Notes under the pieces: generated by a model | The model's input: only the letters and a program-made list of their open reading frames with translations | Databases searched by the model: none | Told to the model about the DNA's origin: nothing | In this document: piece by piece, positions 1 through 35,989 of the stretch | Numbering within the stretch: the first letter of the stretch is position 1 | Layout of the letters: every line of letters starts with the position of its first letter | Made by a program: the position numbers and the translations under genes | From: a bacterium | GTDB lineage: Bacteria; Patescibacteriota; Minisyncoccia; Phycocordibacterales; PALSA-1337 | Assembly: GCA_025355565.1 (NCBI GenBank) | Contig: JANXZK010000027.1 | Span: 1-35,989, forward strand | Length of the DNA: 35,989 nucleotides | Reading direction: 5' to 3'

Positions 1-67
1 CATACAGTCTGCGCAAATTACGAAGTTCAACCATTCGTGACTGTATTTCAGATGGAGACAGACTCAT
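1..67 (-). CDS. 5' end of an unidentified ORF running off the left edge (MSLSPSEIQSRMVELRNLRRLY...)
   Basis: ATG at 65-67 on the minus strand, open to the window edge; 22 residues only. Confidence 0.4.
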   Translation of the reverse strand, partial: MSLSPSEIQSRMVELRNLRRLY

Positions 68-157
68 TACGCAATACATTATACCATAGTCAAAATGGAA
101 CACTGTGTGATGTTATTCACAGACCCCTGTGAGGGGTTACACTTGGCAATGAATAAG

Positions 158-925
158 CTAATCAAGCAAATCTTTCCAAAACGTCCCGAAATCACCCTCG
201 ATACTCTCAGCAACATCTTTGTCCCATTTTAGATATTCAGCGGTAAATGATTTATCTGCAAGATCTTGATAGGCTATAAATTTATCCCGTAAATTTGATG
301 CTCGAACAGTTTTTTGAAAAATTGAAAGGTACTCTAGATCCTGATCTTCCAGATATTGAATGGCTTTCTTTTCGCCCTCCCAATAAATATGGCGCATCGA
401 AAAATATCCTACTAAAGCTTCCGTAATAGAATACAATAGACGAATCTCTAGAGCTGAATGATATAGCGTATCATTTGATTCAAAATATCGAGTATTGTTA
501 ACTAAATTATAATTTATCTTGTACGCGAATGTGCTAGCTGAAGTATCTGCTGGGTACTGAATATCCGAAATCAAGCTCTGTAATCTCGACAAATCTCCAG
601 ACTTATCAAATGAGATTTTCCCTTTTAGAAGCCAGTGCACAAGCCACATCTCACCACCTTCTTTTACTTTTTTATCTGAAATGATTCGTCTTATATCAGC
701 TACTGAATAAAAGAAAATGTCAGCAGGTATATCATTTATATAGGTAAATAATGACAGCAATCTTTCGGGTTTTTCTTTTACTATTAATACCAAATCGTAG
801 TCACTGCTTTTTGTCTGCGTTCCAGTCGCAGTTGAACCACACAAAAGTAGGGCATCAATATTATCGTCTTGCGATAGCTTAGCGATGATTTCTTGAAGGG
901 ATATATTTGAAAATTGACTCTGCAT
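158..925 (-). CDS. Nucleotidyltransferase-domain protein (Pol-beta/MNT-like)
   Basis: GSTATGTQTKSSDYDL motif (GSxxxG...SDxD) followed by a downstream acidic residue (PADIFFY). Confidence 0.75.
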   Translation of the reverse strand: MQSQFSNISLQEIIAKLSQDDNIDALLLCGSTATGTQTKSSDYDLVLIVKEKPERLLSLFTYINDIPADIFFYSVADIRRIISDKKVKEGGEMWLVHWLLKGKISFDKSGDLSRLQSLISDIQYPADTSASTFAYKINYNLVNNTRYFESNDTLYHSALEIRLLYSITEALVGYFSMRHIYWEGEKKAIQYLEDQDLEYLSIFQKTVRASNLRDKFIAYQDLADKSFTAEYLKWDKDVAESIEGDFGTFWKDLLD

Positions 926-1079
926 AATTATTTATACTTCATGTTATCATTTTAATACTAATATGTCCCTACTCACCGAACAAATATAATGGTAAACCAT
1001 AGTGTAGCGACACGGACATCAAAATTTCAATTTACACAAGCCCTTTACAATTTCATTTCATGGTAAAATAGAGACGATC

Positions 1080-1743
1080 ATGACTAAAAAGAAAGAAATC
1101 AAATTCAAGCTAGCTGAATTATTCTCCGGACCCGGAGGATTGGCTCTTGGTGCTATACGATCACGAGCTGAAAATAAAGAATCAGTCTTCAGTATCGAAC
1201 CTGTATGGGCAAATGATTATGACGCTGATACATGCAAGACCTACTCTCGCAACATCCACAACGGAATAACTGATTCTGTAGTATGCGCTCCAGTACAGGA
1301 TATTGATTTCAAAAACAGTGGAAAGAGGTTAGTTAGAGATGGTATGATTTCAGTATAGTTGGTGAGCAGAAAGGATTTGACGGCAAATTTGGACCGCTGT
1401 ATTCCTACGGCGTTAGAGCAATCGGTATTCATGATCCAAAATGGTTTATAGCCGAAAATGTAGGTGGTCTACAAAGCGCGAATGAGGGTAAAGCATTCAA
1501 ACAAATTCTAAATGATCTTGAAAACGCTGGTAGGGGTTATGATCTTTTCCCGCATCTGTATAAATTTGACGAGTATGGCGTTCCCCAACAGCGCCAACGT
1601 ATCGTTATCATCGGAATTCGGAAAAATCTTAAACTGACATTCAAGATTCCTGCCCCTACAACAAAAAGTAAGCCTGTTACCGCTCGAGAAGCGATTGAAA
1701 AACCACGTTCGTCTTTTCCTATTGAAGTTGTTAAGTTTTTCAT
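1080..1743 (+). pseudogene. Broken C5-cytosine DNA methyltransferase
   Basis: Motif I LFSGPGG in frame 1; after a frame change near 1343-1346 the other frame reads DFSIVGEQKGFDGKFGPLYSYGV..WFIAENVGGL..QQRQRIVIIGI. PC motif IV missing and C-terminal TRD/motifs IX-X absent. Confidence 0.85.
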
Positions 1744-1793
1744 AATACCTTTATTATACTCCGTATATATAAATTACAAGTCGATACATATTG

Positions 1794-1937
1794 TCACAAA
1801 TCCGCCGCCTCCTCCATATCCAAATCTCCATCAGCCACCAATTGCTGAACTTCCTCGTCAAGCGCTTCAAAAGCCTCAACCTCGTCTGGTTCGATTACTC
1901 CCTCTTTTACAAGTTCTAGAATTTCGTCAGAGTCCAT
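1794..1937 (-). CDS. Small very acidic protein (47 aa: MDSDEILELVKEGVIEPDEVEAFEALDEEVQQLVADGDLDMEEAADL)
   Basis: Read directly from the sequence; below the 60-aa cutoff of the ORF track; co-directional and just downstream of the nuclease pair. Confidence 0.5.
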   Translation of the reverse strand: MDSDEILELVKEGVIEPDEVEAFEALDEEVQQLVADGDLDMEEAADL

Positions 1938-1969
1938 ATATGTATTAGATTTATATAAATTTCTATATA

Positions 1970-2824
1970 TTAGTTTATAGAGTACATATCCTGACCATAC
2001 CCACCAATACCAAGATACTCGGCTATGCCGGCTACAATAGTTTCGTATGGTTTACAAGCAAAACAACCTTTTTCACCACCAGGACAAACAAATACTTTCT
2101 TTTCTCTGGCTTCTTTTATTCTTCTAGCAATTGCTAAGACTTTATCTCTAGATTCATCGAGACTGGGCAATTTCATTTCAGTAGGATTATCTTCGCGATC
2201 CAAATACCAATACGCAGCACCCGAAACCTTACGCTTCTGTAATGCGTTGACAAGTAGAAAGTATATCGGTAGTTGCAGAGATTCTTCATCCTCATCATGT
2301 TTTCCTGTCTTAAAATCCAGTATTCGCACACTACCATCATCCTCGACATATTCTAACCAGTCGATGAAACCACACAATATAATATTTTCTTCTTCCGATA
2401 AAAAGAAGTTGGGCGGCATATTATTATGACTTTCTTTTATCTTTACTGTCTTTCGAGCTATTGGGCCAGGAGTTTTAACGACACGAGCAATCATCGCCTT
2501 GCCACGCTCTTTCATCAGAGCTTCTTCTCCTTCCTTTTTAAATCCACCAATCTTTCCGGAAACCTTTGACCATTCCTTTTCAAAATCATCCAAAAGATCT
2601 CTCTTTATTCTTTCCTCAACAGATAGATGTTTGAGTGACTCCAGCGCATTATGTACAGCCGACCCAAGAGAAAGGGCTGGACTCACTATATTTATCTTTC
2701 TACCAGTCTTTGGGTCTTTATATACATTATGAAGATAGTAAGCTCGTGGACACTTCAAAAAGTCTCCTATAGATGAGTGAGAGACCCACACCGCTTTGTA
2801 TTTATCTGGTGCCATCTTTTTCAA
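1970..2824 (-). CDS. PD-(D/E)XK nuclease, Cas4/AddB-like with predicted Fe-S cysteines
   Basis: CPRAYYL, GSAVHNALE, CGFIDWLEY...RILDFKTGK, C-terminal CPGGEKGCFAC cluster. Confidence 0.8.
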   Translation of the reverse strand: MKKMAPDKYKAVWVSHSSIGDFLKCPRAYYLHNVYKDPKTGRKINIVSPALSLGSAVHNALESLKHLSVEERIKRDLLDDFEKEWSKVSGKIGGFKKEGEEALMKERGKAMIARVVKTPGPIARKTVKIKESHNNMPPNFFLSEEENIILCGFIDWLEYVEDDGSVRILDFKTGKHDEDEESLQLPIYFLLVNALQKRKVSGAAYWYLDREDNPTEMKLPSLDESRDKVLAIARRIKEAREKKVFVCPGGEKGCFACKPYETIVAGIAEYLGIGGYGQDMYSIN

Positions 2825-4409
2825 TTAAATCAGTAAAAAACTTCCATATGATATACATAATCTCCGTATCATATTTACAATACTCGAGCATCTCTTCTTT
2901 CTTCTTTTCAGCATCTTTTCCAATCAATTCACCTGCTGATATTTGTCTGTATGCTTCAATAGCATCAGTACCATTTTGCACTCCGAGGTTCTTATATGAA
3001 AAATCTGGCGCAATAACCGGCTGAACCTTCTTGATAGAAGAACTTCCCTTAAATCCTGGATGAACATAATACTGACCATCTACGATATCCATGAGGTCAT
3101 AGGTACGAGCGATCAAGTTATTCAAGAAATCCTTATCTTCTTGTCGGGGCATCAAGTTGACCAGTTCACGATTGCGGGAATTTTCAAATTTCTTATACCA
3201 AGAAATGACTGTCCCTGTATTACCAATGTTTTTTCGTAAACTCTCCACTATTTTTTGAGCAGGATCACCTTCTAAAATAATACATTCAACATGCTCTGGT
3301 TTTGAATTCTTGTTTGTCAGAATGTGAAGTGAGTATTGAAATACAATGTGCTGGTATGGATGATATCCATCAAATGGCGGAATAGCTGTTGGATATGTTT
3401 CGTAATCAAGGAAATAGAGGGGGAACCGCAACGAACCCAATTCTTTTTTTATCGCATCAATATTAATTATTGGTTGTTTGGACTTGTGTACTCTGACTTG
3501 ATTTAGCTTTCTTGGCTTACTTGGTTCTTTACCCTTTGCAGGTTTCTTTGGTTTGAGTCTATCATCTTCTGGTACATCAGATATATCGAGTACACCTTCA
3601 GCCAAAAGCTCTCCGAGATATTTTTTACTGAGACCTATCTTGTATAGATCATGAACACTATATCCTGGTACGTTTGGGTTACTTATACTGAATGAAGTAC
3701 AATGCGCCGAGCGACCCCTCGTGTAATAACACGTACAGTTTCCAACCGGCTCTTTTGTTTCTGAAAGATAGGAATAAGCACCGATCATTTCGGTCATAGT
3801 GATTGATTGAAAAGTATCATTGATAGTCTCCGTCTTATCAGTGATCTCAAACAACTTCTCTAGATCAAGCTTACCCATGCGGACATAACCCCTGTTGAGT
3901 CGTACAAGGTACCTCTTATTAAAAATCACCCCGCACAACTTGGCTACATTGGTCTGGAATGCTAGGTCGTATTCATATTGTAATTCCTTCTTCTTGTCTA
4001 CCTTTTTAGGTTTACCATCCTCATCTTCTTCCTCATCCTCATCATCAGTCGATGACATCTTTATTTCATAGATATCGTAGGCGTTAGCTTCAGTGTTCCA
4101 TTTGAGCACATCACATGCCGCCAGATATTCATCCGTACTAAATACAGCTTGATATATGATCGGGTGATGCTCACTCACTAATTTCTTGGTTAATTCTCGC
4201 GCACCTGCACTTCTCTTTTGTATCAAATAACCACATGGAAACAGATTGCGAGCCAATTCCTCCACCTCGTTACCCATAACCCCCAAAGCCTTTTCAAAAG
4301 CAGATATCTCGAATTTCCTATACTCTTCTGGCCTGTGCCATTTTATCCAAACATTTTTGGCGCAGTCACGATACAAAATGAAATCCGTTTTAGTTAGTAA
4401 TTTAGTCAT
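2802..4409 (-). CDS. DUF2779-type protein: N-terminal Cas4-like nuclease region plus C-terminal DEDD-exonuclease-like region
   Basis: CDVLKWNTEANAYDIYEIKMSS (D..ExK), CTCYYTRGRSAHC cysteines, then FLDYETYP and YCKYDTEIMY; overlaps the preceding gene by 23 nt. Confidence 0.8.
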   Translation of the reverse strand: MTKLLTKTDFILYRDCAKNVWIKWHRPEEYRKFEISAFEKALGVMGNEVEELARNLFPCGYLIQKRSAGARELTKKLVSEHHPIIYQAVFSTDEYLAACDVLKWNTEANAYDIYEIKMSSTDDEDEEEDEDGKPKKVDKKKELQYEYDLAFQTNVAKLCGVIFNKRYLVRLNRGYVRMGKLDLEKLFEITDKTETINDTFQSITMTEMIGAYSYLSETKEPVGNCTCYYTRGRSAHCTSFSISNPNVPGYSVHDLYKIGLSKKYLGELLAEGVLDISDVPEDDRLKPKKPAKGKEPSKPRKLNQVRVHKSKQPIINIDAIKKELGSLRFPLYFLDYETYPTAIPPFDGYHPYQHIVFQYSLHILTNKNSKPEHVECIILEGDPAQKIVESLRKNIGNTGTVISWYKKFENSRNRELVNLMPRQEDKDFLNNLIARTYDLMDIVDGQYYVHPGFKGSSSIKKVQPVIAPDFSYKNLGVQNGTDAIEAYRQISAGELIGKDAEKKKEEMLEYCKYDTEIMYIIWKFFTDLIEKDGTR

Positions 4410-4416
4410 TAGATAA

Positions 4417-4818
4417 TTATTTACAATACTCCTTATACTCCGGATAATTCTCTGTAACTAGTTTCTTCCACTCTGCCGTTTCATTATGACCACTTAGATT
4501 ATTCTTATGATAGACAAGCAAAACACAAACTTTATTTTCACTTTTATGTATAGCAACAATGCATCTATTTCCAGAACCATGGCGTGACTCTTGAGTACCT
4601 GATATTTTAAATTCTGTCTTACAAATGACAATATCAGCATTCTTATCGGTGATGTATTCTGCAATACTCTTTTGAAAAAGAAAACCAATCTTTTCAAACT
4701 CCTCGGTTATTGTTTTACGAGTAAAATCCCATGCACTCATGTACTTCTTTGCAAAAGTCTTTATGAAATGTCTCTCAGTGAAAGGTTTAAAAATGACATC
4801 ATACTTAGTAGACTTCAT
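4417..4818 (-). CDS. Putative toxin, RelE-like fold, partner of the Panacea antitoxin
   Basis: SGTQESRHGSGNRCIVAIHKSENKVCVLLVYHKNNLSGHNETAEWKKL; start overlaps the end of the upstream antitoxin gene by 14 nt. Confidence 0.65.
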   Translation of the reverse strand: MKSTKYDVIFKPFTERHFIKTFAKKYMSAWDFTRKTITEEFEKIGFLFQKSIAEYITDKNADIVICKTEFKISGTQESRHGSGNRCIVAIHKSENKVCVLLVYHKNNLSGHNETAEWKKLVTENYPEYKEYCK

Positions 4819-5488
4819 GAGGATCTTCTTGAGTTATCAATGCATAAGAGACTATCTCTTCTTCATTTGCCAATAAAAATGGTAATTGATTATGGGTAAA
4901 ATTGACTATCTCTACGGTTTTCTTATCTTTCCACTTATCATGAATCTTGCTCATCAACTCTTTTTCATCATCAGAAATACTGCCAAGATGTTGGTTTCTA
5001 TTACTTTCTGATTCACTAATAACGATCATCTCTTTTTCTCCATCATACTGTCGATCAATAGTGATCTTTCCCTCATTCTCTAGTTCATCAAGCGCACGAA
5101 AATATGAATCTGGAACTGGTCCATAGGCTAATTTTCTATATTGCATACCACTCATACTTTGAAGGTGACTATAGAACCATGCGAAGTCTGAGAGATATAC
5201 AAGTTTGGCGAGTTTAGTCTTCTTTACACTTTTCCCCATACGGAGAAGTAACAGGATCATCTGCTTGTATTTCTCATAGTTTGGAGATTCTCCGCTCTCA
5301 ACCTCCTCAAAAGACACACCTAAAATGCTCGAGAGTTTTTCAAACTCCCCAATAGTCAACTCCCTTTTACCCTGTTCGATAGCAATATAGGAAGGTCTAG
5401 AAATACCTAGCTTTATGGCTATATCAGACTGTGATAAGCCCTTTTTGAGCCGAGAAACTTTGATTAGGTTTGAATATTTTGTAGTCAT
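4805..5488 (-). CDS. XRE HTH + Panacea (DUF4065) domain antitoxin
   Basis: N-terminal HTH (KGLSQSDIAIKLGISRPSYIAIEQGKRELT) and KTKLAKLVYLSDFAWFY...YGPVPDSYFRALDEL. Confidence 0.8.
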   Translation of the reverse strand: MTTKYSNLIKVSRLKKGLSQSDIAIKLGISRPSYIAIEQGKRELTIGEFEKLSSILGVSFEEVESGESPNYEKYKQMILLLLRMGKSVKKTKLAKLVYLSDFAWFYSHLQSMSGMQYRKLAYGPVPDSYFRALDELENEGKITIDRQYDGEKEMIVISESESNRNQHLGSISDDEKELMSKIHDKWKDKKTVEIVNFTHNQLPFLLANEEEIVSYALITQEDPHEVY

Positions 5489-5627
5489 ATGTAATCAGTA
5501 TAACTCTATATGTAAAGAAGTCAAACGTGAGTGTCAATAAGTTTGACAACTAGACATCGTATGGCTTATAATATAAGCATTATTAGATATCAGAGCTGTC
5601 GATCTGATATAAATCACATAATTCATA

Positions 5628-6032
5628 TTATCGGTTGAGATAAGTGATTGTTAATTGCAAAATCGTCGCAAATGTTACCCAGAGAAGATATGGGGTATTG
5701 GAATAAACAACCCAGTGTAAGTCAGGCGAGGCATACCATATGGCGTAGAGCGCAGAGATGAGAGTGCCTAGCACAAGCACAATATCTATCGCCGCCAAGA
5801 GATTGTTTTTCAGGCCAAATTGTAAAGGGGTAAATGCAAAATTAAAAATTAGATTGAGGGCAAATGGCAGAGCGACAATCCAAGACAATTTACCTGTAAA
5901 CGCTTTGTAAAATACCGTGCCGAAAGAAACCACGATAATGGCGTAAAGCACAGTCCACACCGGCCCAAAAAGCCAGCTTGGTGGAAACCACGACGGTTTG
6001 ATCAAAGTTTGATACCAGTTGTATGTGTTCAT
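5628..6032 (-). CDS. tspO: TspO/MBR family tryptophan-rich sensory protein
   Basis: WYQTLIKPSWFPPSWLFGPVWTVLYAI..., Trp-rich five-TM pattern. Confidence 0.85.
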   Translation of the reverse strand: MNTYNWYQTLIKPSWFPPSWLFGPVWTVLYAIIVVSFGTVFYKAFTGKLSWIVALPFALNLIFNFAFTPLQFGLKNNLLAAIDIVLVLGTLISALYAIWYASPDLHWVVYSNTPYLLWVTFATILQLTITYLNR

Positions 6033-6085
6033 GGAATTATTTATTTAGATTATAGCAAATCTACTCTCCAATTCGCGTGTGCACA

Positions 6086-6148
6086 AAGCCCCGCTCACAC
6101 CTGTCCGCCTCTAGAGGAAGGACAAGAGGGATGCGAGCGCGGGGCTCC
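6086..6148. terminator. Large nested hairpin between the R-M operon 3' end and tspO
   Basis: AGCCCCG..CTC / GAGCG..CGGGGCT outer arms, TGTCC/GGACA and CCTCTAGAGG inner arms. Confidence 0.55.
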
Positions 6149-6763
6149 CTAGATTTTGTCAGAAATTTTATTGGGATCTTTTTCCCACATCCATTCGATA
6201 TCAATTTCTTTTCTCCTCATCATTTCACCTCTATCTAAATTCATATATACAAGTTCGATTTCTCTTTTTATATTTTCAACATTATCAAACCAAGCAGATG
6301 AATTATCGATTTGAGAGCTAAGTTCGTTATAAAGTTTCTCAAGATTATTAAAGAAACCGTCCAAATCATCAACACTAGGGATTATTATCTCTTTTGGATC
6401 AATTTGAATATTTCTGTGTGCAAAAATGTTATCTCTAGCTTTCTTTAGAGCTTCTATTACTTTTTTATTTTCATTAAAGAATTTGTTATAAAGAGTCTTG
6501 TCAACTTTTTCTAAAGACATTGAATCTGCTCTTTTATCAAAAACATGGCAAATTAGCATTATAAAAGAAATTAAAAAAGCTCTATCGGTTAAAGTAAAAA
6601 ATGATCCAGCTTGTTTTTGAATAGTGACATATCTTTCTGCCATTTCCTTAGAAACAACACCGATTGATCTGGCGTGGCAAATCATTTTCCAGCCAGTGTA
6701 ATGACTTTTGGCTTCAAAAATATTACCAAGAAAATATTTAATTATTAACTTTTCTTTTTCCAT
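6149..6763 (-). CDS. HEPN-like (AbiU2-like) protein, last gene of the type III R-M operon
   Basis: All-helical with ARDNIFAHR (HEPN R-x5-H); starts 2 nt after the mod stop. Confidence 0.6.
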   Translation of the reverse strand: MEKEKLIIKYFLGNIFEAKSHYTGWKMICHARSIGVVSKEMAERYVTIQKQAGSFFTLTDRAFLISFIMLICHVFDKRADSMSLEKVDKTLYNKFFNENKKVIEALKKARDNIFAHRNIQIDPKEIIIPSVDDLDGFFNNLEKLYNELSSQIDNSSAWFDNVENIKREIELVYMNLDRGEMMRRKEIDIEWMWEKDPNKISDKI

Positions 6764-6765
6764 AC

Positions 6766-9123
6766 TTATTTAATCTCAACAATTTTCATCACTTCATCTC
6801 CGTAGTGATTAATAACTTTAACTGCTATTTTACCAGTTTTAGGTTTTGGAAAGGGACGAGATATCGTTGAATACAATTCATCCCAAGCATTCTCATTTAT
6901 ATCTGCCTTCAGCGCCTTCTTTAATTTTTCATAGGGCTTGTCGGCACCAAGAAAATAGGCATGAGTTACAAAAAATGCTTCGCCGTTATAATTTGTATCA
7001 ATAAACCATGCAGCGATTTCGTGCTCAGGATCGCCAGAACCGCTTGAACGAATTTCACTTTTTACAGGGTCGTAAATATCAACGCCGACAATTTCCACAG
7101 TAATACCAGTTTTACTTTCTTTAACTTTTACTTCTGGTTCACCGAAAGCAATAAATAAGTTTCCTGAACCGGTTTTCTTGAGCAAGTCACCCATAGATAA
7201 GTCTGGGTTGATTTTTACTTTCATGACCTGTAAACCATTTGATTGAGTTCCCTCTGAAAACGCTGATGCCTCAAAAGAAGTTGCCGCCACAATTAAAAGA
7301 TCTGCAAATTTCCTAGCCACAGTAATTGCATCACGAATAAAATCATCATCAACACTACCAAATTCTGGCCCAATAGAAACCGCAACTTTTTTCAAGCCAT
7401 CATTTGTTTTATATTCACCAATGGCTTGCACTTCTGGACCACTTGGCAAAATATCTAAGTTAACAAATTCTACACGCGCGCCTTTTTCTCCAGTTTGCAC
7501 ACCAGATTTTAATAAGTTACTAACCACTGTCTCCGCAAATCTTTCGCTGGATAACATTTCTTGTGCATCAGAAACGCGGTGCGGAGAAAGAGATTCAACG
7601 GTAAATGGTCCAGTGACACGAACTATGTCTTTATTTTCAGCGGGTTGGTCATATAAAACTTCTTGCTCCGCTGACTCATCATTGGCAAGAGATTTTAAAG
7701 TAACATGTGGCACTGTCTTGTATTCAAAACCAGCCGAGACGCTTTTATCATCTTGAAGTTTGTAATATGGGAATTTTGCTGTCATCAAGCGAGTGCGAGC
7801 CAGCGCTAAAGACACCCGAGAAGTATCAATTGTAACCCATCGTCGTCCCCACTGCTCGGCAACAAAAGCTGATGTTCCGGAACCGCAAGTAGGATCAAGA
7901 ATGATGTCTCCTGGATCTGTAGACATAAGAATGCAACGTTGAATAACTGCCACCCCCGTTTGGACTACATATGTTTTATTTTGCTCAGCCCATAGATCGT
8001 TCCATAGTGAATTAATTTTTGTATAAGCAAAATCAGATAAAAATTTCTTATATCTTAAAGAGTTTCCAACAACTTCAATTCTTCCGAGCTCAATAAGTTT
8101 TTTCATCGATGCTTCACTTACCCTCCACCCATTTCTTGGGTTGTAAATTTTGTTATTGTGATTGACCGAATACTGAGTCTGCTGCACACTAGCTTCTAAT
8201 GGTTGGGTTTCGTATTCATCTATATTAGATATTTCTTTTTTATTGTATAGCTCTCGATATTTCATCTGTGATTTATTTTTACTATACCAAATCAAAAAAT
8301 CGGCAACGCCTGATAGATATTTTGTTGGCTTTGTGCTTGCCGTCCTAAAACTAATAACACAAATAAAATTATCAGCACCAAAAACTTCGTCCATTATTTG
8401 CCGAACATAGTGAACATTCTCATCTGAAATCTGCACAAAACAACTTCCGCTTTCAGTAAGCAATTCACGAGCAACTAAAAGACGATCTCGCAAATATGAA
8501 AGATACGAATGAATACCAAGCTCCCAAGTATCGCGAAAGGCTTTGACTTGTTCCGGCTGACGGACGAAATCCTCCAGCTTATTATCTTTAACATCACGTT
8601 TTCTGGTAGAAACCTGCCAATTTGAACCAAATTTAATTCCATAAGGTGGATCAATGTAAATTGTTTGCACTCGACCGCGCATTCCTTCTTTTTCCAATAG
8701 CGAATTCATTACCAACAGAGAATCACCAAGGATCATCCGATTTTGCCAGTTGTCTTCATGTTTATAAAAATCAACCGCTTTACCAAATTGCTGTTCGGCA
8801 GTCTCTCCAAAAAGCATTGCTTGCTGATTATCTTCCGCTCCAAGTTTAAGTCTTGCAATCAATGCTTCTGAAGCGATTTTTTCCTGGACATATATTGGCA
8901 CAGTCGGCACAGCTAGTTCTACTCCTTGCTCCTTTTTACCAGCCCAGATGAGTTGGGGGTCGAGTGATGGATCATAATCATATTTCTTTTTGACTGGTTG
9001 TTTATCACGTGCAGAAAGTTTGACGGATTCTTCTTGTGTCGGGATTCGCACTCTTTTGCCATCATGTTTATATGATTTTACTGGCGCGGCGGTGGTTGGT
9101 TGTATTATTTTTTTTCTTGGCAT
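6766..9123 (-). CDS. Type III restriction-modification DNA methyltransferase subunit (Mod)
   Basis: TIYIDPPYGIKFGS (motif IV DPPY), ILDPTCGSGTSAFVAEQWGRRWVTID (motif I). Confidence 0.9.
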   Translation of the reverse strand: MPRKKIIQPTTAAPVKSYKHDGKRVRIPTQEESVKLSARDKQPVKKKYDYDPSLDPQLIWAGKKEQGVELAVPTVPIYVQEKIASEALIARLKLGAEDNQQAMLFGETAEQQFGKAVDFYKHEDNWQNRMILGDSLLVMNSLLEKEGMRGRVQTIYIDPPYGIKFGSNWQVSTRKRDVKDNKLEDFVRQPEQVKAFRDTWELGIHSYLSYLRDRLLVARELLTESGSCFVQISDENVHYVRQIMDEVFGADNFICVISFRTASTKPTKYLSGVADFLIWYSKNKSQMKYRELYNKKEISNIDEYETQPLEASVQQTQYSVNHNNKIYNPRNGWRVSEASMKKLIELGRIEVVGNSLRYKKFLSDFAYTKINSLWNDLWAEQNKTYVVQTGVAVIQRCILMSTDPGDIILDPTCGSGTSAFVAEQWGRRWVTIDTSRVSLALARTRLMTAKFPYYKLQDDKSVSAGFEYKTVPHVTLKSLANDESAEQEVLYDQPAENKDIVRVTGPFTVESLSPHRVSDAQEMLSSERFAETVVSNLLKSGVQTGEKGARVEFVNLDILPSGPEVQAIGEYKTNDGLKKVAVSIGPEFGSVDDDFIRDAITVARKFADLLIVAATSFEASAFSEGTQSNGLQVMKVKINPDLSMGDLLKKTGSGNLFIAFGEPEVKVKESKTGITVEIVGVDIYDPVKSEIRSSGSGDPEHEIAAWFIDTNYNGEAFFVTHAYFLGADKPYEKLKKALKADINENAWDELYSTISRPFPKPKTGKIAVKVINHYGDEVMKIVEIK

Positions 9124-9126
9124 AAA

Positions 9127-12120
9127 TTATTTTGTGTTAAGTAAACCGCTGGCTAATAAATTATCAAAACCTCGCTCCATCCCGACACGGATGAGATTTT
9201 GAGTTTCGTGAATATCCTGTACTTCTAATACAGCCCATTTACCGTATTTACCAAAATTATTAACTGCCGGAACCCAAAGCTCGCGAGCAGTTTTGACTTT
9301 CATTTTTTTCTTATCATCTTTCTTGCCGGTGACTTCAATTAAAAGATTAAGTTTGGTTTTATCTGGCATTTCCAAAACTGCAATAAAATCTGGGACATAG
9401 TGATGGGCAACGCCTTGGTGTTCGTATGGAATCGTAAATCCCATATTTTGATTTTTCACATACGTCAAAACTTCGGGCATCTGCTCAAGTTTTTTGGCTA
9501 CTCCTTGTTCCCATTCTTCAGTATCAGCCACAACATAGTTTATTTGACTTTTAACTGTCTCTCGCACTTCTTTGGTAGTAAGAAAATCAATATACCTAGT
9601 AGAACCAACAGTATCGTATGGTGCGAGAATAGGTAAAAGTTGTTTGTCGCCTTGGTGTTCTAGATTTTCAGTAATGATTGCTTGTTGTATTTTTGTTAAT
9701 GCGCCAGAAAAATATTCGCCAATTGTTAAGTAGCCAATCACCATTCTATCTTTCAAGACAATACAGTTTTTGACATATTCTTCAGCAATTTTCTGTAATT
9801 GTGGTGCTAGCCAATATTTTTCAGCGCCTTCTGCGTCTGTATAATATCTTTTAAGTAATCCTACGCGTAATCTGTTTATCACATCTCCTTCTCGTCTTTC
9901 TTTTATTTTTTCCAATGTCTCAATTGTCTCTTCGCCAATAACACCGCCCAACGTAACCTCGGTCGGCTCATTTTCAATTATTGTTTTTGATTCTTCGGTA
10001 AATTTTGCCGCAAGTTTTGTTTCGTTTAATTCATACCGATAACCCTCAACACGAGGATAAGTAACCTCATATTGTTCTCTGTCAGATAAAGCATAAACAC
10101 GATGAATCACTTTGGGTGGTTTTGGAGTTGGATCACCACCAGCTTTCAAGAAACTAAATGGCACACCATAGACTTCAGCATATTCTTCTGACAATAGACC
10201 GGTTGATTCATCAACACTGTAATCTACTCGACGCAAAGCACGACCGACAACTTGCTCACAAAGTAGTTGGGTAGTGAAAGCACGAATACCTAAAATATGG
10301 GTCACGGTATTTACATCCCATCCTTCAGTAAGCATGGAAACCGAAACGACACATTTTATGTTTTCTCCAAGCTTACCTGGCTTTCCAACAGTGTTCATAA
10401 CTTCTCGAAGCAACTCCTCATCTGTCGGATCTTCTCGTCCCGGAAATCTTTTTTTGTACTCCTTATGAAAATCTTCTATTTCAGTAGAGAATATTTTCTT
10501 GAAATTTTCATCAATTTTTTCTCCGCTTTCTAATTGTCTGCTATCAATAATAAGTGTGTTTGGTTTATCAAAGAAATTTACACCGTCTTCATTTCTGAAA
10601 ATTTCCAAATTTCCTTTTTCAATAACCAACTTTCCACTCGGTGTTTCTCTTTCAAATCCGGCAATCCAACGATAAACCAATTCCGACACAGCTGTATTGT
10701 TGCAAACCACAATCATGACCGGAGGCATCACGTTTTGATTTTTGTTTTTTTCTTCTAAATAGCGTTGGTAGTATTTTTTGTCATAATTTCCGTAAAGTGA
10801 TTCGAGTGCTTCTTGTAGTTTAGTTGGCAGAACATTTGCTGCTAAATAATCTTTTCCGCCAGTTTTTAATCCTTTTTTCGGCAACTCATCCGAAACATGG
10901 AGCCAAAGGTTACGAAATTCTGGAATATCATCTTTAGAAACTGTATCGGATTCAATAGGTAACCGCGGAATTTTAACCACACCACATTCAAGAGCATCTA
11001 ATAGTGAAAAATCATAAATCGCCCAAGGAAACATAGTTCCTTCTTGATAACCTGAACCTCGCAGAAAGTACGGGGTTGCTGAAAGATCAATAACTGCATT
11101 AATAGATATTTTTTTAGATAATGCTTCGAGTCCAGACAACCACACCCGAGCAGCTTTGTTGTTTTCGTCTGCTTCTTTTCTATCTTCTCCTGCAAGTTTT
11201 TCTCCTGTTGGCTTTTCACGATAACAGTGATGGGCCTCATCATTTATAACAAGAACGCGAGGTTTACTCAGAATACTTTTAAATGCACGAATTACCATTG
11301 CATTTGAGCTCTCTTTTACAGCCTCATCTTTTAGAAGGCCTGCTGCTTTCATAACTGCACCAACCTGAAAGCGCGGATTTTGTCTTTGCTCTAGCTGATG
11401 AAAATTTGTAATAAATACCGTAGCTTGTTTTAATAAATCAAAATCTTGATAGGAAACAATATCTCTTTGTAGATAATAATTTTTCGGATCATTGGGAAGA
11501 AGAACATTTAATCGATCACGAATCGTAATTCCAGGAGTAATAATTGCAAAAGTATCCGTAAATCTCGTGTCCATCGGGTAACGAATCTTATTCAGTGTGT
11601 TGTAAGCAATAATCATTGCCATGACAACAGTTTTTCCAGATCCTGTCGCCATTTTAAACGCTAGTCGGTAAAGACCTGGGTTAGCATCGGTGGATGCTTT
11701 TTTAAGGTCATTTGTAATCCATGTTTCTCCAGATTTTTCGGCCACTTCATTTACATAAATCAGAGTTTCAAGTGCTTCAATCTGACAAAAGAATAATTTA
11801 TTTTCTCTTGCATCATCCCGCCAATAAGAAAGTAAGTCGCGAGATGTTTTTGTAATTCCAGAATAACCATTTTCACGCCAATCTTTTATTTTTGCGCGAA
11901 CTTTATTTATAAATACATTTTCTTTTTGTAGTTCTGTACCAAAAGCCCCTTCGCTCGTATTCAACTCTAATTGCTTTTGTTTAGTTTTAGCACGAGGGAC
12001 AGGAATATAAAAACTACTTGGTCGGCGACTTTCAATGATTTCTTCAGTTAAACCTTTTTCGTCAGCACTAAAATGAAGTTTTGGTTCAAAGTATGGGGAA
12101 TTTAAAATTGGTGATTTCAT
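9127..12120 (-). CDS. Type III restriction subunit (Res), DEAD/DEAH helicase-nuclease
   Basis: MATGSGKT Walker A, VLVINDEAHH, VGRALRR helicase motif VI, C-terminal VPDFIAVLE...LLIEVTGKK nuclease-like region. Confidence 0.9.
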   Translation of the reverse strand: MKSPILNSPYFEPKLHFSADEKGLTEEIIESRRPSSFYIPVPRAKTKQKQLELNTSEGAFGTELQKENVFINKVRAKIKDWRENGYSGITKTSRDLLSYWRDDARENKLFFCQIEALETLIYVNEVAEKSGETWITNDLKKASTDANPGLYRLAFKMATGSGKTVVMAMIIAYNTLNKIRYPMDTRFTDTFAIITPGITIRDRLNVLLPNDPKNYYLQRDIVSYQDFDLLKQATVFITNFHQLEQRQNPRFQVGAVMKAAGLLKDEAVKESSNAMVIRAFKSILSKPRVLVINDEAHHCYREKPTGEKLAGEDRKEADENNKAARVWLSGLEALSKKISINAVIDLSATPYFLRGSGYQEGTMFPWAIYDFSLLDALECGVVKIPRLPIESDTVSKDDIPEFRNLWLHVSDELPKKGLKTGGKDYLAANVLPTKLQEALESLYGNYDKKYYQRYLEEKNKNQNVMPPVMIVVCNNTAVSELVYRWIAGFERETPSGKLVIEKGNLEIFRNEDGVNFFDKPNTLIIDSRQLESGEKIDENFKKIFSTEIEDFHKEYKKRFPGREDPTDEELLREVMNTVGKPGKLGENIKCVVSVSMLTEGWDVNTVTHILGIRAFTTQLLCEQVVGRALRRVDYSVDESTGLLSEEYAEVYGVPFSFLKAGGDPTPKPPKVIHRVYALSDREQYEVTYPRVEGYRYELNETKLAAKFTEESKTIIENEPTEVTLGGVIGEETIETLEKIKERREGDVINRLRVGLLKRYYTDAEGAEKYWLAPQLQKIAEEYVKNCIVLKDRMVIGYLTIGEYFSGALTKIQQAIITENLEHQGDKQLLPILAPYDTVGSTRYIDFLTTKEVRETVKSQINYVVADTEEWEQGVAKKLEQMPEVLTYVKNQNMGFTIPYEHQGVAHHYVPDFIAVLEMPDKTKLNLLIEVTGKKDDKKKMKVKTARELWVPAVNNFGKYGKWAVLEVQDIHETQNLIRVGMERGFDNLLASGLLNTK

Positions 12121-12123
12121 AAA

Positions 12124-12327
12124 TTATTTTAAAAGTTCGCTACTGGAAATTCCTAGCGCGTTAGCGATCTTTTCCAAAGTTGAAAGAGTAGGATTCATTC
12201 GACCATTTTCAATGTTGCTGATATATGCCCTATCCACATTCAAAGCTGTCGCAAGGTCTCCTTGCGACATGTTCTTTTTCAATCGTAGTTTTCTTAGGTT
12301 TTCACCTAGTTTTTTACCTGATGACAT
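12124..12327 (-). CDS. XRE-family regulator (controller-like) preceding res
   Basis: MSSGKKLGENLRKLRLKKNMSQGDLATALNVDRAYISNIENGRMNPTLSTLEKIANALGISSSELLK; start set at 12327 rather than 12477 because of the promoter position. Confidence 0.85.
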   Translation of the reverse strand: MSSGKKLGENLRKLRLKKNMSQGDLATALNVDRAYISNIENGRMNPTLSTLEKIANALGISSSELLK

Positions 12328-12333
12328 AGATAT

Positions 12334-12362
12334 ATAATAGGAAAACTTGCATTGTTTTGCAA
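12334..12362 (-). promoter_or_regulatory. Sigma70-type promoter for the R-M operon, giving a leaderless or near-leaderless XRE mRNA
   Basis: Minus strand TTGCAA - 17 nt - TATTAT, then 6 nt to ATG. Confidence 0.65.
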
Positions 12363-12379
12363 GAGTGCAGTATACTGCA
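12346..12379. promoter_or_regulatory. Candidate XRE operator: CTTGCA-N6-TGCAAG over the -35, plus the 14-bp perfect palindrome TGCAGTATACTGCA
   Basis: Palindromes at 12346-12363 and 12366-12379. Confidence 0.55.
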
Positions 12380-12581
12380 TATCTGCTACGCCTCGCGTCC
12401 CGCTCGCTCTCTTTGGATTTCAAAAACCCTTGGCGAATTCTATTTCTTGGCTGTGTAACTGGGATTCCAACGAGCAAAATTTCTACGGCTAACTTTCGTC
12501 AGTGGTTCGAGTCCAAGACCTGTCCGCTCTATGCAGTGCTAAAATAACGTTGTGTTGACGCGACTTGAGCGTCGCTCGACT

Positions 12582-12655
12582 TGGCTGCGGGACTTGGACT
12601 CGAACCAAGATAACATCCTCCAGAGGGATGTGTCCTACCATTAGACGATCCCGCA
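12582..12655 (-). tRNA. tRNA-Gln(CUG)
   Basis: Cloverleaf TGCGGGAT..CATCC-CTCTGGA-GGATG..CTTGGTTCGAGTCCAAG..TCCCGCA-G-CCA, CCA encoded. Confidence 0.93.
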
Positions 12656-12723
12656 ATAACACACTGGTGTTCATTAAAAATACGCTAAAATCGGATAATA
12701 TTCAAGGGGTGTCAGAACAGGCG

Positions 12724-13005
12724 TCAGAATATATCCGAGTGACTGCCTATAGCTGTCAATGTTATGACAGCCAACGATCTATTGATTTTATACACCACGA
12801 TAAGATCGCCTGCGAGATGAAATTCCCTATATTCCGACATACTACCACTTAAAGAATGATCACGAAATGAAACGTGTAGTTCTTTATCTTCACTCAATAA
12901 GGTCGTAGCCAAACCTAATTTCTCAGCGTGTTTAAAAACACCAGATCTATTTAAGATCCGGAGTTTTTTTCGAAACCGCTTGCAGTATAAAATGTTATAT
13001 CCCAA
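12724..13005 (-). CDS. YafQ/RelE-type toxin
   Basis: YREFHLAGDLIVVYKINRSLAVITLTAIGSHSDIF; directly follows a DinJ-like gene. Confidence 0.85.
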   Translation of the reverse strand: MGYNILYCKRFRKKLRILNRSGVFKHAEKLGLATTLLSEDKELHVSFRDHSLSGSMSEYREFHLAGDLIVVYKINRSLAVITLTAIGSHSDIF

Positions 13006-13275
13006 TCATTTAAGTATATCATCAAGCATTTTTTTTGCATTAGTAAATCTCTTGCCATGTTTTTCTGCCAATTCTGTTTCCTTTATCATCATTCTCTCCT
13101 GTGCAGATGTAAATCCATTCTCTGTTAAAACTTGAAATGGAATCCCGCGTGTAAGTATAACTTGACTCAAGAACATCTTGATAGCAGACGAGAGATCCAA
13201 GCCCATCTCCTTTAGGATCTCTTGGGCGATGGATTTTACTCTTGCATCAATGCGTAATTGTATAGTGGTACTCAT
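13006..13275 (-). CDS. RelB/DinJ-type antitoxin
   Basis: IQLRIDARVKSIAQEILKEMGLDLSSAIKMFLSQVILTRGIPF. Confidence 0.88.
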   Translation of the reverse strand: MSTTIQLRIDARVKSIAQEILKEMGLDLSSAIKMFLSQVILTRGIPFQVLTENGFTSAQERMMIKETELAEKHGKRFTNAKKMLDDILK

Positions 13276-13308
13276 ATGTTTGATTCATTTATTCTGTCTA
13301 ATATATTG

Positions 13309-13336
13309 AGTATATACATTGTGCATACATTGTCAA
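13309..13336 (-). promoter_or_regulatory. Promoter with overlapping repeats upstream of the DinJ/YafQ pair
   Basis: TTGACA - 16 nt - TATACT; direct repeat ACAATGTAT twice (13314-13322 and 13325-13333). Confidence 0.7.
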
Positions 13337-13404
13337 TACACGGAATAAAATACTAGCGCCCCCGGAATATACCAGAGAGCGCCGTGACAATATCTGACTC
13401 AGGC

Positions 13405-13932
13405 CTACTTTCGGAACTTTCTCCATCGCTTCTTTAACAGTGGCCACAAGACGATGCCGACGATGACGACTAGCCCCCACCGACCCGCGTCGATGGCTAT
13501 GAACTTCAAGCCAACTGAGTAGATCGTCGAGCCGATGATCGCCAGGAAGATGAGCATGATCTCCCTTCCGGGATGACCCTTTTCTCCTCCTTTCCTCATG
13601 AGCAGTAGCACCATGGGCGGTGTACACTTCCAGCAAAAGATGAGGAACGCCCTCACTGCCGTTCCGACAGATCCATCGGAGTCATCGTGCAGACTGGGAA
13701 ATCTCTCGCGGAATTTTCTCTTGATCTCTTGGAGGTTAAAAATGTCCCGTGCGGATCGATCACAGACATATATGAACACGAATGCCCCGATCACCTGGAC
13801 GACGAAACCCCAGATCAAACTTTTCGCGGGGTCGAAGTAGTGCAACGCCAATGGAAAGATGATCGAATACAATATAGTGCCGACCACTTGTTCGACGAGG
13901 AACGGCCCGAAAAGGACCGACAAATTTTTCAA
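13405..13932 (-). CDS. Hypothetical membrane protein
   Basis: Several hydrophobic segments in an uninterrupted 175-aa frame. Confidence 0.6.
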   Translation of the reverse strand: MKNLSVLFGPFLVEQVVGTILYSIIFPLALHYFDPAKSLIWGFVVQVIGAFVFIYVCDRSARDIFNLQEIKRKFRERFPSLHDDSDGSVGTAVRAFLIFCWKCTPPMVLLLMRKGGEKGHPGREIMLIFLAIIGSTIYSVGLKFIAIDAGRWGLVVIVGIVLWPLLKKRWRKFRK

Positions 13933-14043
13933 CTTTTTAATAGAACCCTTTCTAGTCCGATACGGTTATATCGGTCTATTTACTATTATAGCATGCTTCT
14001 ATATGTTTGGCAAATCAGGCAGCTAGGCATGATGGCAACTTAC

Positions 14044-15915
14044 TTAAAAGGGGTGTGAGGGGTTACAGGCAGCTGCGGTTTTTATAACCTCCTTCTCCTT
14101 ATTCACCTTCTTCACAGCCTCAACGAACGCCGTGAACAGCGGATGAGGCGCTAATGGTCTAGCCAAAAACTCCGGATGGAATTGCGTACCGAGAAAAAAA
14201 GGATGAGTATTCATCTTACCCACATCTCCTGAACCACTCCTACGTGGTAATTCCGCGATCTCCATCAGTGTCCCATCAGGTGACTTACCAGAAAATACCA
14301 ACCCGCCCTTCTCCAACTGCTTTACATATCTCGGATTCACTTCATATCGATGACGGTGGCGTTCTTTGATCGTGGCACTTGGAAACACGAACAATGGGTC
14401 ATTGATTACTTTCGATTTACCCCTCCCCACTCTGATCTTCTCATTTTCCATCTGGCTACAATATGCCTCATTCGCTATCGATCCTTTGAGTAGCCTCGCC
14501 TGGTACAATCCCAACCTCATCGAACCACCATAGTTCCCCGCGGCTATCTTTTTCTTCTGATCTGGCATCACATCGATGACCGGATGCGGAGATCTAGGAT
14601 CGATCTCCGCCGTATGCGCGCCCTTCAAACCTAGAACATTCCTAGCGTATTCTATGGTCATGAGCTGCATACCATAGCAAAGTCCAAAGTATGGAATCTC
14701 GTTCTCTCGGGCATAGCGGATGACATTCAGCTTTCCTTCGATGCCCGTCGCGCCAAATCCTCCAGGAACGATGATGCCATCATATAGGTTCAATAAAGTC
14801 AGATCGGCATCTTTGCCTTCAAAATCCTGCGCGGCGATGGCGTGTATGACAGCTTTAGCACCGACCTTATTTGCGGAATATTTGATCGCCTCCAAGACTG
14901 ACAAATATGAATCAGTCAGAGTAAAATCACCGGTAGAAAAATACTTTCCTACGATCGCGATATTGATGATCCTATGATCATCACTCTTCATGCTACGCGC
15001 CATCCTGGTCCACGCATCAAGATCGATACCGTCATCACCCTTTCCATGCTTCGAGATTCCCGCCTCAGGCTTTTCCATATTCAACGCCTCGAGAATGATC
15101 TCGTCGATCTTGCCTCGATGAAAATTTATCGGCACGTCATAAACACTATCGATATCCGGTGCGGAGATGACATTTCTAGTCGGAATATTACAAGCCGCGG
15201 CGATCTTGTCTTTACGACGCTCATCGAGCGGATGATCCGCGCGAGCGATCACGATATCCGTATTTACCCCGTATGATGCCAATTGCTGTACGGCATGCTG
15301 AGTAGGCCTAGTTTTCATCTCACCGAGCTTTGATGGTACTGGCAGATACGAGACCATGATAAAGATAACATCCATGGGATGACGCATCTTTAGAAACCTC
15401 GCCGCTTCGATGAACATGATATTCTGATAATCTCCGACAGTACCACCGATCTCCACTATCGTGATGTCTGATCTGTTGACCTTTGCCGAATGTTCAAACC
15501 TATGGACGATCTCATCACGGAGATGCGGGATAGCTTCTACACACTTACCGCCATACCCGAGTGCTCTCTCTTTTTCTATAACATATCTGTAAACCATGCC
15601 GCTAGTTATATAGTCATCTGCGGTCAAGTTTCGTCCGAGGAATCTCTCATAATTGCCCATGTCTTGATCAGTCTCGAGTCCGCTGTCCAAAACAAAAACC
15701 TCACCATGTTCGGTGGGGTTCATCGTTCCCGCGTCGATGTTGAGATAAGGGTCCACTTTGACCAGATTTACTGAGAAACCCTTACTAGAAAGTAACGTAC
15801 CGATCGATGACGTAGCGATACCCTTACCAACACCCGACATCACCCCGCCAAGTACGAATATGTATTTGTGGCGAGTATGCGAATTTCTATCTATCATATG
15901 TATCATATAGATCAA
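14044..15915 (-). CDS. pyrG: CTP synthase
   Basis: KYIFVLGGVMSGVGKGIATSSIGTLL; glutaminase YFGLCYGMQLM; GTQFHPEF. Confidence 0.98.
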   Translation of the reverse strand: MIYMIHMIDRNSHTRHKYIFVLGGVMSGVGKGIATSSIGTLLSSKGFSVNLVKVDPYLNIDAGTMNPTEHGEVFVLDSGLETDQDMGNYERFLGRNLTADDYITSGMVYRYVIEKERALGYGGKCVEAIPHLRDEIVHRFEHSAKVNRSDITIVEIGGTVGDYQNIMFIEAARFLKMRHPMDVIFIMVSYLPVPSKLGEMKTRPTQHAVQQLASYGVNTDIVIARADHPLDERRKDKIAAACNIPTRNVISAPDIDSVYDVPINFHRGKIDEIILEALNMEKPEAGISKHGKGDDGIDLDAWTRMARSMKSDDHRIINIAIVGKYFSTGDFTLTDSYLSVLEAIKYSANKVGAKAVIHAIAAQDFEGKDADLTLLNLYDGIIVPGGFGATGIEGKLNVIRYARENEIPYFGLCYGMQLMTIEYARNVLGLKGAHTAEIDPRSPHPVIDVMPDQKKKIAAGNYGGSMRLGLYQARLLKGSIANEAYCSQMENEKIRVGRGKSKVINDPLFVFPSATIKERHRHRYEVNPRYVKQLEKGGLVFSGKSPDGTLMEIAELPRRSGSGDVGKMNTHPFFLGTQFHPEFLARPLAPHPLFTAFVEAVKKVNKEKEVIKTAAACNPSHPF

Positions 15916-15918
15916 ACT

Positions 15919-16875
15919 TTAAACTCTCAAATACCTCTTTGCCGCGATGTAACTAGAGAGCGCACCCAAAACGACACCAGTCCCCATGATGATAACAAAT
16001 ATCTGACCAAAATTTTGTGCGAAGTATCTGGACAAGACGTTGACAACCAATTCGAAGTTCGAGGCGATCTCCACACCGGCAAAACGCATGATGACCGCGT
16101 CGCTCCAATAGGCGACTGCCGCCATGATGATGAGAGTGATGAGCGCGGAAATGATGCCATACATGATACCCGAAACGATCAACGGTCCTCGCACGTATAT
16201 GTTGCTAGCACCGACCAATTTCATCACAGAGATTTCGTCCTTGGATGTGTAGACGATGAGACGGATGGTATTAAAAACGACGATGATCGCGACTAAGACC
16301 ATGATAACGGCGATCGAGAGACCTGCTCTCTCCACTGCCGGGATGATCTTGCTCAATCTGTCGATGACGAGTTTGTTCTGTTCATAATTGACCTTCTCGA
16401 TCGTTGGTGTACCATCAGACATCGCCGGATTCTTGTTTGAGAGATATTGCGCAATACTGCCATATTGACCAGGATCTCTAGCCTTCACATTCAATGTCGC
16501 TGGAAATGGGTTGTCACCGATCTCGTCCAAGCCTTGCATGATGAGTGCATTGTCTTGCCATTTCATTTTGAATTTCGCCAAAACTCGATCGCGAGAGATA
16601 TATGTCGTACTGGCGACTTCCGGCAGCCTATCGAGATCAGCTTGCACAGCGAGGATATCTTGCTCCGGAGCATTCAAGGCGAAATACACGTTGATATCGA
16701 CTTTGTCTTTCACATCAGCGATGAGCGCTCTGCCGAATGCACCAGAAAAAATGATCGCGCCGATGGCGAGTAGAGAGATGGTGAGAACCACGATCGCCGC
16801 GAACGACAGAAAACCGTTACGCCAGAAATTGACGAAGCCGGTGCGAGTTATGCGTTTGAAGTTCGTAAATATCAT
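15919..16875 (-). CDS. ftsX: Cell division protein FtsX
   Basis: FtsX-like permease pattern, directly downstream of ftsE. Confidence 0.93.
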   Translation of the reverse strand: MIFTNFKRITRTGFVNFWRNGFLSFAAIVVLTISLLAIGAIIFSGAFGRALIADVKDKVDINVYFALNAPEQDILAVQADLDRLPEVASTTYISRDRVLAKFKMKWQDNALIMQGLDEIGDNPFPATLNVKARDPGQYGSIAQYLSNKNPAMSDGTPTIEKVNYEQNKLVIDRLSKIIPAVERAGLSIAVIMVLVAIIVVFNTIRLIVYTSKDEISVMKLVGASNIYVRGPLIVSGIMYGIISALITLIIMAAVAYWSDAVIMRFAGVEIASNFELVVNVLSRYFAQNFGQIFVIIMGTGVVLGALSSYIAAKRYLRV

Positions 16876-16890
16876 AGAGTAAGTATAACG

Positions 16891-17571
16891 TTATAATATG
16901 TATTTGCCCCCTTTATCATCCCTCACCACCTTACCTTTCTCCATAGTGATAACACGCCCACCGATAGTATCGACGACGCCCTTGTTGTGAGTGGTGAGCA
17001 AGACCGTCGTACCTAGCTCATTTATCTTCTGCAAGATACGGATGATCTCATACGTATTGGTCGGGTCTAGATTGCCTGTTGGCTCGTCAGCTATGATTAT
17101 ATCAGGTTGCGTGACGATCGCCCTCGCGATAGCGACTCTCTGACGTTCGCCTCCAGAAAGCTCCTTAGGGAAATTCCATATCTTGTGGCCTAGATCAACG
17201 AGTTCCAGGACATGCGGCACGTCAGCAGATATCTCACTATCTGTCCTCCCGGCGGCTTCCATAGCAAAAGCGATATTCTCATATACTGTCTTGTTTTGCA
17301 GCAATCTATAATCCTGAAAGACGGTACCGATCCTACGTCGAAGTCTACTCATGGCCCTTTTATTCAATTTGTGGATATTGGAAGACTCGAAAAATACAGC
17401 CCCCTCTGTCGGCCAATCTTCGGCGATGAGCATCTTCATCAGTGTCGTCTTACCAGCTCCGGAATGTCCGACTATCGTCACGAATTCTTTTGGTTCCACC
17501 CCGAAACTGACCCCATCCAATGCGACCGACTTGTCTGGATATACTTTTGAAACTTTATCGTAGTAAATCAT
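16891..17571 (-). CDS. ftsE: Cell division ATP-binding protein FtsE
   Basis: GHSGAGKTTL, LSGGERQRVAIARAI, IIADEPTGNLD. Confidence 0.96.
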   Translation of the reverse strand: MIYYDKVSKVYPDKSVALDGVSFGVEPKEFVTIVGHSGAGKTTLMKMLIAEDWPTEGAVFFESSNIHKLNKRAMSRLRRRIGTVFQDYRLLQNKTVYENIAFAMEAAGRTDSEISADVPHVLELVDLGHKIWNFPKELSGGERQRVAIARAIVTQPDIIIADEPTGNLDPTNTYEIIRILQKINELGTTVLLTTHNKGVVDTIGGRVITMEKGKVVRDDKGGKYIL

Positions 17572-17586
17572 GCATACAGTATAACA

Positions 17587-18474
17587 TTACAATGCTGCTT
17601 CGGCATCAATAAACTCTTGTAAATCCCCTTCCAATACCTTATCAACCTGCGTCGTCTCGAGATCGGTTCGATGATCTTTGACCAATTTGTATGGATGTTG
17701 AACGTACGAACGGATCTGATTGCCCCATTCGATAGAAGTCGTCGAGGAGATCTGCATGCCTTTCTCATGCGCGATGCGTTCGTCCTCCATCCGCTTCCAG
17801 ATCTTGCCACGTAGGATATCCATAGCTTTCTCACGGTTCTGTGCCTGAGAACGTTCCGAGGTTACATGTATCGATATACCTGTCGGTTTATGGACCAGCC
17901 GAACTGCCGTCTCCCTCTTGTTCACGTTCTGACCCCCTGGACCACCAGATTTGGCTATCGAGACCTCGAGATCATTATCAGGTATCATGATGTCATTAGC
18001 CGAAGTCTTCTCGAATTCTGGGATCACTTCAACCATAGAGAATGATGTTTGTCTCTTTTGATTTGCATTAAATGGAGAGATACGCACTAACCTGTGTACA
18101 CCCGACTCATGTTTCAACGTTCCGTAAACGTTCTTTCCTGATATTTCAACCGTCACGTTTCTATAACCTCCATGATCATTTTCATTTGCATGGATCTCGG
18201 ACCATCCCCAACCTTGACCCTCGGAATATCGTTTATACATTCGGAGAAGCATCGCGGAAAAATCTTCCGCGTCGTCACCTCCCGCACCAGAGAGGATCGA
18301 CAGAATAGCATTGCCTTTGTCATACTTGCCGATACCAGCGAGACTATCTTTCAGATTTTGGAGCTCTCTGATAGTCGCTTGCGCTCGGACTTTGTCCGCC
18401 CAAAGATCGCCAGTAGCCATGAGGGCCTCCAATTCCGATATCTTCCGCTCAATTTTCTCTTTATCTGTTTGCAT
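17587..18474 (-). CDS. prfB: Peptide chain release factor 2, short form
   Basis: [25 protein letters not shown]; shortened N-terminal domain. Confidence 0.93.
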
Positions 18475-18529
18475 GAACTAAGAATAGCAGACCGCGCAAC
18501 AAATCGCACGCGAAACGAGTCGACAATGG

Positions 18530-18784
18530 CTATTCGCCCCGTGCATAGTATATATTTCATCAGTCAGAGGGTTTAGCAAACAAGTTTGTCTAGTCATGCC
18601 TCTTACATCTTCGGAAAAGAAGAATCCATACCACATATCATTGGGAATGGTTGACGGTAGAAAAGCGTTTGTTATAACTTCGCAGATACGACTGATCGAC
18701 ACGAAACGATTGATAAACAAGATCGGTGTCGTTGACCAGAAACTCTTTGAGACAATAAGAAAAGCCGCCAAAAACTTTTTCTGA
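18530..18784 (+). pseudogene. PemK/MazF-like toxin remnant
   Basis: GFSKQVCLVMPLTSSEKKNPYHISLGMVDGRKAFVITSQIRLIDTKRLINKIG; the N-terminal half is missing and an AIRPV-like piece sits in another frame. Confidence 0.55.
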
Positions 18785-18991
18785 CGGCTTTCCTACTTAC
18801 TTTATCTCCCCCCGAAGAGGGCGAGCCCGAAGGCATTTGTGATCACAAGTTAGCATAGCGGGTTACAAAAAGCAAGTTGCCAAATATCTAATTATATGTT
18901 CATTTCAAGAACATAGTGTTATTTACTGACAATCACACAATTCCTTTCCTATGGTTATGTCTTTGCTGAGCCGCCATAATAAGAAAGGAGT

Positions 18992-19102
18992 TTAGTAAAG
19001 ATCAGTAACTGTTTGTGCCTGCGTACTACTAGGAACCGCGAAAGTAAACGCCAACAACGATACTGTCATTGGAATCGCTATAGAAACGATAAATTTTTTC
19101 AT
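18992..19102 (-). pseudogene. Signal-peptide-only remnant of a secreted protein (36 aa)
   Basis: MKKFIVSIAIPMTVSLLAFTFAVPSSTQAQTVTDLY then stop. Confidence 0.45.
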
Positions 19103-19236
19103 ATTAGGGACTCGAAGCTTACAGCTTCGGTACAGTCTTCGCGTCGTACTCATACTCGTTACGCTCGGATTCCGTGCGACACGCTCAGACTTTTCTCGTC
19201 CCTCCCGCGAGGCACGCAGGTGCCTCGCTTCGTCAC

Positions 19237-19274
19237 CCACTCAAAAATCCGCTTCCGCGGATTTTCTCGTGTGC
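19237..19274 (+). repeat. 38-bp direct repeat, left copy
   Basis: CCACTCAAAAATCCGCTTCCGCGGATTTTCTCGTGTGC, identical to 21772-21809; contains a 9-bp stem hairpin. Confidence 0.95.
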
Positions 19275-19280
19275 TCTAAT

Positions 19281-19441
19281 TATACACTTTGCGCGAACCT
19301 TTTTCGAGCGGAAACTGAACGAATGAATCAGCCCCGCCACCGCCTCGCAGAGCCTCGGCGGAATTTTCTAGCAAGAAAATATCCGTGACCTGGGGAATGA
19401 ATGCGGGCGGGTTTCGGATTCGCCAAATTTTTTCTGCGCCA
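19281..19441 (+). repeat. Left terminal inverted repeat of the Fic cassette (with ~49-bp extra segment)
   Basis: TATACACTTTGCGCGAACC...CCCGCCACC-[49 bp]-TGGGGAATGAATGCGGGCGGG...TTTCTGCGCCA matches the reverse complement of 21654-21765. Confidence 0.92.
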
Positions 19442-19452
19442 CAAATAAGAAT

Positions 19453-21384
19453 TTATTCCCTCAAATTCTTAACACTCACGATATGCCAACCAGAATGTAG
19501 AGCTGACCCTTCGGGAATATTAACGTAGATTCCTTCCTCGTCCTTAATAGTTCCAACACTTGCGCGAACAGCCTGTTCTGTTTGTTTTTGGATTGTCGCC
19601 AAAAAATCGGGGCTGGCGATTTCAAAAATATATTTGCGAGGTGCTGGCTGTTCGCTATCAACTCTCACAACTTTCTTTTCGCTATAATCTACCATTTTGT
19701 CGCTATAAAAAATTCCCTCCATAATTTGCTGGACAATTTCTTCTATCTTTTTTGATTTGACTTCAAATAATTTCATTCTCAATGATGAGCCATTTTCGCT
19801 GACATAATAAACCGACTGCGAAAACAGATCGTCCAAAAATCCTGAAATATCATCTTTGTCTTCTAAATACTCCTGCTTTGTAAAAGAGATTTCGTAATCT
19901 TTTGAGGTATCAAGTCTGTATTTGAAAACTTGAGAGTTATCTAAATGGCTTATCATCTTCGCGGCTGTATGATATTGCGAAAAGTATTCCAATAATTCTT
20001 TTTGTTTTCCTGCCACATAAGTATTTACCTGCTCTCTCGACACGGTAATGTTTGCATTTACTCGTTGAGAAAGATCAAAAAGAGAATCTGTTAAAATTTC
20101 TAGTTTTTGTTCATCCGTATATTGCTGACCCTCAAAACTTTTTTCTGCTTCAATAATTTGAGCGAGTTCTTGCGTTAGTTGTTGCAGAGCGTTTATTTCT
20201 TCCGCAGAAAAAGTTTTGTATTCACCATCGCTTTGATTGAACCTTTCTTTAATCAGATTCTCTTTTTGTTCAATTCGCGCCAACTCTCTTTCTTCTGCTT
20301 CCTGTCTCTCTTTTGCCACTCGGTCTTCTTCAGCAATTTCTTCGGCCTTTTCTTTCATTCTCAACTCAAAATAATCCTTGAGATAGATTTTTTGTCCCTC
20401 GTGTTCAATTTGATATTTCTCATTTTCGGGATGAGAAATACTATCGATCAAGATCTCGACATATTTTTTCTTCAATTCCTTGTAGGTTTGGAGAATTTGA
20501 CTTAGTCCCTCTTGTGTCAAATTTTTTGAAAGTAATTCAATGGGAACAGCTGCGCGTTCTGGAAATTTGCGAAGATATTTCTCTTTATCACCTTGTTGTT
20601 GTAAATACTGAAAAACGCTCAAAAACAAATATCGGCCATCTTTATCTAAAAGTTCGCCAAATAATTTTTGGTCTTCTTCCAAAATTTCGGCATCAAATTG
20701 AAAATCGCGTTTACTGCCGAAGAGGTTTGTAATTTTATCAGTGTTGATTTCAATATCTGTTACTCCGATTTCTTTTTCTATCAATTTGTTAATTTCATGT
20801 TGGATAAGTCCAGGATCAATATCCAATGTATCCCTACCGTCTCTGCTTAGCACTCCTTGTAATTCGGCTTTTGTTTCGTCATTAAACTCTTTAGTGAGCA
20901 GTGTATAAATTAGCCGACTCGTCCTACCATTTGCATCTAAATATGGGTGAATAGCGTTTAAGGATGACGAAACAAGTAATGCAACATCTCTCAAATCTTT
21001 TCCGCCCTGACTCATCTCTTTTGCAGAAGCCAAAACTTTAGCAAGTAAATCTGGCTTATCTTCTTGTCTTGGTGGAACATAACCTATTCCCGTCATGACT
21101 GCTTCTAGCGCAACAGTCTCTCCATCCATACCCCATTCGTCTTTCTTCTTACCGCGCAAGATTCCATTTACTCCGTCTAACAACTCAACAAATTCTGTTT
21201 CCTGTAGATTTTCAAGAAAAGTGCGTTTTTCTTTCTCGCTTGAAAATATATCTTCTATTTTTCTTCCATGAAACGGTTCAATATTTTCTGCCGTGCGTAA
21301 AAAACGCAAAAGGACTTCCGATCTTTTCTCTCGCTCAATAGCTTCTTCGTTTCTTGGGTTTTCTAAATTTAGACGTTCGCGCAT
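19453..21384 (-). CDS. Fic-domain protein
   Basis: HPYLDANGRTSR Fic motif; long C-terminal region. Confidence 0.85.
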   Translation of the reverse strand: MRERLNLENPRNEEAIEREKRSEVLLRFLRTAENIEPFHGRKIEDIFSSEKEKRTFLENLQETEFVELLDGVNGILRGKKKDEWGMDGETVALEAVMTGIGYVPPRQEDKPDLLAKVLASAKEMSQGGKDLRDVALLVSSSLNAIHPYLDANGRTSRLIYTLLTKEFNDETKAELQGVLSRDGRDTLDIDPGLIQHEINKLIEKEIGVTDIEINTDKITNLFGSKRDFQFDAEILEEDQKLFGELLDKDGRYLFLSVFQYLQQQGDKEKYLRKFPERAAVPIELLSKNLTQEGLSQILQTYKELKKKYVEILIDSISHPENEKYQIEHEGQKIYLKDYFELRMKEKAEEIAEEDRVAKERQEAEERELARIEQKENLIKERFNQSDGEYKTFSAEEINALQQLTQELAQIIEAEKSFEGQQYTDEQKLEILTDSLFDLSQRVNANITVSREQVNTYVAGKQKELLEYFSQYHTAAKMISHLDNSQVFKYRLDTSKDYEISFTKQEYLEDKDDISGFLDDLFSQSVYYVSENGSSLRMKLFEVKSKKIEEIVQQIMEGIFYSDKMVDYSEKKVVRVDSEQPAPRKYIFEIASPDFLATIQKQTEQAVRASVGTIKDEEGIYVNIPEGSALHSGWHIVSVKNLRE

Positions 21385-21388
21385 ATAT

Positions 21389-21595
21389 TTATTTTAAAAG
21401 CTCATCAACCGAAACATTAAGTGCACGAGCAATTTTTTCTACAACTGCAATAGTTACATTTTTCTTGCCACTTTCAATCGCACTCATATAACTTCTATCC
21501 ATATCAATTGCTCGACAAATGTCGCCTTGCGACATCTTACGGCGAAGCCGTATGCGCTTAATGTTTTGACCTAATGTTTTGGAAATTTGAGCCAT
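21389..21595 (-). CDS. XRE-family HTH protein, first cistron before fic
   Basis: LGQNIKRIRLRRKMSQGDICRAIDMDRSYMSAIESGKKNVTI. Confidence 0.88.
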   Translation of the reverse strand: MAQISKTLGQNIKRIRLRRKMSQGDICRAIDMDRSYMSAIESGKKNVTIAVVEKIARALNVSVDELLK

Positions 21596-21653
21596 ATCGT
21601 GATATCCACAGTTTAGCAGTTATTGCGCTTGTATTCCATATATGAATTTGTAT

Positions 21654-21765
21654 TGGCGCAGAAAAAATTTGGCGAATCCGAAACCCGCCCGCATTCATTC
21701 CCCAGGTGGCGGGACTGATTCATTCATTCAATTTCCGCTCGAAAAAGGTTCGCGCAAAGTGTATA
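21654..21765 (-). repeat. Right terminal inverted repeat of the Fic cassette
   Basis: Reverse complement of the left copy. Confidence 0.92.
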
Positions 21766-21771
21766 AATACA

Positions 21772-21809
21772 CCACTCAAAAATCCGCTTCCGCGGATTTT
21801 CTCGTGTGC
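21772..21809 (+). repeat. 38-bp direct repeat, right copy, overlapping the last 3 nt of tRNA-Tyr
   Basis: Identical to 19237-19274. Confidence 0.95.
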
Positions 21810-21889
21810 GCCGAGAGGGACTCGAACCCCCGATGCCCATTGGGCCGTGGATTTACAGTCCACTGGAATAGCCGCTATCCGATCGGCGC
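21807..21889 (-). tRNA. tRNA-Tyr(GUA)
   Basis: GCGCCGA..GGACTGTAAATCC..long variable arm..GGGGGTTCGAGTCCCTCTCGGCGCA. Confidence 0.93.
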
Positions 21890-21961
21890 ATATACTGAGA
21901 TTTCAACTGTGACCATACTACAAATATAACCCCATCTAACCGTGGAGTCATTCTAATACAA

Positions 21962-24709
21962 TTACGCTTTAATGGCAAAATCTTTTCCCGTAAAATCACT
22001 ACTGACGATCGGACTCTCCCCTTTTCTCTTGCTTGGATTTTTGACTTCGAAAGTAAATCCCGAGACGTCAACTGAAACGGCCTGCGATCTTACAGAGCTT
22101 ACCGCCTCACTAGAAGATGTGTTTACGATGATCGTGCCTCCCTTCGATACTTTCTGAGAGATGAGTAGATTTGCGACAGGCGTCAAGATCATATTTTGGA
22201 TGAGACGTTTCAATGGACGTGCACCATATTGCGGATTGTAGCCTTCCTTGGATAGATGCTCGAAAACGGCGAGATTCAATACGAGCTCTATACCCTTTTC
22301 CTTGAGACGCTTCACGACCTCGCCGACTTGGATATCGACGATGTCCCTGATCGCCTTCGGAGAAAGGATGTCAAAGATGATGATATCATCGACGCGATTC
22401 AAAAATTCTGGTCGGAAATAGTCCTTGAGCGCGCCATTGATCCTATTCTTTGCTTCAATGTAATTCTCCTTGTCTCGATTTTCGGAATTCTTGGCAAAAC
22501 CGAGCTTTTCCATACGCTCGATATGTTGAGCACCGATGTTCGACGTCATGATGATGACAGTGTTACGGAAATTCACGACGCGTCCTTTGCTATCCGTGAG
22601 ACGTCCATTGTCGAGAACTTGCAAGAGCACGTTGAATACTTCTGGATGAGCTTTCTCTATCTCGTCGAATAGGATGACAGAATATGGTCGATGACGGACC
22701 GTTTCAGTCAAACCTCCCGCTTCATCATAGCCAACGTATCCCGGAGGCGCGCCGATCAACTTTGAGACAGAATGCTTCTCCATGAATTCGGACATATCAA
22801 CGCGTATCAGAGCCTTGTCATCATTGAATAGGAACTCAGCTAGAGCCTTTGTGAGCTCCGTTTTCCCGACGCCAGTAGGACCCAAAAAGATGAACGAGCC
22901 GATGGGTCTATTTGGATCAGCGATACCGGCACGCGAACGGCGGATCGTGTCTGAGATCTTTGTGACTGCTTCAGTTTGGCCGACGATGCGCTTCTCGAGA
23001 TCTGCTTCCATGCGAGAGAGCTTTGCCGCTTCTGATTCCATCATCCTCGATACTGGGATACCCGTCCAGCGAGAGACTACCGAGGCGATATCCTCTGCGT
23101 TGATCTCTTCCTTCAATATACGGCGTGAAGCCTGCAACTTCTTCAATCTCTTGGTTTTCTGCTCCAATTCCTTCTCGAGTGCAGGCAATCGTCCATAGCG
23201 GATCTCCGCGGCCTTGGCGAGGTCGGTCCTCGCCTCTGCTTCTTCGCCTTCGATGCGCATTGCTTCGAGCTCTTTCTTGATGCGCTTCAGATCAGCGATG
23301 GTTTCCTTTTCATTCTTCCATTTGAGTTCGAGCTCAGAAGTGCCCTCCTTCAAGTCGGCGATGTCTTTCTCGATCTTGGCACTGCGATCCTTGGCTTCTT
23401 TGTTTTTCTCTTTCTTCAAAGCCTCTCTCTCGATCTCGAGACGCATGATCTTGCGACGAGTCTCCTCGAGCTGTGGCGGCATATTTTCTAGCGAGATGCG
23501 CAGACTGGATGAAGCCTCGTCTATGAGATCGACGACCTTGTCCGGCAAGAATCTGTCAGTGATATATCGACTGGCGAGAGTGACTGCCGCGACGATAGCA
23601 TCATCGGTGATACGCACGCCGTGGTATAGCTCATATTTTTCTTTGAGACCGCGCAAGATGGCGATCGCGTCATCGACGGAAGGCTCGTTCACAAATACTG
23701 GCTGGAAACGACGCGTGAGCGCCGGATCCCTCTCGATATATTTCTGATATTCCTTGATCGTCGTCGCGCCGATAGCACGGAGCTCGCCGCGTGCGAGAGC
23801 AGGCTTCAACATGTTTGATGCGTCCATCGAACCTTCGGAAGCTCCCGCGCCTACTAGAGTGTGTATCTCATCGATAAATAGGATTATCTTCCCATCTGAA
23901 CGTTCAACTTCTTTTAGAATATTTTTTAAACGTTCCTCAAACTCACCGCGATATTTCGTACCGGCGATCAGAGAACCTAGATCGAGCGACACGAGTTCCT
24001 TATCTTTGAGCGACTCAGGAATATCTCCTTGTGACATGCGTAGCGCGAGGCCTTCGACGATGGCAGTCTTCCCGACACCTGCTTCACCTATCAAGATAGG
24101 GTTATTCTTTGTGCGACGCGAAAGTATTTGGATTATACGCATGATCTCCGCATCACGACCGATGACTGGGTCCAGTTTATTTTCCTTGGCGAGCTTTGTG
24201 AGTGACCTCGCGTACTTGTAAAGCACACGAAACTTTTTTGGTTCGACATTTTTGGATGCAGGATTGGATTTCAAGTTTTCGATGACTTTGACGACGGCCT
24301 CCCTATCTATCTTGAATCTGGCGAGGATATCCTTAGCGATCGATGGTATGTCAAATATGGACAAGAACAGATGTTCCGTCGAGATGAATTCATCTTTGAG
24401 AGTCGCCGCAACCTTGACCGAGTTGTCTAGCGTCTGCGCCAAGTCCGGTGTCAGATATATCTGATATGAAGGCGAGAGTACATTCGAAGATTCGATCGAC
24501 TCGATGCTTTCAAGTACGATGTCCGTGAGCACTGGCGTGTCTATCTCCAGTCTGTCCAATATGGAAGCAACCATGCTCTCTTCCTGGAGTATGAGCGCGC
24601 AAAGGAGATGAACTGGATTTACGTGATTTTGACCTCTTTCGATAGCGAGTTCATGGGCTCTCTTCAGGGCTTCTCTAGCTTTGGTTGTAAGTTTATTTAA
24701 TGGAGGCAT
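21962..24709 (-). CDS. clpB: Clp ATPase/chaperone ClpB-like
   Basis: Two AAA domains ([19 protein letters not shown]), long middle domain, Clp N domain. Confidence 0.9.
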
Positions 24710-24896
24710 ATTTGTATATTAATACAAAAAGGTGTCACTAGTCAAATTTCCCTCTTGCGAGTCCTTTGAGAAAATGCCGAGAGATTGCTAGCAAATTGCG
24801 AGGAAGTGAGGGGACAGGTGGGATGGGTCACACACCGATCAATACGACCCGACTTGGGTTTACGATGCAGACTGTATGCGGGTATTCACTCCTACA

Positions 24897-27800
24897 TTAT
24901 TTTGCGACTTTTACAGCCTCTTCGAACTGGATGGAGAGAAGTCTCGAGGCACCATCAGAACCCATAGTGACACCGTAGAGTACGCCGGCACGTGACATAG
25001 TTTCGCGGTTATGAGTGATCAAAATGAGTTGTGAATGTTTGGAGAGATCCTCGATCATGTCACTATATTTACGAGAATTCGCCTCGTCGAGCGCGGCATC
25101 TGTTTCATCTAGGATGATGAATGGCGGCGGATTTACCTGTGAGATCGCGAATAGGAGCGCGATCGAAGTGAGCGCACGCTCGCCGCCTGAGAGCATCATG
25201 AGGCCCTTTATCTTCTTGCGCGGCAGACTGACGTTCACGTCGAGTCCTTCTGGTAGATCTGCCCCTCCTTGTTCGGAGATGATCGCGTCGCTATCGCCAT
25301 CTAACAATTCGCTGAGCTCCCCCATATCTCCCTGCTTCTTTCTCCGCACTTCCTGTTTCACGACCAGGAGCTCCGCATGTCCACCACCGAACATCAGAGT
25401 AAAATATTTCTCAAATTCGCTGTTTATCTTCATGATACCGCTCTTGAATTCCAGATCTATGCGGGCATCGAGTTCGACGATGAGCTTCTGCAATTCGTGA
25501 GCCGCTTTCGAGAGATCCTCGAGCTCTCTCGCCAAGAACGCATCGCGCTCTTCTGTCTCACGATATTCCTTCATCACTTCCGCACCACCAGCCCCGCCGG
25601 AATCTTCGAGACGGACTTTGTTTCGCTCGATCTTCCTGCGTCGTTCTGATTGCTCCGAGCGTGAAGAAGGTATTCTGTCCAGAGCGTTAAAGTTAACAGC
25701 ATCACGTCCGACCAATATCCCCGCTTCGCCGAGATCTCTCTTGAACGACTCCTCTTCATGCGAAAGTGTCAGTTTGGCCGCGTTCAGAGTGTTGAATACG
25801 GCTCGAACTTCATTTTGCCTAGCGATGATCTTGAAGACATCCTTCTCCGCCTCACGATTTGTATCCTTCTCTTTTTCGATCGTGTCTTTGAGGTGACTGT
25901 ATTCGCGCGTCAGTTTCACTTCATCCGCAATCAATGACCGGATAACGCCCTCCGATTCGCCTTTCTCTTTGGTCAGAGTATCGATCTCCTTTTCCGCATC
26001 GCCTATCGATGCGGAATCATGCGAGGATCTATTCTTCGTAATGAACGCCCGCAGAGACGAAACTACTTCGCCGAATAAGCGCTTGACCTCGTCGATGGCG
26101 GTCAAATTTTCCATTTTGACTTTTCCATTTTCGATCTGCTTGACGATCTCCTCCACATCTTTCAGATATACTGTCTTCGACTCCTCATCCGTGATCCGTG
26201 ATCGCTCTTTTTCTATAGCGCGCTTGTTAGCCGCTATCTCACCTTCTAGACGTCCGAGCTCACGCATGACTGAGTCCTTATCCATTCGGGTTTTTGCTAG
26301 TCGACTTTCCAATCTGATCACTTCATCGCTCTTCGCATCCTTTCCTTTGGCGTCCGTCAGGATCTTCTTGGCATTTCCGAGCGCCCGATCGAGCTCTGCC
26401 AATTCTCTTTGCGGCCCGACGATATCCGCATCGAGGCGAGCTTTCTCCGATCTTAGATAATGTTCTTCCGCAGCAAAATACTCCTTGTACATAGCGATGA
26501 GCTCTTTGCGCAATTCCTCGACTTTCTCAACTTTCTCAACTTGCTTCTTTAGGAATCGGATATGTGGAGCGATCTCGCGGCGCAATGACTCCACTTGTTT
26601 TATATTCTCTTCCGTCCTCTCTAGTTTGCGCAGGCTTTCCGATTTCTTCCATTGATACAACTTGAGACCGAGCGCGTCTTCGATCATCTCGCGGCGCTCA
26701 CGGATGGATGCCGACAAGATGCGATCCGCCTCGCCCTGAGAGATGATGTGGTGGCCGCTAGCGCCGATATGTGCCGTTGCCAAGAGTTCGGCGATATCTT
26801 TCAACCGCACTTGGCTGCCATTTAACATGTACTCGTTCACATTGTCGCGATGAACCACACGCTCGATCGCCACTTCGTCAAAATCGATGCTCGGGAACAT
26901 CTTCCTAGTGTTATCAAAAGTCAGCTTGACGCTCGCCCTATTGCCTTTACCGGAACCGGACCCGACATCGCCACCACCATTCCAGATCATGTCTTCTCCT
27001 CGCTTCCCGCGCAATGACTTTATCGATTGCTCGCCCAATACGAAACGGAATGCCTCGGCGACGTTGCTATTATGAGCAAATATATTATTGGCAACAAAAT
27101 TATGATCGTGATCTACGGTGAGGTCATAGACATACCGCCCGGACGGAACCTCGCGTACCGAAACGATCTCATCCCACAGGACATCTGAGCTTGAAAACTT
27201 GCGAAGTCCGTTCGCACGTTGTCGCCAAGCATCGTTTGATACAGGAGCGACTGATTCTAGATAACTCACAACCCTGTCCACTCCTCCACGGCTCGGTAGA
27301 CAGCGTTTTTCATAATATGCGGCGAGTGTTGGATGTTCTTTGCGTACCTTTTTTACACTGACACCAGCGTCCTTGATCAACATATGCAATCGATCGAGAA
27401 TCCCGGGTATGAGATCATGATTGGGATTTCCCCTGCGCACATCCATATTCCGCATCGCTTTTACAGTGGCCGATTTCCTGCCTTTTGGCTGGATCCTTTC
27501 AGCAAAACTACGAATATTTGCATTGCCGTAAACATAGACTGACCAATATGGTCTGACTGTTTTTGTCGGCGAATTCGAAGCGTATTTATATTTTTTCTTT
27601 ATGTCAGAGAGTATTCCCAGTCGGAGAAGCAAGGTCGAAACTCCGCGCGCCAATTCTTCGCTGGCGCTGGCGTACTCTATATACGCCTGTCTCTTGCCCG
27701 TACTTTTCGATATCTTGAAACTAAAGTGTCCATCACCATCATATAGGGCGCCTAGAAATGCCTCGACTACATGATCGCGGGATTGGAATATCTGTGGCGG

Positions 27801-28865
27801 CACCTTCTTTGTTCGTGATGCCCCTTCGATCGTCATACCAAATATTTTGTCAAGCACGCGAGCGAGCGTTATAGAAAATATTATGACATCTTTTGTCTCA
27901 CCTTTGTAAGAAAAGACCTTTGCCTCCAAATCGAAACATTTGTGTACGCAAGATACGAAATCAGCTATGGAAGCCGGGTCATCGTTCACATACCGAACTT
28001 GACCATTTCGAGATGTCCTACCTTCGGCTATGATATACCCGAGAAAGCGGGCCAAATCCTCATCGACGTATTCAGGTATATTCATCGTCCCCTCACCTTT
28101 CGATTTCAATACACGGCTTGGATAGGTATGGATGTATGGCCCACAGAGAGCTGGAAGATATGTGACTGGCATAGCCTGAGTCATACGAACACGAGAAAAT
28201 GAACTCGTCGCCGAGCCAGAAACTCTCTCGAGTGCACTCGTAGTCGTAACTCCTCTCTCGAGCATTCGCAGATCGATGAGCTCCTCCAACATCGGATTAT
28301 ACGGGACATAGACGTTATCTTCCGACCTGAACGCAACGGCGACATCTTTCATCGATATCTGTTGCATCCGACCAACGATAGGTAGCGATCTTGGCGCAGC
28401 GATGCGTAAACCAGTCTTTACAGCATCAGCACGCACGGAGTGGACAGCACCATTCTCGCATACAAACAACGGATGATACGGTGTAGCGACTATAGTTCTT
28501 CCAGACCGCGTATTGATTTCCAACATCTCGTCTGGTGCCGTTCGACGGACAAATGCGGCGACATTGCGCCAATCTGTCTTTAAAGTATTCAGATTGAGTG
28601 CGGCAACCTTGAATGACACATTTGTATCGATGACAGCCATTCCATCATCGAACATCGTGACAGCCCGTGCGCGAGCTTGTGCCATGTCAAATAGTTCCTT
28701 GATCGGTTTAACAGAACCATCTTCGAGTTGGACCAACGTCCCACCGTCAACACACTTCCCTGAACCATTCGGACCCACTATTCCCGTGATCGGTGTATTA
28801 AATTGTAAATTCGCCTTTTTAGCGAATGATTTGAAACCAGAAAGTTCGAGGGACTTGAGATGCAT
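24897..28865 (-). CDS. smc: SMC-like chromosome segregation ATPase interrupted by an intein
   Basis: MHLKSLELSGFKSFA, GPNGSGK/SN Walker A, LSGGERALTSIALLFAI, FIILDETDAALDEAN. Confidence 0.92.
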   Translation of the reverse strand: MHLKSLELSGFKSFAKKANLQFNTPITGIVGPNGSGKCVDGGTLVQLEDGSVKPIKELFDMAQARARAVTMFDDGMAVIDTNVSFKVAALNLNTLKTDWRNVAAFVRRTAPDEMLEINTRSGRTIVATPYHPLFVCENGAVHSVRADAVKTGLRIAAPRSLPIVGRMQQISMKDVAVAFRSEDNVYVPYNPMLEELIDLRMLERGVTTTSALERVSGSATSSFSRVRMTQAMPVTYLPALCGPYIHTYPSRVLKSKGEGTMNIPEYVDEDLARFLGYIIAEGRTSRNGQVRYVNDDPASIADFVSCVHKCFDLEAKVFSYKGETKDVIIFSITLARVLDKIFGMTIEGASRTKKVPPQIFQSRDHVVEAFLGALYDGDGHFSFKISKSTGKRQAYIEYASASEELARGVSTLLLRLGILSDIKKKYKYASNSPTKTVRPYWSVYVYGNANIRSFAERIQPKGRKSATVKAMRNMDVRRGNPNHDLIPGILDRLHMLIKDAGVSVKKVRKEHPTLAAYYEKRCLPSRGGVDRVVSYLESVAPVSNDAWRQRANGLRKFSSSDVLWDEIVSVREVPSGRYVYDLTVDHDHNFVANNIFAHNSNVAEAFRFVLGEQSIKSLRGKRGEDMIWNGGGDVGSGSGKGNRASVKLTFDNTRKMFPSIDFDEVAIERVVHRDNVNEYMLNGSQVRLKDIAELLATAHIGASGHHIISQGEADRILSASIRERREMIEDALGLKLYQWKKSESLRKLERTEENIKQVESLRREIAPHIRFLKKQVEKVEKVEELRKELIAMYKEYFAAEEHYLRSEKARLDADIVGPQRELAELDRALGNAKKILTDAKGKDAKSDEVIRLESRLAKTRMDKDSVMRELGRLEGEIAANKRAIEKERSRITDEESKTVYLKDVEEIVKQIENGKVKMENLTAIDEVKRLFGEVVSSLRAFITKNRSSHDSASIGDAEKEIDTLTKEKGESEGVIRSLIADEVKLTREYSHLKDTIEKEKDTNREAEKDVFKIIARQNEVRAVFNTLNAAKLTLSHEEESFKRDLGEAGILVGRDAVNFNALDRIPSSRSEQSERRRKIERNKVRLEDSGGAGGAEVMKEYRETEERDAFLARELEDLSKAAHELQKLIVELDARIDLEFKSGIMKINSEFEKYFTLMFGGGHAELLVVKQEVRRKKQGDMGELSELLDGDSDAIISEQGGADLPEGLDVNVSLPRKKIKGLMMLSGGERALTSIALLFAISQVNPPPFIILDETDAALDEANSRKYSDMIEDLSKHSQLILITHNRETMSRAGVLYGVTMGSDGASRLLSIQFEEAVKVAK
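27069..28754 (-). mobile_element. Intein with LAGLIDADG-type homing endonuclease (562 aa) within SMC
   Basis: Begins CVDGGTLVQLEDGSVKPIKEL, TPYHPLF block B, FLGYIIAEG and FLGALYDGDG motifs, ends VYDLTVDHDHNFVANNIFAHN before Ser. Confidence 0.95.
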
Positions 28866-28927
28866 TTATACATTGTATCACATCGAATAAGTCACAAACA
28901 CGCTAAGATCTAATTAGGATTTTAATA

Positions 28928-29629
28928 TTACCATCCTTTCTCCTTGAGGGCTCTCTCTGCCGCCTGTTGTTCCGCTTCTTGTTTAGATTGACCAGAACCA
29001 GTAGCGATTTGGATATCGCCTAAAAATACTCCCAAAGTGAAGACTTTATTGTGATCTGGCCCTATTTCTTTCAATGTGCGATAACTAGGCGTAATACCGA
29101 CTTTTTCTTGCGCCCTTTCTTGAAATTTACTCTTGGCATCGATCCATGTTTTTTTGGCGACGATTTCTTCAATATCGATAGTATTCAATATATATTCGCT
29201 GATGAAATTCGCCGCGACATTATAACCACCATCCATATATATCGCCCCGATAACTGCCTCCACCGCATTAGCGAGGATGACTGAACGAGCACGACCGTTA
29301 TCTTTCGATTCGCCTTTGGACATGAGCATATAATCATTTAGCCCAACTTTTTCGGCAACTTTGGTCAAGCTCACCGTGTTCACGATCGAAGAACGGAATG
29401 CGGTCAACTCCCCTTCCTGCTTCTTTGGATATTTCCTAAAGAGAAAACTCGTGACGACCAATTCGAGAACGGCGTCTCCCAGGAATTCCAATCGTTCGTT
29501 GTGCGCGCCTCCGGCTGATTTGTTTTCATTTAAATATGACCTGTGCGTGCAGGCGGTACGTAAAAGTGAAATATCGGAGAAGGCGACTCCGATATGTTCT
29601 GATAGAGATTCGATAGATTTGGTTTTCAT
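28928..29629 (-). CDS. rnc: Ribonuclease III
   Basis: NERLEFLGDAVLELVV and C-terminal dsRNA-binding domain. Confidence 0.96.
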   Translation of the reverse strand: MKTKSIESLSEHIGVAFSDISLLRTACTHRSYLNENKSAGGAHNERLEFLGDAVLELVVTSFLFRKYPKKQEGELTAFRSSIVNTVSLTKVAEKVGLNDYMLMSKGESKDNGRARSVILANAVEAVIGAIYMDGGYNVAANFISEYILNTIDIEEIVAKKTWIDAKSKFQERAQEKVGITPSYRTLKEIGPDHNKVFTLGVFLGDIQIATGSGQSKQEAEQQAAERALKEKGW

Positions 29630-29656
29630 AGCTTTTTTGATCCTAATATCCGATCA

Positions 29657-30559
29657 TCATTTCCCGTCATTTAACAAAGTTACCGCCTTCGTCACGATCG
29701 GCAAGATATCATTATAAAAATTCAATTCGAGGATGTCTGCGAGCTTGAACCATTTGGCATCATCTAACCCTGGCTTCTTTGCTAGCGTGAGGTCAGTGAA
29801 TTTTGATTCCGTCAGGTAATAATGCACCTGCTTCCTGATCTTCCCTATCTCCGGATCGTTGGCGATGTATTCATTCGTTCCGAGATCCGCTTTGATCTCT
29901 ACATCTAGTCCGATCTCTTCTTTGACCTTAGCGACCGTTCCATCATTCGGAGCGATACCATCCGGTATCTTACCTTTCGACAATGTCCAATGACCAAATA
30001 CATCATGAACGAACGCCATATAGATATCATCACCTTTCTTTCCATAAACCACCGCCCCGCCTAGATGCTGGATCGGCATCTCATCATACGGCACATCGGC
30101 TGGCTTCTTCTTTTTTGCAGGGACCGCGTCCTTACCTGGTTCACCGAGCTCTTTGTAAACTGCACCAAGAACTCCGTTCACAAATCTTCCCGAAGTCTCA
30201 CCGCCATAAGTTTTGGCGAGTTCGATCGCTTCGTTGATGGCGACTTTCGCCGGCACCTCTGCGCGGTCGGCAAAAAGGAGCTCATAGAGTCCGAGTCTGA
30301 GAACATTGCGATCTACTGGACTGATCTTGTCTATCGGCCAGTCAGGCGCAGCTTTTTCGATGATCTCACGGAGGTCATCTTTCTTGGCGAGGATCCCCTT
30401 CATGAGGTCCATGACAAATGTGTCGTCGCCCATACCAGGGGCGAATTCTTTTATATTTCTCGTAACTATCGGGGCAACAGTCAGATCGTGCTGGCCTCGA
30501 CTATCCCACTCAAATAGTGATTGCAAAACGATCGAGCGTGAGAGGTGTCTATTGGCCAT
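29657..30559 (-). CDS. nusB: NusB fused to a Nudix-like domain
   Basis: N-terminal NusB (RNVLRLGLYELLF..VAINEAIELAKTYGGETSGRFVNGVLGAV), Lys/Pro linker, Nudix-like C-terminus. Confidence 0.88.
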   Translation of the reverse strand: MANRHLSRSIVLQSLFEWDSRGQHDLTVAPIVTRNIKEFAPGMGDDTFVMDLMKGILAKKDDLREIIEKAAPDWPIDKISPVDRNVLRLGLYELLFADRAEVPAKVAINEAIELAKTYGGETSGRFVNGVLGAVYKELGEPGKDAVPAKKKKPADVPYDEMPIQHLGGAVVYGKKGDDIYMAFVHDVFGHWTLSKGKIPDGIAPNDGTVAKVKEEIGLDVEIKADLGTNEYIANDPEIGKIRKQVHYYLTESKFTDLTLAKKPGLDDAKWFKLADILELNFYNDILPIVTKAVTLLNDGK

Positions 30560-30753
30560 GATGTTGAAAGAACTTTTGATTTAAAATCTCATTTTAATTT
30601 CCGAATGACCGAAGCTTTTTCAAATTCTAAACTCCAAGTTCTAAATCCTAAACAATATCTAAGTGCAAATTTCAGATTTGATAATTTGGATCTGTCCAGA
30701 GTTTAGGATTTCGGATTTAGGGTTTAAACGATCTAGGATTACTTTGCTCCCGA

Positions 30754-30981
30754 TTACTTTGCCTTCGCAGCTGCCGCCTTTCTCGCCTTGACCTTTTTGG
30801 CAACCTTTGCGGCAAGATCGATGACCTTGCGACCATTGTAAGACCCGCAATTCATACAGATCTTGTGAGCTTGGTGCAATGCTCCGCAATCCGCACACTT
30901 CGAAAGTCGCACTGCGTCCAAGGCGTGATGTGAGCGTCTGTTATTGCGGTGAGACCGCGTTGCGCGCATTCGATTTACCAT
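30754..30981 (-). CDS. rpmF: 50S ribosomal protein L32
   Basis: RATRSHRNNRRSHHAL...CADCGALHQAHKICMNCGSYNGRKV. Confidence 0.95.
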   Translation of the reverse strand: MVNRMRATRSHRNNRRSHHALDAVRLSKCADCGALHQAHKICMNCGSYNGRKVIDLAAKVAKKVKARKAAAAKAK

Positions 30982-30985
30982 GTGA

Positions 30986-31714
30986 AATAGTATTGCATAT
31001 TATAGGGATTCTTGCAAACTCAGTCTTCTGCACTATATTTCTGCAGTCGGTAAATCGTTTATTGAATTATCGACAGTTTGTCGACAACTGAAATTAATGT
31101 CTTCAGACGGAAAGAAGTATGAGACTGACTGTGCCAATACTGAAAGTATCTTCAGAATCATCCAGTCAATTCCCTCTCCGAAAGCCGAACCATTCAAACG
31201 CTGGTTGGCCAGAGTCGGTTATGAAAGAGTTCAAGAGATCGAGAATCCGGAACTTGCTGCTAAGCGCACTAGAATGCTTTACAAGCTGAAAGGATACTCC
31301 GAGGATTGGATTGAAAAAAAGATGCGTGGGATCGTGATTCGCGAAGAACTCACGGATGAATGGAAAAATCGCGGTGCAGCAAATGAGGCAGATTACGAGA
31401 TTTTGACGGCTGAGATATCAAAAGCGACCTTTGGTGTCACCCCTAGCGAGTATAAGAATCTGAAGGGATTGAAGCGACAAAATCTTCGAGACCATATGGA
31501 TGACTTCGAGTTGATATTTACGATGCTCGGAGAACGCTCGACTACAGAGATCCACCGTACTGAAGAATCGCAAGGTATGGATAAATTATCTTCTGATGCC
31601 AAGGCTGGTGGCGAGATCGCTGGGGTTGCAAGGAGAAAGCTGGAAAATCGAATCGGTAGATCTGTTGTGACCGGTAGGAATTTTCTGAAAGCTGCAAAAA
31701 AGAAAAGACCCTAA
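30986..31714 (+). pseudogene. BRO-N / DinD-like antirepressor-type protein, N-terminally truncated (ORF track start 31097)
   Basis: Frame open from 30986 reads LSTVCRQLKLMSSDGKKYETDCANTESIFRIIQSIPSPKAEPFKRWLARVGYERVQEIENPEL; no plausible BRO-N start. Confidence 0.65.
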
Positions 31715-31808
31715 ATATTGGTGCACACGCGCCTTATTTGGTCGCAAAAACTCACTTCGTTTATTTTTGTGCGACATTGTTTGATTTATCAAACAAGAAG
31801 CACTCTTG

Positions 31809-31884
31809 TGGTGCGCCCAGTAGGGATCGAACCTACGACCTTATCCTTAAGAGGGATCTGCTCTACCAGCTGAGCTATGGGCGC
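31809..31884 (-). tRNA. tRNA-Lys(CUU)
   Basis: GCGCCCATAGCTCAGCTGGTAGAGC..CTCTTAA..GGTTCGATCCCTACTGGGCGC-ACCA. Confidence 0.92.
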
Positions 31885-32049
31885 AAACGAGGACAAAGAA
31901 CGAGTGCCCGCACTCGATATTTGTCCGAGTGCAGCGCCTATACGAACCTAGTAAGGGCGCGTCGCAAATTACTCTAACAGGTTTTAACCAGTTAGACAAT
32001 GTGCTGATAATAATATAAAGTAAAGGGCGTTAGAAAACATCATATATGC

Positions 32050-32134
32050 GCCGGGGTGGCGAAATTGGTAGACGCACGTGGCTTAGGACCACGCGAAGCA
32101 ATTCATGGAGGTTCGAGTCCTCTCCCCGGCACCA
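32050..32134 (+). tRNA. tRNA-Leu(UAG)
   Basis: GCCGGGGTGGCGAAATTGGTAGACGC..CTTAGGA..GGTTCGAGTCCTCTCCCCGGCACCA. Confidence 0.95.
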
Positions 32135-33681
32135 GTAGTAACTTGTTCGGAATTAAGAATATGGAGCGATTTTGCGGAAGCCAAAATCGTGCTTTGATTT
32201 TCGCCAAAACCCTTTCCGCCTACGGCGGAAGCCGTGAAATCCCATAATTCCCCCCAGCGTATGGAAACCGTTTTGTCCTTGATTTCAGGGTTAGAGCCGA
32301 TTTTCTGAAAAAACTTCTTCCATTCTAAATGATTGGAAGTTTTTTCTAAATCGACCGCTTGTTTCAAGGACAAAACGAAACTCCGCAAGGGTTCGACCCA
32401 ATTCTTTCTCTGTTGTCCAAAATTTGTTTTTGATTCGAGCAAACCCACCTTTTCACGCATGAGCAGGTCTTTGCGTGCGAGATACATTTCTCGTTCAATA
32501 TCGCCGTCAAGAAAAACTGAAACGAGTTTATTCAGTTTTTCTTCGTTTGCTCGAATCTTTTCCTTCAAATTTTGGGCAACACTTCCTTTTTCAGAAATTG
32601 ATTCGTTTTCCCATAGAGTTATCTGTTTGTCCATTTCTTCAATTTCAGAAAAAGGAAGCGACACTGATTGAAGCAGTGTTTGCAATTGTGTGGCGAGTAT
32701 CTTTTCTTGCGTATACGGCTGTGCGCACTTTCCATTTTTCTTGGTGCAACGATAGTAGGTGTAGCGCGTACCAAAGCGATTGGTCGCATATTGCGCCGTA
32801 ATCGCACAGCCGCACTCGCCACATTTTGCAAACCCCGTAAACACGAACGGAAGCGCAACTTTGGACTTTCTCGGTTTCTTGCGCGAAGTGAGCACTTTTT
32901 GAACTGCTTCAAACAGTGTCGGAGAAAGAATTGGCTCAAAGTTTCCGTTGTGCCATTCACCACGATGCTTGATAAAGCCGAGATATGCTCTGTTGGTCAA
33001 CATTTTCACAACGGAAACTTTGGCAAGTGGCGTTCCTTTTTTCTGCACAACGCCGTAATCTGCCAAAAAATCCGCTAATGATTTGAGCGTATGCGTTCCC
33101 GTGGTGTATTCTTCAAACGCTCGCTTGATAATACGAGACTTCACTTTGTCTGGTTCAATATTTTTCGTTTTCAAATTGTTCACATAACCGAACGGAGCGA
33201 GCGTTAGCCACTCACCACGGCGGATTTTTTGGCGGATTCCACGCTTTACATTTTCAACAAGGTTGTCAGAAAAATATTTAGACTGTCCGAACGCCACTTG
33301 CAACATGAATTTGCCTTGCGGAGTTGGCTCAAACCAAAACTGCGGAAAGCGTAAAGAAGCAATTCTGTTGATGTCTACTAGATATATTATTTTTCCACCA
33401 TCAACAGAATTACGGGCGAGACGGTCGGGGTGCCATGCCAAAATTCCTAAAGGTTCAGTAGAGTTTTCAATATACTCAATCATTTTGGCAAAACCGTCTC
33501 GCCCGGGCTTCTTTGCGCTTTTCGCTTCCGTAAATACTTTTACGATTTCAATGCGTTCTCTGCGAGCAAATTCCTGTAACTCAAACAGTTGAGCTTCAAT
33601 ACTCATCACTTGCTTGTCATCTTCCTCGGTGCTCTTGCGAGCATAGAGAACGCATTTAGTTTTGGTTTGAGTTGTTTCCAT
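32083..33681 (-). CDS. Large serine recombinase (resolvase + recombinase + zinc ribbon)
   Basis: METTQTKTKCVLYARKSTEEDDKQVMSIEAQ, HPDRLARN, CGECGCAITAQY..RTYYRC; start placed at 33681, C-terminus reads antisense into tRNA-Leu. Confidence 0.92.
   Translation of the reverse strand: METTQTKTKCVLYARKSTEEDDKQVMSIEAQLFELQEFARRERIEIVKVFTEAKSAKKPGRDGFAKMIEYIENSTEPLGILAWHPDRLARNSVDGGKIIYLVDINRIASLRFPQFWFEPTPQGKFMLQVAFGQSKYFSDNLVENVKRGIRQKIRRGEWLTLAPFGYVNNLKTKNIEPDKVKSRIIKRAFEEYTTGTHTLKSLADFLADYGVVQKKGTPLAKVSVVKMLTNRAYLGFIKHRGEWHNGNFEPILSPTLFEAVQKVLTSRKKPRKSKVALPFVFTGFAKCGECGCAITAQYATNRFGTRYTYYRCTKKNGKCAQPYTQEKILATQLQTLLQSVSLPFSEIEEMDKQITLWENESISEKGSVAQNLKEKIRANEEKLNKLVSVFLDGDIEREMYLARKDLLMREKVGLLESKTNFGQQRKNWVEPLRSFVLSLKQAVDLEKTSNHLEWKKFFQKIGSNPEIKDKTVSIRWGELWDFTASAVGGKGFGENQSTILASAKSLHILNSEQVTTGAGERTRTSMNCFAWS
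32129..32268 (+). repeat. 140-bp inverted repeat, left arm of recombinase element
   Basis: GCACCAGTAGTAACTTGTTCGGAATTA...CCCCCCAGCGTATGGAAAC, matches the reverse complement of 33674-33813. Confidence 0.93.
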
Positions 33682-33813
33682 ACGCTGGGGGGAATTATGG
33701 GATTTCACGGCTTCCGCCGTAGGCGGAAAGGGTTTTGAAAAAATTGACAGCGCGATTTTGACTTCTGCAAAATCGCTCCATATTCCTAATTCCGAACAAG
33801 TTACTACTGGTGC
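33674..33813 (-). repeat. 140-bp inverted repeat, right arm, containing the recombinase start codon
   Basis: Reverse complement matches 32129-32268 with scattered mismatches. Confidence 0.93.
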
Positions 33814-33820
33814 TGTAATC

Positions 33821-33865
33821 ATACACTTTGCGCGAACCTTTTTCGAGCGGAAACTGAACGAATGA
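33821..33865 (+). repeat. 45-bp end motif shared with the Fic cassette
   Basis: ATACACTTTGCGCGAACCTTTTTCGAGCGGAAACTGAACGAATGA identical to 19282-19326; inverted copy with two mismatches at 21720-21764. Confidence 0.95.
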
Positions 33866-33997
33866 GCGCGCCTCGTCCGCTCCCTTCGGTCGCGGTACAA
33901 AACCAAAAATTTTCCTTCCTTTCTTTAGATTTTCGGCGGGTGTGGGGGGAGCCGACAAAAAATAGAAAGGAAATTTTTGGTTTTGATTCGCCGCTTC
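33866..33997 (+). repeat. ~132-bp inverted repeat, left arm of the XRE-Hint cassette
   Basis: GCGCGCCTCGTCCGCTCC..GGTCGCGGTACAAAACCAAAAATTTTCC...GATTCGCCGCTTC matches the reverse complement of 35772-35906. Confidence 0.93.
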
Positions 33998-34020
33998 CAT
34001 ACTTGAATTATAGTACAAGA

Positions 34021-34049
34021 TTGTTTGAAAGTGCAATATCTCGTATGCT
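34021..34049 (+). promoter_or_regulatory. Sigma70-type promoter giving a leaderless XRE mRNA
   Basis: TTGTTT - 17 nt - TATGCT, then 6 nt to ATG at 34056. Confidence 0.55.
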
Positions 34050-34055
34050 ATGATT

Positions 34056-34259
34056 ATGTTGATAAGTAAAAGGTTAGGTCAGAATATTAAGAAAATACGG
34101 ACAAGTAAAGGAATGTCGCAAGGCGATATTTGCCGAGCGCTTAATATGGACAGGGGCTATATGAGTGCTATTGAAAATGGGAAGAAAAATATTACCATTC
34201 AGCAATTAGAAAGATTGGCAAAAGCGCTTGGAGTGCCGGTGGATAAATTATTAAAATGA
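34056..34259 (+). CDS. XRE-family HTH protein, first cistron before the PKD-Hint gene
   Basis: MLISKRLGQNIKKIRTSKGMSQGDICRALNMDRGYMSAIENGKKNITI; about two thirds identical by eye to 21389-21595. Confidence 0.88.
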   Translation: MLISKRLGQNIKKIRTSKGMSQGDICRALNMDRGYMSAIENGKKNITIQQLERLAKALGVPVDKLLK

Positions 34260-35464
34260 GAGTATTATATAAGTATATGAAAAACTTACAAAAAGGTTTT
34301 GTCATCCCAATTCTTTTGGTCATTGTCGCTTTATTGGTGGTAGGTGGTGGCGTGTACATTTATGAGAATAAAAAAGCAGAAACGCCTGTCGTTATTGATA
34401 ATACTCAAACTCCACCGCCAGTTGTCACGCCAAGCCCCAATCCAACACCCACACCTACACCTACACCAAGTCCTACTCCCAAACCTTCCCCGACACCAAC
34501 TCCGATACCAATTCCGCAATCTTTCAGATTCGGAGCTTCACCAATGTCCGGGGCACCACCACTGAACGTATCTATCGGCGCATTTTCATCCGATCCATTG
34601 CCTTTTGATGACTTCACAATTGATTATGGCGATGGTTCCCATAATTCTTTGCAACAGCAATGTTTTGAGCCATCTGGCGCGGATCGAATTTGTCAGATAA
34701 GAACAGAGCACAACTACACGTCCTCTGGCACATTCGCGGCTACGTTACGCGGAATCAAGAAAGGCAACTCGCAAATTCTTGGTACGCTGAAAATTGCTGT
34801 TGGTAATCCATTAACGGTAATTAAAACAATCGGAGAAAAGGAAAGTTCCTTTTTGATACAAAAAATTAACCGCGATAGTGTTGATGGCCTTTGGTCCCAA
34901 GCGTACCCAGTTGCAACAGAAGAAGGTACCCCTAAGACTTTACGTATCGGGGATGATATAGGATATGGATGCGAAGGTGTATCAGATAAACTTACAAGCA
35001 TTGATTTTTCTGGACAGCGAGTAACATTTACTAAATCTTGGCAGAAAGCACCTTACGGCGGATGTCCAATTTGTCTTTCAAGTAAGACACTCATTGACAC
35101 GCCTTATGGATTGGTACTTGTAAAAGATCTAAAAGCTGGTATGCCAATTTGGACATCCGATAAATCCGGTCACCGTGTCTCTGGAATTGTTGAGAAAACT
35201 TCGAGAGTTCCTGTACCGCCCACACATCAGATGGTCCATTTAATTCTTGGTGATGGACGAGAATTATTTGTCTCTCCTCCACATCCAACTATTGATGGAC
35301 GCACAGTCGGAGATCTTGTTGTTAACGAACTTTATGATGGTGCGCGCATAGTTTCGTCCGAGCGAGTGTCTTATGATGATGTTGCGACCTACGACATTTT
35401 GCCATCCGGTGAAACCGGATTCTATTGGGCAAACGGTATTCTTATGGGTAGTACGCTCCGCTAA
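34256..35464 (+). CDS. Membrane-anchored protein: TM, Pro/Thr-rich stalk, PKD-like domain, C-terminal Hint domain
   Basis: KGFVIPILLVIVALLVVGGG; (PT)n linker; FTIDYGDGS..HNYTSSGTFAATL; CLSSKTLIDTPYGLVLVKDLKAGMPIWT...TYDILPSGETGFYWANGILMGSTL. Confidence 0.85.
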   Translation: MRVLYKYMKNLQKGFVIPILLVIVALLVVGGGVYIYENKKAETPVVIDNTQTPPPVVTPSPNPTPTPTPTPSPTPKPSPTPTPIPIPQSFRFGASPMSGAPPLNVSIGAFSSDPLPFDDFTIDYGDGSHNSLQQQCFEPSGADRICQIRTEHNYTSSGTFAATLRGIKKGNSQILGTLKIAVGNPLTVIKTIGEKESSFLIQKINRDSVDGLWSQAYPVATEEGTPKTLRIGDDIGYGCEGVSDKLTSIDFSGQRVTFTKSWQKAPYGGCPICLSSKTLIDTPYGLVLVKDLKAGMPIWTSDKSGHRVSGIVEKTSRVPVPPTHQMVHLILGDGRELFVSPPHPTIDGRTVGDLVVNELYDGARIVSSERVSYDDVATYDILPSGETGFYWANGILMGSTLR

Positions 35465-35510
35465 TAGCCACCAAGAAAAACTTGAAAATTATTCCTTGGT
35501 TGTGGGAGCA

Positions 35511-35551
35511 ATCCCTGCCGTTTTATAATTTTTCCTAAAAACGGCGGGGAT
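35511..35551 (+). terminator. Strong hairpin downstream of the PKD-Hint gene
   Basis: ATCCCTGCCGTTTT / AAAACGGCGGGGAT, 14-bp stem with one G-T pair. Confidence 0.65.
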
Positions 35552-35771
35552 TTGTGCGCGCACTGGGCAGGTGGGGCAAGCACATACAGATTTGCTTGTG
35601 CCTCGCACAATCCATATTCTTTGAGTTACCACTGCACTCTGTCGAAGGCACAGAGTTTCAAGCTACTACCAAACACCGAGAGGAAGCGCCTCGTCTCGCC
35701 GCAAGGACGGAGAAATGAACAATCTTAAACAATCACAAGGTGATATAATGAAAATGTTCATTTCGTAGTCT

Positions 35772-35906
35772 GAAGCGGCGAATCAAAACCAAAAATTTCC
35801 TTTCCATTTTTTGTCGGCTCCCCCCACACCCCCCGCCGAAAATCTAAAGAAAGGAAGGAAAATTTTTGGTTTTGTACCGCGACCGAATGGAGCGGACGAG
35901 GCGCGC
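35772..35906 (-). repeat. ~135-bp inverted repeat, right arm of the XRE-Hint cassette
   Basis: Reverse complement matches 33866-33997. Confidence 0.93.
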
Positions 35907-35989
35907 ATCATTCCGCATCAGGATTGTTTTGAAAAAAGGTTCGGATTTTGTTCAGAATACACAGCACTGTGAGTAAATTAGCTTCTTCG

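Follow-up and report, generated by a model that had tools for sequence, protein, structure and literature searches.

How a two-gene cassette that encodes no mobility enzyme of its own came to lie between inverted and direct repeats at the 3′ end of a tRNA gene is the question raised by this locus. The window, by which we mean the whole 35,989-nt stretch of DNA analysed, is contig 17 of an 832-kb genome assembled in 27 contigs (genome label G000). We approached the question through the anatomy of the cassette, the state of its insertion site in related genomes, the distribution of its ends and the enzymes encoded beside them.

Anatomy of the XRE-fic cassette

Read from its distal side, the element (19237–21809) consists of a 38-bp direct repeat, a terminal inverted repeat (TIR), the fic and XRE genes (both on the minus strand), a second TIR and a second 38-bp copy, which runs into a minus-strand tRNA-Tyr gene (Table 1). 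This order, the identity of the two direct repeats and the hairpin within them had been put forward in the initial annotation, and all were confirmed on the sequence. The direct repeats share 100% identity, and no further exact repeat in the window reaches 38 bp except a TIR copy at 33810. The hairpin, AAAATCCGC-TTCC-GCGGATTTT, has 9-bp arms, and the 38-mer folds with z = -4.9 relative to shuffled sequences. The proximal copy shares the last 4 nt of the tRNA-Tyr gene called by ARAGORN, and so the overlap of 3 nt originally annotated needs correction. Complementarity between the two TIRs is 88% in the outer 78 bp and rises to 97% in the inner 59 bp. The left arm is longer by 53 bp (19339–19391), an insert which contains a short repeat common across the genus. 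This short hairpin repeat (GAATTTTCYAGCARGAAAATATCCGTG) is confined to the left TIR of the cassette and recurs at G000:C10:184-214, at G000:C11:45830-45861 and in many genomes of the genus; it is an unrelated family of repeats, each possibly acting as a terminator or a small mobile repeat.

Open reading frames and a Pfam search reveal only fic and XRE within the cassette, with no transposase or integrase, and no large serine recombinase (LSR) gene lies inside it. Modules carrying an LSR do adjoin sister cassettes, including one in the window at 32083–33681. The motif of the Fic protein departs slightly from the Fic consensus, and enzyme activity is plausible. No named NCBIfam family matches the protein and PADLOC returns a weak SoFic match for it, while the closest PADLOC model for the cassette XRE protein is a restriction-modification control protein (E 1.8e-17). 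Judged by its family, Fic would be a toxin or modifier under the control of XRE. Relatives of Fic were also considered as cassette cargo elsewhere, and neither the best homologue (43%, in G367) nor two weaker ones adjoin a TIR.

Table 1. Coordinates of the features of the two arrays in the window.
Feature	Position	Strand	Basis or remark
Outer flank, genus repeat	19131..19236	-	Resembles inverted tRNA 3′ half: T-arm-like CTTTTCTCGTCCCTC and small hairpin
Distal 38-bp hairpin direct repeat	19237..19274		Exact repeat and folding
Left (distal) TIR	19275..19441 (end approximate)		Outer ~90 bp common to other genomes; 19339-19391 extra relative to right arm
fic, 643 aa, HPYLDANGR at residue 146	19453..21384	-	PF02661 E 7.9e-8
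XRE/HTH_3 regulator, 68 aa, first cassette gene	21389..21595	-	HTH_3 E 8e-15
Right (tRNA-proximal) TIR	21654..21771 (start approximate)		Complementarity to left TIR
Proximal 38-bp hairpin direct repeat	21772..21809		Includes last 4 nt of tRNA-Tyr
tRNA-Tyr (gta), attachment site	21806..21889	-	tRNA call; orthologous site in relatives
tRNA-Leu (tag), attachment site of second array	32050..32134	+	tRNA call
Left arm of palindromic LSR module	32129..32268		Covers last 6 nt (GCACCA) of tRNA-Leu
LSR, Resolvase + Recombinase + Zn ribbon	32083..33681	-	Best NCBIfam match CcrB of SCCmec
Right arm of palindromic LSR module	33674..33813		Ends with reverse complement of tRNA end (GGTGC), adjoins cassette TIR
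TIR of XRE-Hint cassette	33810..33865		96% identical over 56 bp to left Fic-cassette TIR
XRE of XRE-Hint cassette	34050..34259	+	DNA 83% complementary to Fic-cassette XRE over 87 nt
Hint-domain protein, second-cassette cargo	34256..35464	+	PF13403 E 1.4e-5, just below cut-off
Distal end of XRE-Hint cassette, variant TIR GTGCTGTGTATTCTGAACAAAATCCGAACC	35907..35973		Sequence match, reverse strand

The tRNA-Tyr site in relatives and the spread of the cassette ends

The orthologous tRNA-Tyr/clp neighbourhood is common to the genus and, in the genomes examined, the relatives' site is either empty or occupied by other inserts; the XRE-fic cassette is absent from the tRNA-Tyr sites of all 19 relatives read. 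A single copy of the hairpin stands beside tRNA-Tyr in G031, tRNA-Ile in G022 and tRNA-His in G018 and G027, and in all of these the same outer repeat continues beyond it, running from ...CAC and CCACTCAAAAATCCGC through the hairpin to the tRNA. The genus repeat on the outer flank of the Fic cassette likewise lies outside the single hairpin at these tRNA-Tyr, Ile and His sites, as well as beside the orthologous tRNA-Tyr in G011 and G009, and marks the former downstream side of the tRNA-Tyr site. Compared with single-hairpin sites, the window has gained XRE-fic with its TIRs and one additional hairpin, and no relative examined that lacks the genes has both 38-bp copies. The existence of empty sites within the genus thus bears out the original proposal that a non-autonomous element inserted at the 3′ end of tRNA-Tyr.

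What follows the tRNA-Tyr end differs among the relatives: unrelated sequence with nothing recognisable in G029, the genus repeat in G011 and G009, hairpin plus genus repeat in G021, and in G034 the start of an LSR module whose frame begins METTQTKTKCVLYARKSTEEDDKQ and resembles the LSR of the window. On the basis of these differences, we can conclude that insertions have repeatedly targeted the 3′ end of tRNA-Tyr. The genus repeat of G011 (L222) is an insert of ~170 bp with a direct copy of the 3′ half of tRNA-Tyr at its end, and is itself a mini-element with tRNA-derived repeats. The 38-bp repeat of the window could be a target duplication, or the element may carry its own hairpin module, which would account for the second copy.

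The outer TIR sequence GGTGCTGTAATTATACACTTTGCGCGAACYTTTTTCGAGCGGAA is found in 78 of the 397 genomes of the order, spanning 54 genera, and an exact TIR 34-mer is present in named metagenome-assembled genomes (MAGs) from about a dozen Parcubacteria lineages, namely Azam-, Yanofsky-, Vogel-, Lipton-, Kaiser-, Giovannoni-, Taylor-, Magasanik-, Uhr-, Nealson- and Yonathbacteria. Most of the genomes are MAGs, in which many TIR ends fall at contig ends because they are repeats. The TIRs are 55–390 bp long and enclose cassettes of 1–7 kb with one to a few genes; of 33 TIR ends, 11 have an XRE gene within 1.6 kb on the inward side and none has one on the outward side. A search for the same ends around cargo other than fic, suggested at the outset, was successful. 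The TIRs of a cassette in G049, a genome from a different family, match those of the Fic cassette at 98% identity; they enclose XRE, an Mrr nuclease, a DnaJ-like protein and two TPR proteins, and the whole lies immediately after a tRNA-Tyr terminator. Other cassettes or TIR-adjacent segments contain a methyltransferase, an Exo_endo_phos protein, an RM methylase, tyrS, RdgB/HAM1, a P-type ATPase and a phosphotransferase. The XRE-fic pair is a member of a cassette family that is widespread in ultra-small Patescibacteria and apparently undescribed; our literature search, over texts that omit most subscription papers and preprints, returned no description of such elements in these organisms.

Read outward, the TIRs display GGTTCG, then 18–19 nt, then terminal nucleotides equal to those of the neighbouring tRNA (GCAC, GCACCA, CCGC, GGAC or CAGCCA), such that their ends resemble a tRNA 3′ half. 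The outer parts of the TIRs fold no better than shuffled sequences, the inner hairpin of the G049 TIR being the one part that does (z -5.2), and single-strand folded ends were rejected as a general feature on this account. TATAAT occurs shortly before the outward TIR end at, for example, L038:9010-9030, L097:7433 and L101:6079, and at several loci the ATG of the next gene (alr, miaA) follows a few to some tens of nucleotides past that end, as though an outward promoter came with the cassette. Two facing TIRs without cargo form a 95-bp palindrome at L093:1-140 (G083:C45), which is an empty cassette.

These boundaries bear on whether the element is mobile at all. The tRNAs of the genus have many terminator hairpins and genus repeats beside them, which could recombine, and homologous recombination or gene conversion among these repeated sequences might have brought XRE-fic in with no mobility of its own. 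We consider this quite unlikely, however, as it leaves the precise TIR boundaries unexplained and is at odds with TIRs 98% identical in other families and with the same ends around unrelated cargo; moreover, TIR ends directly at the starts of alr and miaA point to precise insertion at non-homologous sites.

The ends might alternatively be those of a transposon-like element, DDE or of another kind, with long TIRs, a hairpin-sized target-site duplication and a transposase encoded elsewhere. The length of the TIRs, the TG..CA starts of most copies and three DDE_Tnp_1 genes in G000 all fit such an element, as do direct repeats that vary between loci, each corresponding to the terminator found there (38 bp in G000 and ~70 bp in G100). 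The usual target duplication of DDE elements is 2–14 bp, however, and duplications of 38–70 bp lie far beyond this range. Furthermore, the TIR ends equal the neighbouring tRNA 3′ nucleotides and adjoin LSR modules, and DDE_Tnp_1, the single DDE family searched, is missing from 10 of 12 TIR-bearing genomes, which led us to reject this transposase acting in trans. A transposon origin is therefore unlikely overall. An insertion sequence would carry its own transposase and be flanked by a short target duplication of constant length, and the Fic cassette has neither.

LSR modules and their junctions with the TIRs

The second array of the window, 12 kb from the Fic cassette, contains an LSR module whose 140-bp inverted repeat extends from tRNA-Leu to the TIR of an XRE-Hint cassette. 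The CcrB match of the LSR (E 1.6e-26) is far below the family cut-off. The true C-terminus of the protein is uncertain because its frame passes through the left repeat arm into antisense tRNA-Leu (32083–32134), and overlap between the LSR 3′ end and a tRNA recurs in many loci. The XRE-Hint cassette has an inner 97-bp inverted-repeat pair (33866–33962 and 35810–35906) with internal hairpins (CAAAACCAAAAATTT..), unlike that of the Fic cassette, and TIR interiors look exchangeable. Its cargo protein combines an N-terminal hydrophobic stretch and a proline/threonine-rich linker with a weak Hint domain.

The same layout, in which a tRNA is followed by an LSR between inverted repeats and then by a TIR, is found at tRNA-Leu in the window and at tRNA-Tyr, Gln, Ser, Glu, Arg and Ile in other genera. 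Starting from the tRNA side, we found 15 palindromes of LSR size, 14 of which share 4–6 nt with the tRNA. CGAA occurs at offset 18 or 19 past the right arm in 13 of the 14 modules with sequence there, compared with 2 of 154 background positions, a contrast which carries no clean p-value given that the loci are related to each other and the counts are not independent.

The palindromic (P) modules occur both with and without an LSR gene. At tRNA-Ser the same P arm and TIR are found with the LSR (L145, L119) and without it (L041, with a ~100-nt hairpin), and a bare hairpin takes the place of the LSR module in LSR-free loci. P modules of either sort alternate with TIR-bounded cargo modules in L171, L175, L176, L089 and the window; in G099, G325, G100 (C5) and the window the order is tRNA, LSR module, cassette. 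A further array in G100 runs from tRNA-Val through a hairpin, a cassette (TIR-XRE-..-TIR) and an identical ~70-bp hairpin to the TIR of another unit. Both kinds of module end in inversely oriented junctions of one form, a tRNA-like end meeting a P arm. Among cassettes with both ends, a hairpin on both sides is found only in G000 and G100, and the complete G049 cassette has no second hairpin. The P-arm pattern of the LSR modules (about RAACTTNGNCGG) is not seen in the 38-bp hairpin of the window, which may simply be a terminator. At L104:1853-3850 (G185), a ~2-kb palindrome at tRNA-Ser adjoins an XRE cassette and encodes a 423-aa protein without a Pfam match, with no LSR seen; P modules may also carry cargo.

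LSR genes were present in all 22 TIR-bearing genomes first searched. Across the order (280 of 397 genomes with an LSR) the association with TIRs is modest, LSRs being present in 64 of 78 TIR-bearing genomes versus 216 of 319 others (Fisher p 0.013); the 14 TIR-bearing genomes without an LSR match are MAGs, some of them incomplete.

Two other classes of integrase were weighed against this background. The cassette could be a cis-mobilisable element moved by a tyrosine recombinase or Xer, with the 38-bp repeats as attL and attR. Tyrosine-integrase islands typically have repeats of this sort where they meet a tRNA 3′ end, an integrase-less element between such repeats recalls the CIMEs of tyrosine integrases, and one phage-integrase-fold recombinase is encoded in 11 of 12 genomes. 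Islands and CIMEs nonetheless have no TIRs, and the PF00589 gene, never more than one per genome and never inside the element, is probably the housekeeping Xer; none was found in G008 despite its TIRs. Since this explanation also leaves the TIRs, their abutment with LSR modules and the LSR-bearing and LSR-less pairs unaccounted for, we regard it as very unlikely. A casposon-like element, which would have TIRs, a Cas1-type integrase acting at the tRNA 3′ end and a target duplication that covers 4–7 tRNA nucleotides, has a precedent in that casposons too combine TIRs with overlap of the last 4–7 nt of a tRNA (PMC4046053). The cassettes are much smaller, however, no PolB was seen among those read, and PF01867 (Cas1) is absent from 10 of 12 genomes (G000, G049, G113, G107, G234 and five others), making this extremely improbable and largely refuted.

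The LSR is the best candidate enzyme because it is the sole class found at the junctions, with Cas1 and DDE_Tnp_1 missing from most carriers and Xer-type genes single or absent. The length of the TIRs, which exceeds that needed by known LSR sites, counts against it, as do the departure of the 38-bp hairpin from the P-arm pattern, the single hairpin of the G049 cassette and the high background of LSRs in the order. The initial annotation had held that the locus fits neither a standard IS nor an integrase island. The first part stands, in that the ends are not IS-like. The second needs to be revised, because TIR ends that resemble tRNA 3′ halves and adjoin LSR modules fit an integrase-type, LSR-moved modular element with TIRs.

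A candidate mechanism and its relation to known systems

We favour, with a probability of about 0.6, the interpretation that XRE-fic is a non-autonomous cassette and belongs to a modular integrative system whose anchor points are tRNA 3′ ends and whose most likely movers are LSRs acting in trans. In such a system, P modules would be palindromes starting inside the tRNA 3′ end, either with an LSR gene or reduced to a bare hairpin, and cargo modules would consist of XRE plus cargo between TIRs that read outward as a tRNA 3′ half. Given tRNA-like outward TIR ends and P arms that start in the tRNA end, every junction between a tRNA or tRNA-like end and a P arm would be one attachment site, with neighbouring sites inverted relative to each other. 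We infer that the LSR would recombine two junctions in direct orientation, inserting or excising a hairpin-plus-cargo pair as a circle. Insertion, as the reverse of excision, would yield two hairpins in the order tRNA, hairpin, cassette, hairpin, flank, which is the order found in the window; the 38-bp repeat would then be a duplicated hairpin module that also serves as the tRNA terminator.

A more far-reaching formulation, which we hold tentatively and at a little under even odds, is that this is a serine-recombinase counterpart of the integron and dif-module systems, in which palindromic LSR or hairpin modules and tRNA-mimicking cargo modules would alternate in arrays at tRNA 3′ ends, with terminal nucleotides matching the tRNA and with cassettes circulating across many lineages of Patescibacteria. 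Integron gene cassettes are small gene units separated by hairpin sites that may form arrays, whereas the Patescibacteria cassettes have double inverted ends and a tRNA anchor and no IntI-type integrase, their carriers having at most one PF00589 gene per genome.

By analogy, the cassettes would work most like dif modules in layout and most like SCC/ECC elements in enzyme class, although on the features compared they belong to neither system. SCC elements exist as tandem composites and in recombinase-less forms. SCC/ECC elements are cargo islands moved by LSRs (CcrAB) at the 3′ end of a conserved gene, with ~50-bp direct repeats and inverted repeats in their att sites (PMC6222049). Flanking direct repeats with inverted repeats occur here too, in the 38-bp hairpin repeats, but the target is the 3′ end of a tRNA rather than of rlmH, the cargo has long TIRs, the LSR resides in a palindromic module of its own and the units are only 1–7 kb. 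Acinetobacter dif modules, the substrates of XerCD, are recombinase-free and often encode regulators or toxin-antitoxin systems; their asymmetric sites are inversely oriented, two kinds of module alternate and an adjacent pair is excisable (PMC13141974). Recombinase-free, regulator-type modules, inversely oriented boundaries and two alternating kinds are thus common to both. The Patescibacteria cassettes instead have tRNA-3′-end-like half sites and palindromic P arms, with boundaries formed by TIR/hairpin junctions, and differ further in their chromosomal tRNA anchor, their long TIRs and an LSR module as one of the two kinds.

The genomes of Patescibacteria (CPR) are very small, and little is understood of how these organisms acquire genes. 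Much of the small-scale gene gain in Parcubacteria would be explained by a system of cassettes that has recognisable ends, a defined tRNA target and a candidate recombinase, and these ends would provide a handle for listing its cargo genome-wide. The system would also pose the testable question of whether serine recombinases use half sites resembling tRNA 3′ ends which, if true, may offer possible tools for tRNA-targeted integration.

What the first reader, a model, noticed from the sequence alone, without database searches (positions are those of the whole stretch)
32129..33813. Serine recombinase boxed by 140-bp inverted repeats that contain its own start codon and the tRNA-Leu 3' end
Both arms are 140 bp. 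The inner edges both read CAGCGTATGGAAAC, so the start codon region is present in both orientations, and the outer edges both contain GCACCA, the 3' end of tRNA-Leu. Large serine recombinases normally use short non-repetitive att sites, not long TIRs. Inference: either a minimal recombinase-only element, or an invertible segment that could flip the gene between antisense and sense relative to tRNA-Leu.
Basis: partly seen in the sequence, partly recalled or inferred. Interest (0 to 1): 0.8.

Follow-up and report, generated by a model that had tools for sequence, protein, structure and literature searches.

The report
tRNA-targeting recombinase element with mirrored halves
This is a small mobile DNA element, present in about a third of the genomes sampled from this bacterial class, whose integrase appears to insert it at the end of almost any tRNA gene by reading a sequence shared by all tRNAs, and which is built of two mirrored halves, one with the integrase and one with swappable cargo.

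Summary
In detail: 140-bp arms (93%) bracket an intact large serine recombinase whose C-terminal end runs into tRNA-Leu. It is neither a one-off, a recombinase-only element nor a phase switch. Of 84 intact relatives in the genomes examined (about 40-95% identity), 82 have the same inverted arms, against 10 of 1297 control windows. In 71 loci the C-terminal arm starts exactly at a tRNA 3' end, with 16 tRNA identities represented.

Where at least 5 kb upstream is available, 22 of 31 loci have a second inverted-repeat unit carrying varied cargo (restriction-modification, toxin, transporters). Recombinase and cargo halves together form one integrated element: a sister species has the uninterrupted site.

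The junction between the halves is an intact inverted attP-like site. Its GTTC motif lies 23-24 bp from the core, while the universal tRNA T-loop GTTC lies 18 bp away. That is the roughly 5-bp attP/attB zinc-ribbon shift known for serine integrases, and it explains how one enzyme can target nearly any tRNA. Inversion is not supported (71 antisense; one locus with tRNAs on both sides).

Why the arms stay identical is unsolved. No circular form was seen. I rate it a new variant of serine-integrase elements, of high interest.

The parts
32050..32134 (+). tRNA-Leu(tag), integration target; its T-loop GTTC lies 18 bp before the arm
   Evidence: ARAGORN, Rfam tRNA, spacing
32129..32268 (+). Arm A' (attL side): starts with the tRNA discriminator/CCA end; also encodes the recombinase C-terminal tail on the other strand
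32083..33681 (-). Large serine recombinase, 532 aa, intact; stop codon inside tRNA-Leu
33674..33813 (-). Arm A: inverted copy of A' (93%), contains the recombinase start codon
33789..33838 (-). Internal attP-like site: B end GGTTCGCGCAAAGTGTATGATTACA, core GCAC, A end CAGTAGTAACTTGTTCGGAAT
33814..33997 (-). Arm B (near): outer end of the cargo unit, 1 mismatch to the genome's B-end consensus
34050..34259 (+). Cargo: XRE-type HTH protein, 69 aa
34256..35464 (+). Cargo: 402-aa protein with a C-terminal Hint-like domain (just below the Pfam cut-off)
35772..35963 (+). Arm B' (far): inverted copy of B (core stretch 142 nt, 95.8%)
35964..35989 (+). Far core copy GCAC and 22 bp of displaced flank (attR); contig ends here

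Best explanation
Window 32129-35967 is an integrated mobile element of about 3.8 kb. Its large serine recombinase inserted it between the acceptor end of tRNA-Leu and the original downstream flank. Reading from the tRNA the order is: tRNA | core | A' - recombinase (antisense) - A | inverted core | B - cargo - B' | core | displaced flank. The recombinase half and the cargo half are each bounded by their own inverted repeat. The inferred circular form therefore has two identical attP sites (B | core | A) in inverted orientation. Integration uses the one at the recombinase C-terminus; the other stays intact inside the integrated element. The tRNA acts as attB: its universal T-loop GTTCRA serves as the zinc-ribbon motif at attB spacing, while the same GTTCG motif lies 5-6 bp further out in attP. 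This explains integration at almost any tRNA. SHOWN: anatomy, conservation, empty site in a sister species, tRNA range, motif spacing. INFERRED: the circle, recombinase activity, choice of attP. NOT EXPLAINED: why both arms stay nearly identical over 100-390 bp. I think IR-driven gene conversion is most likely.
For: 82/84 intact relatives have A arms, 29 of them 100% identical; null 10/1297. 71 loci abut a tRNA 3' end, 16 tRNA identities. B unit in 22/31 loci with at least 5 kb upstream. The same 3-8 nt of tRNA end recur at attL, internal junction and far end. Original tRNA terminators lie at far ends in L019, L028 and L163. Empty site in G416 across the 6.24-kb G289 insertion, 69% over 735 nt, breakpoint at GGGGCCA; G289 is a single-contig genome. 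GTTC at 18 bp in tRNAs (48/62) versus 23-24 bp at B ends (47/62), matching the 5-bp ZD shift in PMC3783163. L016 (tRNA at both ends) is the product expected from internal attP x a second tRNA attB.
Against: No circular form or excision junction was found in viral, phage or plasmid collections. If both attPs were equally active, the two orientations should be equally common; they are not (71:1). No excision factor was identified. The flank half of attB shows no shared motif. In 9 of 31 loci no second IR was found. All sequences are MAG or genome assemblies, many of whose contigs break at these repeats. The window copy itself looks decayed (93% arms).
Confidence: 0.77

Rival explanations
1. Invertible (phase-variable) segment: the recombinase flips its own gene between the arms, switching its expression relative to tRNA-Leu.
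For: Perfect or near-perfect arms in many loci; a few contigs show the recombinase in sense orientation after a tRNA (L009, L031, L068, L080, L196).
Against: 71 loci antisense; L016 has tRNAs on both sides. Every sense-oriented contig ends inside the element, where identical arms confuse assembly. About three quarters of cargo ORFs are also in one orientation.
Confidence: 0.06
2. Recombinase-only insertion sequence with long terminal inverted repeats.
For: The A-recombinase-A' unit is a self-contained inverted-repeat unit.
Against: Its bounding cores are inverted, not direct. The displaced flank lies beyond the cargo unit, and the empty site in G416 is restored only by removing both halves.
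Confidence: 0.05
3. Same element, but the inverted arms work by folding: as single-stranded DNA (uptake or replication) A pairs with A' and B with B', making a double-stranded attP from one strand and allowing mismatch repair to keep the arms identical.
For: Arms are uniformly 96-99% identical along their length and drop to about 22% beyond both ends, more than a 50-bp att site needs. Inner boundaries are conserved while sequences diverge. Each arm carries an internal hairpin (by eye).
Against: Serine integrases cut both strands, so recombination on a folded strand would leave hairpin ends. There is no direct evidence of a single-stranded phase.
Confidence: 0.15
4. Yeast 2-micron-like circle: the two inverted att copies drive copy-number amplification by flipping during replication.
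For: Same topology: two unique halves separated by two inverted repeats, each with a recombination site, one half coding for the recombinase (2-micron description in PMC3147054).
Against: No replication gene in the cargo halves examined. Orientation is not randomised. Serine integrases normally do not recombine attP x attP (PMC3783163).
Confidence: 0.05
5. Assembly artefact (chimeric inverted duplication).
For: Metagenome assemblies can create inverted chimeras.
Against: Arms in the window differ at about 10 sites. The pattern recurs in many independent assemblies, including one-contig genomes G289 and G318.
Confidence: 0.01

Closest known systems
Dehalococcoides ssrA genomic islands (DsiB serine recombinase), PMC3146451
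   Same: Serine recombinase gene on the reverse strand next to attL at the 3' end of an RNA gene; variable cargo; several islands stacked at one site.
   Different: [quoted passage not shown] a six-gene module with a second small recombinase. The text search found no mention of inverted repeats. Here many tRNAs are targeted at the acceptor end, with only the recombinase plus cargo and both halves bounded by inverted repeats.
Large serine integrases (A118/LI, Bxb1, phiC31 type)
   Same: Domain order, catalytic and zinc-ribbon residues, attP/attB with the zinc-ribbon motif shifted about 5 bp.
   Different: One attP in phages; here an inverted second attP is kept inside the element, and attB is a motif common to all tRNAs rather than a unique site.
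SCCmec Ccr recombinases
   Same: Weak profile similarity and cassette-like cargo.
   Different: Scores far below the curated cut-offs (93 against 900 bits); no tRNA targeting or arms known to me.
Integron gene cassettes
   Same: Small, varied, exchangeable cargo with little else (analogy from memory).
   Different: Tyrosine recombinase, attC hairpins and arrays at attI; here a serine recombinase, tRNA targets, and usually one cargo unit per recombinase.
Yeast 2-micron plasmid
   Same: Two halves separated by inverted repeats that carry the recombination sites (PMC3147054).
   Different: Autonomous plasmid with a tyrosine recombinase; no tRNA integration.

Membership tests
Large serine recombinase/integrase (protein) | Resolvase, Recombinase and zinc-ribbon domains with catalytic Ser and Arg motifs | tested here: met
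   Pfam PF00239, PF07508, PF13408 above cut-off; invariant ARKS and DRLARN motifs and four Cys in 18 relatives
Large serine integrase integrative element | Insertion with attL/attR derived from attP and attB, and an empty site in relatives | tested here: met
   Core repeats; G416 empty site
Large serine integrase integrative element | attP zinc-ribbon motif about 5 bp further out than in attB | tested here: met
   GTTC at 18 bp versus 23-24 bp, criterion from PMC3783163; the flank half of attB has no shared motif
Large serine integrase integrative element | Excised circular form and in vitro attP x attB activity | not testable with these tools
   No free form seen in the collections searched
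Invertible DNA switch (Hin/Gin type) | Both orientations of the segment occur | tested here: inconclusive
   71 antisense; L016 has a tRNA on both sides; five sense contigs truncated inside the element
Insertion sequence with terminal inverted repeats | Inverted-repeat unit is itself the inserted unit | tested here: not met
   Inserted unit is both halves together
SCCmec Ccr system | Scores above the curated CcrA/B/C cut-offs | tested here: not met
   93, 79 and 51 bits against 900, 700 and 900
2-micron-like amplifying plasmid | Autonomous replication and randomised orientation of halves | tested here: not met
   No replication gene among the cargo proteins examined and fixed orientation

The most novel reading that the evidence does not exclude
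A previously undescribed modular cassette system of Patescibacteria: a recombinase module and an interchangeable cargo module, each closed by self-complementary arms that are re-homogenised at every mobility cycle. The inverted attP pair lets one enzyme, reading the T-loop shared by all tRNAs, deliver, stack and exchange cargo at many tRNA genes, and also mobilise cargo units that lack a recombinase.
Probability: 0.3. Interest if true: 0.9.

Novelty: new variant of a known kind. Interest (0 to 1): 0.76.

Why it matters
It gives a sequence-level explanation of how one integrase can use many tRNA genes as targets: it reads the universal T-loop at attB spacing. That could yield a serine integrase with unusually broad, predictable landing sites. 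The family occurs in 126 of 384 genomes sampled from one class of reduced, mostly uncultured bacteria and carries restriction-modification systems, toxins and transporters, so it is a plausible main route of gene gain there. The self-identical inverted arms and the att site kept inside the integrated element pose a clear, testable question. The elements also break MAG assemblies at tRNA genes.

Tried and rejected
Free circular forms: P0001 and the family alignment against IMG/VR, an attP pattern against IMG/VR, and protein searches of phage and plasmid records gave nothing above about 30% in phages/plasmids and only five distant IMG/VR hits. One of these, L213, has arms around RM cargo plus recombinase, a possible variant. 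Phase switching was rejected on the orientation counts. The recombinase-only element was rejected by the far-end cores and the empty site. A 2-micron-like mode is disfavoured: no replication gene, fixed orientation. The TATAAT at the B end looked like a universal promoter for the recombinase, but it is confined to the window's own clade, while the GTTCG motif is general, so I do not rely on it. Correlation of A-arm and B-arm identity (a common 'age' like LTRs) was weak: rho 0.29, p 0.11, n 30. A motif in the flank half of attB was not found. Paper searches found no description of such elements; subscription papers and most preprints are not held.

Full report
OBSERVATION. The arms 32129-32268 and 33674-33813 are 140 nt long and 93% complementary. 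Between them lies an intact 532-aa large serine recombinase, 33681..32086 on the minus strand, with Resolvase, Recombinase and zinc-ribbon domains. Its start codon lies in the right arm. The left arm encodes its tail from about residue 471, just after the part conserved in the family. The ORF runs on antisense into tRNA-Leu(tag) 32050-32134.

A SECOND UNIT. Next to the right arm lies another inverted-repeat unit, with arms 33814-33997 and 35772-35963 (core stretch 95.8%). It carries an XRE-type regulator and a Hint-domain protein. Its far end reads ...ATACACA|GCAC, so the tRNA-end core GCAC occurs three times: at the tRNA, inverted between the two units, and at the far end.

RELATIVES. A scan of genome contigs gave 77 loci from many Patescibacteria groups. 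A class-wide search found homologues in 126 of 384 genomes, of which 40 long-flank regions were fetched, including two one-contig genomes. Of 88 loci with enough sequence on both sides, 82 have A arms; among intact genes it is 82 of 84, with 29 exactly 100% identical. Control windows of the same geometry give 10 of 1297. Loci without arms mostly have truncated or broken genes. In 71 loci the outer edge of the C-terminal arm coincides with a tRNA 3' end on the opposite strand. The tRNAs are Leu, Glu, Ala, Ser, Arg, Lys, Ile, Gly, Val, Pro, Asn, Thr, Phe, Tyr, Met and Cys. A B unit is visible in 22 of 31 loci with at least 5 kb upstream.

ONE INSERTED UNIT. In the loci where both ends are visible, the same 3-8 nt of tRNA end occur at attL, at the internal junction (inverted) and at the far end. 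Beyond the far end lies what should follow the tRNA: a terminator hairpin in L019, L028 and L163. For G289 (L163) I joined tRNA and far flank and searched its genus. G416 has the two contiguous, 69% identical over 735 nt, with the tRNA match ending at GGGGCCA exactly where the 6.24-kb element sits in G289. So the mobile unit is recombinase half plus cargo half.

HOW IT FINDS TRNAS. The T-loop GTTC of the target tRNA starts 18 bp before the arm in 48 of 62 loci. At the B end of the internal junction GTTC starts 23-24 bp before the same point in 47 of 62, and the mirrored GAA/CGGAA on the A side lies at the corresponding distance (listing). Rutherford et al. (PMC3783163) showed that the zinc-ribbon motif of serine integrases sits 5 bp further from the centre in attP than in attB. 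The internal junction is therefore an attP, and the T-loop plus acceptor end of the tRNA is the attB half. Because GTTCRA is common to nearly all tRNAs, this explains the target range. The displaced flank shows no shared motif, so the tRNA side seems to carry the specificity. This reading is inference from sequence; no biochemistry was possible.

TWO INVERTED ATT SITES. Closing the element into a circle gives a second junction identical to the internal one, in inverted orientation. Integration through one leaves the other intact inside. L016, with a tRNA-Leu at each end of the recombinase unit, is what recombination of the internal site with another tRNA would give. L017 and L134 have arms of two different types. 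L049 and L052 appear to have a second element stacked beyond the far end. In this genome a cargo unit without recombinase sits at tRNA-Tyr (19275-21771: Fic protein and XRE regulator), with the same B ends (1 mismatch each in 25). It is perhaps moved in trans.

NOT A SWITCH. The recombinase has one orientation in essentially all resolved loci. Contigs with the other orientation end within the element. Contigs often break at these repeats; in G417 two contigs end inside identical B arms.

UNSOLVED. Arm identity is uniform (96-99%) along the arms and falls to about 22% just beyond, which is more than an att site needs. Inner boundaries are conserved while sequences diverge, so the duplication is old and the arms are kept alike. 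Gene conversion, pairing of arms in a single-stranded phase, or amplification could do this; I favour gene conversion but cannot test it.

CARGO. Restriction-modification (L163, L164, L191), PemK-like toxin (L019), ArsP permease (L052), D-Ala-D-Ala ligase (L200), sodium symporter (L169), glycosyltransferase (L175), GH43 and SET proteins (L187), and a HIT protein (L049). This looks like an accessory gene pool.

KNOWN OR NEW. The protein is a large serine recombinase. The nearest described elements are the Dehalococcoides ssrA islands (PMC3146451), which share a serine recombinase at attL of an RNA gene and stacking, but have one target, a six-gene module and no inverted repeats mentioned. Nothing like the present architecture was found in the held literature. 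I file it as a new variant of a known kind.

Noticed in passing
window 19237-21809: Cargo unit (643-aa Fic protein plus XRE regulator) with the same B ends at tRNA-Tyr but no recombinase; a 38-bp exact direct repeat of a terminator-like hairpin flanks it.
   Followed up: partly
L004:1501-1609 (G000 contig C11:47685-47793): tRNA-Leu(gag) of the same genome is followed by the first ~25 nt of an A arm and then transposase-like genes: a probable scar of an earlier element.
   Followed up: partly
L127:4762-5132 (G000 contig C27 end): A third B end (perfect 25-mer) runs off the contig: another element in this genome.
   Followed up: partly
L085, L086, L093, L094, L097, L102, L103, L106 downstream of tRNA-Leu(tag): Relatives carry ~150-180-bp units ending in an exact 18-22-nt repeat of the tRNA 3' end, of at least two sequence types, some able to form a long stem; Rfam matches only tRNAs. 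Similar repeats lie at tRNA-Ser (C9) and tRNA-Arg (C3) of G000.
   Followed up: partly
window 24897-28865: The SMC-like ORF appears to be interrupted by an intein-like insert right at the P-loop (GPNGSGK/S).
   Followed up: no
L017, L134: Hybrid elements whose two A arms belong to different types (in L017 the attL arm is Ala-type, the internal one Leu-type), so the two att copies can differ in specificity.
   Followed up: partly
L016: Recombinase unit between two convergent tRNA-Leu genes, without cargo: possible internal attP x tRNA product.
   Followed up: partly
L213 (IMG/VR contig of 4598 bases): Distant relative in which the arms seem to enclose a restriction-modification system together with the recombinase, a possible one-unit variant.
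   Followed up: partly
L051: A disrupted copy with 100% arms at tRNA-Met on a 252-kb contig binned as Deltaproteobacteria: transfer outside Patescibacteria or misbinning.
   Followed up: no
recombinase C-termini, e.g. window 32083-32128: Predicted proteins of this family end in peptides read antisense from tRNA genes (such as GERTRTS, GGIEPPTP), so the C-terminus changes with the insertion site.
   Followed up: partly
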